From Phaeacidiphilus oryzae TH49 (lineage in GTDB: Bacteria; Actinomycetota; Actinomycetes; Streptomycetales; Streptomycetaceae), in NCBI RefSeq assembly GCF_000744815.1, contig NZ_JQMQ01000005.1, forward strand, positions 1,558,055 through 1,622,054: a DNA stretch of 64,000 nucleotides, written 5' to 3'. Each line of letters begins with the position of its first letter. The stretch's first letter is position 1. Position numbers and translations under genes: made by a program. Positions 1 to 64,000 of this stretch are shown piece by piece. Under the pieces are notes generated by a model. That model had not been told where the DNA came from, ran no database searches, and saw only the letters and a program-made list of their open reading frames with translations.

Positions 1-1580
1 CGGGCCGCGTCGGCGGTGTGGCCGAGCTTCTGCGCCATGCTGCCGAGGGCGGCGTCGGCCAGGGCGTACTCCAGGGTGGTGGAGGGGCCGTGGTCGTAGT
101 CGTAGTCGCCGGGCTTGTGCGGGGCGTCCGGGTTGAGCATGACGTAACCGTCTTGCAGGTACGTCGAGTTGGCGCCGCGGCCCTCGAACTGGGAGGAGGC
201 CGGCGGCTCGGAGTCGGCGTTCTTCTTCAGCGCCTGGTAGGCCTCGTTCTCATAGCCCTTGAGCAGGCCCTGGTTGAAGGCGTTCACCAGGTACGGGGTG
301 ACCGGGTCGCCGGTCATGATGTTGGTCTCGACCGTGCCGTAGCCCCACTTGGGCAGCCAGCCGCCCTGCTCGTCGACCTTGAGAAGGGAGATCGCCATGT
401 CGCGGGACTGCTGGGGGGCGAGGAGGGAGAGCAGCTGGGCCTGGGAGCGGTAGGTGTCCCAGAGCGACCAGTTCTGGTAGTACGTGAACCCCTTCGCGGT
501 GTGCACCTGATCGTCCCAGCCCCGGTACTGGCCGGTGACGTCGGTGCCGGTGTTCGGCGAGGCGAGGGAGTGGTAGAGGGCGGTGTAGTAGGCCCGGCGG
601 CGGTCGCTGGTGCCGCCCTGGATCTGGGCCTTCTCCAGCCAGCTCTCCCAGGTGTGCTGGGTGGCCGCCCTGCGCTGGTCGAAACCGCCGGCGCCTTCGG
701 CCTGGAGGTTGCGCAGGGCGCCCGCGGTGCTGACGTACGACACGGCGGTGGTGGCGGTGACGGTGCGGTCGGCGGTGCTGCCCCCGCTGGTGTCGAAGCG
801 GGCGAAGGCGCCGCGCAGGCCGCTGCCGGTGGAGGAGTCCGAGCCGTCGGTGACCGTGCTGCCGGACCAGGTGCCGTGATCGGTGAAGGGCCGGTCGAAG
901 CGGGTCACGGTGTAGACGGTGTAGGGGCGGGTGCCCTGACAGAAGCCGCTGCCGGTGACGGTGGCGGCGATGGTCCGGTCGTCCAGGACGGTGACCGTGC
1001 TGCTGCTCACGCTGTGCAGCGCCTGACCGCTGTTGAGCAGGACGTTGGCCTTCGCGCCGGCGGAGGCCGGGAAGGTGTAGCGCTGGACGCCGGTGTGGGT
1101 GGTGGCGGTCAGCTCGGCGTTGATCTTGCTGCCGTCGGGCTGGCTCAGGCCGACCTGGTAGTAGCCGGCGGTGGCCTGCTCGTCGGCGTGACTGTAGGGG
1201 GCGGCGTACGCGGCGTCGTCGGTGGACGTGATGTCGCCGGTGGTGGGCAGCACGGGGAGGTCGCCGCCGAGGCCGCAGCCGACGCCGGAGAGGTGCACCA
1301 TGCTGAAGCCGCGGATGCTGGACTGGGTGTAGTCGTAGCCGGTGTTGTGGCCGGTGTCCGGCGAGATCTGCACCTCGCCGAAGGGGGCCATGGCGCCGGG
1401 GTAGGTGTTGCCGTCGTTCTCGGTCCCGATGAAGGGGTTGACCAGATCGGTCAGTTGACCGGGGGTGGCGGTGGTCGCCGCGTGGGCGGCGGGGCTGGCG
1501 AATGCCCCTATGCAGCAGACGGCCGCGAGCGCGCCCAGGGCGCGTCTCCAACCGCGTGGAAACGAATGACTCTGCGTCAA
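1..1580 (-). CDS. secreted GH92 family glycosidase (alpha-mannosidase type), 3' end outside window
   Basis: The protein is predicted to be exported and to release mannose from alpha-mannosides, as GH92 enzymes do with calcium. Visible are a basic then hydrophobic signal peptide (about residues 1-35, ending ASPAAHA), the family hallmark GTENDGNTYPGAMAPFG near residue 52, and NWSLWDTYRSQ plus GWLPKWGYG further on. About 526 codons are present and the frame runs off position 1, so the catalytic C-terminal part is missing. I chose the TTG at 1580 because AAGGAG lies 9 nt upstream and no other start sits in frame above it. A perfect palindrome and a TTGACA box lie just upstream, which suggests sugar-responsive repression. 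The family is secure; the exact linkage specificity is not. Confidence 0.9.
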   Translation of the reverse strand, partial: MTQSHSFPRGWRRALGALAAVCCIGAFASPAAHAATTATPGQLTDLVNPFIGTENDGNTYPGAMAPFGEVQISPDTGHNTGYDYTQSSIRGFSMVHLSGVGCGLGGDLPVLPTTGDITSTDDAAYAAPYSHADEQATAGYYQVGLSQPDGSKINAELTATTHTGVQRYTFPASAGAKANVLLNSGQALHSVSSSTVTVLDDRTIAATVTGSGFCQGTRPYTVYTVTRFDRPFTDHGTWSGSTVTDGSDSSTGSGLRGAFARFDTSGGSTADRTVTATTAVSYVSTAGALRNLQAEGAGGFDQRRAATQHTWESWLEKAQIQGGTSDRRRAYYTALYHSLASPNTGTDVTGQYRGWDDQVHTAKGFTYYQNWSLWDTYRSQAQLLSLLAPQQSRDMAISLLKVDEQGGWLPKWGYGTVETNIMTGDPVTPYLVNAFNQGLLKGYENEAYQALKKNADSEPPASSQFEGRGANSTYLQDGYVMLNPDAPHKPGDYDYDHGPSTTLEYALADAALGSMAQKLGHTADAA

Positions 1581-1604
1581 GATCCCGCGCTCCTTCGCGC
1601 TTTG

Positions 1605-1616
1605 GACAACGTTGTC
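1605..1616. promoter_or_regulatory. LacI-like operator palindrome upstream of the GH92 gene
   Basis: GACAACGTTGTC is a perfect 12-bp palindrome 25 bp before the GH92 start. Palindromes centred on CG are typical of LacI-family operators at actinobacterial glycosidase genes. The cognate regulator is not in the window. Assignment to LacI is inferred. Confidence 0.6.
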
Positions 1617-1637
1617 GGTGGCACGCGTTTAGATGGC

Positions 1638-1667
1638 AGGATGGTTGCGCTGGTACGGAGCTGTCAA
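1638..1667 (-). promoter_or_regulatory. candidate promoter of the GH92 gene
   Basis: A perfect -35 TTGACA (1667-1662) is followed after 18 nt by a weak -10, CATCCT (1643-1638). The operator-like palindrome lies about 20 bp downstream, where bound repressor would block elongation. The -10 is the uncertain part. Confidence 0.35.
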
Positions 1668-1712
1668 GATTCCGTGCCTGATCAGGATGTGACTGGGCGT
1701 CAGAGTGGGGCG

Positions 1713-2070
1713 CCCCGGGCGGTGGCGGCGAAGCCGCGCAAGCAGGGGCGCGGGGTTGCCGCGGCGAAGCCGCGCAAGCAGGGGCGCGGGGAACTGCGCG
1801 GCCGAGCGGCTACGGCGCCGCGCACGGCGACGGCGACCGGGTTGCAACCCAGGCCCCGTCGCCGCGCGCGGCGGAGTGCGGCGCCGCGCCCGGCCGGGCC
1901 CGGTCGCGCGGCCCCGAGGTTGCCGCGGCGAAGCCGCGCAATCAGGGGCGCGGGGAACTGCGCGGCCGAGCGGCTACGGCGCCGCGCACGGCGACGGCGA
2001 CCGGGTTGCAACCCGGACCCCGTTGCCGCGTGCGGCGGAGTGCGGCGGAGTGCGGCGCCGCGCCCGGCCG
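1713..2070. repeat. dispersed GC-rich intergenic repeat, two to three units
   Basis: The GH92/recQ gap contains two exact copies of GGGGCGCGGGGAACTGCGCG at 1781-1800 and 1945-1964. A truncated copy starts near 1754. Each full copy is followed by a CGGCTACGGCGCCGC segment and a GGGTTGCAACCC palindrome. The same unit recurs near 4.2, 37.9 and 48.6 kb. No coding signal is seen here. Confidence 0.85.
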
Positions 2071-2071
2071 C

Positions 2072-4069
2072 TCAGAACTCCGGGTCGTCCGGGTACGGGG
2101 GCTCGTCGTCGGGGAAGGGGGGCTCGTCGTGGTCGGGGGTGAAGGAGGTGACCGGCGCGGCAGGCGCCTGGTCCGCCAGGACCTTGAGGATGGACTCGCC
2201 GTACTTGGCGAGCTTGTTCTCGCCCACGCCGTTCAGCGCGCCCAGCGCGGCCACGCTGCCGGGACGCGTCGTCGCGATCTCGCGCAGCGTCGCGTCGTGG
2301 AAGACGACGTACGCCGGCACGCCCTGCTCCTTCGCCGTGCTCGCGCGCCAGGCGCGGAGCGCCTCGAAGACGGGCGCGGCCGACTCGGGGAGGTCGACCG
2401 GGGCCTTCTTGGCCTTGGGGCCGGAGGACGAGGAGGAGGACGAGCGCGAGCGCTCCACCCGCTTCGGTTCGCGCCGGAGCTGGACCTCCCGCTCGCGGTT
2501 GAGGACGGAGGCGCTGCCCTCCGTGAGCACCAGCGCGCCGTACTCGCTCTCGACGCCGAGGAGGGACTGCGCCAGCAGCTGCCGGACGACCCCGCGCCAT
2601 TCGGCGACCGACAGCTCGGTGCCGATGCCGAAGACCGACAGCTGGTCGTGGCGGAACTGGTCGATCTTCGGGGTGTGCTTGCCGAGGAGGATGTCGATCA
2701 GGTGGCCCGCGCCGAACTTCTGCCGGCGCTCGCGGTCCAGGCGGACCACGGTGGAGAGCAGCTTCTGCGCCGGCACGGTCGCGTCCCAGGTCTCCGGCGG
2801 CGTGAGGCAGGTGTCGCAGTTGCCGCAGTTCGCGCTCTCGGCCTTCTGGCCGAAGTACTCCAGGAGGCGGGCGCGCCGGCAGTCCACCGTCTCGCAGAGC
2901 GCCAGCATCGCGTCGACGTGCTCGCCCAGGCGGCGGCGGTGGGCGTCGTCGCCCTCCGAGGTCTCGATCATCTTGCGCTGCTGGACGACGTCCTGGAGTC
3001 CGTACGCCAGCCAGGCCGTGGACGGCAGGCCGTCGCGGCCGGCCCGGCCGGTCTCCTGGTAGTAGCCCTCGACCGACTTCGGCAGGTCGAGGTGGGCGAC
3101 GAAGCGGACGTCCGGCTTGTCGATGCCCATCCCGAAGGCGATGGTGGCGACCATCACCAGGCCCTCCTCGCGGAGGAAGCGGGACTGGTGGTCGGCGCGG
3201 GTCCCGGCGTCCAGGCCGGCGTGGTACGGCAGGGCCGGGATGCCGTTCTGGACCAGGAAGTCGGCGGTCTTCTCCACCGAGGCGCGGGAGAGGCAGTAGA
3301 CGATGCCGGCCTCGCCCGGGTGCTCGTTGCGGAGGAAGGAGAGCAGTTGGCGCTTCGGCTCGTTCTTGGGCTCGATCCGGTACTGGATGTTGGGCCGGTC
3401 GAAGCCGGCCACGAAGTGCCGGGCCTCCGGCTCGGTGAGCTGGAGGCGGTGGGCGATCTCGGCGCGGGTGGCCTCGGTGGCGGTCGCGGTCAGCGCGATC
3501 CGCGGGACGTTCGGCCAGCGCTCGTGGAGCTGGGACAGTTCCAGGTAGTCCGGGCGGAAGTCGTGGCCCCACTGGGCGACGCAGTGCGCCTCGTCGATGG
3601 CGAAGAGAGAGATCTCGGCGCGGTCCAGAAGGTCCTTGACGGCGGGCAGCCTCAGGCGCTCGGGGGCGAGGTAGAGGAGGTCCAACTCGCCGTGCAGCAG
3701 GGCCTGTTCGGTGGCGGTGCGCTCGTCGGGGAACTGGGTGGAGTTCAGGAAGCCGGCCCGGACGCCGAGCGCGCGGAGGGCGTCGACCTGGTCCTGCATC
3801 AGGGCGATGAGGGGGGAGACGACGATGCCGGTGCCGCGGCGGACGAGGGCGGGGATCTGGTAGCAGAGCGACTTTCCGCCGCCCGTCGGCATCAGGACGA
3901 GCGCGTCTCCGCCGGCGACGAGGTGGTCGATGATCTCGCTCTGGCGGCCGCGGAAGGAGTCGTAGCCGAAGACCCGGCGCAGGGTGTCGAGCGCGGCGGG
4001 ATCACCGGCGGGGGTGGTGCCGGTGATGTCGTCGTTCGGGTCGGTCGCCAGGTCGTCCGCAAGAGCCAT
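2072..4069 (-). CDS. recQ: ATP-dependent DNA helicase RecQ
   Basis: This is a 3'-5' DNA helicase acting in recombinational repair and fork restart. Walker A GGGKS lies at residues 63-67, the DEAH box at 159-162 followed by WGHDFRPDY, and helicase motif VI as [11 protein letters not shown] zinc-binding set of cysteines (CETVDC, then CGNCDTC) sits near residues 390-420, followed by an RQC-like winged helix and a C-terminal HRDC-like segment with [12 protein letters not shown]. At 665 aa it is slightly longer than typical RecQ because of a serine-rich and acidic linker and tail. It starts at ATG 4069 behind a weak GGCGGG and lies between two dispersed-repeat loci, apparently monocistronic. Confidence 0.97.
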
Positions 4070-4191
4070 CCCGCCATGCTAACGGCCCCCGCGGGCCTCC
4101 CCCGCCCCGTTGGGCGAGCCTGTGGATAACTCTGCGTTCGCCTCCCCCGCGCCTTGCCGCTTACCGCGCTTCGCGGCGCGATGTCGCGCGC

Positions 4192-4384
4192 CGCCCTGCG
4201 CAGCGCCGCAGGCGCAAATCGGGGGCGCGGGGAACTGCGCGCCCAGCCGGCTACGGCGCCGCACCCGGCAACGGCGTGGGAGGGTTGCACCCCGGCCTCC
4301 GCTGCCGCGTGCGGACCGTAAGCGGCGGGCCGCGCAGTTCCCCGCGCCCCTGACTGGCGCCTGCGGCGCTGCGCAGGGCGCGCG
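4192..4384. repeat. inverted pair of the dispersed GC-rich repeat
   Basis: GGGGCGCGGGGAACTGCGCG at 4222-4241 faces its exact reverse complement at 4331-4350. The flanks are also inverted: CTGCGCAGCGCCGCAGGCGC before the first copy and its complement after the second. Together they make arms of roughly 50 bp with a central region of about 90 bp. The element lies downstream of the alcohol dehydrogenase stop and upstream of recQ. Confidence 0.85.
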
Positions 4385-4387
4385 CCC

Positions 4388-5515
4388 CTACCAGTCCTGC
4401 TCGCCGTAGACGATCACGCCGCGGAGGTTGCGGCCCGCGCGCATGTCGGCGTAGCCCTGGTTGATCTCCTCCAGGCGGTAGGTGGTGGTGATCAGCTCGT
4501 CGAGCTTCAGCCTGCCCGCGCGGTAGGACTCCAGCAGGCGGGGGATCTGGGTGCGGGGGCCGATGCCGCCGAAGATCGCGCCCTGGAGGCGCTTCTGGAG
4601 GAGGGTCAGGGTGAAGAGGTTGACCTTGGCGTCGATCTGGTCGTAGGACCCCATGCCGGTCACCACGACCTGGCCGCCCTTGGCGGTGAGGTCCAGCGCC
4701 GGCTGGAGGTGGTCGCCGTCGGTGTAGCCGATGGTCAGGATGGTGGTGTTGGCCATCTGGCCCCAGGTGATCTCGCCGATCGGGCCGGCCGCGTCGGCCA
4801 TCGACGCGTAGGCGTGGGTCGCGCCCAGCTCCAGCGCCTTCTTCCGCTTGAACTCGACCGGGTCCACCGCGATCACGTACCGGGCTCCGGCCGCCGCCGC
4901 GCCCTGCACCGCGTTGATCCCGACGCCGCCGACGCCGACCACCGCCACGGTGTCGCCCGCCTTGGTCTCGCCGATCTCGACCGCGGAGCCCCAGCCGGTG
5001 GAGACGCCGCAGCCCAGCAGGGCGGCCTTGTCCAGCGGCACATCCTTCTCGATCTTGATCACGGAGGCCTGGTTGACCGTCACATACGGGGCGAAGGTGC
5101 CGAGGAGGCACATCGGGAAGATCGGCTGGTCGCCCATGGTGATCCGGTGGGTGCCGTCCGAGAGGGCCTTGCCGCCGAGCAGCCCGGCGCCGTGGTCGCA
5201 GAGGTTCTGCAGGCCGCTGGAGCAGGGCCGGCAGGTGCCGCAGGCGGGGATGAAGGCGAGGACCACGTGGTCCCCCTCCTCCAGCCCGGTCACCCCGGGG
5301 CCGACCTTGGTGACCGTGCCGGCGCCCTCGTGCCCGCCGAGCGCGGGATAGCCGCCGATCGGGGTCGCGCCGGTGCGCAGGTGCTCGTCGGAGTGGCAGA
5401 GCCCGGACGCGGCCAACCGCACCTGGACCTCTCCGGCGACGGGGTCGCCGAGGTCGATCTCCGCGATCTCCCAGTCCTTGCCGGGGGCGGTGAGGATGGC
5501 GGCCTTCGTCTTCAT
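4388..5515 (-). CDS. zinc-dependent alcohol dehydrogenase, NDMA-dependent (Rxyl_3153-like) type
   Basis: A 375-aa medium-chain dehydrogenase. Catalytic zinc ligands are visible as C40 and H62/E63 (GGHEGAG), structural zinc ligands as C92, C95, C98 and C106, and a GVGGVG dinucleotide motif lies near residue 195. The overall sequence resembles the actinobacterial class whose nicotinamide is tightly bound and which is assayed with the artificial acceptor NDMA. Members of that family have been linked to the cofactor mycofactocin. I chose ATG 5515 because GGAGGGAC precedes it and the reading frame above lacks family similarity. It is divergent from an acyl-CoA synthetase, which could act on the resulting acid. 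The subfamily call is from memory of the sequence pattern. Confidence 0.85.
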   Translation of the reverse strand: MKTKAAILTAPGKDWEIAEIDLGDPVAGEVQVRLAASGLCHSDEHLRTGATPIGGYPALGGHEGAGTVTKVGPGVTGLEEGDHVVLAFIPACGTCRPCSSGLQNLCDHGAGLLGGKALSDGTHRITMGDQPIFPMCLLGTFAPYVTVNQASVIKIEKDVPLDKAALLGCGVSTGWGSAVEIGETKAGDTVAVVGVGGVGINAVQGAAAAGARYVIAVDPVEFKRKKALELGATHAYASMADAAGPIGEITWGQMANTTILTIGYTDGDHLQPALDLTAKGGQVVVTGMGSYDQIDAKVNLFTLTLLQKRLQGAIFGGIGPRTQIPRLLESYRAGRLKLDELITTTYRLEEINQGYADMRAGRNLRGVIVYGEQDW

Positions 5516-5783
5516 GCGGTGTCCCTCCCGAGGGATCCGTAGGAGTCGGCGCGGCGCGGCTGCCCATCCGGGCAGGCCGGAGGAGCTGACCCGACGGTAG
5601 ACCGGGACCGGCCAATCCGCCAGGGTCGCCACAGGCCCGGATGGGCGGCCACAACGGCCCGCCGCACGCCCCTGTGGACGGCCCTCGGCACGACCGCCCC
5701 GAACTGCTCGGTGCAGGGGGATGGTGCGCGGCGGAGCCCGGTCGTACGGTCGAGCGGGAACGGATGATCATCAGGAGGTACGC
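5516..5783. other. divergent intergenic region, alcohol dehydrogenase / acyl-CoA synthetase
   Basis: This stretch must hold promoters for both flanking genes. TACGGT at 5745-5750 could be a -10 for the rightward gene, but no convincing -35 accompanies it. I see no strong palindrome and no small gene. Confidence 0.4.
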
Positions 5784-7589
5784 GTGACCGAGCTGCGGCT
5801 GACGGAGGATCAGGTCCAGGAGCGGCTGACCGCCCCGGGGGCGTTCTTCGAGATGGAGACCGTGGAGGTACGCGGTGTCCGGCTGCGGGCCTGGAAGAAC
5901 TCGCCACCGACCCTGCGCGCGGTGCTCGAGGCCTCCCGCGGCCACGGCGGGAAGCCGTTCCTGGTCCTGGGCGAGGAGCGGTACAGCTTCGAGGAGCACT
6001 ACCGCGCGGTGGCGGCGCTGGCGCGGCGCCTGGTCGGCCGGTACGGGATCCGGAAGGGCGACCGGGTCGCCATCGCGATGCGCAATCTGCCGCAGTGGTC
6101 GATGGCCTTCTGGGCGGTGGTCTCGATCGGGGCGGTCGCGGTGCCGCTGAACTCGTGGTGGACCGCCGAGGAGCTGGAGTTCGCCCTCCGCGACTCCGGC
6201 ACCCGCCTGGTCTTCACCGACAGCCGACTGGAGGAGCGCCTGTCGGAGGTGCTGCCCGAGCTCGGCATCCCGTCGGTCGTCACCCGGATCAGGGCCGACG
6301 AGGCGAGCGGGCGCTCGGCGGGCTCCGGCGCCGGCGGGAGCCGTCTGCGGGACGGCGCCGTCCACTTCGACGAGCTGATGGCCGACCCGCAGGCGTCCGG
6401 AGCGCCCGGAGCACCCGGCGCCGAGCCGCCCGCGGTGGAGGACGAGCCGCCCGCGGTGGAGCTGGAGCCGGAGGACGACGCCACCATCCTCTACACCTCG
6501 GGGACGACCGGCCGCCCGAAGGGCGCCCTGGGCACCCACCGCAACTCCGCCGGCAACATCCTCACCACCGTCTACGCCGGGATGGCCCCGCAGGTCGCGG
6601 CCGGCGCCACGGTGGAGGAGCTGCTCGCGGCCTCGGCCTCCGGCGACCAGTCGCGGGTGACGCTGCTGTCGGTGCCGTTCTTCCACGCGACCGGCCTTCA
6701 CTCGGTGCTGGTCTGCTCGCTGGCGCTGGGCGGGAAGCTGGTCCTGATGCACAAGTGGGATCCGGAGGAGGCGCTGCGGCTGATCGAGCGCGAGCGGGTG
6801 ACCGGCTTCGGCGGCGTGCCGACGATCGCCTGGCAGGTGCTCAACCACCCGCGCTTCGAGGAGTTCGACACCTCCAGCCTGACCGGGGTGAGCTACGGCG
6901 GCGCGCCCGCCTCCCCCGCCCTGGTGGAGCTGATCGGCAGCCGGCTGCCGGAGCGCAGCCCCGGCATCGGCTACGGGCTGACCGAGACCTCGGCCGGCTG
7001 CGCCTACAACAACGACGAGGAGTACCGGCAGCGGCCGGACAGCGTCGGCCGGCCCTCGCCGGTCGCGGACGCCCGGATCGTCGCGCCGGACGGGGAGACC
7101 GACCTGCCGGTGGGCGAGGTCGGCGAACTCCTCATCCGCGGGCCGCAGGTGGTGACCGGCTACTGGAACCGGCCGGACGCGACGGCGAACGCCTTCACCG
7201 ACGGCTGGCTGCACACCGGCGACCTGGCCAGGCTCGACGAGGAGGGCCACATCTTCATCGTCGACCGGGCGAAGGACATGGTGATCCGCGGCGGCGAGAA
7301 CGTCTACTGCACCGAGGTCGAGTCGGCGCTGGTGGAGCATCCGGCGGTGTTCGAGTCGGCGGTGATCGGGGTGCCGCACCGCGAACTCGGCGAGGAGGTC
7401 GGCGCGGTGGTCCACCTGCGGCCGGGGCAGTCGGCGACGCCGGAGGAGCTGAGCGCGTTCCTGGGCAAGCATCTGGCGGCGTTCAAGGTGCCGACCCACT
7501 GGTGGCTGCGCCACGAGGAGCTGCCGCACAACCCGAACGGCAAGCTGATGAAGACCCAGCTGCGGAAGGAGCTCCTGCCGGAGGGCTGA
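5784..7589 (+). CDS. AMP-dependent acyl-CoA synthetase (class I adenylate-forming)
   Basis: The enzyme activates a carboxylic acid to its acyl-AMP and then its CoA thioester. The phosphate-binding signature YTSGTTGRPKG is near residue 237, GYGLTETS near 395, the GWLHTGDLA / RAKDMVIRGGENVY hinge near 475-510, and the catalytic lysine in NPNGKLMKTQ near the C-terminus. The GTG at 5784 is preceded by AGGAGG at 5773-5778. Between the N-terminal domain and the P-loop is a low-complexity linker with a duplicated EPPAVE motif. At 601 aa it is somewhat longer than usual for this reason. The substrate (fatty, aryl or other acid) cannot be told from sequence. Confidence 0.92.
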   Translation: MTELRLTEDQVQERLTAPGAFFEMETVEVRGVRLRAWKNSPPTLRAVLEASRGHGGKPFLVLGEERYSFEEHYRAVAALARRLVGRYGIRKGDRVAIAMRNLPQWSMAFWAVVSIGAVAVPLNSWWTAEELEFALRDSGTRLVFTDSRLEERLSEVLPELGIPSVVTRIRADEASGRSAGSGAGGSRLRDGAVHFDELMADPQASGAPGAPGAEPPAVEDEPPAVELEPEDDATILYTSGTTGRPKGALGTHRNSAGNILTTVYAGMAPQVAAGATVEELLAASASGDQSRVTLLSVPFFHATGLHSVLVCSLALGGKLVLMHKWDPEEALRLIERERVTGFGGVPTIAWQVLNHPRFEEFDTSSLTGVSYGGAPASPALVELIGSRLPERSPGIGYGLTETSAGCAYNNDEEYRQRPDSVGRPSPVADARIVAPDGETDLPVGEVGELLIRGPQVVTGYWNRPDATANAFTDGWLHTGDLARLDEEGHIFIVDRAKDMVIRGGENVYCTEVESALVEHPAVFESAVIGVPHRELGEEVGAVVHLRPGQSATPEELSAFLGKHLAAFKVPTHWWLRHEELPHNPNGKLMKTQLRKELLPEG

Positions 7590-7611
7590 AGAAGCCCGCA
7601 GAGGCCGGAGA

Positions 7612-7683
7612 AGCCGTGGAAACCACCGGAGCCGCGGAAACCGCCGGAGCCGTGGAGGCCGCGGAAGCCGCGGAAGGCGCCGG
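7612..7683. repeat. 18-bp degenerate tandem repeat, four units
   Basis: Four head-to-tail 18-bp units beginning AGCCGTGG or AGCCGCGG run from 7612 to 7683. They fill the gap between the convergent acyl-CoA synthetase and NHL-repeat genes. No strong terminator hairpin is evident. Confidence 0.7.
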
Positions 7684-7686
7684 GGG

Positions 7687-8718
7687 TCAGCCCGCTCGGA
7701 GGCGCCGGAGCTTCTGGACTCCGCGCAGCCGGGCCGGCTCCGGGACGCCGGGGAAGAGGGTCGGCCAGTCCGCGTGGCCGACCTCGCCGACATAGAGGTC
7801 GCCGGCGGAGTCGAAGGCCAGGGCGTGCGGGGAGAGGAACTGCCCCGGCGCCTGGCCGGGCGCGGCCAGCACCCCGGCCGAGATCTCGGAGAGGACGGTG
7901 CCGTCCTCCGCCAGGACGGTCACCCGGGGCCCCAGGTTGGGCACCTCGTACTTGATCGCCCCACGTGGCGCCAACTCCCCCACCACCAGCCGGAGTCGGC
8001 CGTCCTCGCCGAGGTGGGCGGCGAGGCCGCTGGGCCGGTGGATCCCGTTGACGGCGGAGAGGAAGCGGCCGTCGGCGTCGAAGACCTGCACCCGGTGGTT
8101 CTCCCGGTCGGCGACCAGCACCCGGCCGTCGCGGGGATCCACCGCGAGGTTGTGCGGAAGGTTGAACTGCCCTTCGCGGGCCCCTGGTTCGCCCCAGCCC
8201 CCGATCAGCCGGGCGGTGCCGCCGTCCAGCGCGTAGACGTGCACCCGGGCGTTGCCGTAGCCGTCCGAGACGTAGAGGCGGCCGTCCGGGCCGACCGCGG
8301 TGTGGGTGCAGCAGCAGAACGGGCCGCCGCTCATCGGCTCCACGGGGCTGCCTGGCACACCGATCTCCAGCAGCGGTTCGCCGTCCAGGGTGTAGCGGCG
8401 GACGGTGTGGTCGCCGTTGTCGGTGAGCCAGAGGCTCTCGCCGTCCGGGTGCAGCGCGGCGCCGTGCGGGTTGACGAACGCGCCCTCGCCCCAGGACTGC
8501 TGGAAGTCCCCGTCGGCGTCGACCACGACCACCGGGTGCGGTCCCCGGTTGAAGAGGTAGACCCAGTCGCGGCGGTCGACGGCGATGCCGGCGGTATCGC
8601 CGAGCTCGAACCCGGCGGGCAGCCGCGGCCAGGACTCCTCCGGGGTGAAGCGGTACGGGTCCGATCCCAGGGCCCAGGGGTCACTCCGGCTCAGGCTCAC
8701 AGCTTTCGACGCTGACAC
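7687..8718 (-). CDS. NHL-repeat beta-propeller protein
   Basis: A 343-aa protein made of repeated units that contain motifs such as VNPHGAALHPDG, LYVSDGYGNARVHVY, NLPHNLAVDPRDGRVLVADRENHRVQVF and LSPHALAFD. These are NHL repeats like those of the peptidyl-alpha-hydroxyglycine amidating-lyase fold. No signal peptide or membrane segment is visible, so it is probably cytoplasmic. An odd Cys-Cys-Cys-Thr-His stretch (FCCCTHTAVGPDG) lies mid-protein and might bind a metal. The start is uncertain: GTG 8718 has only weak GGGA upstream and an in-frame GTG lies a few codons later. The function is unknown. Confidence 0.8.
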   Translation of the reverse strand: MSASKAVSLSRSDPWALGSDPYRFTPEESWPRLPAGFELGDTAGIAVDRRDWVYLFNRGPHPVVVVDADGDFQQSWGEGAFVNPHGAALHPDGESLWLTDNGDHTVRRYTLDGEPLLEIGVPGSPVEPMSGGPFCCCTHTAVGPDGRLYVSDGYGNARVHVYALDGGTARLIGGWGEPGAREGQFNLPHNLAVDPRDGRVLVADRENHRVQVFDADGRFLSAVNGIHRPSGLAAHLGEDGRLRLVVGELAPRGAIKYEVPNLGPRVTVLAEDGTVLSEISAGVLAAPGQAPGQFLSPHALAFDSAGDLYVGEVGHADWPTLFPGVPEPARLRGVQKLRRLRAG

Positions 8719-8818
8719 AGCCGTATGTCCCGCGCAATGCCTGAGGCGACGTCAGCCCCGGTGCTGTTGCGGGGAGTTGAGTCCGATCCGGCGGCGGGGC
8801 CGGACGCCGGGGAGCGGT

Positions 8819-9706
8819 TCAGGCGCCCAGCGGGACCGGCTCCACCGCATCGAGGAGGGACAGGTCCTCCTGGTCGAGGGAGAAGGAGTCGGCCGCGAGG
8901 TTCTCGTCCAGGTGGCCGAGCGAACTGGTGCCGGGGATGAGCAGCATCCGCTCGTACCGGGCGAGCAGCCAGGCGAGGGCGACCTGCGTCGGCGTGCGGC
9001 CGTGCTTCCTCGCCACCGCGCTCACCCGCGGGTCGGCGGCCAGGTGGGTGGGGCCGCCACCGCCGAATGCCGATCCGAGCGGGAAGAACGGGACGAAGGC
9101 GAGGCCGTGCTCCCGGCAGAGCCGCAGGACGGGCTCGTCCGCGCGGTTCAGGATGCTGTACGCGTTCTGCACGGAGACCACGCCGACCGCGTCGATCGCC
9201 GCGCGCACGGTGTCCGCGCCGACGTTGGAGACGCCGATCATGTCGATCTTGCCCTCCTCGCGGAGCTCGGCGAGGGCGCCGAGCTGGTCGGCGAGCGGCG
9301 GCTCGGCGCCGTCCGGGAGCTCGCGCTCGAAACGGCGGAGGTTCACCAGGTCCATCCGCTCGACCCGCAGGCTGCGGAGGTTCTCCTCCACCTGCCTCTT
9401 GAGGGCGGCCGGCTCGCCGCTGGGCAGCCAGGCGCCCTTGTCGTCGCGGCGGGCGCCCACCTTGGTCGCCAGCCGCAGGCCCTCCGGGTACGGGTGGAGC
9501 GCCTCGCGGATGAGGTCGTTGACCACGTCGGGGCCGTAGAACTGGGCGGTGTCGATGTGGTCGACGCCGTGCTCGACGGCGTGCCGCAGCACGGCCTTCG
9601 CCGCCTCCGGGTCGGCCGGCGGCCCGAAGACGCCGGGGCCGGCGAGCTGCATGGCGCCGAAGCCGACGCGGTGGACGGTCTTGTCACCGAGGTATGAGGT
9701 ACTCAT
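8819..9706 (-). CDS. aldo/keto reductase lacking the usual catalytic histidine
   Basis: A 295-aa (beta/alpha)8 NADPH-dependent reductase. Asp and Tyr of the AKR tetrad are in HIDTAQFYG and Lys is in LATKVG. The segment normally reading YLHRP is DLVNLRRFE, so the tetrad His appears to be Asn. This is seen in some AKR subfamilies. The C-terminal cofactor motif LIPGTSSLGHLDEN is intact. ATG 9706 is preferred over a longer frame because family homology begins there. It follows the symporter gene by 49 bp on the same strand, so co-transcription is likely. The substrate is unknown. Confidence 0.88.
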   Translation of the reverse strand: MSTSYLGDKTVHRVGFGAMQLAGPGVFGPPADPEAAKAVLRHAVEHGVDHIDTAQFYGPDVVNDLIREALHPYPEGLRLATKVGARRDDKGAWLPSGEPAALKRQVEENLRSLRVERMDLVNLRRFERELPDGAEPPLADQLGALAELREEGKIDMIGVSNVGADTVRAAIDAVGVVSVQNAYSILNRADEPVLRLCREHGLAFVPFFPLGSAFGGGGPTHLAADPRVSAVARKHGRTPTQVALAWLLARYERMLLIPGTSSLGHLDENLAADSFSLDQEDLSLLDAVEPVPLGA

Positions 9707-9755
9707 GGCCCCACTGTGCGCCCCCGCCCACCGGCCGGCCAGAGAAGGCCTGTCC

Positions 9756-10871
9756 CTAGGACTGGGAGTCCGCACCCTGCGGGAGCCCGTCCTCATCCCG
9801 CGGAAGCCCCTGCGGGAGCCCGTCCTTCCGAGGCTCCCCCGGCAGCCCGTCCCGGCCGGAGCCGCGGGCGCGGGACATCCAGGCGGCCGCCATCGCGCCG
9901 CTGACGTTGTGCCAGACCGAGAAGATGGCCGCCGGAAGGGCCGCGACCGGGCTGAAGTGGGCGGTGGCCAGGGAGGCCGCCAGCCCGGAGTTCTGCATCC
10001 CGACCTCGAAGGCGAGCGACCGGCTGGCCGGCCGGCCCAGACGGGTGGCCTTCCCCGCGCCGTAGCCCAGCAGCAGGCCGAGGCCGTTGTGGAGGACCAC
10101 GGCCAGCAGGACCACTCCGGCCGCGCTCTTGATGACGCCCGCGCTGCCGGAGATCACGATCAGCACGATGACCCCGACCACCAGCGCGGAGAGCCACGGC
10201 AGCAGCTTCAGCACCCGGCCGAGCCAGCGGCCGCAGAGCCACCGGACGAGCAGTCCGGCCAGCACCGGGACCAGCACCGTCTTCAGGATGTCGGTCATCA
10301 TCGCGCCGGCCGCCACATGGACGTACTCGCCGGCCAGCAGCCGGACCAGGGCGGGCGTGGCGAACGGCGCCACCAGCGTGGAGACGGTGGCGACGGAGAC
10401 CGAGAGCGCCACGTCGCCGCGGGCCAGGAAGGTGACCACATTGGAGGCGGTGCCGCTGGGCGCGCAGCCGACCAGGATCACGCCCGCCGCCAGCTGCGGC
10501 GACAGCCCCAGCAGATGGGCCACCGCCCAGCCGAGCCCCGGCATGATGACGAAGTGGGCGACCAGCCCGACCAGCACCGCCCACGGCCGGCGCCGGATGG
10601 TGGCGAAGTCCGGCGGCGTGAGGGTGAGGCCCATGGTGAACATCACCACGCCCAGCAGATAGGGGGTGGAGGTCGACCAGCCCTTGAACTCGCCCGGCCA
10701 GAAGAGGCCGATCAGGCCGGCGACGATGACCAGCACGGGGAAGACGGTCACGGCGCGGCGGGCGGCCCGGTCCGTGGCGGGGAGTTCGGTGGGCGGCTGG
10801 GCGGCGGACCGCTCGACGGTCGCCTCGCTCTCCGGGCCCCTCTCCTTGTCGGATCTCTGTTCGGTCGTCAT
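9756..10871 (-). CDS. bile acid:sodium symporter (BASS) family permease
   Basis: A 371-aa integral membrane protein with about nine to ten hydrophobic segments between residues 40 and 335. BASS hallmarks visible are MFTMGLTL, GCAPSGTASNVVTFLARGDVALSVSVA and FEVGMQNSGLAASLA. The N-terminal 35 residues are charged and cytoplasmic. The C-terminal tail carries a short repeated GLPxGxPR-type motif, which is unusual. The family moves organic anions with sodium, and the substrate here is unknown. TACGCT lies 6 nt before the ATG, which suggests a leaderless transcript. It is probably in an operon with the downstream aldo/keto reductase. Confidence 0.9.
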   Translation of the reverse strand: MTTEQRSDKERGPESEATVERSAAQPPTELPATDRAARRAVTVFPVLVIVAGLIGLFWPGEFKGWSTSTPYLLGVVMFTMGLTLTPPDFATIRRRPWAVLVGLVAHFVIMPGLGWAVAHLLGLSPQLAAGVILVGCAPSGTASNVVTFLARGDVALSVSVATVSTLVAPFATPALVRLLAGEYVHVAAGAMMTDILKTVLVPVLAGLLVRWLCGRWLGRVLKLLPWLSALVVGVIVLIVISGSAGVIKSAAGVVLLAVVLHNGLGLLLGYGAGKATRLGRPASRSLAFEVGMQNSGLAASLATAHFSPVAALPAAIFSVWHNVSGAMAAAWMSRARGSGRDGLPGEPRKDGLPQGLPRDEDGLPQGADSQS

Positions 10872-10877
10872 CGGCGC

Positions 10878-10883
10878 AGCGTA
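10878..10883 (-). promoter_or_regulatory. -10 box of a probable leaderless transcript (BASS gene)
   Basis: TACGCT is separated from the ATG at 10871 by 6 nt, so transcription would begin at or next to the start codon. The -35 is not well conserved. Confidence 0.45.
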
Positions 10884-10980
10884 CTAACGTTCTCCTTATC
10901 CGGAGCGGACTGTCCGTCTCCTGGACCGGAGGACCGTCGAAGGAGAGTGCGGAAAGCGGTTACGATCCCGCAGTAGGTAG

Positions 10981-11003
10981 GAATCGGGCGAATTCCCCGA
11001 TTC
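10981..11003. promoter_or_regulatory. inverted repeat upstream of LuxR-type regulator
   Basis: GAATCGGG (10981-10988) and CCCGATTC (10996-11003) form perfect 8-bp arms around 7 bp, 21 bp before the regulator start. The position suits autoregulation. Confidence 0.55.
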
Positions 11004-11024
11004 TCATACGAAGGGTGTGCATCG

Positions 11025-12041
11025 GTGCTGGAGCGCTTCGGGTTGGGACCGGAGGTCGAGCAGGTCTACTCGGCGCTGCTGGGCTTCCCGGAAGCGGACG
11101 CCGCCGAACTCGCCGCCGCCTCCGGGCTCCCCGAGAACCGCGTCCGCGCGGCCGCCGCCGAGCTCGTCGCGGCGCGGCTGGCCCATCCACTGGGCGACTG
11201 CTGGCGCGCGGACTCCCCCGAACTCGGCCTCGGCAGCCTGCTGACGGAGCGTCAGCAGCAGCTGGACGAGGACCGGGTGGAGCTGGAGCGGATCGCCTCC
11301 GCGTACCGGCGGGCCACGGTCGCCCGCGAGGGCAGCCCGCAGGTGCGGGTGCTGGCCGGACGGGCCGCGGTGGCCGACGCCATGCGGCATGTGCAGATGA
11401 GCGCGCGGCGGGAGGTGCGCGCGCTGGTGCGCCCGCCGCTGGTGGCGATCCCGCCGGCGGAGAACGCCTCGGTCCAGTTCCAGCGGATGGCGGACGGGCT
11501 GGTCTACCGGGTGATCTACGACCAGAACGCCGCCTCGGGATCCGGCGGCGAGTTCCTGATCAGCCACTCGCTGGAGGCCGGCGAGCAGGTCCGGGTGGCC
11601 GACGAGCTGCCGGTGAAGCTGACCATGTCGGACTCCGGGCTGGCGGTGGTCGGCATCGGCGACGAGTCCTGGGACACCGGACCGGGGCTGACCGACCGGG
11701 AGCCGACCGCGCTGCTGGTCAGCCAGCGCAGCCTGCTGGTCGTGCTGGGCGAGCTCTTCGAGCGGCTGTGGTCCGAGGCCACCCCGGTGCCCGCCGGCAC
11801 CGCCGACCCGGCCGCGCTCGCCGCGGGCGCCGCCCCTGCGGAGGCGGACGGCCGCCCCAGCGCGACCGACATCCGGCTGCTGGCCCTGCTGGTGGCCGGC
11901 CTGCCGGACCGTGCGGTCGCCACCCACCTCGGCATCGGCACCCGTACGGTCGAGCGACGGGTCCGGGCCCTCGCCGACCAGGCAGGCGTCCGCACCCGGA
12001 TCCAACTCGCGGTCCACGCGGTGCGGGTCGGCTGGATCTGA
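11025..12041 (+). CDS. LuxR-family transcriptional regulator with N-terminal TrmB-like winged helix
   Basis: A 338-aa cytoplasmic regulator. Residues about 8-60 form a winged helix-turn-helix (EVEQVYSALLGFPEADAAELA...LPENRVRAA). A middle domain follows, resembling those that sense ligands or pair in this actinobacterial class. The C-terminal LuxR-type HTH spans about residues 280-335 (DIRLLALLVAGLPDRAVATHLGIGTRTVERRVRALA). GTG 11025 has GAAGGG about 10 nt upstream. A perfect inverted repeat directly upstream may be its own operator. It is divergent from the BASS permease, which could be a target. The ligand is unknown. Confidence 0.88.
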   Translation: MLERFGLGPEVEQVYSALLGFPEADAAELAAASGLPENRVRAAAAELVAARLAHPLGDCWRADSPELGLGSLLTERQQQLDEDRVELERIASAYRRATVAREGSPQVRVLAGRAAVADAMRHVQMSARREVRALVRPPLVAIPPAENASVQFQRMADGLVYRVIYDQNAASGSGGEFLISHSLEAGEQVRVADELPVKLTMSDSGLAVVGIGDESWDTGPGLTDREPTALLVSQRSLLVVLGELFERLWSEATPVPAGTADPAALAAGAAPAEADGRPSATDIRLLALLVAGLPDRAVATHLGIGTRTVERRVRALADQAGVRTRIQLAVHAVRVGWI

Positions 12042-12477
12042 CCGCGCCGGCGTGCTGGCCGGCGGGTGCCGGCGGCCCGCGCCGGACGCTCGGAGAACGG
12101 CGACGCGACGAAGCCCACCGCTGGCGACCGAAGCGGTTGCGGCAGCGGCGGTGGCGACGGCGGTGGCGGGCCCGAGGGGATCGGACAGGCCCGGCTCGGC
12201 CGCGACCGCGACCCGCCAACGCAATCACGGTCGCGGCCGCGACCGCCGCCAACCGCAACGGCCAGCCCGGCACGCGGCCGCAGCCGCACAGCCGCACAGC
12301 CGCACAGCCGAACCTCCCGGCTCTCACCCAGGCACTCGCCACCGGACGGGGACGGCCCGGCGAGGCTCCACCCTGCCTCCAAGATCACCTCGACCGGGAC
12401 GCGCCACGCCCGGAGTCCCCCGTTCGGCCGTCCGCGACCGCCCGGACCAGGGGCCGGGCGCCCGGACTACCCGCCGG
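12042..12477. other. intergenic stretch without a recognised gene
   Basis: This region between the convergent LuxR-type regulator and folD shows no start/RBS pair or family similarity in any frame. It holds repeated GCCGGC segments just after the regulator stop, which might terminate transcription, and an 8-bp tandem repeat at 12281-12310. Confidence 0.5.
12281..12310. repeat. 8-bp tandem repeat, 3.75 copies
   Basis: CAGCCGCA is repeated head to tail from 12281, ending in a partial unit at 12310. Confidence 0.85.
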
Positions 12478-13341
12478 TCAGGCCGAGCCGCCGAGCTGCC
12501 GGGCGGCCGCGTCGACCGTCTGCGCGAGCAGCACCGCGATGGTCATCGGCCCCACCCCGCCCGGCACCGGGGTGATCAGGCTCGCGCGGGCGCTCGCCGA
12601 CTCGAAGTCCACGTCCCCGATGTTGCCCGGGTTGTAGCCGGCGTCGATCACCACCGCGCCCGGCTTGAGGTCCTCGCCGCGGACCAGCCGCGGGCGGCCC
12701 ACGGCGGCGACCACGACGTCGGCCTCCCGCAGCTCCGCCGCGAGGTCGCGGGTCCGGGAGTGGCAGTAGGTCACCGTGGCGTCCCGGGCGAGCAGCAGCA
12801 TCCCGACCGGCCTGCCGAGGATCGCGCTGCGCCCGACCACCACGGCCTTCCGGCCGGCGAGTTCGACCCCGTACTCGTCGAGGAGCCGCATGATCCCGCC
12901 GGGGGTGCAGGACTGGAAGCCGGGCAGCCCGAAGCCCATCGCCCCGAAGGAGTGGACGGTGACGCCGTCCACGTCCTTCGCCGGCGCGATCGCCTCGAAG
13001 GCGGCCCGCTCGTCGATGTGCGGCCCGACCGGGTGCTGGAGGAGGATGCCGTGCACGGCGGGGTCCTCGGACAGCCCGGTGAGGGTGTCCACCAGCTCCT
13101 CTGTGCCGGTCTCCGCGGGCAGCGCGAGGTGCCGGGACTCGATGCCCGCCTTGGCGCAGCGCGAGCGCTTCATCCGGACGTAGGTCACCGAGGCCGGGTC
13201 CTCCCCCACCAGGACGGTGGCCAGGCAGGGCGCGGAGCCGGTGCGCTCGGTGATCGCGGCCGCGCGGGCGGCGGTCTCCTCGGTGATCCGGCGGGCGAGC
13301 GCCGTCCCGTCCATCAGGCGGGCCGAAGCGGTCAGGGTCAT
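12478..13341 (-). CDS. folD: bifunctional methylenetetrahydrofolate dehydrogenase / methenyltetrahydrofolate cyclohydrolase
   Basis: FolD interconverts 5,10-methylene-, 5,10-methenyl- and 10-formyl-tetrahydrofolate in the cytoplasm and so supplies formyl groups for purine synthesis. The catalytic Tyr and Lys are in SVTYVRMK (near residues 54-58). KDVDG, the dinucleotide motif GRSAILGRPVG and PGGVGPMT near the C-terminus are all present, and 287 aa is a normal length. The start is ATG 13341 with GGGAGG upstream. A ZTP riboswitch occupies the leader, so expression should follow the level of the purine intermediate ZMP/ZTP. This fits the enzyme's role, because ZMP accumulates when 10-formyl-folate is short. 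Confidence 0.97.
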   Translation of the reverse strand: MTLTASARLMDGTALARRITEETAARAAAITERTGSAPCLATVLVGEDPASVTYVRMKRSRCAKAGIESRHLALPAETGTEELVDTLTGLSEDPAVHGILLQHPVGPHIDERAAFEAIAPAKDVDGVTVHSFGAMGFGLPGFQSCTPGGIMRLLDEYGVELAGRKAVVVGRSAILGRPVGMLLLARDATVTYCHSRTRDLAAELREADVVVAAVGRPRLVRGEDLKPGAVVIDAGYNPGNIGDVDFESASARASLITPVPGGVGPMTIAVLLAQTVDAAARQLGGSA

Positions 13342-13359
13342 GTCGCCTCCCAGGCGTCG

Positions 13360-13448
13360 TCGATGCTTCGCCCAGGCGCACGGCAGTGGTTCCGCCGGGC
13401 CGCTCCCCGGTGGTACTCCACCTCAAGCGCCAGTCACGGCCCGGGGCC
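13360..13448 (-). ncRNA. ZTP (pfl) riboswitch aptamer in the folD leader
   Basis: Read on the minus strand, the leader contains GGGCCGTGACTGGCG, then a short hairpin GGTGG-AGTA-CCACC, then GGGGAGCGGCCC, and 3' CCGTGCGCCTGGGCGAAGC. GGGCC at the 5' side can pair with GGCCC to close the first stem. The conserved CGTGACTGGCG, CCGGGGAGCGG and CGCCTGGGC blocks match the pfl consensus in order and spacing. Folate and purine genes are the established targets of this class. About 20 nt separate the aptamer from the ATG, so control is likely at translation initiation. The region was recognised by eye. Confidence 0.9.
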
Positions 13449-13491
13449 AACGGTACCCCCGATTGTCAGACCCCTGGGGCAGGGTGGTCGC

Positions 13492-14427
13492 ATGGACCAT
13501 CACCCCTCACTCGGCGGGCGGATCGCACTGGTCGCCGGGGCCACGCGCGGGGCCGGCCGCGCACTCGCGGTCGAACTCGGCCGCGCCGGCGCGACGGTGT
13601 ACGTCACCGGCCGCACCACCCGTGAGCGGACCAGCGAGGTCGGCCGCGACACAGAGACCATCGAGGAGACCGCGGAGCTCGTCACCGCCGCCGGCGGGGA
13701 GGGGATCGCGGTCCCCACCGACCACCTCGACGAGGAGCAGGTCCGGGCGCTGGCCGAGCGCGTCGACCGCGAGCGCGGCCGGCTGGACATCCTGGTCAAC
13801 GACCTGTGGGGCGGCGAGCATCTGCTCGCCGGCGGCTCGCTCTTCGGCCGCAGGGCCTGGGAGACACCGCTGGCGGACGGCCTGCGCATCCTGGAGCTCG
13901 GCGTCCGCTCGCACCTGGTCACCGCGGCCCTGCTGCTGCCGCTCCTCATCCGCTCGGACGCTCCGCTGCACGTCGAGGTGACGGACGGGACGGCGGCCGC
14001 CAACCGCCGCTACCGCGACAACCTCTACTACGACCTGGCCAAGAACGCCCCGATCCGGATCGCCTTCGGCCTCGGCGAGGAACTCGCGGACCACGACGGC
14101 ACGGCCGTCGCGGTCTCCCCCGGCTGGCTGCGCTCGGAGCAGATGCTCGCGCACTTCGGCGTCACCGAGGAGAACTGGCGCGACGCGACGGCCCAGGAGC
14201 CGCACTTCGGCATCGCCGAGTCGCCGTACTACCTCGCCCGCGGGGTCGCCGCGCTGGCCGCGGACCCGGAACGCGCGCGGCGCTGGAACGGGAGGTCCAC
14301 CTCCAGCGGCGAGCTGGCCAGGGTCTACGACGTCCGGGACGTGGACGGCAGCCGACCGGACTCCTGGCGATACCTGGAGGAGGTCGTCCATCCCGGCAGA
14401 CCCGCCGACCCGGACGCGTACCGCTGA
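13492..14427 (+). CDS. SDR family oxidoreductase
   Basis: A 311-aa NAD(P)-dependent short-chain dehydrogenase. The cofactor loop GATRGAGRALA is near residue 16, and TGRTT after the second strand suggests NADP preference. The catalytic YxxxK appears as YYDLAK near residue 183. The C-terminus is about 50 residues longer than minimal SDRs (WNGRSTSSGELARVYDVRDVDGSRP), as in members that act on larger substrates. The start ATG 13492 lies close to an upstream TTGTCA, so the transcript may be leaderless or nearly so. It is divergent from folD. The substrate is unknown. Confidence 0.88.
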   Translation: MDHHPSLGGRIALVAGATRGAGRALAVELGRAGATVYVTGRTTRERTSEVGRDTETIEETAELVTAAGGEGIAVPTDHLDEEQVRALAERVDRERGRLDILVNDLWGGEHLLAGGSLFGRRAWETPLADGLRILELGVRSHLVTAALLLPLLIRSDAPLHVEVTDGTAAANRRYRDNLYYDLAKNAPIRIAFGLGEELADHDGTAVAVSPGWLRSEQMLAHFGVTEENWRDATAQEPHFGIAESPYYLARGVAALAADPERARRWNGRSTSSGELARVYDVRDVDGSRPDSWRYLEEVVHPGRPADPDAYR

Positions 14428-14463
14428 GGGGGCCCCGAGCGGGGTAACGGCGACTGGGCCGCG

Positions 14464-14495
14464 CTGCCCTGCCGCCGCCCGCTGCGGCAGGGCAG
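14464..14495. terminator. bidirectional terminator between SDR and ROK kinase genes
   Basis: CTGCCCTGCCGC (14464-14475) and GCGGCAGGGCAG (14484-14495) form a perfect 12-bp stem with an 8-nt loop between two convergent genes. Confidence 0.7.
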
Positions 14496-14554
14496 TTGGC
14501 CGGCCACGCAGTCCGCCGCGCGCCCTTCCGAAGTCGCCGCGCGACTCGCCGGGG

Positions 14555-15484
14555 CTACGCCGACGCGGCGGCGTCCAGCGCCAGGGCGGTCGCGCCCGCG
14601 AGGGAGGCGCGCGCGTCGAAGGCCGCGGGGACCAGCTTCGGCGGGAAGGGGACGGCCGCGTCCAGCACCCGTGCCAGCCGCGGCAGGATGTAGCCGCCGG
14701 ACTTGGCGGCCATCCCGCCGCCCACCGCGACGACCTCCGGATCGAACACGCAGGCCAGATTCGCCAGATGGACCCCCAGGGTGTCCAGCGCCTCATCGAG
14801 GAACTCCGCCACCGCCGGCTGCCGCTGCCGCCCCTCCGCCGCCAGCGCGAACACCTCCGCCGTCGACACCGTCCGCCCCAGCAGCTCGGACCCCCGCGCC
14901 TCCAGCCCGATCCCCGACACGTACTCCTCCAGCGGCGCCCGGCCCGCCGCCGCGCCCACCAGCCGGTCGGCGCCCAGCAGTTGATAACCGAGCTCGCCGC
15001 CGGCGCCGTGCGCGCCCCGCACCACCCGGCCGTCGATCACCGGCGCCGCCGCGATCCCCGTCCCGAGGTTGAGGTAGATGCCGTACGGGACCCCGGCGAG
15101 GGCGCCCCAGCGGGCCTCGGCCAGCGCCGCCGCCCGTACGTCGTTGTCGGCGGCGACCCGCTGGACCCCGAAGGTCCTCCGCAGCAGCTCCGGCAGCGCG
15201 AGCCGGTCCCAGCCGGGGTTGTTCGGGGCGAACAGGATCCGGTCGTCCTGGACGATGCCCGGCGAGACGGCCGCGACCGCGGCCAGCGGGCCGTGGCCCT
15301 CGGCGGCCGTCCGGCGGGTCAACTCCCGTCCGCACTCGGCCATCCGGCGGATGATCTGGTCGGCGCCTGCAGCCGCCCGGGTGGGGATGGACTCCTCGTG
15401 GAGGACCGTCCCGTCCGGGGCCGCCGTCGCCAGCGCGGTCTTGGTGCCGCCCAGGTCGATCGCGAGTACGTGCTGACCGGTCAT
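14555..15484 (-). CDS. ROK family sugar kinase without the zinc motif
   Basis: A 309-aa cytoplasmic kinase-fold protein. It has the N-terminal phosphate loop LAIDLGGTKTALA, the putative catalytic Asp in ADNDVRAAALAE, and a second ATP-binding segment LNLGTGIAAA. The ROK signature ExGH reads GGELGYQ, so His is replaced by Tyr, and the usual CxCGxxGC zinc cluster is absent. Many ROK kinases need that zinc, so activity or specificity may differ. The start overlaps the permease stop by 4 nt (ATGA), so the two are translationally coupled. Glucose/N-acyl-hexosamine kinase is the family default, and I cannot specify the substrate. Confidence 0.85.
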   Translation of the reverse strand: MTGQHVLAIDLGGTKTALATAAPDGTVLHEESIPTRAAAGADQIIRRMAECGRELTRRTAAEGHGPLAAVAAVSPGIVQDDRILFAPNNPGWDRLALPELLRRTFGVQRVAADNDVRAAALAEARWGALAGVPYGIYLNLGTGIAAAPVIDGRVVRGAHGAGGELGYQLLGADRLVGAAAGRAPLEEYVSGIGLEARGSELLGRTVSTAEVFALAAEGRQRQPAVAEFLDEALDTLGVHLANLACVFDPEVVAVGGGMAAKSGGYILPRLARVLDAAVPFPPKLVPAAFDARASLAGATALALDAAASA

Positions 15485-16968
15485 GCGCCCTCGGCCGCCT
15501 CGGCTGTTCCGGCCGCCTGGGCCGCCTCGGCCGCCTCGGTCTGCGCGGTCAGATAGCGCTCCTCCACCTGCTTCTCGCCGAACGGCCAGCCCTTCTCCTT
15601 CCTGGCCCACACCAGGAACGAGAGGGCGCCCAGCGCGACCCAGGCCAGCGACCACTCGATGGGGTGCCGCCCCGGCGCGTTGTGGTCGGCGACCACGTAC
15701 ATATAGGCCCAGCCCACGAACGTGAGCACCGCCGGCACCGGGTAGAGCCACATCCGGTACGGCCGCCGCAGTGTCGGCTGACGCCGTCTCAGCACCACCA
15801 GGGCGACCACCTGGGAGAGGGTCTGCACCAGCACCATCACGGTGGTGAGCAGCTGGATCAGGGTGCCCATGTCCGTGTGTCGGCCGATCATGAAGCCGAT
15901 CGCGGTGATCACGCCCATGGTGATCAGTCCGGCGGTCGGAAAGCCGTGCCTGGGGTGGAGCCGGGCGAAGGAGCGGAAGAACACGCCGTCCCGTGCCGCG
16001 TCGAAGGGCACCCGGGAGCCGCCGAGGAGGCCGGCGAAGACCGAGGCGAAGGCGGTGATCAGGATCAGCGAGGTGACCACGTCGGCCGGGCCGCGCCCCC
16101 AGGCCTGCTCCAGCACCACCGACGCCATCGACTGGTAGACCGCCGAGTTGGGGTCGAGCATCCGGTGCCAGTCCACCGCGCCCAGCACACCGATCTGCAG
16201 CAGCAGATAGATCGCCATCACGCCGATGACCGCGCCCACGGTCGCCCGGGGCAGGGTGCGGCCGGGCTGCTTCAGCTCGCTGCCCAGGTAGGCGGCGGTG
16301 TTGTAGCCGAGGTAGTCGTAGACGCCGACGGCCAGGCCCGCCCCGAACGCGCCCCAGAACTTGGCGCCGAAGAGGTTGAACGCCCCGTGGGGGTAGGTGA
16401 AGGCGAGCCCCGGGTGGAAGTGGGTGTACGCGGCGACCATCACCAGCGCGGCGGCGACCAGCATCACGCCCCACAGCACGGTGCTGAGCTTGGCCACGAA
16501 GTCGACCTTGCGCCACAGCAGCAGCACGACCAGCACGATCAGCACGAGACCGACGATGTCGCCGGTGCCCTTCCCCATCGTCGGCCAGAGGTAGCCGAGG
16601 TACTGGACCAGGCCGACCACGCCGGTGGACATGGTCAGCGGGATGAAGAGGATCGCGGTCCAGACGAAGAGGAACGGCATCAGCTTGCCGCTGCGGTACT
16701 GGAACGCCTCGCGGAGGTAGACGTAGGTGCCGCCGGCGCCGGGCATCGCCGCGCCCAGCTCGGCCCAGACCAGTCCGTCGCAGAGGGCGAGCAGCGCCCC
16801 CGCGATCCAGCCGATGATGGCCTGCGGGCCGCCGAACGCGGCGACCATCAGCGGGATGGTGATGAACGGGCCGATGCCGACCATCTGACTCATGTTGAGC
16901 GCGGTGGCCTGCACCAGGCCGATGCGGCGGAGGAGTCCTCCGCCGGCCGCTGCGGTTCTCTCGGACAC
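15481..16968 (-). CDS. APC superfamily permease
   Basis: A 495-aa membrane protein with about 12 hydrophobic segments. The first reads ALNMSQMVGIGPFITIPLM, the APC pattern around the unwound TM1. It lacks a signal peptide and ends in an alanine/glutamate-rich tail (TEAAEAAQAAGTAEAAEGA). It would import an amino acid, amine or amino sugar by secondary transport. The start is GTG 16968. The coupled ROK kinase downstream and the divergent ROK repressor suggest that the solute is phosphorylated and sensed as a sugar-like compound, which is unusual for an APC carrier. Confidence 0.88.
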   Translation of the reverse strand: MSERTAAAGGGLLRRIGLVQATALNMSQMVGIGPFITIPLMVAAFGGPQAIIGWIAGALLALCDGLVWAELGAAMPGAGGTYVYLREAFQYRSGKLMPFLFVWTAILFIPLTMSTGVVGLVQYLGYLWPTMGKGTGDIVGLVLIVLVVLLLWRKVDFVAKLSTVLWGVMLVAAALVMVAAYTHFHPGLAFTYPHGAFNLFGAKFWGAFGAGLAVGVYDYLGYNTAAYLGSELKQPGRTLPRATVGAVIGVMAIYLLLQIGVLGAVDWHRMLDPNSAVYQSMASVVLEQAWGRGPADVVTSLILITAFASVFAGLLGGSRVPFDAARDGVFFRSFARLHPRHGFPTAGLITMGVITAIGFMIGRHTDMGTLIQLLTTVMVLVQTLSQVVALVVLRRRQPTLRRPYRMWLYPVPAVLTFVGWAYMYVVADHNAPGRHPIEWSLAWVALGALSFLVWARKEKGWPFGEKQVEERYLTAQTEAAEAAQAAGTAEAAEGA

Positions 16969-17002
16969 GACGCTGTGCCTGCCTTGCTGCCGGGGACGCT
17001 GG

Positions 17003-17043
17003 ATATCTGAATGTAACGAGTCTTTCTTAATGAATTCAATACA
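17003..17043. promoter_or_regulatory. AT-rich candidate operator/promoter between APC permease and ROK repressor
   Basis: A conspicuously AT-rich patch includes TAATGAATTCAATA, with the palindrome TGAATTCA at 17031-17038. In such a GC-rich chromosome this is the likely site for both promoters and for the adjacent ROK repressor. No exact consensus could be assigned. Confidence 0.45.
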
Positions 17044-17094
17044 CCTCGGAGTGAGCTACCCGACACGTCTGCCGCCCCCGCCGGACCTGCCAGA

Positions 17095-18324
17095 ATGTCC
17101 CCCATGCCGCCCACCTGGTCCCGCCGCCCGAGCTCCGACCGCGCCCCGGGCGCGATGCGCGGGCCCGGCAGCATGCGGGAGGCCAACGAGCGGCTGGTCC
17201 TCGACCACCTGCTGGCCCGGCCGGAGGCCCGCTCCGCCCCGCAGCTGGCCGCGGACACCGGCCTCTCCCGGCCCACCGCCAACCAGGCCCTGGCCCGCCT
17301 GGAGGCGGCCGGCCTGGTACGCCAGTCGGGCCGCCGCACCGGACAGGCCGGGCGCGCGGCCAGGCTCTTCGAGCCGGACCCGGACGCCGGGCGGGTGCTG
17401 GCCGCCCACGTCGGCGAGGGCCGGGTGCGGCTGCTGCTGGCCGACCTCTCCGGCCGGGTCGTCGAGCGGCAGTCGGTCGAGGTGCCGGACGGCACCGACC
17501 TCGCGGCGGAGACCGCGCAACGGCTGACCGGGCTCCTCGCCGCCCACGAGGTGCCGTGCGAGCGGGTGCTCTCGGTGGTCGTGGGCAGCCCCGGCACCTA
17601 CGACCCGGGCAGCCACCGGCTCTGGCACACCGCGAACCTCCCCGGCTGGGACGGTCCGGCGCTGCTGCCGCTGCTGCCGGCGGAGCTCGGCCCGCTGGTC
17701 CGGTTCGAGAACGACATCGACCTGGCGGCGGTCGCCGAGCACACGGACGGCGCCGGACGCGGGGTGGACGACTTCGTGCTGCTGTCGGTCGGCGACGGGG
17801 TCGGGCTCGGCGCGTTCTGCGGCGGGCGGCTGCATCGGGGATCGCACGGCTCGGCCGGGGAGATCGCCTTCCTGCTGGTCGGGGCGGAGGACCCGAGGGG
17901 GCCCGCGCGGGAGCGGGGCGCACTGGAGAGCGCCGCCTCCTCGGACGCGCTGCTGGCCGCCGCGCGGGCGGCGGGCCTGGGCGAACTCGCCGAGCCGGCC
18001 GAGCTGTTCGCGCTGGCGGCGGCGGGGGACGCGGCGGCGCTCGCGGTCCAGGACCGCGAGGTCGACCTGCTGGCGCGGGCCCTGGTCGCGGTGGCCGCGA
18101 TCCACGATCCGGAGCTGGTGGTACTGGGCGGACCGGCGCTGGGCGAGCACGCCGAGAGCCTGCTGGGCCCCCTCGCCGACCGCTTCAGCGCGCTGGTCCC
18201 GCTGCCGCTCCCCGCGCTGACGGCCTCCGCCACCGGTGCAGACGCGACCCTCTCCGGCGCTCTCGCCCACGCCCGCCGGCACGCCTGGCGGGAGGCCCAC
18301 GCACGCGCCTGCGCGGCGGGCTGA
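17095..18324 (+). CDS. ROK family transcriptional repressor (NagC/XylR type)
   Basis: A 409-aa regulator. Residues about 25-85 form a winged helix-turn-helix (LVLDHLLARPEARSAPQLA, then TGLSRPTANQALARLEAAGLV). This is followed by a ROK sugar-binding domain with SPGTYDPGS, FENDIDLAAVAE, GDGVGLGAF and GSAGEIAF. The zinc CxCG cluster is absent here too. The start is ATG 17095, and an in-frame ATG three codons later is also possible. Its divergent position indicates control of the APC permease/ROK kinase operon, probably relieved by the transported solute or its phosphate. Confidence 0.88.
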   Translation: MSPMPPTWSRRPSSDRAPGAMRGPGSMREANERLVLDHLLARPEARSAPQLAADTGLSRPTANQALARLEAAGLVRQSGRRTGQAGRAARLFEPDPDAGRVLAAHVGEGRVRLLLADLSGRVVERQSVEVPDGTDLAAETAQRLTGLLAAHEVPCERVLSVVVGSPGTYDPGSHRLWHTANLPGWDGPALLPLLPAELGPLVRFENDIDLAAVAEHTDGAGRGVDDFVLLSVGDGVGLGAFCGGRLHRGSHGSAGEIAFLLVGAEDPRGPARERGALESAASSDALLAAARAAGLGELAEPAELFALAAAGDAAALAVQDREVDLLARALVAVAAIHDPELVVLGGPALGEHAESLLGPLADRFSALVPLPLPALTASATGADATLSGALAHARRHAWREAHARACAAG

Positions 18325-18530
18325 CGGCCTGCGGCGCGGAGTGCCAAGCGCCGCGCCAAGCGTCAAGCGCCGAACGCCGAACGCCGTCGCCGGCGGCGAA
18401 CGGCCGCGTCCGTCCGGAACAGGTCGCCCCGCCCCTGGACTTCCCCGGCCCCGCGGCCAACACTCGCGTCCGGACAGGCGCTCTTCGACGACGGCGGCGC
18501 GGAGGCCGTGCCGCGTGGGGAGGACATGTG

Positions 18531-18998
18531 GTGGCGGAGGAGTGGGAACCGCAGGCGGAGGTGGCGGCAGAACGGTCGCTGAGGCGGACGGCGGAGATCG
18601 GCGCGCCGCCGGAGAAGGTCTGGCAGGTCGTCGGCGACTTCCAGTCGCTCGGCGACTGGCACCCCTCCGTGCCCCCGGCGGAGCGCGAGGTCGGGCCGGA
18701 CGGCGGGGAGTTCCGGGTCTTCAGGCTGGGCGGCCAGGAGGTCGCCCGCGAGCGGCTGGTCGCCCGCGACGACGCCGAGCGGCGCTACAGCTACGCGATC
18801 GTGGACCCGTTCCTGGCGATCAGCGACTACGTCGCCACCCTCGCGGTGCTGCCCGCCGCCGGCGGCTCCCGCGTCGAGTGGACGGCGACCTACCGCGCGC
18901 ACACGGCGGAGGCCGTCGCCCAGGTCGAGGAGATCTTCGGCGACGGCACGTACGGCGCGGGGCTGGAGGCGCTGCGCGAGCGCTTCGCCGGCGGGTGA
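18531..18998 (+). CDS. SRPBCC family protein
   Basis: A 155-aa START/SRPBCC-fold protein. Recognisable are RRTAEIGAPPEKVWQVVGDFQSLGDWHP at the N-terminus, split by the family's strand-helix pattern, a central beta-rich part with YSYAIVD, and a C-terminal helix VAQVEEIFGDGTYGAGLEALRERF. The fold encloses a hydrophobic pocket for lipids or polyketides, and no specific role is visible. Two adjacent in-frame GTG codons (18528, 18531) are possible starts. The second has better spacing from GGGGAGG at 18517-18523. It ends just before a long hairpin. Confidence 0.82.
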   Translation: MAEEWEPQAEVAAERSLRRTAEIGAPPEKVWQVVGDFQSLGDWHPSVPPAEREVGPDGGEFRVFRLGGQEVARERLVARDDAERRYSYAIVDPFLAISDYVATLAVLPAAGGSRVEWTATYRAHTAEAVAQVEEIFGDGTYGAGLEALRERFAGG

Positions 18999-19006
18999 CT
19001 GCCTCC

Positions 19007-19056
19007 GCCGGCGGGTGACGCCCTCCGGCCCGGCCGGAGCGGCGTCACCCGCCGGC
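19007..19056. terminator. very long near-perfect hairpin between convergent genes
   Basis: Arms 19007-19030 and 19032-19056 pair over 24 bp with a single bulged base (19040) and the tip at 19031. The hairpin lies between the SRPBCC stop and the GH31 stop. CGCCGGCGGGTGAC also occurs at 18987-19000, spanning the SRPBCC stop codon, so the stem arm duplicates the gene's 3' end. Confidence 0.8.
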
Positions 19057-19063
19057 GTCCGGC

Positions 19064-21823
19064 TCAGCCGGTCAGCACCACCCGGAAGGCGTGGCCCGTG
19101 GGGACCACCGGAGTCTTGACCGTGGTCACCCCCGTCGCCGGGTCGTAGTACCAGCCGGAGGCCGCGCCGCTCAGCGCGGCGGCCGAGGAGGCCTCCGCCA
19201 GCCGGTGGCCGTCGGCGACCGCCCCCGAGGGGGCGTGCCCGCCGCCGTGGACGGTGAGGAGGTACGAGCGCGCCGCCGGCTTTCCGCTGTAGTCGCCGAC
19301 GCTGGCGCCGATGGACAGCACGGTCGAACCGCCGCCCGCCGACTGGGCGGTGACGTTCTGGGTGGCCGAGGAGCCGTCGGCGAACTGCCGGGTCGTTCCG
19401 TCGTCCTCGTAGAGGCTGAAGGCGGAGCGGCCGCCGCGGGCCCGGGACGGGTAGACGTCGTAGTCCAGCTCGCCCTTGTCCCGGGTCTGCCAACTCGTCG
19501 TCCCCTGCGGCCACATGGGCACGATCGAGCCCGACTTCACGAAGAGCGGCAGGGTGTCCAGCGGAGCCGAGTAGCCGTTGACGGTCGTCGGTCCGTGGTA
19601 CGTCTTCCCGGTCCAGTAGTCGGTCCAGTCGCCGGCCGGCAGGTAGATGCCGTCGCGGACGTCCGAGTCCTGGTAGACCGGGGCCACCAGGAAGTCGGAG
19701 CCGAGGAGGAACTCCTCCTTGGCGTCCGGGCCCACCGCGTTCGGGTCGTCCGGGTACTCCAGGTAGAGCGGGCGGACGGCGCCGACGCCGGTCTTCGTCG
19801 CCTCCTCGGAGAGGGTGTACATGTACGGGATCAGCCGCTCCTTCAGCTGGAGGTACTTGCGGTTGATCGAGGTGTACGGCTCCCCGTCCTGCCAGGGGTG
19901 CTGGTCGACCTTGGCGCCGCTGCCGATCTCCGTCGCCCAGCCGTCCATGGTCATGATGGCCGGCAGGAAGGACTTCCACTCCAGGTCCCGGGTGTACATC
20001 TTCGGGTCGTGGCGGTAGATCGAGCCCACGTCGCCGGTGTCGTACGCGATGCCGGACATGGTCGCGCCCGCGTAGGTCGGGATCTGCCAGCGGATGTAGT
20101 CCCAGGAGAGCTGCTGGTCCCCGGACCACAGCACCGAGCAGCGCTGGGCGCCCGCCCAGGAGTTGGGCATCCAGACGAAGCCGCGGGCGTCGCTGTTGTC
20201 CTCGATCCCGGACTTGGCCTGGTCGCAGGCGTTGAGGGCGAAGTCGTAGCCGTTGCCGACCCAGGCCACGTCCAACTTCCGTACCCGGACGCCGGCCTGG
20301 ACCTCGGCGGCCTGGTTGGGCAGGCCGTTCTGGGTCCAGAGGCCGAGCTGGGCGTCGTCTCCCCGCAGGCCCTCGCCGGTCTGCTGGAGGTTCTCGTAGC
20401 CGCAGCCGTAGCCGTCGTTGACCAGCATCCAGCCGAGCGGCATCTGCTGCGCCTTGTACTGGTCGGCGACCTTCACCGCGTCCAGGGTGTGGCGTTCGCC
20501 GCGGTTGGCGTTGTGGAGGTAGCAGTCGGAGTCGCCGGGCTCCAGGCCGTAGACCGGGGGCATGAAGGGCTTGCCGACCAGCGAGGTGTAGTCGCCGATC
20601 ACCCGCTTGGCGTCGCCGAGCATGTAGTAGGCGTCGAACCGCCGCTCCTGCTGGCCGAGGCTGAGCGGGGAGCCGAAGTCGTACACCCCCGGGCTGAAGG
20701 TGTTCCGGAAGACGCCGTAGCCGGCACTGGACCAGTAGAAGGGCTGGGAGTTGTTCCAGCCGCCCTCGTTCCAGTCGAAGCTGTTGCCGACGTGCATCAC
20801 CGTGTCGCGGTGCGAGAAGCTGCCGTTCTGCTCCCCACCGCCGAAGAACTGCTCGCCGGCGCCGTGGTCCAGGGACTGCCGCATGCCGTCGGTGGACCAG
20901 CGCAGCGGCTTGTCCTCCTGCCAGACGCGGGTGCGGTTGTCGGCCTTGTAGAGGCCGAGCCGCAGCGGCGACTTGTAGACCCGCAGGACGGCGTCCCTGC
21001 TGCGGACGCCGTAGTAGGCGCCGGCGTCCCAGGAGGTGGTGGCGGTGTCCGCGGCCGGCTGGTGCCGGATCATCGGGTCGGTGCCGCCGGGTCCTGTGAA
21101 GGTGCCGTCCGGGGCGGCCTGGATGCGGAGCTGGTCGTCGGCCAGGAAATCGATCCGGCCCTTGAGCTGCCCGGCCGTCAACTGGTAGCTGCCGTGGCCG
21201 CCGCCGAAGGAGGTGAGGTCCCCGGCGTCGGTGGTCTGCGGCAGATACGCCTTGCCGGTGAACGAGGCATTGCTGACGTCGTAGGGCACCACCAGGACGG
21301 TGTAGGTGCCGTTGGCCGGGTTCGGGATGACGGTGGCCTCCGGGTCGGCGGTCCCGGCGCTCTCCGCGACCTCCTTGCCGGAGGAGTCATAGATGTACAT
21401 GTCGAAGTCGTCGGACTGGTTCGGCCAGCTGATCGAGACCGGTACGCCGCCCTCCGGGTTGTCGTCCCAGAAGCCGGCGGGGGCGTCCACGGTCAGGCTG
21501 AACCGGTCGCAGACGGTGTCGCCCGGGTCGGCGGTGGCGGCCGGGCAGCTGTCGGCGCCGCCCTGGGTGCCCTTGGCGTAGGTCGGGCTGGTCCAGGTCA
21601 GCGAGGTGTTCCCACCGTCGAGGGTGCCTCCGGCGGCGCTGCCGGTGGAGGCGCTGCCGGTGGCGGCGCTCGCGGCGGCGGTCGCCGCAGCCGCGGACGG
21701 CGTGCCGCCCGGGGCGAGCAGCCCTCCGAGGGCGAGCGCGCAGGCCGCGCCGGCCGAGGCGAGGACGGCCAGCGGCCTGCGCGCGGTGCGCGGCGGCCGG
21801 GGAGGGCGGAGGAGTCTTCGCAC
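19064..21823 (-). CDS. secreted GH31 family alpha-glycosidase
   Basis: A 919-aa exported enzyme that hydrolyses terminal alpha-glucosidic (or related) bonds. It has a long signal peptide with RRLLRPPRPPRTARRPL then a hydrophobic core. An alanine/threonine-rich linker follows, then a beta-sandwich like a pre-peptidase C-terminal domain (SDDFDMYIYDSSGKEVAE). The GH31 domain contains a probable nucleophile Asp in KLDVAWVG and a probable acid/base Asp in VLWSGDQ. The C-terminal beta domains are those usual for the family. GTG 21823 has AGGAGA 7 nt upstream. Promoter and palindromes lie within 170 bp upstream. Cysteine pairs (CDQ, QRC, DSDC) fit an extracellular location. Confidence 0.92.
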   Translation of the reverse strand: MRRLLRPPRPPRTARRPLAVLASAGAACALALGGLLAPGGTPSAAAATAAASAATGSASTGSAAGGTLDGGNTSLTWTSPTYAKGTQGGADSCPAATADPGDTVCDRFSLTVDAPAGFWDDNPEGGVPVSISWPNQSDDFDMYIYDSSGKEVAESAGTADPEATVIPNPANGTYTVLVVPYDVSNASFTGKAYLPQTTDAGDLTSFGGGHGSYQLTAGQLKGRIDFLADDQLRIQAAPDGTFTGPGGTDPMIRHQPAADTATTSWDAGAYYGVRSRDAVLRVYKSPLRLGLYKADNRTRVWQEDKPLRWSTDGMRQSLDHGAGEQFFGGGEQNGSFSHRDTVMHVGNSFDWNEGGWNNSQPFYWSSAGYGVFRNTFSPGVYDFGSPLSLGQQERRFDAYYMLGDAKRVIGDYTSLVGKPFMPPVYGLEPGDSDCYLHNANRGERHTLDAVKVADQYKAQQMPLGWMLVNDGYGCGYENLQQTGEGLRGDDAQLGLWTQNGLPNQAAEVQAGVRVRKLDVAWVGNGYDFALNACDQAKSGIEDNSDARGFVWMPNSWAGAQRCSVLWSGDQQLSWDYIRWQIPTYAGATMSGIAYDTGDVGSIYRHDPKMYTRDLEWKSFLPAIMTMDGWATEIGSGAKVDQHPWQDGEPYTSINRKYLQLKERLIPYMYTLSEEATKTGVGAVRPLYLEYPDDPNAVGPDAKEEFLLGSDFLVAPVYQDSDVRDGIYLPAGDWTDYWTGKTYHGPTTVNGYSAPLDTLPLFVKSGSIVPMWPQGTTSWQTRDKGELDYDVYPSRARGGRSAFSLYEDDGTTRQFADGSSATQNVTAQSAGGGSTVLSIGASVGDYSGKPAARSYLLTVHGGGHAPSGAVADGHRLAEASSAAALSGAASGWYYDPATGVTTVKTPVVPTGHAFRVVLTG

Positions 21824-21894
21824 GGGCGGTTCTCCTGTCTGGGAGGTCGACTGCGGTGCCTGGCCGTGCCGTCGATCGAGCCGCTGCGCGGGGG

Positions 21895-21943
21895 TTGCGC
21901 GAGCGCTGCGCGAAACTGCATGGAACGCGCAGACTTCGCGCAG
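21895..21943. promoter_or_regulatory. operator-like repeat cluster upstream of the GH31 gene
   Basis: CTGCGCGAA (21906-21914) and TTCGCGCAG (21935-21943) are perfect inverted 9-bp arms 20 bp apart. An additional direct copy, TTGCGCGAG, lies at 21895-21903. TTCGCGCA-type motifs resemble LacI-family operators of alpha-glucoside genes. Confidence 0.5.
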
Positions 21944-21971
21944 CTTCGAACCTCGATCGCCAGCAGGATTC

Positions 21972-21993
21972 ACAGCCCGCACAAGGGCTGTCA
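21972..21993 (-). promoter_or_regulatory. candidate GH31 promoter -35 with overlapping inverted repeat
   Basis: On the minus strand TTGACA (21993-21988) starts an inverted repeat ACAGCCC-N6-GGGCTGT (21972-21991) that fills the -35/-10 spacer. AATCCT, 18 nt downstream, is a possible -10. A repressor bound to this repeat would occlude RNA polymerase. Confidence 0.5.
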
Positions 21994-22073
21994 ATAGCGC
22001 CTGCGATAACAGGAGTTGCCGACCGCCCTCGGGCCCAGGGCCGAAGCCCCTCTGCCGCCCCGGCCGGAGCCCC

Positions 22074-22469
22074 TCAGCCGAGGACGATCTGGGTCTGCGC
22101 GGTCCGTGCCACCAACCGCTTCTGATCGTCCGTCAGGTCGGTCTCCACGGTGATCAGGGTGCGCCCGGCGTGGACCACCCGCGCGACCGCGTGCACGGTC
22201 CCCCCGCGTACCCCGCGGAAGAAGCGGGTGGACGAGTCCACCGTCGAAGTACCGGCGCCCTCCGGGAGGTTGAGGAAGGCGCAGACCGCGCCGACCGAGT
22301 CGGCCAGCGCCATCAGCGCACCGCCGTGGAGGACACCGCCCGCCGTGCAGCGCTCGGCCGCCCAGGGCAGCGAGCCCCGGACCTCCTCCGGCTCCGCCTT
22401 CTCCAGCCGCACGCCGATCCCGGCCGCGTGCGGCATCATCGCGAGCAGCTGCTCGGGGGTCGCGTCCAT
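22074..22469 (-). CDS. PaaI-like hotdog-fold thioesterase
   Basis: A 131-aa single hotdog domain with GGVLHGGALMALADSVGAVCAF in the central helix region, the PaaI/YbgC-type acyl-CoA thioesterase pattern, and STRFFRGVRGGTVHAVARVVHAG in the second half. It would hydrolyse small or aryl acyl-CoA esters in the cytoplasm as a tetramer or dimer. ATG 22469 is preceded by GAGGAG. It lies 42 bp downstream of the MFS gene on the same strand, so co-transcription is possible, but no functional tie is evident. Confidence 0.88.
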   Translation of the reverse strand: MDATPEQLLAMMPHAAGIGVRLEKAEPEEVRGSLPWAAERCTAGGVLHGGALMALADSVGAVCAFLNLPEGAGTSTVDSSTRFFRGVRGGTVHAVARVVHAGRTLITVETDLTDDQKRLVARTAQTQIVLG

Positions 22470-22511
22470 CGATCCACACTCCTCGGTAAGCAGGTAACGA
22501 GTACCGGAAAC

Positions 22512-24086
22512 CTACGACGCCGGCGTCTCCGCGCCGTCCCGCGGCAGGAACTGGACCAGCAGCGCCAGCAGCAACTCCCCTGCGGTGAGCGCGATCAGCG
22601 ACGGCTCGAAGGCGTGGGCGTAGGGGGCGGGGGCGACTCGCTCGACCTGCCCGGCGTGCCCCGCCCCGGCGCCGGTGCCCAGCGCGCCGTAGAAGACGAT
22701 GCCGATCAGCGCCACGCCCAGCGCCCCGCCAATCTGGGTGACGGTGGCCAGCACCCCGGAGGCGGCGCCGGCCAGTCGCGCCGGGACTTCCCGCAGCGCC
22801 CGCCCGGTGATCGGCGCCAGCACCATCCCCATCCCGACCCCGTCCACCAGCATCCCGGGCACCAGCCACCAGGTCGCCGGGCTGCCGCCCGCGTCCCCGA
22901 CGTGCCGTACGCCCGCCCACAGCGCCAGCAGGCCGGCCACCATCAGCAGCGCGCCGGCCGCCATCGACTGCCGGCCGAGCCGGGCCTCGATCCGGTGGGC
23001 CACCATCGAGGTGCCCAGGTATCCGGCGCCGATCGCCATGAAGAACAGCCCCGAGGTGAGCGCGCTGAGTCCGCGCCCCATCTGCAGGTACAGCGCCAGC
23101 ACCAGGAAGTACGAGCCCTGGCCGAGCATGAAGACCAGTTGCGCGGCGGTGCCCAGGGTGAACGCCCGGGAGCGGAAGAGCGCCGGCGGCAGGATCGGCT
23201 CGCCGCCGGTGGCGGCCAGCCGGCGCTGGTGGACGCCGAAGCCCGCGAAGGCCGCGGCCGAGACGGCGAAGGACACCCAGGTCCACAGCGGCCAGCCGGC
23301 CGCCCGGCCCTGGATCAGCGGCAGGACCAGGGCCACCAGCGCGGTGCCGAGGAGCACCGTCCCCGGGTTGTCGAACCGCGGCCGCCGCGGCGAGCGCTCC
23401 TCCGGCAGCACCCTGGGGATCAGGGCCAGCGCGGCGGCGCCGACCGGCAGGTTGATCAGGAAGCAGGTGCGCCAGCTGAGCCCGAGGATGTCGGCCTGGA
23501 TCAGCGCCCCGCCGATCAGCTGGCCGAGCACCCCGCCGATGCCCATCGTCAGCCCGTACATCGCGAAGGCCCGGGCCTGCGCCGGGCCGCTGTACCGGGT
23601 GCGCAGCACGGCCAGCACCTGGGTGCCGGTCAGTGCGCCGCCGACGCCCTGGGCGACCCGGGAGGCGATCAGCACCGCAGGGTCGGGGGCGAGGCCGCAG
23701 GCCAGCGAGGCGAGGGTGAAGAGGCCGAGGCCGAGGGCGAAGACCCGGCGCCGGCCGTACCGGTCGCCGAGCCGCCCGGCCGGGATCAGGCCGACGGCGA
23801 GGGCGATGGCGAAGGCGGCGATCACCCACTGGACGGCGGAGGGGCCGGCCCGCAGATGCGCCTGGAGCGAGGGCATCGCCACATTGACGATGAAGACGTC
23901 GAGCGCGGTCATGAAGGTCGCGGCCAGCACGACCGGCAGCAGGGCCGGGTGCGGGGCGGACGGGCCGGACGTGACGGACGGGGACGTGACGGGCCGGCTG
24001 GACCGGCCGGACCGGCCGGACCGGACAGTGGCGGGAGCGGTCCGCAGGGGCCGCCTCGCCGCGGGTTCCTGGGCGGTGGAACTCAC
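22512..24086 (-). CDS. MFS transporter, DHA2 (drug:H+ antiporter) type
   Basis: A 524-aa major facilitator with about 14 membrane segments after a 45-residue polar N-terminus. Motifs present are DVFIVNVAMPSLQ in TM1, AGRLGDRYGRRRVF (motif A) in loop 2-3, and GQLIGGALI (motif C, the antiporter signature) in TM5. It probably exports a hydrophobic compound using the proton gradient. The GTG start at 24086 has GGAGG about 6 nt upstream. It is divergent from the large LuxR-type regulator, which is a plausible controller. Confidence 0.9.
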   Translation of the reverse strand: MSSTAQEPAARRPLRTAPATVRSGRSGRSSRPVTSPSVTSGPSAPHPALLPVVLAATFMTALDVFIVNVAMPSLQAHLRAGPSAVQWVIAAFAIALAVGLIPAGRLGDRYGRRRVFALGLGLFTLASLACGLAPDPAVLIASRVAQGVGGALTGTQVLAVLRTRYSGPAQARAFAMYGLTMGIGGVLGQLIGGALIQADILGLSWRTCFLINLPVGAAALALIPRVLPEERSPRRPRFDNPGTVLLGTALVALVLPLIQGRAAGWPLWTWVSFAVSAAAFAGFGVHQRRLAATGGEPILPPALFRSRAFTLGTAAQLVFMLGQGSYFLVLALYLQMGRGLSALTSGLFFMAIGAGYLGTSMVAHRIEARLGRQSMAAGALLMVAGLLALWAGVRHVGDAGGSPATWWLVPGMLVDGVGMGMVLAPITGRALREVPARLAGAASGVLATVTQIGGALGVALIGIVFYGALGTGAGAGHAGQVERVAPAPYAHAFEPSLIALTAGELLLALLVQFLPRDGAETPAS

Positions 24087-24167
24087 CTTGCCTCCAAGGG
24101 AAGTGGGGGCGGCGCGGTGCTCCGCGCGCCGGAGACCAGGCTGCGGCGAAGAGGGGGTCCGGCGAAT

Positions 24168-24198
24168 CTGTCACGTATCAGTCGCACATGGGTACGCT
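24168..24198 (+). promoter_or_regulatory. probable leaderless promoter of the large LuxR-type regulator
   Basis: CTGTCA (24168-24173) and TACGCT (24193-24198) are separated by 19 nt, and the ATG follows the -10 by 6 nt. No ribosome-binding site precedes the ATG, consistent with a leaderless mRNA. Confidence 0.5.
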
Positions 24199-24204
24199 CG
24201 CCCC

Positions 24205-27200
24205 ATGCCGATGAGCCTGCACGGACGTCGTGAGGAACTGGAGGCGATCCGCCGACTCCTGGATGCGGCCGAACGGGACGGAACCGGCGGCTCGCTGCTC
24301 CTGCTCGGCGACCCCGGCATCGGCAAGACGGCCCTGCTGGACGCCGCCGCCCGGGAGGCCGACGCGGCGGGGATGCGGGTGCTGCGTGCGACCGGCATCG
24401 AGTCGGAGGCCGAACTGCCCTTCGCCGCACTGCAGATGCTGCTCGCCCCGGATCTGGGCGCGGTCCGCTCGGCCCTTCCAGCGCCCCAGCTCCAGGCCCT
24501 GGAGACCGCGTTCGGTATGTCCGCGCCGTCCGCGAACGGCTCCTCCGCCGCCGACGCCTCGGCGGGGAACGGCTCGGCCGGGACCCCGCCGGCCTCGCAG
24601 CGGCTGGTCACCGGGCTCGCCGTGCTGAGCGCGCTGACCGAGCTCGCCGCCGTGGCGAAGCAGCCCGTGGTCTGCCTGATCGACGACGCCCACTGGGTGG
24701 ACCGGGCCTCCGCGGACGCCGTACTGATCGCCATGCGGAGGCTTCAGCGGGACCCGGTGGTGGTGCTGGCCGCCGCCTGGCCGAGCGCCGAGGACGCGGC
24801 GGAGGGCGTCCCGGTGCTGCGGCTGGGTCCGCTGGCCCCGGCGGACGCGGCGGCGCTGCTGGACGAGCGGGCGGCCGGACTGCCGCCCGCCGCCCGCTCC
24901 GCGGTCCTCCGCGAGGCGCAGGGGAACCCGCTGGCCCTGACCGAGCTCCCGCGCGCGGACCGGATGGGCCACGGCCACGCCGCCGCCCACCCCGACCGCC
25001 CCGACCACCCCGACCGCGCCGGCCATCCCGTCCCTTCCGACCGCGCGGAACCCTTCGCCGGCGGAGACCACGCCGATCCCTCCCCCGACGGCACGCCCCC
25101 GCTCACCCGGCGGCTCCAACTCGCCTTCCTGGACCGGGCCCAGCGCCTCCCCTCGGGCACCCGGGCACTGCTGACCACGGCCGCCCTGGAGGAGGACGGC
25201 GATCTCGCCGCCGTGCTGCGGGCCACCCGCCTGCTGCACGCCACCGGTCCCGCCCCGGAGACCGGCGCCGACCCCCTCACCGATCTCCGCGCGGCCCTCG
25301 ACGCGGAGCTGGTCTCCGTGGAGGACGGCCCCGGCGGCGGCGGTGACCGGCTGCGCTTCCACCATCCGCTGCTCCGCGCGGCCCTCCGCCGGCAGGCGAC
25401 CGTGCTGGAGCGCCGCCGCGCCCACGACGCCCTGGCGGCCGTTCTGGACGGCGAGCGCCGGGCCTGGCACCGCGCGCTGGCGGCGGACGCCCCCGACGAG
25501 TCGGTCGCCGCCGACCTGGAGCGCACGGCCCTCACCGCCCGCGCCCGCGGCGGGCACGCCGCCGCGGCCGCCGCGTACCAGCAGTCGGCCCGGCTCAGCA
25601 CCCGCCCGGACCGGGCCGCCCAGCGGCTCACCCTGGCCGCCGAATCCGCTCTGGCCGCCGGCCGGTTCACCCACGCCCGGCTGCTGGCCGCCGAGGCCGC
25701 CGAAACCGCCGACGCCGCCGGGCAGGCCCCGGAGGGCACCGGGCGGGCCTCAGAGGGGATCGCCGGGCAGGCCCCGGAGGGCACCGCCGGGACGCGGGCC
25801 CGGGCCGAGGCCGTCCACGCGGCGGCCCGCTTCTCCCAGGGCGAGTACCCCTCCGCCCACCAGTTGCTGCTGGACGCCGCGGCGGCTCCGGCCCCGCCGC
25901 CGCTGGCCGCCCGGCTGCTGCTCCAGGACGTCCATGTGGCCTGGTATCTGGGCGCCCACCGGCTGGCCGAGACGGCGTCCGCGCTGGACGCCCTGCCGCC
26001 GCTGCCGCCCGGCGATCCGACCGGCCCGCTGGTCGGCTACGTCCGCAGCGCCCTGCGGGGGGTGCTGGACTCGTTCACACCGGCCGCCGAGCCGGGCCCC
26101 GGCCGGGAGTCCGCTGCGGTCCCGCCGCCACCGTCACCGTCACCGCCCCCGCCGCCGCCGATCCGCGAGACGGTGCTGGAGGCGCTGCGCCTCGGCGCCG
26201 ACCTCCCCCGCGACCTGGTCCAGGTCTGCGGCACGACGCTGGCCGTCGGGGACGACGCGACCACCCACGAGTTCGCCGCCGAACTGCTGGAGGCCGCCCG
26301 CGCGCAGGGGGCCGACGGCCTGCTGCCCACCGTGCTGTTCTTCCTCGCCGAGGCCGAGCTCTTCCACGGCCGGCACCGCGACGCCCTGGCCGACGCCACC
26401 GAGGCGCTGCGGGTCGCCGAGGAGACCGGGCAACGCCAGTGGACCGGGCAACTCCACGGACTCCTCGCCTACTTGGCGGCGCTGGACGGCGACGCCGAGC
26501 GCTGCCGCGCGGCCGCGGACCGGGCCCGCAGCGCGCCCGGCGGAGACGGCCCGACGGCCCCCGGCGACTCCTGGGCGCTGTGGGCGCTGGGCCTCCTGGA
26601 CCTGGGAGCCGGCCGGGCCGAGGACGCCCTCTCCCGGCTGCTCGCGCTCGCCACCGGACCGCACGGCCACACGGTGGCCGCCACCCACGCCGTGCCCGAC
26701 CTGGTCGAGGCGGCCGTCCGGCTGGGCCGGCCGGAGGCCGCCGCCGAGCCGCTGGCCCGCTTCGAGCGCTGGGCCGCCTTCGCCCGCCAGGCCTGGGCGG
26801 ACGCCCTGGTCCAGCGCTGCCGCGCGCTGCTCGCCCCGGACGAGTCCGCCGAGGCCCACCACCTGGCGGCCCGGGACGGTGTGCAGCCGCTGCACCGGCC
26901 GTTCGAGCACGCCCGCAGCACCCTCCTCTACGGCGAGTGGCTGCGCCGCGCCCGGCGGCGCTCCGAGGCACAGGCCCAACTCCGGCGTGCACTGGAGGGG
27001 TTCGAGCGGCTCGGCGCCGTGCCGTGGGCCCGCAGGGCGGCCACCGAGCTGCGCGCGGCGGGCGGCACCGGCGAGGCGGCCGGGGCGAAGAACGGGAGCG
27101 CGACGGAGGACCTCGCGACCGCGGACCTCACCCCGCAGGAGCTCCAGGTGGTGCGGCTGGCCGCCCGAGGCCTCTCCAACCGGGACATCGCCGCGCGCCT

Positions 27201-27297
27201 CTTCCTCAGCCCGCGGACCGTCGGCCACCACCTCTACAAGGCCTACCCCAAGCTCGGCGTCTCCTCGCGGACCGAACTCGCCGGTCTGCTGGCCTGA
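24205..27297 (+). CDS. large ATP-binding LuxR-family regulator (LAL type)
   Basis: A 1030-aa STAND-class regulator. Walker A GDPGIGKT is at residues 35-42 and Walker B-like VVCLIDDAHWVD near 155. A TPR-like helical middle follows, and the LuxR HTH lies at the extreme C-terminus (LTPQELQVVRLAARGLSNRDIAARLF, with SPRTVGHHL). Such proteins need ATP and an inducer to oligomerise and activate catabolic or secondary-metabolism genes. Low-complexity insertions occur, including a Pro run near residue 640 and a 26-bp DNA duplication (25716-25741 and 25761-25786) giving a repeated GQAPEGT. It sits between an MFS exporter and the sugar-catabolic island, and its targets are unknown. Confidence 0.92.
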   Translation: MPMSLHGRREELEAIRRLLDAAERDGTGGSLLLLGDPGIGKTALLDAAAREADAAGMRVLRATGIESEAELPFAALQMLLAPDLGAVRSALPAPQLQALETAFGMSAPSANGSSAADASAGNGSAGTPPASQRLVTGLAVLSALTELAAVAKQPVVCLIDDAHWVDRASADAVLIAMRRLQRDPVVVLAAAWPSAEDAAEGVPVLRLGPLAPADAAALLDERAAGLPPAARSAVLREAQGNPLALTELPRADRMGHGHAAAHPDRPDHPDRAGHPVPSDRAEPFAGGDHADPSPDGTPPLTRRLQLAFLDRAQRLPSGTRALLTTAALEEDGDLAAVLRATRLLHATGPAPETGADPLTDLRAALDAELVSVEDGPGGGGDRLRFHHPLLRAALRRQATVLERRRAHDALAAVLDGERRAWHRALAADAPDESVAADLERTALTARARGGHAAAAAAYQQSARLSTRPDRAAQRLTLAAESALAAGRFTHARLLAAEAAETADAAGQAPEGTGRASEGIAGQAPEGTAGTRARAEAVHAAARFSQGEYPSAHQLLLDAAAAPAPPPLAARLLLQDVHVAWYLGAHRLAETASALDALPPLPPGDPTGPLVGYVRSALRGVLDSFTPAAEPGPGRESAAVPPPPSPSPPPPPPIRETVLEALRLGADLPRDLVQVCGTTLAVGDDATTHEFAAELLEAARAQGADGLLPTVLFFLAEAELFHGRHRDALADATEALRVAEETGQRQWTGQLHGLLAYLAALDGDAERCRAAADRARSAPGGDGPTAPGDSWALWALGLLDLGAGRAEDALSRLLALATGPHGHTVAATHAVPDLVEAAVRLGRPEAAAEPLARFERWAAFARQAWADALVQRCRALLAPDESAEAHHLAARDGVQPLHRPFEHARSTLLYGEWLRRARRRSEAQAQLRRALEGFERLGAVPWARRAATELRAAGGTGEAAGAKNGSATEDLATADLTPQELQVVRLAARGLSNRDIAARLFLSPRTVGHHLYKAYPKLGVSSRTELAGLLA

Positions 27298-27353
27298 TCG
27301 GAGCCGCCCCTCGGCGGGCGGCCCGGCTTGGCGGCCCGGCTGTCTCTCCACGG

Positions 27354-27401
27354 CCGGATCAGGGCACGACCGGATCAGGGCACGGCCGGATCAGGGCAAA
27401 G
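27354..27401. repeat. three 16-bp direct repeats upstream of an aldo/keto reductase
   Basis: CCGGATCAGGGCACGA, CCGGATCAGGGCACGG and CCGGATCAGGGCAAAG lie head to tail at 27354, 27370 and 27386. They are 100-150 bp before the start of the next operon, so they could be regulator-binding iterons. A terminator function for the upstream regulator gene is less likely, as the units are not self-complementary. Confidence 0.8.
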
Positions 27402-27504
27402 GCTGCGCGCGATCCGCGCTGTACCTTGCCCCCTTCGCCCACACATGGCAGGTTCTCGAGGGCAGCGACAGCCTGGCCCAGCGCCGCTACGGAAGGATCC
27501 GACC

Positions 27505-28512
27505 GTGACCGTCCCCCCGCCGAGCGCCCCCGTGCCGAGCGTCCCGCTGCCGAACATCCCGGTGCCGCTCTCCCGGCTGGTACTCGGCACCATGACCTTC
27601 GGCGACACCGTGGACCGGGCGGGCTGCGCGACCATGCTGGACGCCTCCCTGGACGCCGGGCTCACGGCGGTGGACACCGCCAACGGCTACGCCGGCGGCG
27701 AGAGCGAGCGCATCCTCGGCGAACTCCTCCGCACCCGCCGGGACCAGGTCCTGCTGGCCACCAAGGCCGGCATCCCCCACCCCGACCAGGGCGACCACCC
27801 GCCCCTCTCGCCCGCCGGCATCCGGGCCGCCCTGGAGGGCAGCCTCCGCCGGCTGGGCACCGACCGCGTCGAGCTCTTCTACCTCCACCGGCCGGACCGC
27901 TCCACCCCGATCGAGGAGACCCTGCGGACGGTCGCCGAACTGGTCGCCGAGGGAAAGGTGCTGGCGCTGGGCGTCTCCAACTACGCGGCCTGGCAGATCG
28001 GCGAGCTGGTGCGCACCGCGGACGCCCTGGGCGCCCCGCGCCCGGTGGTCGCCCAGCAGATGCACAACCTGCTGGCCCGCCGCCTGGAGGAGGAGTACGT
28101 CGAGTACGCCGCCACCACCGGACTCCACACGATGGTCTACAACCCGCTCGGCGGCGGCCTGCTGACGGGCCGTCACCGCTTCGACCGGGCACCCGGCGGG
28201 GGCGGCCGGTTCTCCGACTCCCGGGTGGCCGCGATGTACCGCGAGCGGTACTGGGACCGCCGGCTCTTCGAGGCCGTCGACCGGCTCTCCGCGATCGCCG
28301 CCGACGCCGGGATCCCGCTCGCCGAACTCGCCCTGCGCTGGCTGCTGGACCGCCCCTCCACGGACTCCCTGCTGCTCGGCGTCTCCCGCCCCGAGCAGCT
28401 TCGGGAGAACCTCGCCGCCGCCGCGGCCGGTCCGCTGCCCGCCGAGGTCACCAAGGCCTGCGACGAGGTCGGCGCCGACCTCCGCGGCCCGATGCCGGCC
28501 TACAACCGCTGA
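27505..28512 (+). CDS. aldo/keto reductase
   Basis: A 335-aa NADP(H)-dependent reductase with a complete tetrad: Asp and Tyr in AVDTANGYAGG, Lys in LATKAGIP and His in FYLHRPD. The YNPLGGGLLTGRH segment and the C-terminal LLGVSRPEQLRENLAA cofactor motif are as in the AKR potassium-channel beta/L-glyceraldehyde reductase group. GTG 27505 has GGAAGGA upstream. It is 37 bp before an HpcH-type aldolase on the same strand. The pair could reduce and cleave a sugar-derived keto acid, which is inferred from position only. Confidence 0.9.
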   Translation: MTVPPPSAPVPSVPLPNIPVPLSRLVLGTMTFGDTVDRAGCATMLDASLDAGLTAVDTANGYAGGESERILGELLRTRRDQVLLATKAGIPHPDQGDHPPLSPAGIRAALEGSLRRLGTDRVELFYLHRPDRSTPIEETLRTVAELVAEGKVLALGVSNYAAWQIGELVRTADALGAPRPVVAQQMHNLLARRLEEEYVEYAATTGLHTMVYNPLGGGLLTGRHRFDRAPGGGGRFSDSRVAAMYRERYWDRRLFEAVDRLSAIAADAGIPLAELALRWLLDRPSTDSLLLGVSRPEQLRENLAAAAAGPLPAEVTKACDEVGADLRGPMPAYNR

Positions 28513-28549
28513 GCCCCCCTCATCCCCGCCGAGCTGCCAGGAGGCCGAG

Positions 28550-29344
28550 TTGACCACCGCCGACGCCGTCCCCGCCGAGGAGTTCGCCGCCGCCCTGCGG
28601 GCCCGCCGCCGCCTGCTCGGCTACTGGTCCTGCCTGGACGCCCCGGCCGCCGTCGAGCGGCTGGCCGCGGTCGGCTGGGACTACCTCGTCCTGGACGCCC
28701 AGCACGGCCTGTTCGGCTACTCGGGGATGCTGGCCGACCTCCAGGCCATCGACTCGCGCGCGAGCACCGCGGTCGGCCTGGTCCGGGTGGAGAGCAAGGA
28801 GCTCGCCGCGATCGGCCACGCCCTGGACGCGGGCGCCGCCGGGGTCATCGTCCCGCTGGTCGACTCCCCGCAGGATGCGGCCGACGCGGTCGCCGCCGTG
28901 CGCTACCCGCCGGCCGGCCGGCGCTCCTTCGGCCCGATGCGCTCGCAGCTGTACATCGGCCCCAAGCCGGCCGACGCCAACCGGCAGAACGTGGTACTCG
29001 CGATGATCGAGACGGCCGCCGGCCTGGCCGAGGTCGAGCGGATCTGCGCCGTCCCCGGCCTGGACGGCGTCTATGTCGGCCCCTCCGACCTGCGGATCGC
29101 GCTAGGCGGCAGCGGCCCGGCGGACTCCTCCGTGGACGCGGAGTTCGAGCAGGCCCTCCAGCGGATCGCCAAGGCCGCGGAGTCCGCGGGGATCGCCGCC
29201 GGCATCCACACCCACGACGGGCGGGTGGCCGCCCGCAGGCTCGGCCAGGGCTTCACCTTCGCCACCGTCGCCAGCGACCTGATCCACCTGGAACAGGCCT
29301 CCCGCAACCACCTCGACGCGGCCCGGGGCGAACCCCGGCGCTGA
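28550..29344 (+). CDS. HpcH/HpaI family class II aldolase
   Basis: A 264-aa (beta/alpha)8 metal-dependent pyruvate aldolase. It has DYLVLDAQHGLFGYSGML (catalytic His), AAGVIVPLVDSPQDA, RRSFGPMR, MIETAAGLAEVE (metal-binding Glu) and DGVYVGPSDL (metal-binding Asp). The family cleaves 2-keto-3-deoxy sugar acids such as 2-keto-3-deoxy-L-rhamnonate, or 4-hydroxy-2-oxo acids. TTG 28550 is preceded by AGGAGG, and no ATG fits. It is likely co-transcribed with the preceding aldo/keto reductase and convergent with the inositol oxidoreductases. Confidence 0.9.
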   Translation: MTTADAVPAEEFAAALRARRRLLGYWSCLDAPAAVERLAAVGWDYLVLDAQHGLFGYSGMLADLQAIDSRASTAVGLVRVESKELAAIGHALDAGAAGVIVPLVDSPQDAADAVAAVRYPPAGRRSFGPMRSQLYIGPKPADANRQNVVLAMIETAAGLAEVERICAVPGLDGVYVGPSDLRIALGGSGPADSSVDAEFEQALQRIAKAAESAGIAAGIHTHDGRVAARRLGQGFTFATVASDLIHLEQASRNHLDAARGEPRR

Positions 29345-29414
29345 GCCAGTGCTTTCGGCGCGGTCGGCGCAGGCGGCCCAGCGCGGCCCGCCCCGCCCCC
29401 GCCGACCGCTGCCG

Positions 29415-30560
29415 CTACCCCTGCTGTCCCTGCCCCTGTCGCGCCCGCAGCTCGGCCAGTTCCACCGGCCGCCCCTCGCGCCGGGAGAGGTCGCAGGCCT
29501 CCGCGACCCACAGCGCCTCCAGCGCGTCGCGCGGGGCGCAGGGGCTCGCCCGGCGGCCAGCCGCCACCTCCGCGAAGGCGGTCAGCTCGGCGACGTACGC
29601 GTCATGGAAGCGCTCTATGAACGTGCGGTAGGCAGCCCTCTCCTGACGCCACGTCAGCTTTCCCGCCGACTCCGCCGAATACAGCGGTACCCGGTCGTCC
29701 AGCCCGACGACCAGCCCGCCCGCCGAGCCGCAGACCTCCAGCCGGACGTCGTGACCGGCCCCGTTGTAGCGGGTCGCGGAGACCGTCGCCAGGGTGTCGT
29801 CGTCGAACCGCAGCAGCGCCGCGCAGGTGTCGACGTCCCCGCCCGCGGTGAAGAAGTCGGCCCCCTTGTTGGCCCCCTGCGCGTACACCGAGACGACCTC
29901 GCGGCCGGTCAGCCAGCGCATCACGTCGAAGTCGTGGATCGAGCAGTCCCGGAAGAGCCCGCCCGAGGTGGGGATGAACTCGGCCGGCGGCGGGGCCGCG
30001 TCGCAGGTCGTCGCGCGCAGCGTGTGCAGCCACCCCAACTCGCCGTTCCGGTACGCCGCTCGCGCCCGCGCGTAGCCCGCGTCGAACCGCCGCTGGAAGC
30101 CGATCTGCACCGGCACCCCGGACGACTCGGCCCGCTCGACCACGCCCAGCGTGCCGGGCACGTCCAGGGCGACCGGCTTCTCGCAGAAGACCGGCACCCG
30201 GTGGTCCAGCGCCTGGTGGATCAGCTCGGCGTGGGCGCTGGTGGCGGCCGTGACGACGACCCCGTCGACCCCGGCGGCGTACATCTCCCCGATCGACTCG
30301 GCGGCGAGGGCACCCCCGTCCAGGCGCTTGGCGAGCCCGCGCGCCCGCTCCGGGTCCAGGTCCGCGACGACGACCTGGGCCACCCCCGGCACCGCAAGGA
30401 GGGTCTCGGCGTGGAAGGCCCCGATCCGACCGGTCCCGATCAGCCCCAGCCGCAGACCCGCACCGGCCGCGCCGGCCGCGCCCGAGCCCGCACCGCCCGC
30501 GCTCAAGTCCGCAACGCCCGCGCCCACACCGCCCGAACCGCCCGCATCCGCCCCGCTCAC
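29415..30560 (-). CDS. Gfo/Idh/MocA family oxidoreductase
   Basis: A 381-aa NAD(P)-dependent sugar or cyclitol dehydrogenase. After a 35-residue Gly/Ala-rich N-terminus comes the Rossmann motif [14 protein letters not shown], then the catalytic Lys in FCEKPVALD, and [15 protein letters not shown] (active-site His/Asp). It differs from the neighbouring IolG and may oxidise another inositol isomer such as scyllo-inositol, or a related sugar. The GTG start overlaps the iolG stop (GTGA), so it is translated with iolG. The extended N-terminus is low-complexity, and a start nearer residue 36 cannot be excluded. Confidence 0.87.
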
Positions 30561-31612
30561 GCGTACAGCCCCGGCCGCTCGGCCAGCTCCACGGCCGCCC
30601 GGTCGCCGCCCAGCCCCTGCGCCCGCACGCCGGCCTCGCAGACCGCCTGCGCCGCGTAGCCGTCCCAGGCGCTCGGGCCGACCGCCTCGCCCCGCCGCAC
30701 GGCGTCCACCCAGGCCTGCACCTCCCGGTCGTACGCCTCCTCGAAGCGCTCCTCGAACCCCGGCACCACGTCCACCCCGTGGAACCCGGCCCCGCCGCCG
30801 CCCGCCGGCAGGTTGGCCACCACCCCGCGGTCGTCGCCGATCCGCGCGGTCCCGCTCTCGCAGACCGCCTCGCAGCGGACCTGGTAGCCGAAGCCGCAGT
30901 TGACGAAGATCTCGGTGTCGACCAGCCGCCCGCCCGCGGTCTCGAAGAGCACCAGCTGCGGGTCGGTCAGCCCCTCGGGGGCACGCGCGCTGGACGGCGA
31001 CGTCCGCAGCACCCGCACCCCGGTGATCTCCTCGTCCAGCAGCCAGCGGGTGACGTCGATCTCGTGCACCACCGAGTCCTGGATGGTCATCGCGCTGGTG
31101 AAGAAGGGCGGCGAGGACGGGTTGCGGTGCTGGTGGTGGAGCATCAGCGGGCGCCCGTACCGGCCCTCGTCCAACCGCCGCTTCAGCGACTGGTAGTCGC
31201 GGTCGTACCGGCGCATGAAGCCGACCTGGATCAGCCGCCGGCCGAACCGCTCGGCGGCCCGCACCTCCGCCTCGACCACCCGCAGCGCCGCCGAGGACTC
31301 CGGCGTCATCGGCTTCTCGCAGAGCACCGGCATCCCGCGCTCCAACGCGGCCAGCAGCACCGCCTCGTGGGCCGGGCCGGAGGAGGCCACCAGCAGCGCG
31401 TCCACCGCCGGGTCGGCCAGCGCGGCCTCCGGGTCGGTGTAGGCGGCGCAGCCGTCGATCCCCGCGGCCAGGGCCTTGACCCGGTCCTCGTCGATGTCCG
31501 CGACCGCGGCCACCCGGGCCCCGCTGATCGCCCGCTCGATCCGGCGGACGTGGTCGCCACCCATCCGTCCGGTGCCGATCACGGCGACGCCCAGCGGTGC
31601 GCTCTGCTGCAT
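30557..31612 (-). CDS. iolG: myo-inositol 2-dehydrogenase
   Basis: IolG oxidises myo-inositol to 2-keto-myo-inositol with NAD+, the first catabolic step. The Rossmann motif [14 protein letters not shown] lies at the N-terminus. CEKPMTPE carries the catalytic Lys, followed by [30 protein letters not shown] (catalytic Asp/His) and [11 protein letters not shown], all matching IolG more closely than generic Gfo/Idh proteins. I chose ATG 31612 (351 aa) because GGGAGGG precedes it and homology starts there; an in-frame ATG at 31648 also exists. It lies 63 bp after iolE and overlaps the next gene by 4 nt. Confidence 0.92.
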
Positions 31613-31675
31613 GGACCCTCCCTCACTGCCTCTGTACTGCCGCTTCATTCGTATCAGGTGCGCCGGGACGCGTTC

Positions 31676-32596
31676 TCACGCCCCGCAGGATCGGAGGAAC
31701 CGCCGGGTCCGCTCGGCGATCGGCAGCGGCCGCTCCGGCTCGCACGGGTACATGTCCTGCTCGACGATGGCGAAGAGGTCCACGCCCAGCCGCTGCGCGG
31801 CCTCCAGCACCGGCGGCAGCGCCGGAACGCCCAGCGGCGGCTCCACCATGACACCCTGCCGGACGGCGGGACCGAATGGGATGCCCTTGGCCCGCACGTC
31901 GGCCAGCACCTCCGGGTCGACCTGCTTGAGGTGGAGGTAGCCGATCCGCTCCCCGTAGGTCCTGATCAGTTCGACGCTGTCCCCGCCGCAGTAGGCGTAG
32001 TGCCCGGTGTCCAGGCAGAGGCTGACCAGCTCCGGGTCGGTCGCGTCCAGGAACCGGGCGGTGTGCTCCTCGGTGTCGATATGGGTGTCCGCATGCGGAT
32101 GGACGACGATCCGCAGCCCGTACGCGTCCCCGACCCTGCGGGCCAGCCGCTCGGTGCCCTCGGCGAGGTGCCGCCACTGCTCGGCGGTCAGCTCCTCCGG
32201 CTCGATGATCTCGGCGGTCCTGTCGTCCCGCCAGAACGAGGGGATGACCACCAGATGCCCCGCCCCCGTCGCCCGGGCCAGCGCGGCGACCCGGGAGACC
32301 TGCTCCCAGGTCTCCTCCCAGACCGCCGGCCCGCGATGCAGGGCGGTGAACACCGTGCCCGCCGAGACGGAGAGCCCGCGCCGCTCCAACTCGCCGCTCA
32401 GCACGGCGGGTTCGGTCGGCAGGTAGCCGTAGGGGCCGAGCTCGATCCAGCGGTATCCGGCCTGCGCGACCTCGTCGAGGAACCGCCGCCAGGGCACCTG
32501 CTGCTCGTCCTCGGGGAACCAGACGCCCCAGGAGTCGGGGGCGGACCCGACCCGGATCCGGTCCAGGACGGGGGTGGCGAGTCCGTTCGCGGACAC
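31676..32596 (-). CDS. iolE: 2-keto-myo-inositol dehydratase-like TIM-barrel protein
   Basis: A 306-aa sugar phosphate isomerase/epimerase-fold enzyme. The opening VGSAPDSWGVWFPED is typical of IolE, which dehydrates 2-keto-myo-inositol to the trihydroxycyclohexane dione. Metal-binding residues appear in RIVVHPHADTHIDT, LCLDTGHYAYCGGD and GYLHLKQVDP. GTG 32596 has GGAG a few nt upstream. It is the first gene of the leftward inositol operon, immediately behind a TTGACT-17-AAGGCT promoter. Confidence 0.88.
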   Translation of the reverse strand: MSANGLATPVLDRIRVGSAPDSWGVWFPEDEQQVPWRRFLDEVAQAGYRWIELGPYGYLPTEPAVLSGELERRGLSVSAGTVFTALHRGPAVWEETWEQVSRVAALARATGAGHLVVIPSFWRDDRTAEIIEPEELTAEQWRHLAEGTERLARRVGDAYGLRIVVHPHADTHIDTEEHTARFLDATDPELVSLCLDTGHYAYCGGDSVELIRTYGERIGYLHLKQVDPEVLADVRAKGIPFGPAVRQGVMVEPPLGVPALPPVLEAAQRLGVDLFAIVEQDMYPCEPERPLPIAERTRRFLRSCGA

Positions 32597-32638
32597 GGCG
32601 GTCTCCTCTCGCGGTCAGGTCGACGGTGACCGCTGGGA

Positions 32639-32667
32639 AGCCTTGTCAGGACGGGGCCCGAAGTCAA
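32639..32667 (-). promoter_or_regulatory. promoter of the leftward inositol operon
   Basis: On the minus strand TTGACT (32667-32662) and AAGGCT (32644-32639) are exactly 17 nt apart. This is a good vegetative promoter for iolE, iolG and the second oxidoreductase. Its -10 abuts one arm of a long inverted repeat. Confidence 0.65.
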
Positions 32668-32682
32668 GAGAAAGTCCTGACA
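32644..32682. promoter_or_regulatory. operator-like inverted repeat flanking the iolE promoter
   Basis: TGTCAGGAC (32644-32652) and GTCCTGACA (32674-32682) are perfect 9-bp arms with centres 30 bp apart, about three helical turns. One overlaps the -10 region and the other lies just upstream of the -35. No iol regulator gene is in the window. Confidence 0.65.
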
Positions 32683-32727
32683 TTCGTACGTCCGGATCTC
32701 GTGCGACAGGTCTGTATGTAAGGACAA

Positions 32728-32760
32728 ATGCTTGACAGCATGGACCGTCCGGACTAGACC
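32728..32760 (+). promoter_or_regulatory. promoter of the rightward inositol operon, probably leaderless
   Basis: TTGACA (32732-32737) and TAGACC (32755-32760) are 17 nt apart, and the iolC ATG begins 7 nt after the -10. The -35 is embedded in the palindrome ATGCT-TGAC-AGCAT (32728-32741). The spacer ends in the palindrome GTCCGGAC (32747-32754). Both could bind a repressor. Confidence 0.7.
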
Positions 32761-32767
32761 GGAGCCC

Positions 32768-33925
32768 ATGACCACGCCCGCTGCCCCCGCGAACGCCCCC
32801 GCGAAGCCCGAGCCGGCACCGCCCTTCGACCTGATCACCATGGGCCGGATCGGGGTGGACATCTACCCGCTCCAGATCGGCGTGCCACTTGCCGAGGTGG
32901 AGACCTTCGGGAAGTTCCTCGGCGGCTCGGCCACCAACGTGGCGGTGGCCGCCGCCCGCCTCCGCCGGCGCTCCGCGGTGGTCAGCCGCACCGGCGCCGA
33001 CCCCTTCGGCGAGTACGTCCACCGCGCCCTCCGCGAATTCGGCGTGGACGACCGGTGGGTGACGCCGGTTCAGCGGTATCCGACACCGGTGACGTTCTGC
33101 GAGATCTTCCCGCCGGACGACTTCCCGATCTGGTTCTACCGCCGCCCCAAGGCCCCGGACCTGGAGATCCACCCGGAGGAGCTGGACCTGGACGCGATCC
33201 GCTCGGCCGGCATCTTCTGGATCACCGGCACCGGCCTGTGCGAGGAGCCCAGCCGCACGGCCACCCTCGCCGCGCTGGCCGCCCGCTCGGCCCGACCCGG
33301 CGCCGGACCCACCGTCTTCGACCTCGACTGGCGGCCGGCCTTCTGGGGCGGCGAGGGCGGGGCCTCCGGGGACGGCGGCGAGGGCGGCGCCCGGGCGATG
33401 GCCGAGGCCCGCCCGATCTACCGCGAGGCGCTGGCGCACGCCACCGTCGCGGTGGGCAACCTGGACGAGGCCGAGGTCGCCACCGGCCTGCGCGACCCGC
33501 AGGCCTGCGCCGAGGCGCTGCTCGAACTCGGCGCCGAACTGGCCGTGGTGAAGCAGGGCCCGAAGGGCGTGCTCGCCCTCCACCGGGACGGCACCCGCGC
33601 GCAGGTGCCGCCGGTCCCGGTGGAGGTGGTCAACGGACTCGGCGCGGGCGACGCCTTCGGCGGCGCGCTCTGCCACGGACTGCTGGCCGGCTGGCCGCTG
33701 GAGCGGACGGTCCGCTGGGCCAACGCCGCCGGAGCGATCGTGGCCGGCCGGCTCGCCTGCTCCTCCGCCATGCCCACCCCGGAGGAGATCGAGCAGCGCC
33801 TCACCGAGACCGAGACCCGGGCCGACCCCGAGACCGAGGCCCCGGCCGACCCCGAGGCCGAGACCCAGGCCGGCTCCGGCGCCGACCACCACCCCGCGCC
33901 CAGGACGGCTCGCACCCGGGCCTGA
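32768..33925 (+). CDS. iolC: 5-dehydro-2-deoxygluconokinase
   Basis: IolC phosphorylates 5-dehydro-2-deoxy-D-gluconate with ATP. It is a 385-aa PfkB/ribokinase-fold kinase. The N-terminal signature region GKFLGGSATNVAVAAARL is at about residues 56-73, VFDLDWRPAFW in the middle, and the C-terminal anion-hole and catalytic Asp motif NGLGAGDAFGGAL near 285. The order MGRIGVDIYPLQIG is typical of IolC. The last 50 residues are an acidic, repetitive tail (ETRADPETEAPADPEAET) not needed for the fold. The start is ATG 32768 at the expected transcription start. It is the first gene of the rightward operon. Confidence 0.95.
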   Translation: MTTPAAPANAPAKPEPAPPFDLITMGRIGVDIYPLQIGVPLAEVETFGKFLGGSATNVAVAAARLRRRSAVVSRTGADPFGEYVHRALREFGVDDRWVTPVQRYPTPVTFCEIFPPDDFPIWFYRRPKAPDLEIHPEELDLDAIRSAGIFWITGTGLCEEPSRTATLAALAARSARPGAGPTVFDLDWRPAFWGGEGGASGDGGEGGARAMAEARPIYREALAHATVAVGNLDEAEVATGLRDPQACAEALLELGAELAVVKQGPKGVLALHRDGTRAQVPPVPVEVVNGLGAGDAFGGALCHGLLAGWPLERTVRWANAAGAIVAGRLACSSAMPTPEEIEQRLTETETRADPETEAPADPEAETQAGSGADHHPAPRTARTRA

Positions 33926-33958
33926 CGCCCCGTCACCCCCAACCTTCCCTCCCCCACC

Positions 33959-33994
33959 CCAGCCCGCACCACAGCCCGCACCCCAGCCCGCACC
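33959..33994. repeat. 12-bp tandem repeat, three units
   Basis: CCAGCCCGCACC, ACAGCCCGCACC and CCAGCCCGCACC lie head to tail in the gap between iolC and the following aldolase gene. No function is evident. Confidence 0.8.
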
Positions 33995-34039
33995 CGCAAC
34001 TCCCGCACCACGCGCGACCACCCACGAGAGGCGATCCCC

Positions 34040-34945
34040 TTGTCGTCCATCACCATCGCCGACCTGCCGAGGCTGCGGGCCGTCCGGCCCGACGCCGTCG
34101 CGCAGGCAGCCGCCGCACGACGCCGGCGGCCCCTGCTCGATCCGGCGACCAACCGGCTGCTGATCGTCGCCGCGGACCACCCGGCCCGCGGCGCCCTCGC
34201 CGTCGGCGGCGACCGCCTCGCCATGGCCAACCGCGCCGACCTGCTGGCCCGCCTCTGCCTGGCCCTCTCCCGCCCGGGCGTGGACGGCGTACTCGCCACC
34301 GCCGACGTCCTGGAGGACCTCCTCCTCCTCGGCGCCCTGGACGAGAAGGTGGTGATGGGCTCGATGAACCGCGGCGGACTGGCCGGCTCCGCCTTCGAGC
34401 TGGACGACCGCTTCACCGGCCACCGCGCCGAGGACCTGGCCCGGCTCCGCTTCGACGCCGGAAAGCTGCTGCTCCGGATCGACTACGACGACCCGGGTTC
34501 GCTGCGGACCCTGGAGTCCGCCGCCCACGCCGTCGACGCCATGGCGGCGCTCCGGCTCCCGCTCTTCGTCGAGCCGTTCATCTCCCACCGGGTGGACGGC
34601 CGGGTACGCAACGACCTCGGCCTGGAGGCCGTCACCCGGTCCATCGCCATCGCCTCCGGCCTCGGCGGCACCTCCGCCTACACCTGGCTCAAGCTGCCGG
34701 TCACCGAGGACCCGGACGACATGGGCCCGGCCCTGGAGGCCTCCACCCTGCCCACCGTCCTCCTCGGCGGCGAGATCGGCACCCACCCGGGCGCCCAGGA
34801 GGCCGCGTACGCCAAGTGGGCCAAGGCGCTGCGGCTGCCCACCGTCCACGGCATGGTGGTCGGCCGCTCGCTGCTCTACCCCTCGGACGGCGACGTCCAG
34901 TCCGCGGTGGACACCGCGGTCGCCCTCCTCGCCGACGCCGCCTGA
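34040..34945 (+). CDS. Cgl0159-type (beta/alpha)8 aldolase, probable inositol-pathway aldolase
   Basis: A 301-aa protein of the Cgl0159 / DeoC-LacD-like class I aldolase group. It has LLIVAADHPARGALAVGG near residue 46, GVLATADVLEDLLLLGALD, KLLLRIDYDDPGSL, LFVEPFISHR, TWLKLPVTED (candidate Schiff-base Lys) and VLLGGEIG. The position between iolC and iolB suggests that it cleaves 5-dehydro-2-deoxygluconate 6-phosphate to malonate semialdehyde and dihydroxyacetone phosphate, the step done by IolJ elsewhere. That role is inferred from context. TTG 34040 is preceded by AGAGG. It starts 114 bp after iolC. Confidence 0.82.
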   Translation: MSSITIADLPRLRAVRPDAVAQAAAARRRRPLLDPATNRLLIVAADHPARGALAVGGDRLAMANRADLLARLCLALSRPGVDGVLATADVLEDLLLLGALDEKVVMGSMNRGGLAGSAFELDDRFTGHRAEDLARLRFDAGKLLLRIDYDDPGSLRTLESAAHAVDAMAALRLPLFVEPFISHRVDGRVRNDLGLEAVTRSIAIASGLGGTSAYTWLKLPVTEDPDDMGPALEASTLPTVLLGGEIGTHPGAQEAAYAKWAKALRLPTVHGMVVGRSLLYPSDGDVQSAVDTAVALLADAA

Positions 34946-35042
34946 CACCCTGTCCGCCGGCGCCCGGAAAGCCGCCGCCGAAACCGCACCGATCCGCCCC
35001 GACCCGCTCCTCCACCGGCCACCACCCTCCGAGGACCCGACG

Positions 35043-35978
35043 ATGACCCACCCGCACACCGAGCTCCTCCACCTCCCCGCCACCCGGCCGCCCTCCGCCG
35101 AGGGCCCGTCCACCCCGTACACCGTCGACGTGACCCCCGAGTCGGCCGGCTGGGGCCACTCCTCCCTCCGCGTCCTCACCCTCGCCCCCGGCCAGGAGCA
35201 CGCGTTCGCCACCGGCGACAGCGAGTGGATCGTCCTCCCCCTCTCCGGCGGCTGCACGGTCACCGCCACCGAGGCCTCCGGCGACACCCACGCCTTCCGA
35301 CTCACCGGCCGGGCAAGCGTCTTCACCTCCCCCACGGACTTCGCCTACCTCCCCCGGGACGCCTCGGCCCGGATCGCCTCCGCTGCCGGCGGCCGGTTCG
35401 CCCTCACCGGCGCCCGCTGCGAGCGCCGCCTCCCGGCCCGCTACCGGCCGGCCTCCGCGGTCCCCGTCGAGCTGCGCGGCAGCGGCTCCTGCTCGCGCCA
35501 GGTCAACAACTTCGCCGCGGCCGACGTCTTCGCCTGCGACCGGCTGATCGCGGTCGAGGTGCTCACCCCCGGCGGCAACTGGTCCTCCTACCCGCCGCAC
35601 AAGCACGACGAGGAACGCCCGGGCGAGGAGAGCGAGTTGGAGGAGATCTACTACTTCGAGATCGCCGACTCCCCGGCCGGCACCCCCGGCCTCGGCTACC
35701 AGCGGGTCTCGCCCTCCGGCCACGGCAAGGTCGGCACCGACCTCCTCGCCGAGGTCCGCTCCGGCGACACCGTCCTCATCCCGGACGGCTGGCACGGCCC
35801 CTCGATCGCCGCCCCCGGCCACGACATGTACTACCTCAACGTCATGGCCGGCCCCGGCGCCGAGCGCGCCTGGCTGATCTGCGACCACCCGGACCACGGC
35901 TGGATCCGCTCCACCTGGCCCGACCAGCCCGTGGACCCCCGTCTCCCCCTCTACCCCGCCGCCGGAGACCACCGATGA
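35043..35978 (+). CDS. iolB: 5-deoxy-glucuronate isomerase
   Basis: IolB isomerises 5-deoxy-D-glucuronate to 5-dehydro-2-deoxygluconate. It is a 311-aa bicupin. Metal-binding histidines and glutamate are in YPPHKHDE and EEIYYFEIA, with GWHGPSIAAPGHDMYYLNVMAGP in the second barrel. It is about 40 residues longer than the Bacillus enzyme, mostly from N-terminal and loop additions. ATG 35043 has GAGGA upstream. The stop overlaps the iolD start (ATGA), so the two are translationally coupled. Confidence 0.95.
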   Translation: MTHPHTELLHLPATRPPSAEGPSTPYTVDVTPESAGWGHSSLRVLTLAPGQEHAFATGDSEWIVLPLSGGCTVTATEASGDTHAFRLTGRASVFTSPTDFAYLPRDASARIASAAGGRFALTGARCERRLPARYRPASAVPVELRGSGSCSRQVNNFAAADVFACDRLIAVEVLTPGGNWSSYPPHKHDEERPGEESELEEIYYFEIADSPAGTPGLGYQRVSPSGHGKVGTDLLAEVRSGDTVLIPDGWHGPSIAAPGHDMYYLNVMAGPGAERAWLICDHPDHGWIRSTWPDQPVDPRLPLYPAAGDHR

Positions 35979-37870
35979 CGAACAGCCGTTCCCAGCAGCA
36001 GCCCACCGTCCGCCTCACCACCGCCCAGGCCCTGGTCCGCTTCCTGGCCGCCCAGCACACCGAGCGGGACGGCGAGCGCCGCCGCCTGATCGACGCCGTC
36101 TGGGGCATCTTCGGCCACGGCAACGTGGCCGGCCTCGGCCAGGCCCTGGTCCAGTCCGGCCAGTCCGCCATGCCCTTCCACCAGGGCCGCAACGAGCAGG
36201 CCATGGTGCACGCGGCGGTCGGCTTCGCCCGGCAGAACGACCGGCTCTCCGCCCAGGCCGTCACCACCTCGATCGGCCCCGGCGCCACCAACCTGGTCAC
36301 CGGTGCGGCCCTGGCCACCGTCAACCGCATCCCGGTGCTCCTCCTCCCCGGCGACGTCTTCGCCACCCGCGTGGCGGACCCGGTCCTCCAGCAGCTCGAA
36401 GTCCCCTACGCCGGCGACCTGTCGGTCAACGATGCCCTCCGCCCGGTCTCCCGCTACTTCGACCGGATCACCAGGCCGGAGGCGCTGATCCCGGCCGCCC
36501 TCTCCGCGATGCGCGTCCTCACCGACCCTGCCGAGACCGGCGCCGTCACCCTCGCCCTCCCGCAGGACGTCCAGGCCGAGGCGTACGACTGGCCCGAGGA
36601 CCTCTTCGCGGAACGCGTCTGGCGGGTGGCCCGCCCGGTCCCCGAGCCCGCCGCCCTCGCCGACGCCGCCGAGGCCGTCCGCCGCGCCCGGCGCCCGCTC
36701 CTCATCGCCGGCGGCGGAGTCCACCACTCCCGGGCCGAGGAGGCCCTGCGCGCCCTCGCGGACGCCACCGGCATCCCGGTCGCCTCCACCCAGGCCGGCA
36801 AGGGCTCCCTCCGCCACGACCACCCCGCCGACGTCGGCGGGATCGGCCACACCGGGACGGCCGTCGCCGACGCACTCGCCCGCGAGGCGGACCTGGTCAT
36901 CGGGGTGGGCACCCGCTACACCGACTTCACCACCGCCTCCTCGACCCTCTTCGCGAACCCCCGGGTCCGCTTCCTCAACCTCAACATCGCCTCCTTCGAC
37001 GCCCACAAGCAGTCCGCCCTCCCCCTGGTCGCCGACGCCCGCGAGGCCCTGACCGCCCTCACCGCGGCCCTGGCCGACGGCCACCGCGTCTCCCCCGCCT
37101 ACGAGTCGGAGTACACCGACGCCAAGAAGCAGTGGGAGTCCCTGGTCGACGCCGCCTACGCGGCCCCCGACCCGGAGGCCCGCCCCTCCCAGACCCAGGT
37201 CCTCGGCCTCCTCGACGAGATCGTCGGCGAGGAGGACGTCGTCATCAACGCCGCCGGCTCCCTCCCCGGCGACCTCCACAAGCTGTGGCGGGCCCGCTCC
37301 CCGCGCCAGTACCACCTGGAGTACGGCTACTCCTGCATGGGGTACGAGATCCCCGCCGCCATCGGCGTCCAACTCGCCGCCCCGGACCGGCGGGTGTGGT
37401 CCCTGGTCGGCGACGGCACCTACCTCATGCTCCCCACCGAGCTGGTCACCGCCGTCCAGGAAAGGCTTCCCGTCAAGCTGATCCTCTTCCAGAACCACGG
37501 CTACGCCTCGATCGGCGGTCTCTCCGAGGAGACCGGCGCCGAGGGCTTCGCCACCGCGTACCGCTTCCGCGCCCCCGACGGCAGCTACACCGGGGACCCC
37601 CTCCCGGTGGACCTCGCGGCCAACGCCGCCTCCCTCGGCCTCACCGTCCACCGAGCCGACTCGGTCGCCACCCTCCGCAAGGCCCTCGCCGCCGCCGCCG
37701 AGGCCACCACCCCCACCTGCGTCTACGTGGAGACGTCCGCCACCCCCCAGGCCCCACCCGCCCAAGCCTGGTGGGACGTCCCCGTAGCCGAGACCGCCAC
37801 CACCCCCGCCGCCGAAGCGGCCCGCGCCCGCTACACCCCCCACACGGCCACCCGAACCCGCCACCTGTAA
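35975..37870 (+). CDS. iolD: 3D-(3,5/4)-trihydroxycyclohexane-1,2-dione acylhydrolase
   Basis: IolD is a thiamine-diphosphate enzyme that opens the inositol ring to 5-deoxy-glucuronate. It is 631 aa, within the family range. The N-terminal pyrimidine-binding domain carries the catalytic Glu in FHQGRNEQAMVHAAVGFA. The central domain has LLIAGGGVHHS, and the C-terminal pyrophosphate motif is GDGTYLMLPTE followed by NHGYASIGGL. The ATG overlaps iolB's stop by 4 nt. It is the last gene of the operon, and the dispersed GC-rich repeat follows about 40 bp after the stop. Confidence 0.96.
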   Translation: MTNSRSQQQPTVRLTTAQALVRFLAAQHTERDGERRRLIDAVWGIFGHGNVAGLGQALVQSGQSAMPFHQGRNEQAMVHAAVGFARQNDRLSAQAVTTSIGPGATNLVTGAALATVNRIPVLLLPGDVFATRVADPVLQQLEVPYAGDLSVNDALRPVSRYFDRITRPEALIPAALSAMRVLTDPAETGAVTLALPQDVQAEAYDWPEDLFAERVWRVARPVPEPAALADAAEAVRRARRPLLIAGGGVHHSRAEEALRALADATGIPVASTQAGKGSLRHDHPADVGGIGHTGTAVADALAREADLVIGVGTRYTDFTTASSTLFANPRVRFLNLNIASFDAHKQSALPLVADAREALTALTAALADGHRVSPAYESEYTDAKKQWESLVDAAYAAPDPEARPSQTQVLGLLDEIVGEEDVVINAAGSLPGDLHKLWRARSPRQYHLEYGYSCMGYEIPAAIGVQLAAPDRRVWSLVGDGTYLMLPTELVTAVQERLPVKLILFQNHGYASIGGLSEETGAEGFATAYRFRAPDGSYTGDPLPVDLAANAASLGLTVHRADSVATLRKALAAAAEATTPTCVYVETSATPQAPPAQAWWDVPVAETATTPAAEAARARYTPHTATRTRHL

Positions 37871-37879
37871 CCCGCGGCG

Positions 37880-38060
37880 TGCTGTCGCGCCCTCTGCGCA
37901 GCGCCGCAGGCGCAAGCAAGGGGCGCGGGGAACTGCGCGCCCAGCCCACTACGGCGCCGCACCCGGCAACGGCCCCCGGGTTGCAACCCGGACTCCGTTG
38001 CCGACTGCGGGCAGTCGATGGCCGGGCGCGCAGTTCCCCGCGCCCCTGGATTCGCCCTTC
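37880..38060. repeat. inverted pair of the dispersed GC-rich repeat after iolD
   Basis: GGGGCGCGGGGAACTGCGCG at 37920-37939 faces its exact reverse complement at 38027-38046. CTGCGCAGCGCCGCAGGCGC precedes the first copy and GGGTTGCAACCC follows it. The element fills the gap between two convergent genes (iolD and an MFS permease) and may act as a bidirectional terminator. Confidence 0.85.
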
Positions 38061-38151
38061 GGACTTCATCCCGGGGCTGCCAGCGGGGCCCGGGGCGGCA
38101 GCCCCGGGAAACGGGAAGGGGCGGGGCTGGGGCAGAAGAGAAAAGACCCGC

Positions 38152-39468
38152 CTACGGCGTAGGCCGCCGCGCGTCATACCGCACGAACCCCGGCCGCATC
38201 AGCGCCAGCACCACGATCCCCGCCACACACGCCAACCCCCCGCTCACCGCCGAGAACCCCGGCGAGGTCAACTGCGCCACCGTCCCCGCCTCGAAGTCCC
38301 CCAACCGCGGCCCCCCGGCCACCACCACGGTGAACACCCCCTGCAACCGCCCCCGCATCTCGTCCGGCACCGCTTCCTGCAGGATCGTGTTCCGGAAGAT
38401 CATGCTGACCGTGTCCGCGCACCCCGCGGCCGCCAACAGCACCAGCCCGACCCACAGTTCACGCAGCGCCCCGAAGCCCGCGATGGTCAGCCCCCACGCC
38501 AGCACGGCCAGGATCACCGCGAGCCCGTGCCGCCGCACCCGTCCGACCCACCCGGAGAACAGCGCCCCCAGCAGCGCGCCCACCGCCGGCGCCGCCGTCA
38601 ACAGGCCCACCACCCCCGATCCGCCGTGGTAGAAGGCCACCGCGATCGCGGGAAAGATCGCCCGGGGCATTCCGAAGACCATCGCCACGATGTCCGCGAC
38701 GAAGCTGGTCCGCAGGTTCGGCCGGCCGCGCAGGAACCGCAGCCCGGCCATCACCGTGGTCCGCTCCCGCGCGTCGCCCGCCAGCGGCCGCATCGCCGGC
38801 AGCCGCCACATCGCGTACAGCGAGGCCCCGAACGCCAGGGTGTCCACCAGGTACGCGGCCTGGTACCCGACCGTCCCGATCAGCACCCCGCCCAGCATCG
38901 GCCCGACCGTCAGCCCCAGGTTCATGCTGACCGACCCGAGCGCGTTGGCCGCCGGCAGCTGCTCGCCCGGCACCAGCCTCGGGATCATCGCGGCACGCGC
39001 CGGCGCGTTGAGCGCGAAGAACACCGCCTGCACCGCGACCACCGCGTACAGCAGCCACACCTGGCGCAGCCCCAGCGCCGCCTGCAGGGTCAGCACCGCC
39101 GACAGCAGGGCCAACCCGGAGGCCCCCAGCAGCCCGATCCACCGCCGGTCGAACCGGTCGGCGATCACGCCCCCGTACAGCCCGACCCCGACCAGCGGGA
39201 TCAGCGAGCAGAGCCCCACCACGCCGGTCGCGAACGAGGACCGGGTCAGCGCGTACACCTGCACCGACACGGCCAGCGCGGTCATCTGCTGCCCGATCGA
39301 GGAGACCGCCTGCCCGGCCCAGATCCGCCGGAAGTCCGGGCTGGACCGGAGCGGCGTGATGTCCGCGAGGACCTGGCCGAGCAGCGAGCGTATCCGGCCG
39401 GGCCGGGCGGGCGGCGGTCCGCCCGGCGTCTCCCCGGCGGGCCCCGGGGTGGAGAGCTGTTGTGTCAC
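38152..39468 (-). CDS. MFS transporter
   Basis: A 438-aa major facilitator with about 12 membrane segments. FRRIWAGQAVSSIGQQMTALAVSVQ begins TM1 and YGGVIADRFDRRW is motif A in loop 2-3. A large central loop carries RPLAGDARERTTVMAGL. The sequence resembles the enterobactin exporter/MefA-like 12-TM group (FFALNAPARAAMIPRLVP). The start is uncertain. GTG 39468 has GAGGA 9 nt upstream, whereas ATG 39486 lacks a spaced ribosome site. It probably exports a small molecule, and I see no link to neighbours. Confidence 0.87.
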   Translation of the reverse strand: MTQQLSTPGPAGETPGGPPPARPGRIRSLLGQVLADITPLRSSPDFRRIWAGQAVSSIGQQMTALAVSVQVYALTRSSFATGVVGLCSLIPLVGVGLYGGVIADRFDRRWIGLLGASGLALLSAVLTLQAALGLRQVWLLYAVVAVQAVFFALNAPARAAMIPRLVPGEQLPAANALGSVSMNLGLTVGPMLGGVLIGTVGYQAAYLVDTLAFGASLYAMWRLPAMRPLAGDARERTTVMAGLRFLRGRPNLRTSFVADIVAMVFGMPRAIFPAIAVAFYHGGSGVVGLLTAAPAVGALLGALFSGWVGRVRRHGLAVILAVLAWGLTIAGFGALRELWVGLVLLAAAGCADTVSMIFRNTILQEAVPDEMRGRLQGVFTVVVAGGPRLGDFEAGTVAQLTSPGFSAVSGGLACVAGIVVLALMRPGFVRYDARRPTP

Positions 39469-39535
39469 AGCCAGCCATCCTCGCATCCCCGCCGGGCGCC
39501 CCCGGCCCCACCAGGGCGGCCGGGGCTGCCACAAC

Positions 39536-39560
39536 GGCAGGGGCCCACCGGGCCCCTGCC
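39536..39560. terminator. hairpin between tesB and the MFS gene
   Basis: GGCAGGGGCCC (39536-39546) and GGGCCCCTGCC (39550-39560) form a perfect 11-bp stem with a 3-nt loop 32 bp after the tesB stop. It probably separates tesB from the downstream MFS gene. Confidence 0.65.
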
Positions 39561-39591
39561 ACGACGGCAGAGCCCACCGGGCCGGCCGGTC

Positions 39592-40473
39592 CTACCGCCG
39601 CATCCGCCGGAACAGCCCCTCCTGCACCACGGAGACCACCAACCGCCCCTCGCGGTCGAAGATCTGCCCGGTGCCGAGGCCCCGGCCGCCGCCCGCCACC
39701 GGCGACTCCTGGGTGTAGAGCAGCCAGTCGTCGGCCCGGAACGGCCGGTGGAACCACATCGCGTGGTCCAGCGAGGCCAGGTCGAACTTCCGGCGGTTGC
39801 CGAACAGCGGCTCGTTCCCGACCCGCACCGCGTCCAGCAGCGTCAGGTCGCTGGCGTAGGTCACCGCGCAGACGTGGATCAGCGGGTCGTCCCCCAGCTT
39901 CCCGTCCGTCCGCAGCCAGACCGCGCTGCGCTGCTCGGCCGCCGCGATCTCCTCGTCGGTCCACCGCAGCCGGTTGACGTACCGCAGGTCGAAGGGCTGA
40001 CGCCGATTCAGGTTCCGTACGGCCTCGGCGCCCAGTCCCTGGGTCACCTCGTCCACCGCGGAGGGCAGGGACTCCGGCGCGGGCACCTCCGGCATCGTCA
40101 CCTGGTGCTCGATCTCCCCCTCCTCCGGCTTGTGGAAGTCGGCGGTCAGGGCGAAGATCGTCTTCCCCTGCTGGACCCCGAGCACCCGGCGGGTGGTGAA
40201 GGAGCGTCCGTCCCGCAGCCGGTCCACCTGGTAGACGATCGGCACCCCGGGCATCCCCGGCCGCAGGAAGTAGGCGTGCAGCGAGTGCACCGGCCGCCCC
40301 TCCTCGACCGTGCGGCCGGCGGCCACCAGCGCCTGCCCGGCGACCTGTCCGCCGAAGACCCGCTGGAGTGACTCCTCCGGGCTGCGGCCCCGGAAGATGT
40401 TGACCTCGATCTGCTCCAGGTCCAGCAGGTCGACCAGCTGGTCGACGGCGTCTCCCATGTCGTTGCTCTCCAT
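39592..40473 (-). CDS. tesB: acyl-CoA thioesterase II
   Basis: A 293-aa double-hotdog thioesterase that hydrolyses medium- to long-chain acyl-CoA in the cytoplasm. The N-terminal hotdog has FRGRSPEESLQRVFGGQVAGQAL and SLHAYFLRPG. The C-terminal hotdog has LASLDHAMWFHRPFRADDWLLY with the active-site Asp, and GRGLGTGQIFDREGRLV with the Gln. The first ATG (40473) is followed by another in frame at 40458 that has a better spaced GGAG, so the start may be five codons shorter. A perfect 16-bp palindrome lies about 60 bp upstream. Confidence 0.93.
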   Translation of the reverse strand: MESNDMGDAVDQLVDLLDLEQIEVNIFRGRSPEESLQRVFGGQVAGQALVAAGRTVEEGRPVHSLHAYFLRPGMPGVPIVYQVDRLRDGRSFTTRRVLGVQQGKTIFALTADFHKPEEGEIEHQVTMPEVPAPESLPSAVDEVTQGLGAEAVRNLNRRQPFDLRYVNRLRWTDEEIAAAEQRSAVWLRTDGKLGDDPLIHVCAVTYASDLTLLDAVRVGNEPLFGNRRKFDLASLDHAMWFHRPFRADDWLLYTQESPVAGGGRGLGTGQIFDREGRLVVSVVQEGLFRRMRR

Positions 40474-40534
40474 GTCCTCGGGCCCGCCGGCCCTCCGGGT
40501 GCGGAACGCGGGAGGAGGGAGCGGGCATGCATAC

Positions 40535-40550
40535 CGGGACAATTGTCCCG
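40535..40550. promoter_or_regulatory. perfect 16-bp palindrome upstream of tesB
   Basis: CGGGACAATTGTCCCG is fully self-complementary with an AT-rich core and lies 62 bp before the tesB start. This is a likely operator for a dimeric repressor. The regulator is unknown. Confidence 0.6.
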
Positions 40551-40599
40551 CGCCGCCCGTCCCGCCCCTCCCCCGGCCCCCGCCCGGTGTGTCCCCGGC

Positions 40600-41955
40600 T
40601 CAGGACCGGTACGGCAGCGCCGGCACCAGGAAGCAGTTCCGGTCCATGTCCGGCACCTGCGTCACCCACCCCCGGCCGTCCGTCCACCGCGCCACGTCAA
40701 GGCACACCCGCTGCGGCCCGCTCGGCGGCGGCCGGTGGGTGAACGAGGCCGGCACGATCAGCCCGTGGGCGTCGTAGGGCTTCCCGCTGTCCATGAACCG
40801 CCGCAGGCAGTCCGGCCGCACCCCCGAGGGGCCGCAGGAGGCCGCCGCGTCCGCGAGCCACTGCGCGGCCGCCCATCCCTCCAGCTCCCACTGCGACATC
40901 CGGGCGGCCCGGTCCGGGTAGAACCTCGCCATCGCCTCCCGGAACCGGCGCACCGCCGGGTAGCGGACGTCCTGGTAGCTCCGGCTGTCCGAGGTCGCCC
41001 AGAGCGCGTTCCGGCAGCCCGGCGTCGCCGCGTAGTCGGCGGCCGCCTGCTCCGACCAGTTCTGCACATTGGTGACCTTGGCCAGCACCCGCACCCCGTC
41101 CGCCTGCATCGCCTGGCAGAGCCCGGCGTTGCCGCGGGTGTCCATGGCGTCGAAGAGCAGCTGGGTGCCCGCGTTCCTCAACCGGGCCGCCACCGAGCCG
41201 AACTGCGGCAGCGCGAAGTCCACCGTGGCGCGCAGCACCGAGTACCCCTCGGCCCGCAGCCCCTGCGCCAGTTGGCCGGCGTAGGAGGCCGAGGCGGACT
41301 GGTTGTAGGAGACCACGGCGGCCCGCCGCGCCCCCAGCGTCTGCCGGAAGTAGCGGTACACCTCGGTGGTCTGGTACCGGGTGCCGGCCCAGCCCACCGC
41401 GCTGCCGTCGCGCGGCTCCGAGCTGCCGTAGATCTGGTAGAGCCCGGGGTAGCGGTCGTACGCCGGGCCGAGCGGCTCGCCGCCGATGTCCGGCACGCCC
41501 TTGGCGCTCACATACGAGGCCCCGGCGTAGTCCAGCGTGGTGGTGGCCACCAGCGCCACCACCCGGTCCTGGTCGATGAGCCGGTGGACGCAGTCCTGGT
41601 CGCCGATCCCGCTGCCGCCGTCGTCGCAGGTGAAGACCCGCACGGGCGCGCCGTCCAGCTCGGGCTCCGCCTTGAGGAAGGCCTGCGCCCCGTACATCGG
41701 CCCGGTCAGCGCGTCCCCGCCGAGCGGGCTGGTCTGCGAGGCGATGATCCCCACCCGCACGGGCGTCCGTCCGCCCGCCCCGGTGGAGGACGTGCCGGAG
41801 CCGGCGGCCGGCGCGGAGGCGAAGTCACGCAGCGGCAGCCGGCTCCCGCACCCGCCCAGGGCCAGCGCCCCCGCCACCGCGCAGACCAGCGCGATCAGCA
41901 GCAGCCGGCCCCGGGCCGGGCGCCGCCCCCCGAGGGAGGCGGGCGGCCTCAGCAC
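40600..41955 (-). CDS. lipoprotein substrate-binding protein of a Liv-type ABC transporter
   Basis: A 451-aa type I periplasmic-binding-fold protein. The N-terminus has an Arg-rich start, a hydrophobic segment and the lipobox ALGGC, so it is a membrane-anchored lipoprotein. VRVGIIASQTSPLGGDALTGPMYGAQAFLKAE starts the ligand-binding lobes, and DGVRVLAKVTNVQNWSEQ and SQWELEGWAAAQWL are in the second lobe. The family binds branched-chain amino acids, amides or urea. GTG 41955 overlaps the preceding lipoprotein gene by 7 nt. The matching permease and ATPases lie divergently from 42.6 to 46.6 kb. Confidence 0.87.
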   Translation of the reverse strand: MLRPPASLGGRRPARGRLLLIALVCAVAGALALGGCGSRLPLRDFASAPAAGSGTSSTGAGGRTPVRVGIIASQTSPLGGDALTGPMYGAQAFLKAEPELDGAPVRVFTCDDGGSGIGDQDCVHRLIDQDRVVALVATTTLDYAGASYVSAKGVPDIGGEPLGPAYDRYPGLYQIYGSSEPRDGSAVGWAGTRYQTTEVYRYFRQTLGARRAAVVSYNQSASASYAGQLAQGLRAEGYSVLRATVDFALPQFGSVAARLRNAGTQLLFDAMDTRGNAGLCQAMQADGVRVLAKVTNVQNWSEQAAADYAATPGCRNALWATSDSRSYQDVRYPAVRRFREAMARFYPDRAARMSQWELEGWAAAQWLADAAASCGPSGVRPDCLRRFMDSGKPYDAHGLIVPASFTHRPPPSGPQRVCLDVARWTDGRGWVTQVPDMDRNCFLVPALPYRS

Positions 41956-42482
41956 CCCGGCACGCTCTTTCCGCTGAGCTGCACCAGCGAGCAGAGGGTG
42001 GTGTCGCCCACCTTCCAGGTGCCGTTCTCCAGCACGGACTGACCGGCGGCGTTCGGCAGCACCGGCGCGCCCTTGAGGCTGAGGGTGTAGGTGACCTTGG
42101 CCGCCGTGGCGCCGGTGAAGTCGACCGCGGTGACCTTCGCGCTCACCTGCCCCATCCGCGGGTCCCCGGCGAAGCCCTGCAGCACGGGCTGCATCGCCGA
42201 GCCGTGCTGCACCAGAGCCGCCTTCTCGGCCGCCGGGGTGCCCGGGTTGAAGAACTTCTCCCAGTTCCGGACGATCTCCGCCTTGGCCGCGGCCGGATCC
42301 GAGGGCTGGGCCGCCGAGCCGCTGGACGGGGCCGCCGGTGCCGAGGTCGCCGGTGCGCTGCTCGCGCCGGCCGTTCCGCTGGATCCCGTGCCACCGCCCG
42401 AGCCGCTGCTGCACGCGGCTCCGCCGAAGGCGAGCAGCACCGCGAGTCCCGCCGCTGCCATTCCACGTCTGTTCCGGACCAT
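41949..42482 (-). CDS. small secreted lipoprotein, resembles the Mtb12 family
   Basis: A 177-aa lipoprotein with signal peptide and lipobox (LLAFGGAACSS), then a 35-residue Ser/Ala/Pro-rich linker and a compact C-terminal domain (EIVRNWEKFFNPGTPAAEK, with ENGTWKVGDTTLCSLVQL). The pattern resembles the mycobacterial low-molecular-weight antigen Mtb12 domain, which is a tentative match. Cysteines in TTLC and VPGC could form a disulfide. ATG 42482 has GGTGAG upstream; an in-frame GTG at 42491 is an alternative. Its 3' end overlaps the substrate-binding protein gene, so it is probably part of the same transport system. Confidence 0.75.
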   Translation of the reverse strand: MVRNRRGMAAAGLAVLLAFGGAACSSGSGGGTGSSGTAGASSAPATSAPAAPSSGSAAQPSDPAAAKAEIVRNWEKFFNPGTPAAEKAALVQHGSAMQPVLQGFAGDPRMGQVSAKVTAVDFTGATAAKVTYTLSLKGAPVLPNAAGQSVLENGTWKVGDTTLCSLVQLSGKSVPGC

Positions 42483-42644
42483 CGTTCTCACCGCCGATGC
42501 GTGCCGGTCATGTCATGTGCGCCGCCACTAGGCTAGGACGGGTGTCACCGGTTCCGGCCCCCTCGGGAGCGGAACGCAGGCAAATCGTGACCGGCCCTCG
42601 GCACACCAGATCTTCGGAGCATCGGCGACCACCGGGGTGACGCG

Positions 42645-43412
42645 ATGACCGAACCACGTACGACGGCCCTGCGGCACGCGGTCGGACGACTGCCGCAGGC
42701 GCTCGGCGCGGCCGCGCGCCTCCTCGCCCACCGGCCCTGGTACCCGGTGGCGGCGCTCGGCGCGCTGCTCTGCGCCCTCGGCTGGTACGGGATCTCCGGC
42801 GAGCGCTACCCGGCCCGCCAACTCCCGTACCTGGCCTCGGCGTCGATCCCGGGGGCCGCCCTGCTGGTGGCCGCGGCCGTACTCCTCGCCCGGCACCGCG
42901 CGGACGCGGCCGGGGACCAGGAGACCCGCCGCCGGATCGCCGAGATCCACGCCCTCCTGCTGGAGGCGGCCGACGACCTCCGCGACCCCGGCGCCACCGC
43001 CGCCGGCCGCCCGGAGGCACCGGCGCCCCCGGTCGCCCTCCCCGGCAGCACCCTCTACCACCGCCCGTCCTGCCGCCTGGTCCGCGGCAAACCGGGCGCC
43101 GCCGCGGTCGACCCGGCCCTCGACGGCCGCGGTCTCTCGCCGTGCCCGGTCTGCCTGCCCGGGCCCGGCGAGGACCCAGGCACCGCCGACGCCGCCCCCG
43201 CCGCCCCCGCCACCCCGCCGCCGAGCCCGGTCCCGCCTCCGACTCCCGTCCCGCCCAAGGGGGTTGACCGATGCCCGGCACCGACCTCACCGTCGACCTC
43301 GCCCTCGCCGGGATGGCGACCGGCAGCGCCGCCGCCCTCTCCGGCCTCGGCCTGGTGGTCTGCCACCGCACCACGGGCGTCCTCAACCTGGCCCAGGGCG
43401 CGATCGCGATGA
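42645..43412 (+). CDS. two-TM protein with a His/Cys zinc-like motif, probable one-base frame error at its 3' end
   Basis: I do not recognise this protein. It has two hydrophobic segments (WYPVAALGALLCALGWYGI and ASIPGAALLVAAAVLLA), a short helix RRRIAEIHALLLEAADDL, then YHRPSC with a distal SPCPVC. The resulting H-x3-C...C-x2-C arrangement could bind zinc. A Pro-rich tail follows. As read it overruns the permease start at 43271 by 142 bp in an Arg/Pro/Ser-rich frame. One extra G in the G5 run at 43259-43263 would give a TGA just before that start, so the true end is probably near 43267. It is the first gene of the transporter operon. A TAGGCT -10-like box is at 42529-42534. Confidence 0.65.
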   Translation: MTEPRTTALRHAVGRLPQALGAAARLLAHRPWYPVAALGALLCALGWYGISGERYPARQLPYLASASIPGAALLVAAAVLLARHRADAAGDQETRRRIAEIHALLLEAADDLRDPGATAAGRPEAPAPPVALPGSTLYHRPSCRLVRGKPGAAAVDPALDGRGLSPCPVCLPGPGEDPGTADAAPAAPATPPPSPVPPPTPVPPKGVDRCPAPTSPSTSPSPGWRPAAPPPSPASAWWSATAPRASSTWPRARSR

Positions 43413-45184
43413 TCACCGCCTACGCCCTCCGCCAGACCGCCGTCGTCTGGCACTGGCCGCTCGCCCTGGCCGCCCCGGTCTGCGTCCTCCTCTTCGCCCC
43501 GGCGCTCGGCTGGACGCTGGACGCGCTGGTCTTCCGCCCGCTCCAGCGCGCCGGCGCGGACCCCACCCGCACCCTGGTCTCCACCCTCGGCGTCTTCATC
43601 GCCCTGATCGGCGCGGCCACCCTGCTGTGGGGCCGGGCGCCGCTCGCCGACACCCCCGCCCTGGTCCCGGCCGACTCCGTGGGCAGCCTCGGCGGGCAGC
43701 CGATCCGGCTGGACACCGTGGTCCAACTCGCCGCCGTACTGGCCCTGGCCGGGCTCACCGCCGGCGTCGGCCGCTGGACCAGGTTCGGCACCGAGGTCCG
43801 CGCCGTGGTCGACAACCGCCGGCTGGCCGAGCTGAACGGCGTGGACGCGGACCGGGTGGCCTCCGTCGGCTGGGCCTTCGGCGCCTTCACCGCCGGGCTG
43901 ACCGGCGTCCTCCTCGCCCCGCTGCTCCGCCTCGACCCGTACGGGCTGCCGCTGCTGGTGATGGAGACCATGGCGGTGGCGGTCGCCGCCCGGCTGCGCG
44001 GCCTGGGCACGGCGGTGCTCGCCGGACTGGCGCTCGGCGTCGCGCAGAGCGAGCTGAGCCGCTTCCACCTGCCGGGCAGCGCCGACCAGTTGCTCCAGTC
44101 GCTGACCGCCAACCTGTTCGTGGTCGCCCTGCTGGCCGTGGTGCTGCTGCCGTCCGGAGCCAGTTGGAGCCGGTCAGTCGAGGGGCCGGCGACAAGCCGC
44201 CGCCCGGAACGCCTCGGCGCCGGCGGCCGGGGCGCGCTGCCCGCCCTCGCCCTGTCGCTGCTCCTCCTCCCGCTGTGCCTGCGCGGCCAGTCCCTCCACA
44301 CCGCGCTGGCCTTCCCGGCCCTGGCGCTGATCCTCCTCTCGCTCACCGCGGTCACCGGCTACGGCGGCCAGATCTCCCTGGGCCAGGCCGGATACGCCGG
44401 CCTGGGCGCCCTCTTCACCGGCTGGCTCACCACCGGCCCAGGACTGCCGACCCTCCCGGCCCTCCTCCTCGCCGTCGCGATCACCGCCCCCTTCGGCCTG
44501 CTCACCGGCTGGCCGGCGATCCGCCGCCGCGGCCTCGCGCTGGCCGTGGCCACCTTCGCCGTCGGCACCGCGATGAGCCGGTTCGTCTTCCAACAGCCGT
44601 ACGCCACCCAGAACCTGGACCTCACCCGGCACGGCTGGGCAGCTGGGGACCGCGCGTTCTACGCCGCCGAGGCGGCCCTGCTGCTGCTCGGCCTCCTCGC
44701 CGTCCACGCCCTCCACCGCGGCCGCCCGGGCCGGGCGATCGCCGCCATGCGCGACCACGAGGCGGCCGCCGAGGCGGCCGGGGTGGACGTCCCCCGGCTG
44801 AAGCTGGCGACCTTCGTGGCCGGCGCCGCGCTGGCCGCCCTCGGCGGCGGACTCCTCGCCCTCGGCGGCCAGGCCTTCGACCCGGACGCCTTCGACCCGG
44901 TGATCGGCCTGGTGTGGTTCGCCGCGGTGGTGGTCCTGGGCGCGGACCGCCCGGCCCGCGCCGTCCTCGCGGCGGCGCTGCTCACCGCGCTGGACGGGCT
45001 GGCCCCCAGCCAGTCCCTCTCCACCGCGCTGATCGGCCTGCTGGCCCTGCTCCAGGGCCGCTTCCAGGCGCGCCCCGGCCTGCCGCCGGCCCTCCGGCTC
45101 CGGCTGCCGCACCGGCCGGAACCGCGCCCGCTCCGCCCCACCGCCCTGGCCCGCGCCCTCCTCGCCCGGAGGGCCGCGCCATGA
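43271..45184 (+). CDS. fused LivH-LivM permease of a branched-chain amino acid-type ABC transporter
   Basis: A 637-aa membrane protein joining the two permease subunits usually encoded separately. Residues 1-300 are LivH-like (GLGLVVCHRTTGVLNLAQGAIAMITAYA, then FRPLQRAGADPTRTLVSTLGVF). Residues 340-600 are LivM-like (LTAVTGYGGQISLGQAGYAGLGALFTGW, then HEAAAEAAGVDV). About 16-18 membrane segments are expected. ATG 43271 has AAGGGGG upstream. The stop overlaps an ATG at 45181, which is the expected start of the ATPase gene. Fusions of this kind occur in other actinobacteria. Confidence 0.92.
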   Translation: MPGTDLTVDLALAGMATGSAAALSGLGLVVCHRTTGVLNLAQGAIAMITAYALRQTAVVWHWPLALAAPVCVLLFAPALGWTLDALVFRPLQRAGADPTRTLVSTLGVFIALIGAATLLWGRAPLADTPALVPADSVGSLGGQPIRLDTVVQLAAVLALAGLTAGVGRWTRFGTEVRAVVDNRRLAELNGVDADRVASVGWAFGAFTAGLTGVLLAPLLRLDPYGLPLLVMETMAVAVAARLRGLGTAVLAGLALGVAQSELSRFHLPGSADQLLQSLTANLFVVALLAVVLLPSGASWSRSVEGPATSRRPERLGAGGRGALPALALSLLLLPLCLRGQSLHTALAFPALALILLSLTAVTGYGGQISLGQAGYAGLGALFTGWLTTGPGLPTLPALLLAVAITAPFGLLTGWPAIRRRGLALAVATFAVGTAMSRFVFQQPYATQNLDLTRHGWAAGDRAFYAAEAALLLLGLLAVHALHRGRPGRAIAAMRDHEAAAEAAGVDVPRLKLATFVAGAALAALGGGLLALGGQAFDPDAFDPVIGLVWFAAVVVLGADRPARAVLAAALLTALDGLAPSQSLSTALIGLLALLQGRFQARPGLPPALRLRLPHRPEPRPLRPTALARALLARRAAP

Positions 45185-45269
45185 CCGCCCCGAACCCGGC
45201 CCCCCGACCGCGCTCCCGCCGGACGGCCCCGTCCTCGCCGCCCACGGCCTCAGCAAGCGCTTCGGCGGA

Positions 45270-45884
45270 GTGACCGCGGTGGACCGCGCGGAACTCTCCG
45301 TCCCGGCGGCCCGGATCACCGCCCTGACCGGCCCCAACGGCGCCGGCAAGAGCACCCTCTTCGACTGCCTGGCCGGTGCCGCCCGCCCGTCCGCCGGCCG
45401 GGTGCTGCTCTCCGGACGGGACGTCACCCGCCTTCCCCCGCACGCGCGTTCCCGCCTCGGCCTGGCCCGCACCTTCCAGCACCTGGCCGTCTTCCCGTCC
45501 CTGACGGTCGCCGAGAACCTCCGGCTGGGCGCCGACCGCACCCCCGACCCGCCGGCCACCGTGGCCGCCGTACTGGACCGGCTCGGCCTCACCCGACTCC
45601 GCGACCACCCCGCCGACGGCCTCCCCACCGGCACCCTCCGCCTGGTCGAGCTGGGCCGGGCGCTGGCCGCCCGCCCCCGGGTGCTGCTGCTGGACGAGCC
45701 CGCCGCCGGCCTGGACCACGCCGAGACCGCCGGCCTCGACGAACTCCTGCGCACCCTCGCCGTCGGGGACGGCATCGCCCTCCTCCTCGTCGAGCACGAC
45801 GCCGAGCTGGTCTCCCGGCTGGCCGACCGCGTCTACACGATGACCGCGGGCCGGCTGGCCCTCGCCGAGGGAGGCCGGGGATGA
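45270..45884 (+). CDS. LivG-like ABC ATPase with apparent N-terminal frameshift
   Basis: The intact frame has Walker A GPNGAGKST, signature LPTGTLRLVELGRAL, Walker B LLLDEPAAGLDH and an H-loop in LLVEHD. The first in-frame start, GTG 45270, would remove the first beta strand. The family start (PVLAAHGLSKRFGGVTAVD) lies upstream in the same frame but without a start codon. ATG 45181, overlapping the permease stop, is in another frame and soon stops. One extra C in the C6 run at 45200-45205 joins ATG 45181 to this frame. The gene is therefore probably 45181-45884 in reality. The stop overlaps the next ATG by 4 nt. Confidence 0.8.
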   Translation: MTAVDRAELSVPAARITALTGPNGAGKSTLFDCLAGAARPSAGRVLLSGRDVTRLPPHARSRLGLARTFQHLAVFPSLTVAENLRLGADRTPDPPATVAAVLDRLGLTRLRDHPADGLPTGTLRLVELGRALAARPRVLLLDEPAAGLDHAETAGLDELLRTLAVGDGIALLLVEHDAELVSRLADRVYTMTAGRLALAEGGRG

Positions 45885-46585
45885 CCGCCCCGCCCCCCGG
45901 CCTCTCCGCCGAACTGCGCGCGATCCGGGCCGGCTACGGCCCGCTGGAGGCCCTCCACGCGGTGGACCTCCCGGTCCCGGCCGGCTGCTGCACCCTGCTC
46001 CTCGGCCGCAACGGGGCCGGCCGCAGCACCGCGCTGCGGGTCCTGGCCGGCACCCTCCGCCCGACCGCCGGCCGGGTGCTCCTGGACGGGCGGGACGCCA
46101 CCCGTCTCGGCCCGTGGCGCCGGGCCCGGCTCGGCCTCTGCGCCGTCCCCGACGAGCAGGCCGTCTTCCCCTCCCTCACGGTGGCCGAGCACCTGGCGGT
46201 CTCCGGGGCCGACCCCGCAGAGGTGCTCGACCGTCACTTCCCCGAGCTGCGGCGGCTGTTGGACCGCAGGGCCGGCACCCTCTCCGGCGGCGAGCAGCGG
46301 ATGACCGCGCTCTGCCGGGCCCTGGCCGGCCCCGCCCGGCTGCTGGTCCTGGACGAGTTCGGCCGGGGCCTCGCCGAGGAGGTCCGGCATCGGGTCTTCG
46401 CCGCCCTCGCGGAGGCGGTGGCCGCCGGCCGCACGGTGCTCCTCGCGGAACAGGGACCGCCGCCCGGCGATCCCTTCCCGCCCGGCCGGTGCTTCGTCCA
46501 CGTCCTCCACCGCGGCCGGATCGCCTTCTCCGGGGAACCCGCCGAACTGACGCGTCAGGGGCCCGGCCTGCCGCCGGGCCCCTGA
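45881..46585 (+). CDS. LivF-like ABC ATPase with Walker A Lys replaced by Arg
   Basis: A 234-aa second ATPase of the transporter. Walker A reads GRNGAGRST, with Arg in place of the nucleotide-binding Lys. The signature LSGGEQRMTALCRAL is intact. Walker B is LLVLDEFGRGL, with Phe after the catalytic Glu instead of Pro. The H-loop region is changed to LLAEQGPPPG. One ATP site of the LivG/LivF pair may therefore be catalytically weak or regulatory. The ATG overlaps the upstream stop (ATGA), and the 3' end lies inside a strong terminator hairpin. Confidence 0.85.
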   Translation: MTAPPPGLSAELRAIRAGYGPLEALHAVDLPVPAGCCTLLLGRNGAGRSTALRVLAGTLRPTAGRVLLDGRDATRLGPWRRARLGLCAVPDEQAVFPSLTVAEHLAVSGADPAEVLDRHFPELRRLLDRRAGTLSGGEQRMTALCRALAGPARLLVLDEFGRGLAEEVRHRVFAALAEAVAAGRTVLLAEQGPPPGDPFPPGRCFVHVLHRGRIAFSGEPAELTRQGPGLPPGP

Positions 46586-46587
46586 CG
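46553..46587. terminator. strong bidirectional terminator overlapping the LivF stop
   Basis: CGTCAGGGGCCCGGC (46553-46567) and GCCGGGCCCCTGACG (46573-46587) form a perfect 15-bp stem with a 5-nt loop. The last ten codons and the stop of the LivF-like gene lie within it. The convergent Rpf-like gene ends 16 bp beyond. Confidence 0.85.
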
Positions 46588-46602
46588 GGGAGAGCTACCG
46601 GA

Positions 46603-47244
46603 TCAGACGTCGAGACGCTGGCCCACGAAGATCAGGTTCGGGTCGGCACCGATCGTGCTCCTGTTCCTCTCGTAGAGCTTGGTCCAGGAGATGCCCTTGT
46701 GGGCGGCGATGGAGCTCAGGGTGTCCCCCGACCTGACGGTGTAGTCGCCAGAGCCGGTGCGGTAGTGGTGGACGGCGCTGGAGCCGGTGCTCCGGACCGC
46801 GTCCTCGGAGGTGTGGGAGGTGTTGGCGGTGGAGCGGCTGTGGTGGTGGACACCGGCCGAGCGCGACACCCCGGCGGACGTGGAGCCGCCCTTGGTGAGC
46901 CCGTATCCGGTGTTCGGCCAGGCGCCCGGCCCCTGCGAGGCGAGCACCCGCTCGGCGACGGCTATCTGCTCGGACTTGCTCGCCTCGGAGGCGTTCGCCG
47001 CGTAGGCGGTGCCCCCGTAGGCGGCCCAGGTCGACTGGGAGAACTGCAGTCCGCCGTAATAGCCGTTACCGGTGTTGGCGTGCCAGTCGCCGCCGCTTTC
47101 GAGCTGCGCGACGTGGTCCCACTGCGAGGTGGACGCGGCAGAGGCGGAGCCGGCGTTGGCGAGTACTCCGACGGCGGGTGCGGCGACGGCCAGGCCGGCG
47201 ATGACGGCGGCACGGACTGCGACATTCTCGCGACGGAAGATCAT
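46603..47244 (-). CDS. secreted resuscitation-promoting-factor-like transglycosylase with LysM
   Basis: A 213-aa wall hydrolase. A signal peptide (about residues 1-37, ending GSASA) is followed by an Rpf-type lysozyme-like domain: STSQWDHVAQLESGGDW contains the catalytic Glu, then GYYGGLQFSQSTWAAYGG and ERVLASQGPGAWP. A Ser/His-rich linker and a C-terminal LysM (YTVRSGDTLSSIAAHKGIS, ending VGQRLDV) bind peptidoglycan. The family cleaves peptidoglycan during spore germination and growth. ATG 47244 has GAAAGGG upstream. A TTGAAA-18-TAGGTT promoter lies about 105-135 bp upstream, giving a leader of about 100 nt. Confidence 0.93.
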   Translation of the reverse strand: MIFRRENVAVRAAVIAGLAVAAPAVGVLANAGSASAASTSQWDHVAQLESGGDWHANTGNGYYGGLQFSQSTWAAYGGTAYAANASEASKSEQIAVAERVLASQGPGAWPNTGYGLTKGGSTSAGVSRSAGVHHHSRSTANTSHTSEDAVRSTGSSAVHHYRTGSGDYTVRSGDTLSSIAAHKGISWTKLYERNRSTIGADPNLIFVGQRLDV

Positions 47245-47692
47245 TGAGACCCTTTCGAGTTCCCCGGGATCGGCCGGCGGGCCGCGCGGTCCTGTCCACC
47301 GCACACGGCGTCCGCCGCCTGGGCCGGGTAGCGCTCGGTGCGCCGCCAGGAAACCTAGGCAGCGCCCGGAAGTCCTTTCAAATAATTCACTGAAAACCCA
47401 GCTCAAAAGGCGGTTACCAGTGGTATTGATCTAGGAATTGAGACAAGACCCGGAATGTTTCGGCCAATTCGCAAGATCGGGCGGCTGGTATTGTGACCGC
47501 GGTTACCCGGACGCCTCGGTGACCTCGCTCACATTATCGACGGGCCGTGGCGGCCCGAATACGGTGAGTGAAAGTGGAATCGGACATTCCCACCCGTTCG
47601 GGACCAGGACCGTGACCCCGAGCACACCGGACGCGTTCTCCCTCGTGGCCGGGTGCGCCCGCGCCCGGTTATCCCCGACCCGAGGAGTCTTC
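47245..47692. other. divergent intergenic region, Rpf-like / hypothetical
   Basis: This is a fairly AT-rich stretch. TACCAGTGGTA is a perfect palindrome at 47415-47425 and GTGACCGCGGTTAC (47492-47505) is nearly one. No conserved riboswitch core was recognised in the roughly 100-nt Rpf leader, and no small gene stands out. Confidence 0.4.
47349..47378 (-). promoter_or_regulatory. promoter of the Rpf-like gene
   Basis: On the minus strand TTGAAA (47378-47373) and TAGGTT (47354-47349) are 18 nt apart, close to the vegetative consensus. Confidence 0.6.
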
Positions 47693-48553
47693 GTGCCCCG
47701 CATGCTCGACGTCAGCGACGATGTGCGCGCCGAGATCGGCGACGACGAGGCGGACCGGCTCATCGCCGGAGGCAGCGCCCCGGACGTGTACGACTGCACG
47801 TCCTGCCGGGCCCCGGGCGACGTCAACCAGGAGCACACCTCCACGGTGCTGTTCGTCGCCGAGGAGACGGCGGTGCTGGCCTTCGCCCACGCCCGCTGCA
47901 TCCCGTCCCAGGTGGTCCCGGTCCAGGAGGAGCAGCTGCGCGGGGCCGTCCAGGGCCTCGCCCAGAACCCCGACCTGCCGGTGGACCAGGTCCCGCTGCA
48001 GGCGGCGATGCCGTCGATGCCCGCCCCGGCCGCTCCTGCCGCCCCCGAGAGGACCGGGGAGCCGGGCGGCCCCGCGGTGCTCAGCGTCACCTGCGGCCTG
48101 GTGCTGGTGCAGGACCCGGGCCAGGGCTCGGTGCCGCGCGCGGCGCTGGTGGTCGAGCCGACCGGCGGGGTGAGCCGGCCGGGCGGCTCCGGCGAGCAGG
48201 ACGAGTTCTACGAGCTGGTGCTCGACCAGGGCATGGCGCCGGTGCCGAACGTGGACCAGGCCCCGGCGCAGCTCCCCGGCTGGTCCGTGCTGATCGCCAT
48301 GGGCCGGCTGCACGCCGTGCTCCAGCCCGGCCCGCAGGGCGGCACCACCGCCTGGTGGCAGGCCCACCAGCCGCTCCAGGTCACCGACGCCTGGCGGCAG
48401 GCCGCCGTGGCGCACGGCGAGGTCCTCATGTACGCGGCCCCGCACGGCTACATCGGCCAGCAGCCCCGCGAGGACCTGATGCGCGCCGCCCTCGACCAGG
48501 CCGCCGCCAAGGGCGTCCTGGCCGGCGCCGCCCTCCCGCTGGCGGGCACCTGA
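47693..48553 (+). CDS. hypothetical protein conserved in style with actinomycete proteins
   Basis: I do not recognise this 286-aa protein. It starts VPRMLDVSDDVRAEIGDDEADRLIAGG. It then has a CTSCRAPGDV pair and ARCIPSQV, giving a possible C-x2-C...C metal site near residues 35-75. A 25-residue Pro/Ala linker follows ([13 protein letters not shown]), then a globular C-terminal domain with PGWSVLIAMGRLHAVLQPG and ending AAKGVLAGAALPLAGT. No signal peptide or membrane segment is seen. GTG 47693 has GAGGAG 6 nt upstream. Confidence 0.82.
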   Translation: MPRMLDVSDDVRAEIGDDEADRLIAGGSAPDVYDCTSCRAPGDVNQEHTSTVLFVAEETAVLAFAHARCIPSQVVPVQEEQLRGAVQGLAQNPDLPVDQVPLQAAMPSMPAPAAPAAPERTGEPGGPAVLSVTCGLVLVQDPGQGSVPRAALVVEPTGGVSRPGGSGEQDEFYELVLDQGMAPVPNVDQAPAQLPGWSVLIAMGRLHAVLQPGPQGGTTAWWQAHQPLQVTDAWRQAAVAHGEVLMYAAPHGYIGQQPREDLMRAALDQAAAKGVLAGAALPLAGT

Positions 48554-48569
48554 CCGCGCCCCGTGATCC

Positions 48570-48650
48570 GCGGAGCGGATCAGGCGGAGGGGAACTGCGC
48601 GGCCCGCGCGCGACGGCGGCGCCCCCGCAGTTCCCCGCGCCCCTCAAGTC
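48570..48650. repeat. degenerate inverted pair of the dispersed GC-rich repeat
   Basis: GGCGGAGGGGAACTGCGCG (48583-48601) faces CGCAGTTCCCCGCGCCCC (48626-48643) with only 24 bp between them, directly after the hypothetical gene stop. It may serve as its terminator. Confidence 0.75.
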
Positions 48651-48837
48651 GCCGCGCGCCGCTGCGGAACGCCGCCGAAGCGCCGGCCCGGGTGCCGGGC
48701 GGGGGCCGGGCCGCGGCGGGCCGGGGCGGGGGACGGGACACCGTCACGCGGCGCGAGCCACGGGCGCGCGCGACCACCGCCCGGTTCCCTCCCGCAACCC
48801 CGGGACGCTTCAGTCGTTGGCCAGGGCGTGCACAGCT

Positions 48838-49465
48838 ATGACCCCTACCCCCCGCCCCGACCTGCGCTGACGCCACCCCCGTCGGCCCGGGTACCGTCCC
48901 CGGCACGCGTCCCCGCCCCGACTCCACTCCCCGCGTCTCCGCCACCCCCATCTACGACGCCCTCTACACGGAGTTCGAGCGGCTCTTCAGAACCCTCCCG
49001 GGGGACCGCACCGGAGAGGCCGAGCTGCACTTCAAGGGCTTCGCCCCGCCGGCCCCCGCGCACTCCCAGGCCCGCTACCAGGGCTGGGGCACCGAACGCC
49101 CGCTCTACGGCTGGGGCTCGGCCCCGCCGCCGCGCCCCCGCCCCCGCGCACGCCCCACGCCCGCGCACGCCCCAGCGGCTGGCCCGCGGCCGCTCCCACG
49201 GCGCACACCCCCGCCCACGGCCACCCGGCCCAGGCCGCCGCGGTCCCCCCGCAGCAGGCCTACCCGGCCCAGCCCTCGCACGGCCGGCACGCCCCCGGAC
49301 GGCCCCGCGGGAGTGCCGATCCCGCCGGCCCCGCAGCCGCCGCAACCCCCGCAGCCCTACCTGCTGCACGCCGCTCAGCCGGCCCCCGGCCAGACGGCGT
49401 ACGGCCACCCTCCGCGGCCCCCGCACGGGCGCGGGCTGCTCTCCCTTCCCCCCGGCCGCTCCTGA
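48838..49465 (+). pseudogene. hypothetical protein with disrupted reading frame
   Basis: A protein-like stretch reads TPIYDALYTEFERLFRTLPG and continues GEAELHFKGFAP, but its frame has no start codon. ATG 48838 lies in another frame, and one base fewer in the C6 run at 48848-48853 would join them. In the middle, a neighbouring frame looks natural (AQAAAVPPQQAYPAQPSHG), and the last part returns to the first frame (QPPQPYLLHAAQPAPGQTA) up to TGA 49463-49465. At least three one-base shifts in C-rich runs are needed. These are either assembly errors or a decaying gene. The protein would be a Pro-rich cytoplasmic hypothetical. Confidence 0.5.
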
Positions 49466-49574
49466 CGGCTCGTCAGTACCCCGGGGTCCCCGGACACACC
49501 ACGGGGCGCCGCCCCATCCAGGCAACGGCGCCCCGGGGGAACGCGGACGGACCGGCCGCCCGCGTCCCGGAGAG

Positions 49575-51038
49575 TCACTTCTTGCGGCTGCGCTTCTCCC
49601 GCACCCGCACCGAGATCGAGATCGGCGTCCCCTCGAAGCCGAACTCCTCGCGCAGCCGCCGCTCCACGAACCGGCGGTAGCCCGCCTCCAGGAAGCCGGA
49701 GGCGAAGAGGACGAACCGCGGCGGCCGCGTCCCGGCCTGCGTCCCGAAGAGGATCCGCGGCTGCTTCCCGCCCCGCACCGGGTGCGGGTGGGCGGCCACC
49801 AGCTCGCCCAGGAAGGCGTTCAGCCGTCCCGTCGGGACCCGGGTCTCCCAGCTCGCCAGCGCGGTCTCGATCGCCGGGACCAGCTTCTCCATGTGCCGCC
49901 CGGTGTGCGCCGAGACGTTCACCCGGGGCGCCCAGCGGATCTGCACGAGCTCCTGCTCGATCTCCCGCTCCAGGTAGTACCGGCGCTCCTCGTCCAGCAG
50001 GTCCCACTTGTTGTAGGCGACCACCACGGCCCGGCCGGCCTCGACGGCCATCTGGATGATCCGGATGTCCTGCTCGGCCAGCGGCTCGCTGCAGTCGATC
50101 AGGACCACCGCGACCTCGGCCTTCTCCAGCGCCGCCGCGGTCCGCAGCGAGGCGTAGAAGTCCGCGCCCGCGGTCTGGTGGACCCGGCGCCTGATGCCCG
50201 CCGTGTCGATGAACCGCCAGGTCTTGCCGCCCAGTTCGATCAGCTCGTCCACCGGGTCCCGGGTGGTCCCCGCGATCGGGTTGACCACCACCCGGTCCTC
50301 GCCCGCGACCTTGTTGAGCATCGAGGACTTGCCGACGTTCGGCCGGCCGATCAGGGCGACCCGGCGCGGCCCGCCGACCGCCCCGGCCCCGAAGGTCTGC
50401 GGCGGCGCCTTCGGCAGCACCTCCAGCACGGCGTCCAGCAGATCGCCGGAGCCGCGTCCGTGCAGCGCCGAGACGGGGTACGGCTGGCCGAGGCCGAGCG
50501 ACCACAGCCCGGCCGCGTCCGCCTCGCCGGACGGTCCGTCCACCTTGTTGGCGGCCAGCACCACGGGCTTGCCGCTCCTCCGCACCAGGCGGATCAGCGC
50601 CTCGTCGGTGTCGGTGGCGCCGACCGTGGCGTCCACCACCAGCAGCACCGCGTCCGCGCTCTGGATGCCGAACTCGGCCTGCGCGGCCACCATCTTGTCC
50701 AGCCCGAAGACGTCGAGCTCCCAGCCGCCGGTGTCCACCAGCTTGAAGCGGCGGCCGGCCCACTCCGCCTCATAGGTCACCCGGTCGCGGGTGACGCCCG
50801 GACGGTCCTCGACCACCGCCTCGCGACGGCCGATGATCCGGTTCACCAGGGTCGACTTGCCGACATTGGGGCGGCCGACCACGGCCAGCACCGGGAGCGG
50901 TCCATGGTCCGCCGGGCCGAGGTCGCCGAGTTCCTCCTCGTCGAAACCCTCCTCGGCGGCCAGCTCCATGAACTCGGCGTACTCCTCCTCACCCAGCTCG
51001 CCGTGCTGGGGGTCGGTCGTACCGGTCGCTTCGTCCAT
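49575..51038 (-). CDS. der: ribosome biogenesis GTPase Der (EngA)
   Basis: Der is an essential double-GTPase for 50S assembly. After a 45-residue acidic N-terminus the first G domain has [15 protein letters not shown] and NKVD. The second has [17 protein letters not shown] and NKWD. The C-terminal KH-like domain ends in a basic tail (EKRSRKK). At 487 aa it is slightly long because of the acidic leader, as in other actinobacteria. ATG 51038 has AGGA closely upstream, and an in-frame GTG 51056 is possible. It is the last gene of the tyrA-cmk-plsC-der block. Confidence 0.96.
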
Positions 51039-51088
51039 CAGTCCTGCCGTTCTCACCGAGAAAAAAGGGTTTATGGGGAGTTGTGGGC

Positions 51089-51778
51089 TCAGCCGACCAG
51101 CACGGCGCCGGCGTCCGCTCCCAGGGTCTCGCGGGCCTCCGCCAGATGCCCCGCGAGCCGCGCCTGGACCTGCTCGCCGGCCTCCCGCAGCGCCGACCTG
51201 GTCCGCCGGCCGCTGCCGTCCCCGGCCTGGAAGGGCTCGCCGAACACCACGTCTATCCTGCCGCGCAGCCGCGGCAGGGAGAGCAGCGAGCTGCCCCGGC
51301 TGCCGGTGCCGAAGACCGCCACCGGGACCACCGGGGCGCCGGAGCGCAGCGCCAGGTAGGTCAGCCCGCCGCGCACCTGCTCGAAGTTGCCGCCGGCCAG
51401 CCGGGTGCCCTCCGGGAAGACGCCGACCGCGCCGCCGTCCGCCAGCACGCCGAGCGCCTGGGTTATCGCCGCCCGGTCCGCGCTGTCCCGGCTTATCGGT
51501 ATCTGACCGACCCCGTTCAGCAGCAGACCGAGGGGGAACCGGAAGAACTCGCGCTTGATCAGGAAGTGCACCGGACGCGGCGACACCCCGAGCAGCAGCG
51601 GCCCGTCCAGGAAGTTGCTGTGGTTGGCCGCGAGGATCACCGGCCCCTGCGTGGGCACCCGCCACTCGCCGAGCACCCGCACCCGCCAGCCGCCGCGCGC
51701 CACCGCGGTGCCGATCCGCCGGCCGACGGCCGCGCCGAACTCCGTCGGCAGCTGCCGCCCGCTGTTCGTCGCGCTCAT
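51089..51778 (-). CDS. plsC: 1-acyl-sn-glycerol-3-phosphate acyltransferase family protein
   Basis: A 229-aa membrane-associated acyltransferase of phospholipid synthesis. The catalytic NHSNFLDG (HX4D) is near residue 52, the glycerol-phosphate-binding FPEGTRL near 122, and VPVAVFGTG near 150. The ATG overlaps the cmk stop by 4 nt (ATGA), so it is translated with cmk. The order cmk-plsC-der is standard in Streptomyces. Acyl donor and acceptor are presumed from the family. Confidence 0.92.
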
Positions 51779-52479
51779 GCCGACACCCGTTCCCGCACCA
51801 GACCGACCACCCGGTCGACGACCTCGTCCAGCGACAGGTCGCTGGTGTCCACCTCGACCGCGTCCGCCGCCTTGGCCAGCGGCGAGGCCGCCCGGCCGGA
51901 GTCGGCCGCGTCCCGGCGGACCAGGTCCCCGGCCATCCGCCGGACGGTCTCCTCGTCCACGCCCTTGGCCCGCAGCTCGGCGGCGCGGCGCGCGGCGCGG
52001 GCCGCCGGGGAGGCGGTCAGGAAGACCTTGGCGGTGGCCCGGGGGAACACCACCGTGCCCATGTCCCGGCCCTCGGCGACGATCCCCTGCGGGGCGGCCG
52101 CGGCCGAGGCCCGCTGGATCTCCACCAGCCGGGCGCGCACCTCGGGCACCGCGGCGACCGCGCTGACCTTGGCGGTGACCTCCGCGGTCCGGATCGGACC
52201 GGAGACGTCCACGCCGTCCACGGTGATGGTCGGCCCGTCGGCGTCGATGCCGGCCAGCACGGCCGGCTTGTCGCAGGCGTTGGCGACCGCGTCCGCGTCG
52301 TCCACGTCCACGCCGTTGTTCAGCAGCCACCAGGTCAGCGCCCGGTACATGGCGCCGGTGTCCAGGAAGCCGAGACCCAGCCGGTGGGCCACGGCGCGCG
52401 AGACGGTGGACTTGCCGGAGCCGGCGGGTCCGTCGATGGCCACCACGACCGGTCCGGTCAAGCGATCGGTTTTCTGCAC
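51775..52479 (-). CDS. cmk: cytidylate kinase
   Basis: CMP/dCMP kinase, 234 aa, with P-loop [13 protein letters not shown] near residue 17, [11 protein letters not shown], the CMP-binding [11 protein letters not shown] near 135 and the lid [14 protein letters not shown] near 190. It supplies CDP for nucleic acid and lipid synthesis. GTG 52479 has GAGG 9 nt upstream. It lies 95 bp after tyrA, with a hairpin between them, and overlaps plsC by 4 nt. Confidence 0.96.
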
Positions 52480-52510
52480 GGTCGGCGGCCTCTCACTTCT
52501 GTTCGGGGGG

Positions 52511-52534
52511 TTGACGGGGGGCGTCCCCCGTCAA
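52511..52534. terminator. hairpin in the tyrA-cmk gap
   Basis: TTGACGGGGG (52511-52520) and CCCCCGTCAA (52525-52534) form a perfect 10-bp stem with a 4-nt loop between the tyrA stop and the cmk start. It could terminate tyrA or partially attenuate cmk. Confidence 0.55.
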
Positions 52535-52574
52535 GATTACCGGCCGCCGGAGGCCGAACTCCTCGCCCGGGCCC

Positions 52575-53660
52575 TCAGCCCCGGATCCGCCACCCGCGCT
52601 CGCGCAGCGCGGCGGCGAGGACGGGCACCGCCGTCGGCGCCACGGACAGCGTGACGAAGCCGGCCTGCTGCCCCGTCGAGTGCTCGATGGCCACGTCCTC
52701 GATGTTGACGCCGGCCTGCCCGGCGTCCCCGAACAGGCGGGCGAGCTCCCCTGGCTGGTCGCCGATCAGCACGGTGAGCGCCTCGTACCGGGTGGGCGGA
52801 GCGCCGTGCTTGCCCGGGATCCTGGACCGGCCGCGGTTGCCCCGGCGCATCACCTCGGCCACCGCCTGCGCGCCGGCCGCGCGCTTCTCCGCGTCCGCGC
52901 TCTGCAGGGCGCGCAGCCCGCCCACGGTCGCCCGGAGATCCTCGGCGACCTCGTCCAGGACATCGGCCACCACCCCGGCGTTGGCGGAGAGGATCTCCAC
53001 CCACAGCTCCGGGTCCGAGGCGGCGATCCGGGTGGTGTCCCGGATTCCCGGGCCGGAGAGCCGCACCGCGGTCTCGTCCGCGTCCGCGAGCCGCGCGGCC
53101 ACCATGCTGGAGAGGAGCTGCGGGGTGTGCGAGACCAGGGCCACCGCCCGGTCGTGGGCGCCCGGGTCCATCACCACCGGCACCGCCCCGCAGAGCGCCA
53201 CCAGCTCCAGCGCCGCGTTGAGCGCGTCCGTCGAGGTGTCCGGCGCCGGGCTCAGCACCCACGTCCGGCCCTCGAAGAGGTCCGCCCGGGCGGCCAGCGG
53301 CCCGCTGCGCTCCGCGCCGCCCATCGGATGGCCGCCGATGTAGTCGCTGGTCCGGCAGCCGCGCGCGGCGATGTCCTGGCGCGGCCCGCTCTTCACGCTC
53401 GCCACGTCGGTGTAGGCCCGGGCCAGCCCGGCGGCCTGCGCCTCCGCCAGAACCTCGGCCACCAGGCCCGGCGGCACGGCGATCACCGCCAGGTCCACCG
53501 GCCCCGGCGGCTCCTCGGTGGTCCCCGCGCCCAGCGAGGCCGCGGTCCGCGCGGAGTCGAGATCCGCGTCCCGCAGATACACCGCGACGCCCCGCGCGGC
53601 CAGTGCCAACGCGATAGACGTCCCGATAAGCCCCGTCCCCACGACTGCGGCGCTACGCAT
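52575..53660 (-). CDS. tyrA: prephenate dehydrogenase with C-terminal ACT domain
   Basis: TyrA converts prephenate to 4-hydroxyphenylpyruvate for tyrosine synthesis. It is 361 aa. The Rossmann motif VVGTGLIGTSIA is at the N-terminus. TDVASVKS, GGHPMGGAERSG with the catalytic His, and LVSHTPQLLSSM are present. Residues about 285-355 are an ACT regulatory domain (YEALTVLIGDQPGELARLFGDAG), so feedback control by tyrosine is likely. It starts at ATG 53660 with GGAGG about 12 nt upstream. Confidence 0.95.
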   Translation of the reverse strand: MRSAAVVGTGLIGTSIALALAARGVAVYLRDADLDSARTAASLGAGTTEEPPGPVDLAVIAVPPGLVAEVLAEAQAAGLARAYTDVASVKSGPRQDIAARGCRTSDYIGGHPMGGAERSGPLAARADLFEGRTWVLSPAPDTSTDALNAALELVALCGAVPVVMDPGAHDRAVALVSHTPQLLSSMVAARLADADETAVRLSGPGIRDTTRIAASDPELWVEILSANAGVVADVLDEVAEDLRATVGGLRALQSADAEKRAAGAQAVAEVMRRGNRGRSRIPGKHGAPPTRYEALTVLIGDQPGELARLFGDAGQAGVNIEDVAIEHSTGQQAGFVTLSVAPTAVPVLAAALRERGWRIRG

Positions 53661-53752
53661 TGCGACTACGTCCTCCAGCTAGATCTCCCCCCATCCTCCC
53701 GCAGTCCCCTCCGGGAGAGCCCCCCGCCCCGCAGGGTGGCGGCCGGCGCGCC

Positions 53753-54922
53753 TCAGCCCGGCAGGACCACCAGCTCGCGCGGGGTCAGGTTCAGCCGCTC
53801 CCCGCCCTCCGCCGTGCAGACGGCGATGTCCTCGATCCGGGCCCCGTACTCCCCGGGGAGATAGATCCCCGGCTCGATCGAGAACGCCATCCCCGGCTCC
53901 AGCGCCCGCGCCGACCCGGCGACGATGTACGGCTCCTCGTGGGTCTCCAGCCCGATTCCGTGCCCGGTTCGGTGGATGAAGTACTCCCCGTACCCCGCCT
54001 CCGCGATCCGGTCCCGCCCGACCGCGTCCAGCTCCTCCGCCGTGATCCCCGGGCGCACCGCCTCGCACTGCGCCCGCTGGGCCGCGAGCAGCACCTCGTA
54101 CAGCTTCCGGTAGCCCGCGTCCGGCTCCCCGCCGACCACGTAGTTCCGGGTGGAGTCGGAGCAGTACCCGTCCTCCGTGGTCCCGCCGATGTCGACGACC
54201 ACCGGCTCGCCGGCCGCGATCACCCGGTCCGACACCTCGTGGTGGGGGCTGGCGCCGTTCGGCCCCGAGCCCACGATGACGAAGTCCGCCGTCACATGCC
54301 CGGCCGCGACGATCGCGTCCGCGATGTCCCGCGCGACCTCCGCCTCGGTCCGCCCGGCCCGCAGCCACTCGCCCATCGAGGCGTGCACCGAGTCGATCGC
54401 GGCGCCGGCCCTCCGCAGCGCCTCGACCTCCGCCGGGGACTTCCGCATCCGCAGCTCCCCCAGCACGCCGCCGGCCAGCTCCTGCCCGGTGCCGGGCAGC
54501 GCGTCCCGGAAGGCCAGCACCTTCTCCGCCCACATGTGGTTGTCCAGGCCGACCCGGCCGCCCCCGGCCCGCGCCGCGAGCGCCTGCCGCAGCCGCTGGT
54601 GGATCAGCGCGTACGGGTCCTCGGTCTCGGCCCAGCCGACGATCTCGATGCCGAGCGCCCCGGCCGGGGAGGCCTCCGCCGCCGGCTTCTCCAGCAGCGG
54701 CACCACCAGGAACGGGTCGCCCTCGGCCGGCGCGACCAGGCAGGTCAGCCGCTCCAGCGGCAGCGCCGCGTAGCCGGTCAGGTAGCGGAGGTCGGGGCCG
54801 GGGCTGACCAGCAGCGCGTCCAGCCCGGCCGCCCCCGCCGCCCGCTGGGCCCGGGCGACCCGGTCCGCCGGGTACAGCGGCTCCGCGGCCTCCGTCGAAC
54901 CCGTCCCTGTCGTGTCCGCCAT
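53753..54922 (-). CDS. M24 family (Xaa-Pro) aminopeptidase
   Basis: A 389-aa dinuclear metallopeptidase with a creatinase-like N-terminal domain (ARAQRAAGAAGLDALLVS) and a pita-bread catalytic domain. Metal ligands are visible: Asp in VVVDIGGTTEDGYCSD (two Asp), His in HRTGHGIGLETHE, Glu in FSIEPGIYLPG and Glu in ARIEDIAV. It would remove residues before proline or act as a dipeptidase in the cytoplasm. ATG 54922 has AAGGA 9 nt upstream. It is not clearly in an operon. Confidence 0.93.
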   Translation of the reverse strand: MADTTGTGSTEAAEPLYPADRVARAQRAAGAAGLDALLVSPGPDLRYLTGYAALPLERLTCLVAPAEGDPFLVVPLLEKPAAEASPAGALGIEIVGWAETEDPYALIHQRLRQALAARAGGGRVGLDNHMWAEKVLAFRDALPGTGQELAGGVLGELRMRKSPAEVEALRRAGAAIDSVHASMGEWLRAGRTEAEVARDIADAIVAAGHVTADFVIVGSGPNGASPHHEVSDRVIAAGEPVVVDIGGTTEDGYCSDSTRNYVVGGEPDAGYRKLYEVLLAAQRAQCEAVRPGITAEELDAVGRDRIAEAGYGEYFIHRTGHGIGLETHEEPYIVAGSARALEPGMAFSIEPGIYLPGEYGARIEDIAVCTAEGGERLNLTPRELVVLPG

Positions 54923-55048
54923 CCCGTCCACGTCCTTCCCGACGCTCGGAACCCCCGCGATCACTCGCGATGACGGAGCCAATCTAGGCGGAGCGGCCGA
55001 CGGCCACGACCCGGAGACGGGAAGCCCGCGGCGGGGTAGAACGAAAGC

Positions 55049-55441
55049 ATGCTGCTGCACCTGACCCCGCTGGACGACTGGCTGGCGCACTCGGAGCGGC
55101 CGTACGCCCCGGCCTCCCTGGCACTGGAGGGTTTCGTGCACTGCTCCCCGGACGAGGAGACGGTGCTCGCCGTGGCCAACGCCCGCTACCGGGCGGTGGC
55201 CGGACCGCTGATGGTGCTGCTGATCGACGAGTCGCGGCTGGACTCGCCGGTCCGCTGGGAGCCGCCGGCCCCGGCGGTCTCCGCTGCGGCCGCGGCCTCC
55301 GCGCTGCCGTCCCCGCCGGACGGGGACGGCAGGCTCTTCCCGCACATCTACGGCCCGGTCAACCGGGGGGCCGTGGCCGGGATGCTGGAGGTGCTCCGGG
55401 ACGCGGACGGCCGCTGGAGCAACCTCTCCGGCTGGAGCTGA
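55049..55441 (+). CDS. DUF952 domain protein
   Basis: A 130-aa protein of the DUF952 family: LLHLTPLDDWL at the start, YAPASLALEGFVHCSPDEET, VLLIDESRL, and HIYGPVNRGAVAGM near the end. The two conserved His residues and the EGFVHCS motif resemble ADP-ribosyltransferase-fold relatives of glutathione S-transferase-like proteins, but no activity is established. The start is ATG 55049. It stands alone between two leftward genes and is convergent with rluB. Confidence 0.88.
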   Translation: MLLHLTPLDDWLAHSERPYAPASLALEGFVHCSPDEETVLAVANARYRAVAGPLMVLLIDESRLDSPVRWEPPAPAVSAAAAASALPSPPDGDGRLFPHIYGPVNRGAVAGMLEVLRDADGRWSNLSGWS

Positions 55442-55454
55442 CGCCCGCCGCGGC

Positions 55455-56597
55455 CTACAGGCCGACCTCGCGCATCAGCATCCCCACCTCGGGGTTGGTC
55501 ATCCGGCGCAGCCAGCCGGACTTCTGGTCGCCCAGCGCGATCGGCCCGAACTTCGTCCGGACCAGCCTCTCGACCGGGAACCCGCTCTCCGAGAGCAGCC
55601 GCCGCACGATGTGCTTCCGCCCCTCGTGAAGGACGACCTCGACCAGGTAGTTGCGGCCGACGTTCTCCACCACCCGGAAGTGGTCGACCCGGGCGAAGCC
55701 GTCCTCCAGCTCGACGCCCTCGCGCAGCCGCTTGCCCAGGTCGCGCGGGATCGGGCCCTGGATGGCGGCCAGGTAGGTCTTGGTCACGCCGTACCGGGGG
55801 TGGGTGAGCCGGTGCGCCAGCTCGCCGTGGTTGGTGAGGAGGATGATCCCCTCGGTCTCGGTGTCCAGGCGGCCGACGTGGAAGAGCCGGGTCTCCCGGT
55901 TGTTGACGTAGTCGCCCAGGCACTGGCGGCCCTCCGGGTCCTCCATGGTGGAGACCACGCCGGCCGGCTTGTTCAGCGCGAAGAAGAGGTAGGACTGGGT
56001 GGCCACGGTCAGCCCGTCCACCTTGATCTCGTCCTTCTCCGGGTCGACGCGCAGGCCCTGCTCGCGGACGACCTTGCCGTTGACCTCGACCCGGCCGTGG
56101 TCGATCAGCTCCTCGCAGGAGCGGCGGCTGCCCATGCCGGCCCGGGCCAGCACCTTCTGCAGGCGCTCGCCGGGCTCCTCGCCGAAGGTCTTCGGCAGCT
56201 TCACCTTGGGGCCCTCGTGCCGGGCGCGGACGGTGTCCTCCAGCTGCGCCTCCAGCTCGCGCGGGCGCGCGGGGCGCGAGGGGCGGCCGCGGCCGCCCTG
56301 GCCGCCCGGCCGCCCGCCCTGGCCGCCGGGCTTTCCGCCCCTGGCGGCCTGCCCGCCGCGGCCGCTGCGCGCGCCGGCGCCGCCGGCCGGGCCGCCGTAC
56401 TCCGGGCCGTAGGTCCGCTCCTCCGGGCGCGGCTTGCGCGGGTTCCGCGGGGCGCCGCCGCCGCTGCGGCCGGCACCACCGCCGCCGCCGCTGCCGCCCT
56501 TGCGTCCCTGGGGGGAGCCGGGGTTGTCCCGGTCGCGCCCGTTGCCGGCCCCCCGGTAGTTGCCCCGCCCGTTGTTACCGCTGCCGTTGCTACGCAT
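55455..56597 (-). CDS. rluB: ribosomal large subunit pseudouridine synthase (RluB type)
   Basis: A 380-aa RsuA/RluB-family enzyme that isomerises a uridine in 23S rRNA. The first 115 residues are Gly/Arg-rich and disordered (GGGGGAGRSGGGAPRNPRK). An S4 RNA-binding domain follows (ERLQKVLARAGMGSRRSCEE). The catalytic domain has VGRLDTETEGIILLTN with the catalytic Asp and LHEGRKHIVRRLL. ATG 56597 overlaps the scpB stop by 8 nt. The conserved scpA-scpB-rluB order supports co-transcription. Confidence 0.95.
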   Translation of the reverse strand: MRSNGSGNNGRGNYRGAGNGRDRDNPGSPQGRKGGSGGGGGAGRSGGGAPRNPRKPRPEERTYGPEYGGPAGGAGARSGRGGQAARGGKPGGQGGRPGGQGGRGRPSRPARPRELEAQLEDTVRARHEGPKVKLPKTFGEEPGERLQKVLARAGMGSRRSCEELIDHGRVEVNGKVVREQGLRVDPEKDEIKVDGLTVATQSYLFFALNKPAGVVSTMEDPEGRQCLGDYVNNRETRLFHVGRLDTETEGIILLTNHGELAHRLTHPRYGVTKTYLAAIQGPIPRDLGKRLREGVELEDGFARVDHFRVVENVGRNYLVEVVLHEGRKHIVRRLLSESGFPVERLVRTKFGPIALGDQKSGWLRRMTNPEVGMLMREVGL

Positions 56598-57621
56598 CAG
56601 AGTTTCCGTCGTCGTCTCGAGTACCAGAATCGGTGGACTGCGCGGCGACCACCGCCTCGGCGACCGCTTCGGTGATGATCGAGCCCTCCTGGGAGTCCGC
56701 CTCCACGTCCTCCGCCTCCGGCAGGAAGGGCGCCAGTTCGGGCAGCTCATCGAGGCCGCGAAGGCCCATGCGCTCCAGGAAGTAGTTCGTCGTCCGGTAC
56801 AGGATCGCGCCCGTCTCGGACTCGGACCCGGCCTCTTCGACCAGTCCACGCTGCACCAGCGTACGCATGACTCCGTCGCAGTTCACACCACGGACCGCGG
56901 AGACCCGTGCGCGGGAGACCGGCTGCCGGTACGCGACGACGGCCAGCGTCTCCAGCGCGGCCTGCGTCAGACGGGACTGCTGGCCGTCCAGCACGAACCG
57001 GTCGACCGCCTCGGAGAACTCCGCCCGGGTGTAGAACCGCCAACCCCCGGCGACGAACCGGAGGTCGAAGCCGCGCCCCTGGGCGGCGTACTCGTCCGCG
57101 AGCTCCCGCAGCGCTCCGCGCACCTCCGCGCGCGGCAGGTCCAGCACCCCCGCCAGCCGCTCCTCGCCGATCGGCTCGTCCACCACCATCAGGATCGCCT
57201 CCAGCGAACCGCGCAGCTGCGCCGGATCCAGCGGTTCGGCGCCCTGGCGGTCCTCCGCCGCCGCACCGCCGCCGCCCTCGGTCGACCTCCCCGGCCCGGG
57301 GACCCCCGCAGGAGCGGCCGGCCCCGCGTCACCGACCCGGCTCCCCGGCACGCCCGCACCGGCAGAGCCGACCGGCCGAGCGTCGGCCGGCGCCACCGGC
57401 GCCACCGGCGCCGGCTCCGGTGCGGTGGCCGCCGGGCTCTCATCCCCCCCTGCGGCGGGTTCCTCCGAGAGCTCCGCCGGCCCGGGGGCGGTGGGCTCCG
57501 CCGTGGAGACCGCGCCCTCGGGGTCCTGCGGATCCTCGGCGTACGCGGAGGGGAGGTACTCCTCGGGGCGCGGGGCGCCGGGGACGCCCAGGGGACGGCG
57601 CGGGGTGGGGGGTGGGGTCAT
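56590..57621 (-). CDS. scpB: segregation and condensation protein B
   Basis: ScpB pairs with ScpA and SMC to compact and segregate the chromosome. It is 343 aa. The first 130 residues are low-complexity (Pro/Ala/Gly-rich). Two winged-helix domains follow: LRGSLEAILMVVDEPIGEERLA, then LTQAALETLAVVAYRQPVSRARVSAVRGVN. The latter is split by the usual DGVMRTLVQRGLVEEAG. The start is ATG 57621, overlapping the scpA stop by 4 nt. Confidence 0.96.
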   Translation of the reverse strand: MTPPPTPRRPLGVPGAPRPEEYLPSAYAEDPQDPEGAVSTAEPTAPGPAELSEEPAAGGDESPAATAPEPAPVAPVAPADARPVGSAGAGVPGSRVGDAGPAAPAGVPGPGRSTEGGGGAAAEDRQGAEPLDPAQLRGSLEAILMVVDEPIGEERLAGVLDLPRAEVRGALRELADEYAAQGRGFDLRFVAGGWRFYTRAEFSEAVDRFVLDGQQSRLTQAALETLAVVAYRQPVSRARVSAVRGVNCDGVMRTLVQRGLVEEAGSESETGAILYRTTNYFLERMGLRGLDELPELAPFLPEAEDVEADSQEGSIITEAVAEAVVAAQSTDSGTRDDDGNSDA

Positions 57622-58556
57622 GGGTTGCTCTGCTCCTCATCCGGCTCGTCCCGGTCGCCCGGCTCGTCGAACTCGTCGGTGACGGCGACCTCCGCGTCCG
57701 CCCCGCCGATCCACTGCACCGTCAACTCACCCAGCGGCTCCGGCTGTTCGAAGGCCAGCACCTTCTCCCGGTACAGCTCGAGCAGCGCCAGGAACCGGGC
57801 CACGACCGTCAGCACGTCCGGGGCGTCCTCGGTCAGCAGCCGGAAGGTCGCCTCGCCCAGCTCCCGCAGCCGGTCCAGCACCAGCCCGGCCTGCTCGCGG
57901 ACGCTGACCTTCGGGGTGTGGATGTGCTCGACGTAGACCGAGGGCTTCGGCTTGGGCACCATCGCCCGGGCCGCGATCCGGGCGAACCCCTCCGGGCCGA
58001 CCGTGAAGACCACGTCCGGCAGCAGCTCGGCGTGGTGCGGTTCGAGCCCGACCGAGCGGGGCCGGCGCCGCCCCTCCTCCGCCCAGCGCCGCTCGAAGAC
58101 CGCCGCGACCCTCTTGTACGCGCGGTACTGCAGCAGCCGGGCGAAGAGGAGGTCGCGCGCCTCCAGCAGGGCGAGGTCCTCCTCGTCCTCCAGTTCCGCG
58201 GCAGGCAGCAGCCGGGCGGCCTTCATGTCCAGCAGGGTCGCGGCGACCACCAGGAACTCGCTCGCCTGGTCGAGGTCCCAGTCCGGGCCCATCGCCCGGA
58301 TGTGCGCCACGAACTCGTCGGTGACGCGGGAGAGGGAGACCTCGGTGACGTCCAGCTTGTGCTTGGCGATCAGGTTCAGCAGCAGGTCGAACGGGCCCTC
58401 GAAGTTGTCCAGCCGCACCTGGAACCCGGAGGGCTCCGGCTTCTCGCCGCTCTCGGCGGCTGCACCGCTCTCAGCGGCCGCACCGCTCTCGGCGGCTGCG
58501 GCGGCCTCAGCGGCCTCGGCCGCGTCGGCGGGCTCGGTAGCGGGCGTAGTCGTCAT
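57618..58556 (-). CDS. scpA: segregation and condensation protein A
   Basis: ScpA is the kleisin bridging SMC heads. It is 312 aa. After a 40-residue Ala/Glu/Ser N-terminus made of a repeated AAAESG unit comes FQVRLDNFEGPFDLLLNLI, the kleisin N-domain. Then come KLDVTEVSLSRVTDEFVAHI, FLVVAATLLDMKAARLLP and the C-terminal winged helix VLTVVARFLALLELYREKVL. The start is ATG 58556. It lies 113 bp after the RHH-like gene and overlaps scpB by 4 nt. Confidence 0.96.
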   Translation of the reverse strand: MTTTPATEPADAAEAAEAAAAAESGAAAESGAAAESGEKPEPSGFQVRLDNFEGPFDLLLNLIAKHKLDVTEVSLSRVTDEFVAHIRAMGPDWDLDQASEFLVVAATLLDMKAARLLPAAELEDEEDLALLEARDLLFARLLQYRAYKRVAAVFERRWAEEGRRRPRSVGLEPHHAELLPDVVFTVGPEGFARIAARAMVPKPKPSVYVEHIHTPKVSVREQAGLVLDRLRELGEATFRLLTEDAPDVLTVVARFLALLELYREKVLAFEQPEPLGELTVQWIGGADAEVAVTDEFDEPGDRDEPDEEQSNP

Positions 58557-58668
58557 CGGTGTCCCTCAGGCTAGAGCGCCGACGACGCCGGCACCGCGCG
58601 CGACACCACCGGGGGCGCACTCCGCCGCCCGGCGCGCCGGCCGCCGCCGGGGAACCCCGGCCGCCGCC

Positions 58669-59418
58669 TCAGCGCCCGCGCAGACGCCGGACCAGGATAC
58701 TGGCCTCGCCCCGCTGCTCGAGGTCGGCGAGGACCACCGCCACCGCCTCGCGCACGATCCGCCCGCGGTCCACGGCGAGCCCGTGCTCTCCGCGCAGCAC
58801 CAGACGGGCGTGCTCCAGGTCCATCAGCTCCTCGGCGGAGACGTAGACCGTGATCTTCTCGTCGTGGCGTTCCCGGCCGCTCGGCCGGCGCGGGGCCCGC
58901 GCCTTGCGCCGGGCCGGGCCGTCCTGCGCCGGGATCCCGGCCGCCGCGGCACCGCCCTGCGGAGGCCGGGGCGCTCCGCCCTCGGCTCCGGCGACCCCGC
59001 CCGGCGCGGGACCGCGCCGACCGCCCGGCCGCTCGCTCTCGCCGCCCGCGGCGGAGCCGTGCTCCTCCGCCGAGGCCAGCCCACCGGCCGCCCCCGCGGC
59101 GGCGGTCGGCCCGCTCCCGGCTCCGTCCCCTGGCCCGGCGGAGCCCGAGGGCCGCCCGCCGGCCGTGCCGTTCACGCCGTGGAGGCCGGAACCGCCGGCT
59201 CCGCCACCGCCCGCCGCGGGACCGCCGACGGCCGAACCGCCCGCCCCGCCCGAACCGTTGGCGCTGCCGTTGGCGCCGCTCTCGGCCCCCGCGCCGCCCT
59301 CGGCGTCCGCGGTGTTCCCCGTCCCTGTCCCTCCGCGCGACGGGTCGTGCGTGCGGGGGGTGGTCAGCGCCGTCCCCCCGGTGGTCCTGAAGAGTTCATC
59401 GGCTCCGGGCAGACTCAC
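58669..59418 (-). CDS. hypothetical protein with C-terminal ribbon-helix-helix-like domain
   Basis: A 249-aa protein coupled to the parA-like gene. The first 175 residues are Gly/Ala/Ser low-complexity. The conserved end, HDEKITVYVSAEELMDLEHARL, followed by GLAVDRGRIVREAVAVVLADLEQ, resembles a ribbon-helix-helix DNA-binding fold. It may serve as the DNA-binding partner of the adjacent ParA-like ATPase, which is an inference. GTG 59418 overlaps the parA stop by 4 nt (GTGA), while GTG 59430 is a longer alternative. Confidence 0.82.
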   Translation of the reverse strand: MSLPGADELFRTTGGTALTTPRTHDPSRGGTGTGNTADAEGGAGAESGANGSANGSGGAGGSAVGGPAAGGGGAGGSGLHGVNGTAGGRPSGSAGPGDGAGSGPTAAAGAAGGLASAEEHGSAAGGESERPGGRRGPAPGGVAGAEGGAPRPPQGGAAAAGIPAQDGPARRKARAPRRPSGRERHDEKITVYVSAEELMDLEHARLVLRGEHGLAVDRGRIVREAVAVVLADLEQRGEASILVRRLRGR

Positions 59419-60638
59419 TCGGCGGGGCACCGGGCGAGCACCTCCCTGGCGAGCTGGCGATAGGCGGCCGCACCGACCGAGTTGGACGCGTAGGTGGTGA
59501 TGGGCTCACCCGCCACCGTGGTCTCGGGGAAGCGCACCGTACGGCCGATGACGGTGTGGAAGACGTGGTCCCCGAACGCCTCGACGACCCGGGCCAGCAC
59601 CTCGCGGCTGTGCACGGTCCGCGAGTCGTACATGGTGGCCAGGATGCCGTCCAGGGCGAGTTCGGGGTTGAGCCGCTCGCAGACCTTCTCGATGGTCTCG
59701 GTGAGCAGCGCGACTCCACGCAGCGCGAAGAACTCGCACTCCAGCGGGACGATCACGCTGTTCGCCGCGGTGAGGGCGTTCACCGTGAGGAGGCCGAGCG
59801 AGGGCTGGCAGTCGATGATGATGTAGTCGTAGTCCGGCATCAGCGGCTTCAGCGCCCGCGCCAGCGACGACTCCCTCGCCACCTCGCTGACCAGCTGGAC
59901 CTCGGCCGCCGACAGGTCGATGTTGCTGGGCAGCAGGTCCATGTTGGGCACGGCGGTCTTCAGCAGCACGTCGTCCGCGCTGACCCCGCGCTCCATCAGC
60001 AGGTTGTAGACGGTGAGTTCGAGCTCCATCGGGTTGACCCCGAGGCCGACCGACAGGGCGCCCTGCGGGTCGAAGTCGACGAGGAGCACCCGCCGCCCGT
60101 ACTCGGCGAGCGCGGCCCCCAGGTTGATGGTCGACGTGGTCTTGCCGACGCCGCCCTTCTGGTTGCACATCGCGATGATCTGCGCCGGGCCGTGCTCGCT
60201 CAGCGGCGTGGGGATCGGGAAGTACGGCAGCGGACGGCCGGTGGGGCCGACCCGCTCGCGGCGCTGCCGCGCCACGTCGGGCGCGAGCGTGGCGGCGTAC
60301 TCGGGGTCCGGCTCGTACTCGGCGTCGGGATCGTAGAACTGGCCGTCGGGGCCCTCGACGTAGGCCGGGAGACCCGGCTCGACCTCGGTGCCCACGGCCT
60401 GCTGCTTGGCGGGCTCGCCGAGCCCCGCGCCGTCCCGCCGGCTCTGCTGTCCGTACGACGACCCGTACGACCCGTGGGTTGGGGTGTAGCCGGACTGCTG
60501 ACGCGCCTCGAAGGTTCGGACCGACACCGAGTCGACCGCGTGCGACCGGGCAGCGGGCTCACTCAGCCCCGCCTGACCGGCGGCATCCTGCGCCAGTCCT
60601 GGCTGACCACCCCCGGGAGCAAATGTCGACTCATTCAC
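59415..60638 (-). CDS. ParA-family ATPase
   Basis: A 407-aa chromosome-partitioning-type ATPase, the orphan copy found next to scpA in Streptomyces rather than the parAB locus copy. Residues 1-145 are a polar extension. The deviant Walker A QKGGVGKTTSTINLG is near residue 162. LLVDFDPQGALSVGLG, DYIIIDCQPSLGLLTVNAL and VPLECEFFALRG follow. GTG 60638 has AAGGAGGT about 10 nt upstream. A promoter with TAGAGT lies about 75 bp upstream. Its likely partners are the next gene's RHH-like protein and the ScpAB complex. Confidence 0.93.
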   Translation of the reverse strand: MNESTFAPGGGQPGLAQDAAGQAGLSEPAARSHAVDSVSVRTFEARQQSGYTPTHGSYGSSYGQQSRRDGAGLGEPAKQQAVGTEVEPGLPAYVEGPDGQFYDPDAEYEPDPEYAATLAPDVARQRRERVGPTGRPLPYFPIPTPLSEHGPAQIIAMCNQKGGVGKTTSTINLGAALAEYGRRVLLVDFDPQGALSVGLGVNPMELELTVYNLLMERGVSADDVLLKTAVPNMDLLPSNIDLSAAEVQLVSEVARESSLARALKPLMPDYDYIIIDCQPSLGLLTVNALTAANSVIVPLECEFFALRGVALLTETIEKVCERLNPELALDGILATMYDSRTVHSREVLARVVEAFGDHVFHTVIGRTVRFPETTVAGEPITTYASNSVGAAAYRQLAREVLARCPAE

Positions 60639-60710
60639 AAGTCGTCTTACCTCCTTGGCGACCAGGACACTTCTTGATAGGTCAGCGTGACACCATGCCG
60701 ACGGTTCGCG

Positions 60711-60740
60711 ACTCTAGGCCGTTTCAGGCGCCGACAGCAA
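60711..60740 (-). promoter_or_regulatory. promoter of the parA-like gene
   Basis: On the minus strand TTGCTG (60740-60735) and TAGAGT (60716-60711) are 18 nt apart. Transcription would begin about 65 nt before the GTG start. Confidence 0.6.
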
Positions 60741-60857
60741 CACAATCCACCGGAGTCGACACGATGAGTCGCTCGCATGGTCGCCATCTGTCAAGGGATG
60801 AACGGCCAGACGGCGGTGACGTTTCGGCACTGCGCAAAACCAGCAGAAGGAGTGAAA

Positions 60858-60870
60858 ACTCTTCAAGAGT
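60858..60870. promoter_or_regulatory. perfect palindrome in the parA upstream region
   Basis: ACTCTT-C-AAGAGT is a perfect 6+1+6 palindrome about 120 bp upstream of the parA -35. It could be a binding site for the co-transcribed RHH-like protein. This is speculative. Confidence 0.4.
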
Positions 60871-61069
60871 GATGCATGACACAGGTGTTGACACCGCGTC
60901 TGATGTCGCCCGAGGTATCCCAAACCGGCGGGGGCGCGCCCCCGCGCCGCGCCCCCGCCAAGCCTCCGCGGTCGCCGTGAACCGGACCGCGCTTCCCCGC
61001 TTCCCCCGTGATTCCCCCCCAACTCCCCCATACCACCCGCGCCGAGGCGCGGGCGGCTGACGGGCCGGG

Positions 61070-62185
61070 TCAGGCCAGCACGTCGGCCAGGTCCGCCGCG
61101 TGCAGCCCGTGGGCCTCCGCGACCGGAGCGGAGACCAGCTGGCCCTCATGGCAGTTGAGCCCCTTGGCCAGCGCCTCGTCCCGGCGGCAGGCCTCCTGCC
61201 AGCCCCGGTTCGCCAGCTCGACGATGTACGGCAGCGTCGCGTTGGTGAGCGCGTAGGTGGAGGTGTTGGGCACCGCGCCGGGCATGTTGGCCACGCAGTA
61301 GAAGACCGAGTCGTGCACCCGGAAGGTCGGGGCGTCGTGGGTGGTCGGGTGCGAGTCCTCGAAACAGCCGCCCTGGTCGATGGCGATGTCGACCAGCACG
61401 GAGCCCGGCTTCATCCGCGAGACCAGCTCGTTGGTGACCAGCTTCGGGGCCTTGGCGCCCGGGATCAGCACCGCGCCGACCACCAGGTCGGCCTCCAGCA
61501 CCGCCTTCTCCAGCTCGAAGGCGTTGGAGGCGATGGTGCGCACCCGGGTGCCGAAGATCCGGTCGGCCTCCCGCAGCTTGTTGATGTCCCGGTCGAGCAG
61601 GGTGACCTCGTAGCCCATGCCCAGGGCGATGGTCGCCGCGTGCCAGCCGGAGACACCGCCGCCGATCACCACGGCGCGGGCCGGCTGCGTGCCCGGGACA
61701 CCGCCCGGCAGCACACCGCGGCCGCCGGCCGGGCGCATCAGGTGGTACGAGCCGACCTGCGGGGCGAGCCGGCCGGCCACCTCGGACATCGGGGCCAGCA
61801 GCGGCAGTGCGCCGTTCGCCAGCTGCACCGTCTCGTAGGCGATGGCGGTGGTGCCGGCACTCAGCAGCGCGTCGGTGCAGGCGCGGGAGGCGGCCAGGTG
61901 GAGGTAGGTGAAGAGGACCTGGCCCTTGCGCAGCCGGTGGTACTCCTCGGCCACCGGCTCCTTCACCTTCAGCACCAGGTCGGACGCGGCCCAGACCTCG
62001 TCCGCGGTGCCGAGGATCTCCGCGCCCGCGGCGGTGTACTCCTCGTCGGGGATCGAGGAGCCGACCCCGGCGTCGTGCTCGATCACGACCTGATGGCCCT
62101 GGCGCACCAGCTCATGCACGCCGGCGGGCGTGATGGCCACGCGGTACTCGTGGTTCTTGACCTCACGGGGGATGCCGACCTTCAC
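61070..62185 (-). CDS. ald: alanine dehydrogenase
   Basis: Ald reversibly deaminates L-alanine to pyruvate and ammonia with NAD. It has 371 aa, the canonical length. [19 protein letters not shown] opens the protein, [11 protein letters not shown] carries the substrate-binding Lys, and FTYLHLAAS the catalytic His. [20 protein letters not shown] is the Rossmann motif, and [19 protein letters not shown] is at the C-terminus. GTG 62185 is chosen over upstream starts because it gives the family N-terminus. A TAGACT -10 box lies about 95 bp upstream. Confidence 0.97.
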
Positions 62186-62277
62186 GGCTATACACGTCCC
62201 TTGCCCTGTGACGCTGCGCCCGCCGGCAGGCATGCCGGCAGACGGCCACCCCGACATCTCCGGCGATGGCTGCGGCG

Positions 62278-62304
62278 AGTCTAATTGAAGGCAGCCCGCT
62301 CCAA
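62278..62304 (-). promoter_or_regulatory. promoter of ald
   Basis: On the minus strand TAGACT (62283-62278) is a good -10. TTGGAG (62304-62299), 15 nt upstream, or an overlapping TGTTGG at 17 nt is the -35. The leader would be about 85 nt. Confidence 0.5.
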
Positions 62305-62390
62305 CAGCCTTACAAACCGAATAATCCGTCCCTCCCCATTGGCGGATTCGTAGGCTTGTCCTCCTTCCTGCCTAAGACGTACCCTCCGCG

Positions 62391-64000
62391 CTACGCCCCG
62401 CGCGCGGCCTTCGCGCCCGCCGCGTCCCCCGACCGCTCCAGCACGTCGCCCAGCACCCCCAGCGCCCACCCCCGCAGCCGGGCGTCCTCCCCCGCGGTCC
62501 CGACCGCCTCCCGCGCGGACCGCAGCGCCGCCTCCACGTCGCCGGAGGACTCCTGCACGGTCGCGGCCCCCAGCAGCCCGCCGACCGCGCCCTCCCGATC
62601 CCCCAGCCGCCGGGTCAGCGACACCACCGCCCGGTACTCCCGCAGCGCCTCCCGGTACCGCTGCTGCGCCGCATGCGTCTGCGCGAGACGCAGCAGCAAC
62701 CGCGCCTCGTCGGCGCGCTCTCCCCGGTTGCGCCGGAAACCCAGCGCCCGCCGGTACCAGTCCGCGGCCCGCATCAGATCCCCGAGCGCCCGGTACGCAC
62801 CGGCCACGTCCTCCAGGATCCGGCCGACCGCGACCGCGTCGTCCGCCGCCCGCGCCGGTCCGAGCGCGGCCCGGAACAGCTCCAGCGCCTCCCGGTGCCG
62901 GCCGGCCGACGCGTTCAGGTCCCCCAGGTTCACCAGCGCGGCGGCCTCCCGCCGCCGCTGCCCGCTGCGCCGGGCCAGCACCAGCACCAGCCGGTGGAGT
63001 TCGTACAGCTCCGGCTCGACCCCGGCCCGGCCGCCCGCGTACACCGGGAGGGCCCGCACCAGCGCGGCGATCAGCCGCCCGGCCAGCCCGTCCAGCCCGC
63101 CGCCGGCGACGGCGTCCCGCGCCGCCGCCCGCAGCGCCGGCAGCTCCCGGCCCAGCCACTCCCAGGCCTCCACCCGGGTGCGGAACCGCAGCCCGGAGGG
63201 AAGCTCCTCGGGCCCGCGCGCCCCCGGCACGGGGGGCGTCACCATCGCGACCGCGACGCCGAGCAGCCGGACCAGCCGCTCCAGCATCCGGGCCCGGGCC
63301 AGCTCGGTCTCCGCCGCCCGGTCGTCGGCGAGCAGCGCGGCCAGCCGACCGCGCAGGCACCCCGGCACCTCGTACCGCGGCTCGGCGCCGCCCGGCTCCG
63401 GGCCCTCCGGGTCGACCACCCGCAGCAGCTCCTGCTCGGCCAGCGCGCGCAGCGGCCCCTCCGCCTCCGGCACCGGACAGCCGACCAGCGCCGACGCGGT
63501 ACGCGCGGTCACCCGGCCGCCGGGCGCCGCGGCCAGCAGCCGCAGCAGCCGGGCCGAGGCGGCCGGCAGGTCCGCGTAGACCGCGGCGAAGGCCCGGTCG
63601 AGGGGGGTGAGCTCGCCGGCGGCCGGCGCGGACCGCCGCTCCTGCTGCCCAGCGACGGGGGCCTCGGCGGCGTCGGCGGCCTCCTCGTCCGCCGCCTCCA
63701 CGGGATGGCGGCCGGAGATCGGTTCCGAGGGCAGCTGGGCCCCCGTCACCAGTCCCTTGGAGACCAGCTGCTCGGCGATCCGCTCGCCCAACCTGCCGCC
63801 CCGCCCGGCGATCAGCCCGCCGAGCCGCTGGACCGCCCGCCCGACCTCGACCGCCGCCGCGGAGGAGGCCGACCGCTCCTGATCGCCCTCGGCCGCCTTC
63901 CCGGCCGGCTTCCCGGCCGGCGGGGTGGGCGGAGACGCCGGCGGAGACGCCGGTCCCTTCCCCTTCTCCCCGTCCCCGGCTCCCCTGGCCCGGTCCGCCA
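62391..64000 (-). CDS. tetratricopeptide-repeat protein with winged-helix-like domain, 5' end outside window
   Basis: About 536 codons are present and the frame continues past position 64000, so the N-terminus is missing. Visible are a low-complexity Lys/Pro/Ala segment and a helical part (EVGRAVQRLGGLIAGRGGRL). A winged-helix-like domain follows (VYADLPAASARLLRLLAAAPGG) as found after the ATPase module of AfsR/STAND regulators. TPR repeats lie near the C-terminus (AAALVNLGDLNASAGRHREALELF, then AGAYRALGDLMRAADWYRRAL and LLRLAQTHAAQQRYREALREY). It may be a STAND regulator or a TPR scaffold; the missing part decides. Confidence 0.8.
   Translation of the reverse strand, partial: ADRARGAGDGEKGKGPASPPASPPTPPAGKPAGKAAEGDQERSASSAAAVEVGRAVQRLGGLIAGRGGRLGERIAEQLVSKGLVTGAQLPSEPISGRHPVEAADEEAADAAEAPVAGQQERRSAPAAGELTPLDRAFAAVYADLPAASARLLRLLAAAPGGRVTARTASALVGCPVPEAEGPLRALAEQELLRVVDPEGPEPGGAEPRYEVPGCLRGRLAALLADDRAAETELARARMLERLVRLLGVAVAMVTPPVPGARGPEELPSGLRFRTRVEAWEWLGRELPALRAAARDAVAGGGLDGLAGRLIAALVRALPVYAGGRAGVEPELYELHRLVLVLARRSGQRRREAAALVNLGDLNASAGRHREALELFRAALGPARAADDAVAVGRILEDVAGAYRALGDLMRAADWYRRALGFRRNRGERADEARLLLRLAQTHAAQQRYREALREYRAVVSLTRRLGDREGAVGGLLGAATVQESSGDVEAALRSAREAVGTAGEDARLRGWALGVLGDVLERSGDAAGAKAARGA

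Follow-up and report, generated by a model that had tools for sequence, protein, structure and literature searches.

A ZTP riboswitch before a second folD of Phaeacidiphilus oryzae, with a P3/pseudoknot strand that probably doubles as anti-ribosome-site strand

The pfl RNAs bind ZTP and ZMP, a signal of folate shortage. An ordinary, well-supported member of this class (Rfam RF01750) lies on the minus strand before a folD paralogue, here called folD2, in the window, by which we mean the whole 64-kb stretch of P. oryzae TH49 DNA that was analysed. The computation establishes the aptamer, its location and a conserved complementarity between its strand CCUGGGC(G) and the region of the folD2 ribosome site. 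Our best explanation, to which we give a probability of about 0.77, is a ZMP/ZTP riboswitch that turns folD2 translation on, with the strand of P3 and the pseudoknot doubling as the anti-ribosome-site strand.

A full-length aptamer precedes a second folD

A covariance search with 4227 Rfam families matched RF01750 (ZMP-ZTP) at 13447-13363 of the minus strand over model positions 1-86 of 86, with 64.7 bits against a gathering score of 39 (E 3.3e-8, referring to both strands of 64 kb and all 4227 families), and this was the sole family match above its gathering score in the window. The original prediction had read a pfl/ZTP motif in a folD leader and named the Rfam covariance model as its check; the score and the full-length match bear it out. 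The predicted order of blocks was likewise recovered within 13448-13360 of the minus strand, namely CGTGACTGGCG, the hairpin GGTGG/CCACC, CCGGGGAGCGG and CGCCTGGGC, and the GGGCC/GGCCC closing of the first stem is present. The same match was returned before folD2 by a whole-genome covariance search. A chance motif is made unlikely by the covariance score together with the presence of the aptamer in the best 80 relatives. Features and their coordinates are collected in Table 1.

The gap between aptamer and ATG (13341) is 21 bases, and GGGAGG at 13351-13346 with the ATG at 13341-13339 agrees with the foreseen ribosome site about 10 nt 5' of the start. The folD2 product scored above both Pfam cut-offs (126.6 bits for PF00763 and 197.1 bits for PF02882), and among the best 25 of 32 NCBIfam models none reached its cut-off, the top one, PRK14192, giving 360.4 of 475. 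Its closest solved relative by sequence is the FolD 4b4u, and its nearest relatives are from Streptomycetaceae, with 79-83% identity. As a folate gene, folD2 falls within the folate, one-carbon or purine metabolism genes that lie downstream of RF01750 members.

The genome (7.8 Mb, the single genome sampled for the genus) contains another folD near purH, which is 44-46% identical to folD2 and reaches the NCBIfam equivalog PRK14193. This other folD was without a ZTP match in the whole-genome RF01750 search, and the only other genomic match (60.8 bits) stands before glyA, which is itself among the genome's three SHMT-like matches. Since the aptamer stands before folD2 and the other folD is without one, the riboswitch serves the spare folD. 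The prediction of a downstream folD thus held, also in the best 80 relatives, with the refinement that the gene is the second folD and not the one beside purH. By eye, the glyA leader (L005, 12992-13087 and 13117) carries a hairpin CCGGGUC/GACCCGG that extends into GGGAGG, the ribosome site, and the glyA start is overlapped by a very small reading frame with its own ATG upstream. The window also encodes a sodium/bile-acid symporter family protein (PF01758) at 9756-10871 (-).

Table 1 Features of the folD2 leader and gene (window coordinates)
Feature	Position	Strand	Basis
Probable -10 box TACCGT	13450..13455	-	TANNNT spacing conserved in relatives
ZMP/ZTP riboswitch aptamer (RF01750)	13363..13447	-	Covariance score 64.7 bits, gathering score 39
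P1, 5' strand	13436..13444	-	Pairs with 13403-13395; Rfam structure line
J1/2 GGCG, pseudoknot partner of CGCC (13378-13375)	13428..13431	-	Invariant in 78/78 rows
P2 hairpin GTGG..CCAC	13410..13421	-	Stem invariant in 78/78 rows
P1, 3' strand	13395..13403	-	Rfam structure line and alignment
P3 hairpin; loop and 3' side contain CGCCTGGGC	13369..13385	-	96.5% of cells paired
Switching strand CCTGGGCG; P3/pseudoknot when bound, anti-ribosome-site strand in the inferred free state	13369..13376	-	
Second copy of CGCCTGGG, pairing with 13376-13369 in the proposed 8-bp OFF helix; the GGG of this copy forms the first half of the ribosome site	13349..13356	-	
Ribosome binding site GGGAGG	13346..13351	-	Sequence
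Local hairpin CGCCU-GGG-AGGCG over the second half of the ribosome site	13344..13356	-	-6.4 kcal/mol with flanks, -5.3 alone
folD2, methylenetetrahydrofolate dehydrogenase/cyclohydrolase paralogue, 287 aa	12478..13341	-	Pfam PF00763 and PF02882

The aptamer is conserved before folD2

A scan of GTDB contigs gave 218 folD2 relatives, of which the best 80 were used. The aptamer lies directly before folD2 in all 80, being whole by pattern in 79 and cut by the contig end in one, L048; positions 1-60 of that contig look like partial aptamer joined to what we take to be sequencing-adapter sequence. For alignment we kept 78 distinct leaders, the window and 77 others, leaving out L048 and two loci with leaders identical to others. 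The Rfam structure was paired in 95.1% of 1794 cells, versus 37.5-51.2% with the partner slid. Helix 1, comprising P1 and two adjoining pairs, was paired in 91.0% of cells with two-sided changes at 4 pairs, and the J1/2-L3 pseudoknot was invariant across the 78 leaders. Shuffles attained the observed pairing percentage in 15 of 500 trials, the covariation score in 89 and the two-sided pair count in 307, because most of the motif is invariant; support for the aptamer structure is conservation more than covariation. In the folD2 leader of Streptomyces blattellae (L010, about 2891-2905) the 5' strand of P1 is lost and the TANNNT box stands nearer the core, the remaining core being intact.

A probable promoter at the foot of P1

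In 78 of the 80 leaders, the window included, the hexamer TANNNT stands 19-20 bases upstream of GACTGGCG, and 7% of shuffles show it anywhere 14-26 bases before GACTGGCG. Upstream of 2898, L060 is, like L010 only, without the box at this spacing, and its upstream sequence differs by eye. With TACCGT at 13455-13450 in the window, the transcript is expected to start at the foot of P1, probably near 13443. A strict sigma-70 scan found no promoter at the folD2 leader; such scans are often blank for GC-rich promoters. A short-chain dehydrogenase gene (PF00106; 13492-14427, +) diverges from folD2 at a distance of 150 bases, so both promoters probably lie in the common gap. Control of this gene by the aptamer was set aside, as it is encoded on the opposite strand.

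The ribosome-site region is complementary to the aptamer strand

A scan of the window leader found no terminator-like site in 13250-13560, and an intrinsic terminator between aptamer and start was rejected accordingly. Because the leader is short and without such a site, regulation is probably at translation. The aptamer strand CCUGGGC (13376-13370) finds its complement in the bases that lead into the ribosome site, mostly GCYCAGG and in the window GCCUGGG. We assigned 11 of 80 leaders, including the window, to class B (GCCUGG(G)AGG or a near variant) and the other 69, mostly GCYCAGGAG, to class A. The seven-pair OFF helix (columns 129-135 of leader alignment A1) was paired in 97.6% of 543 cells in 78 rows, three gap cells being set aside; with the partner slid by -3, -2, -1, +1, +2 and +3 the values were 18.5, 23.6, 48.9, 57.3, 43.5 and 31.9%. 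The helix is complete, with all seven pairs, in 56 of the 67 class-A rows; at none of eight slides does a single row complete it.

We then counted full seven-base matches to CCUGGGC, G-U pairs allowed, within 24 bases of the start. They were present in 66 of the 81 first-set leaders (window included), in 16 of 30 further distinct folD2 leaders outside that set and in 10 of 208 control starts carrying AGGAG or GGAGG. The 30 were what remained of 42 once 2 leaders in which no start was located and 10 duplicates of leaders in the count had been dropped; 15 of the 18 from the best-scoring loci were complete, as was 1 of the 12 picked outside the class-A pattern. In this count the start used for L100 seems misplaced by a few bases. 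At least six pairs were found in 80/81, 29/30 and 85/208, respectively. The full helix is therefore common without being universal, and a match of six pairs has little weight by itself. The weaker result in the further leaders led us to lower the odds of our best explanation from 0.80 to 0.77.

The letters before the ribosome site gave a second comparison, made with the 66 of 81 leaders that carry AGGAG 3-10 bases before the start (the 15 without it were dropped) and with other AGGAG-bearing putative starts, those of ORFs of at least 150 aa, in the same loci. GCYC stands directly before AGGAG in 55 of the 66 leaders versus 1 of 134 such starts, or, for distinct stretches only, in 42/53 versus 1/125. 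Position -1 is C in all 66, position -2 is T in 40, C in 25 and G in 1, and position -3 is C in 63 and T in 3, while all four letters occur at -5 to -14. A quick tree requires no fewer than 15 changes at position -2, a rough count, as 39 of its 79 inner branches are open. No two-sided covariation was seen in the OFF helix (78 rows), and letter shuffles attained the observed value in 500/500; both this and the one-sidedness of the changes arise because the aptamer strand is nearly invariant. The evidence for the helix is thus conservation among related species, with common ancestry, and conservation extends beyond it, since, after AGGAG, 59 of the 66 leaders have T at +5 and 55 have G at +6. 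Compared leader by leader with shuffles that keep the SD, the pairing energy was better at p ≤ 0.05 in only 26 of 80 (median p over the leaders 0.075; 0.060 for the window).

To imitate ligand in a crude way, we folded the leaders with their aptamer strands withheld, in a model without ligand or pseudoknot energies and with L048 outside the folding set. In class A the mean unpaired fraction of the SD rose from 0.29 to 0.49, with increases above 0.1 in 46 of 69 leaders and decreases in 3.

The complementarity implies that ligand binding should free the ribosome site, that is, a translational ON switch. In the free state the P3 strand CCUGGGCG (13376-13369) would pair with CGCCUGGG (13356-13349) and occupy the first half of GGGAGG. 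Binding of ZMP or ZTP would hold the same strand in P3 and in the pseudoknot with GGCG (13431-13428), releasing the ribosome site, so that FolD2 is made and more 10-formyl-folate follows. The transcript would begin at the P1 foot and control would act on translation; in the bound state GACUGGCG and CGCCUGGGC should be protected and 13356-13349 loosened. Induction of folD2 by ZMP is expected by analogy with the riboswitch class, and we infer ligand binding as well as the direction and size of the response in this leader. Freeing of the ribosome site, which the original prediction had put forward as the probable step, would be in keeping with the conserved complementarity of the P3/pseudoknot strand and with the window leader having no terminator-like site.

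A real aptamer could instead control transcription, with Rho-dependent termination or pausing in the leader taking the place of ribosome-site occlusion. The ZTP switches in the available text of PMC2864571 and PMC10907184 are transcriptional. Rho could also terminate a transcript stripped of its ribosomes. Against this, 13250-13560 holds no terminator-like site, the complementarity extends into the ribosome site, and control starts have other bases immediately before AGGAG; together these points make transcriptional control unlikely.

The window carries a variant of the probable platform

Translational ON switching, our preferred reading, would take a particular form in the window, where the aptamer (13378-13371) and the ribosome site (13356-13349) each hold a copy of CGCCTGGG. 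The latter, or second, copy can pair over 8 bp with the aptamer strand CCUGGGCG, with an MFE of -13.3 kcal/mol for the isolated stretch, and the OFF helix is complete, seven of seven, including two G-U pairs. That the second copy is a separate device was rejected: in the alignment it falls in the columns of GCYCAGG and, by way of two G-U pairs, makes the same helix. On the quick tree two changes are required for class B, the window standing beside Yinghuangia and apart from ten Streptomyces whose branching is left open there, and a single origin may be compatible with its supported branches; with so many open branches these origins, too, are rough.

In the window's class-B version the freed CGCCU could fold on AGGCG and keep the ribosome site hidden, so that the switch would be weak or even OFF. 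This hairpin persists in the modelled ON state, at -6.4 kcal/mol with flanks, and withholding the aptamer strands released little in class B (mean SD exposure 0.41 to 0.46; up by more than 0.1 in 4 of 11 leaders, down in 1). Both ON and OFF ZTP switches are predicted in the available text of PMC9481103, the OFF ones before moeA. On the other hand, the OFF hairpin is far more stable than the local one, in which GGG stays in the loop, and the window itself, with its OFF helix complete, went from 0.12 to 0.41 in SD exposure. In the window leader the ligand is accordingly expected, on the fold model, to swap a strong block for a weaker one, and we consider lost or reversed polarity in class B improbable, slightly more so than transcriptional control. 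A decayed relic without regulatory role in P. oryzae is very improbable: loss can occur, as the missing P1 5' strand of L010 attests, but by E-value the window aptamer is second among the listed matches from 394 family genomes, and it retains all invariant aptamer columns.

ZTP aptamers before other genes of the family

RF01750 exceeded its threshold in 303 of 394 family genomes, under stricter filters by which some weak matches are lost. Among the 29 top-scoring loci of this search (L086-L114, partly the same leaders as the best-80 set), 28 contain folD2, the remaining one, L109, being left unassigned. Another 40 listed matches, hand-picked from the best rows without a class-A pattern match and not a fair sample, comprised 14 before folD2, 14 before glyA and 12 without assignment by the same comparison. 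The glyA products of the 14 are about 80% or about 41% identical to P. oryzae glyA. Translation of three of the 12 (L126, L127 and L139) gave products that look alike, and that of L126 (216-1184) has an AICARFT domain (Pfam PF01808). Besides folD2 and glyA, the family would have a third type of gene behind ZTP aptamers, one for a stand-alone AICARFT-domain protein, which by its domain would consume ZMP itself. L120 carries a folD2-type aptamer and ribosome site, with ACG in place of the expected ATG and no folD2 match downstream, and is perhaps an orphan leader after gene loss. Exact patterns matched few family genomes (class A 56/394, strict class B 3/394) compared with 303/394 for RF01750, because the patterns are strict and many aptamers precede other genes.

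Discussion

The link between folD and ZTP riboswitches is not new and has been in print since 2010, when folD was listed among the five commonest pfl genes (Weinberg 2010, PMC2864571, available text). The window shares with the class a full-length match, core, P1-P3, pseudoknot and downstream folate gene. It differs in its platform, as predicted terminators overlap many pfl RNAs in that text (PMC2864571), whereas the window leader showed none and its platform likely targets the ribosome site. What is added here is the probable expression platform of the folD2 leader. In the transcriptional pfl ZTP switch of C. beijerinckii, as given in the available part of PMC10907184, a terminator strand invades P3 without ZMP. 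A downstream strand would likewise invade P3 of the folD2 leader when ligand is absent, but there the strand carries the start of the ribosome site instead of building a terminator. The covariation model of whole transcriptional ZTP riboswitches in the accessible text of PMC13273304 started from 187 terminator-bearing sequences, unlike the window leader with no terminator-like site. The discovery of the ligand is recounted in the available text of PMC7266159, and the parts available of PMC12452182, PMC10085676 and PMC7484762 contain nothing on the folD2 leader. A literature search, which took in few of the subscription papers, returned no description of a streptomycete folD leader that controls translation. 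Kim 2015, which reportedly defined the ligand, may already describe ribosome-site versions.

The ZTP leader of folD2 is short, and its sequence allows the aptamer's OFF partner to be read off directly and checked in dozens of species. It thereby offers a simple test bed for translational ZTP switching, for which the portion of the literature covered gave no worked example. A wider reading, to which we grant slightly less than an even chance, is that in Streptomycetaceae a compact translational ZTP platform, whose ligand-binding strand is also the anti-ribosome-site strand, governs spare one-carbon enzymes (the second FolD, one of several SHMTs and a stand-alone AICAR-transformylase-like protein) and leaves the ordinary folD free, making up a folate-stress isozyme set. 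For P. oryzae itself, our results suggest that a spare FolD is kept for folate shortage, with the folD beside purH outside such control.
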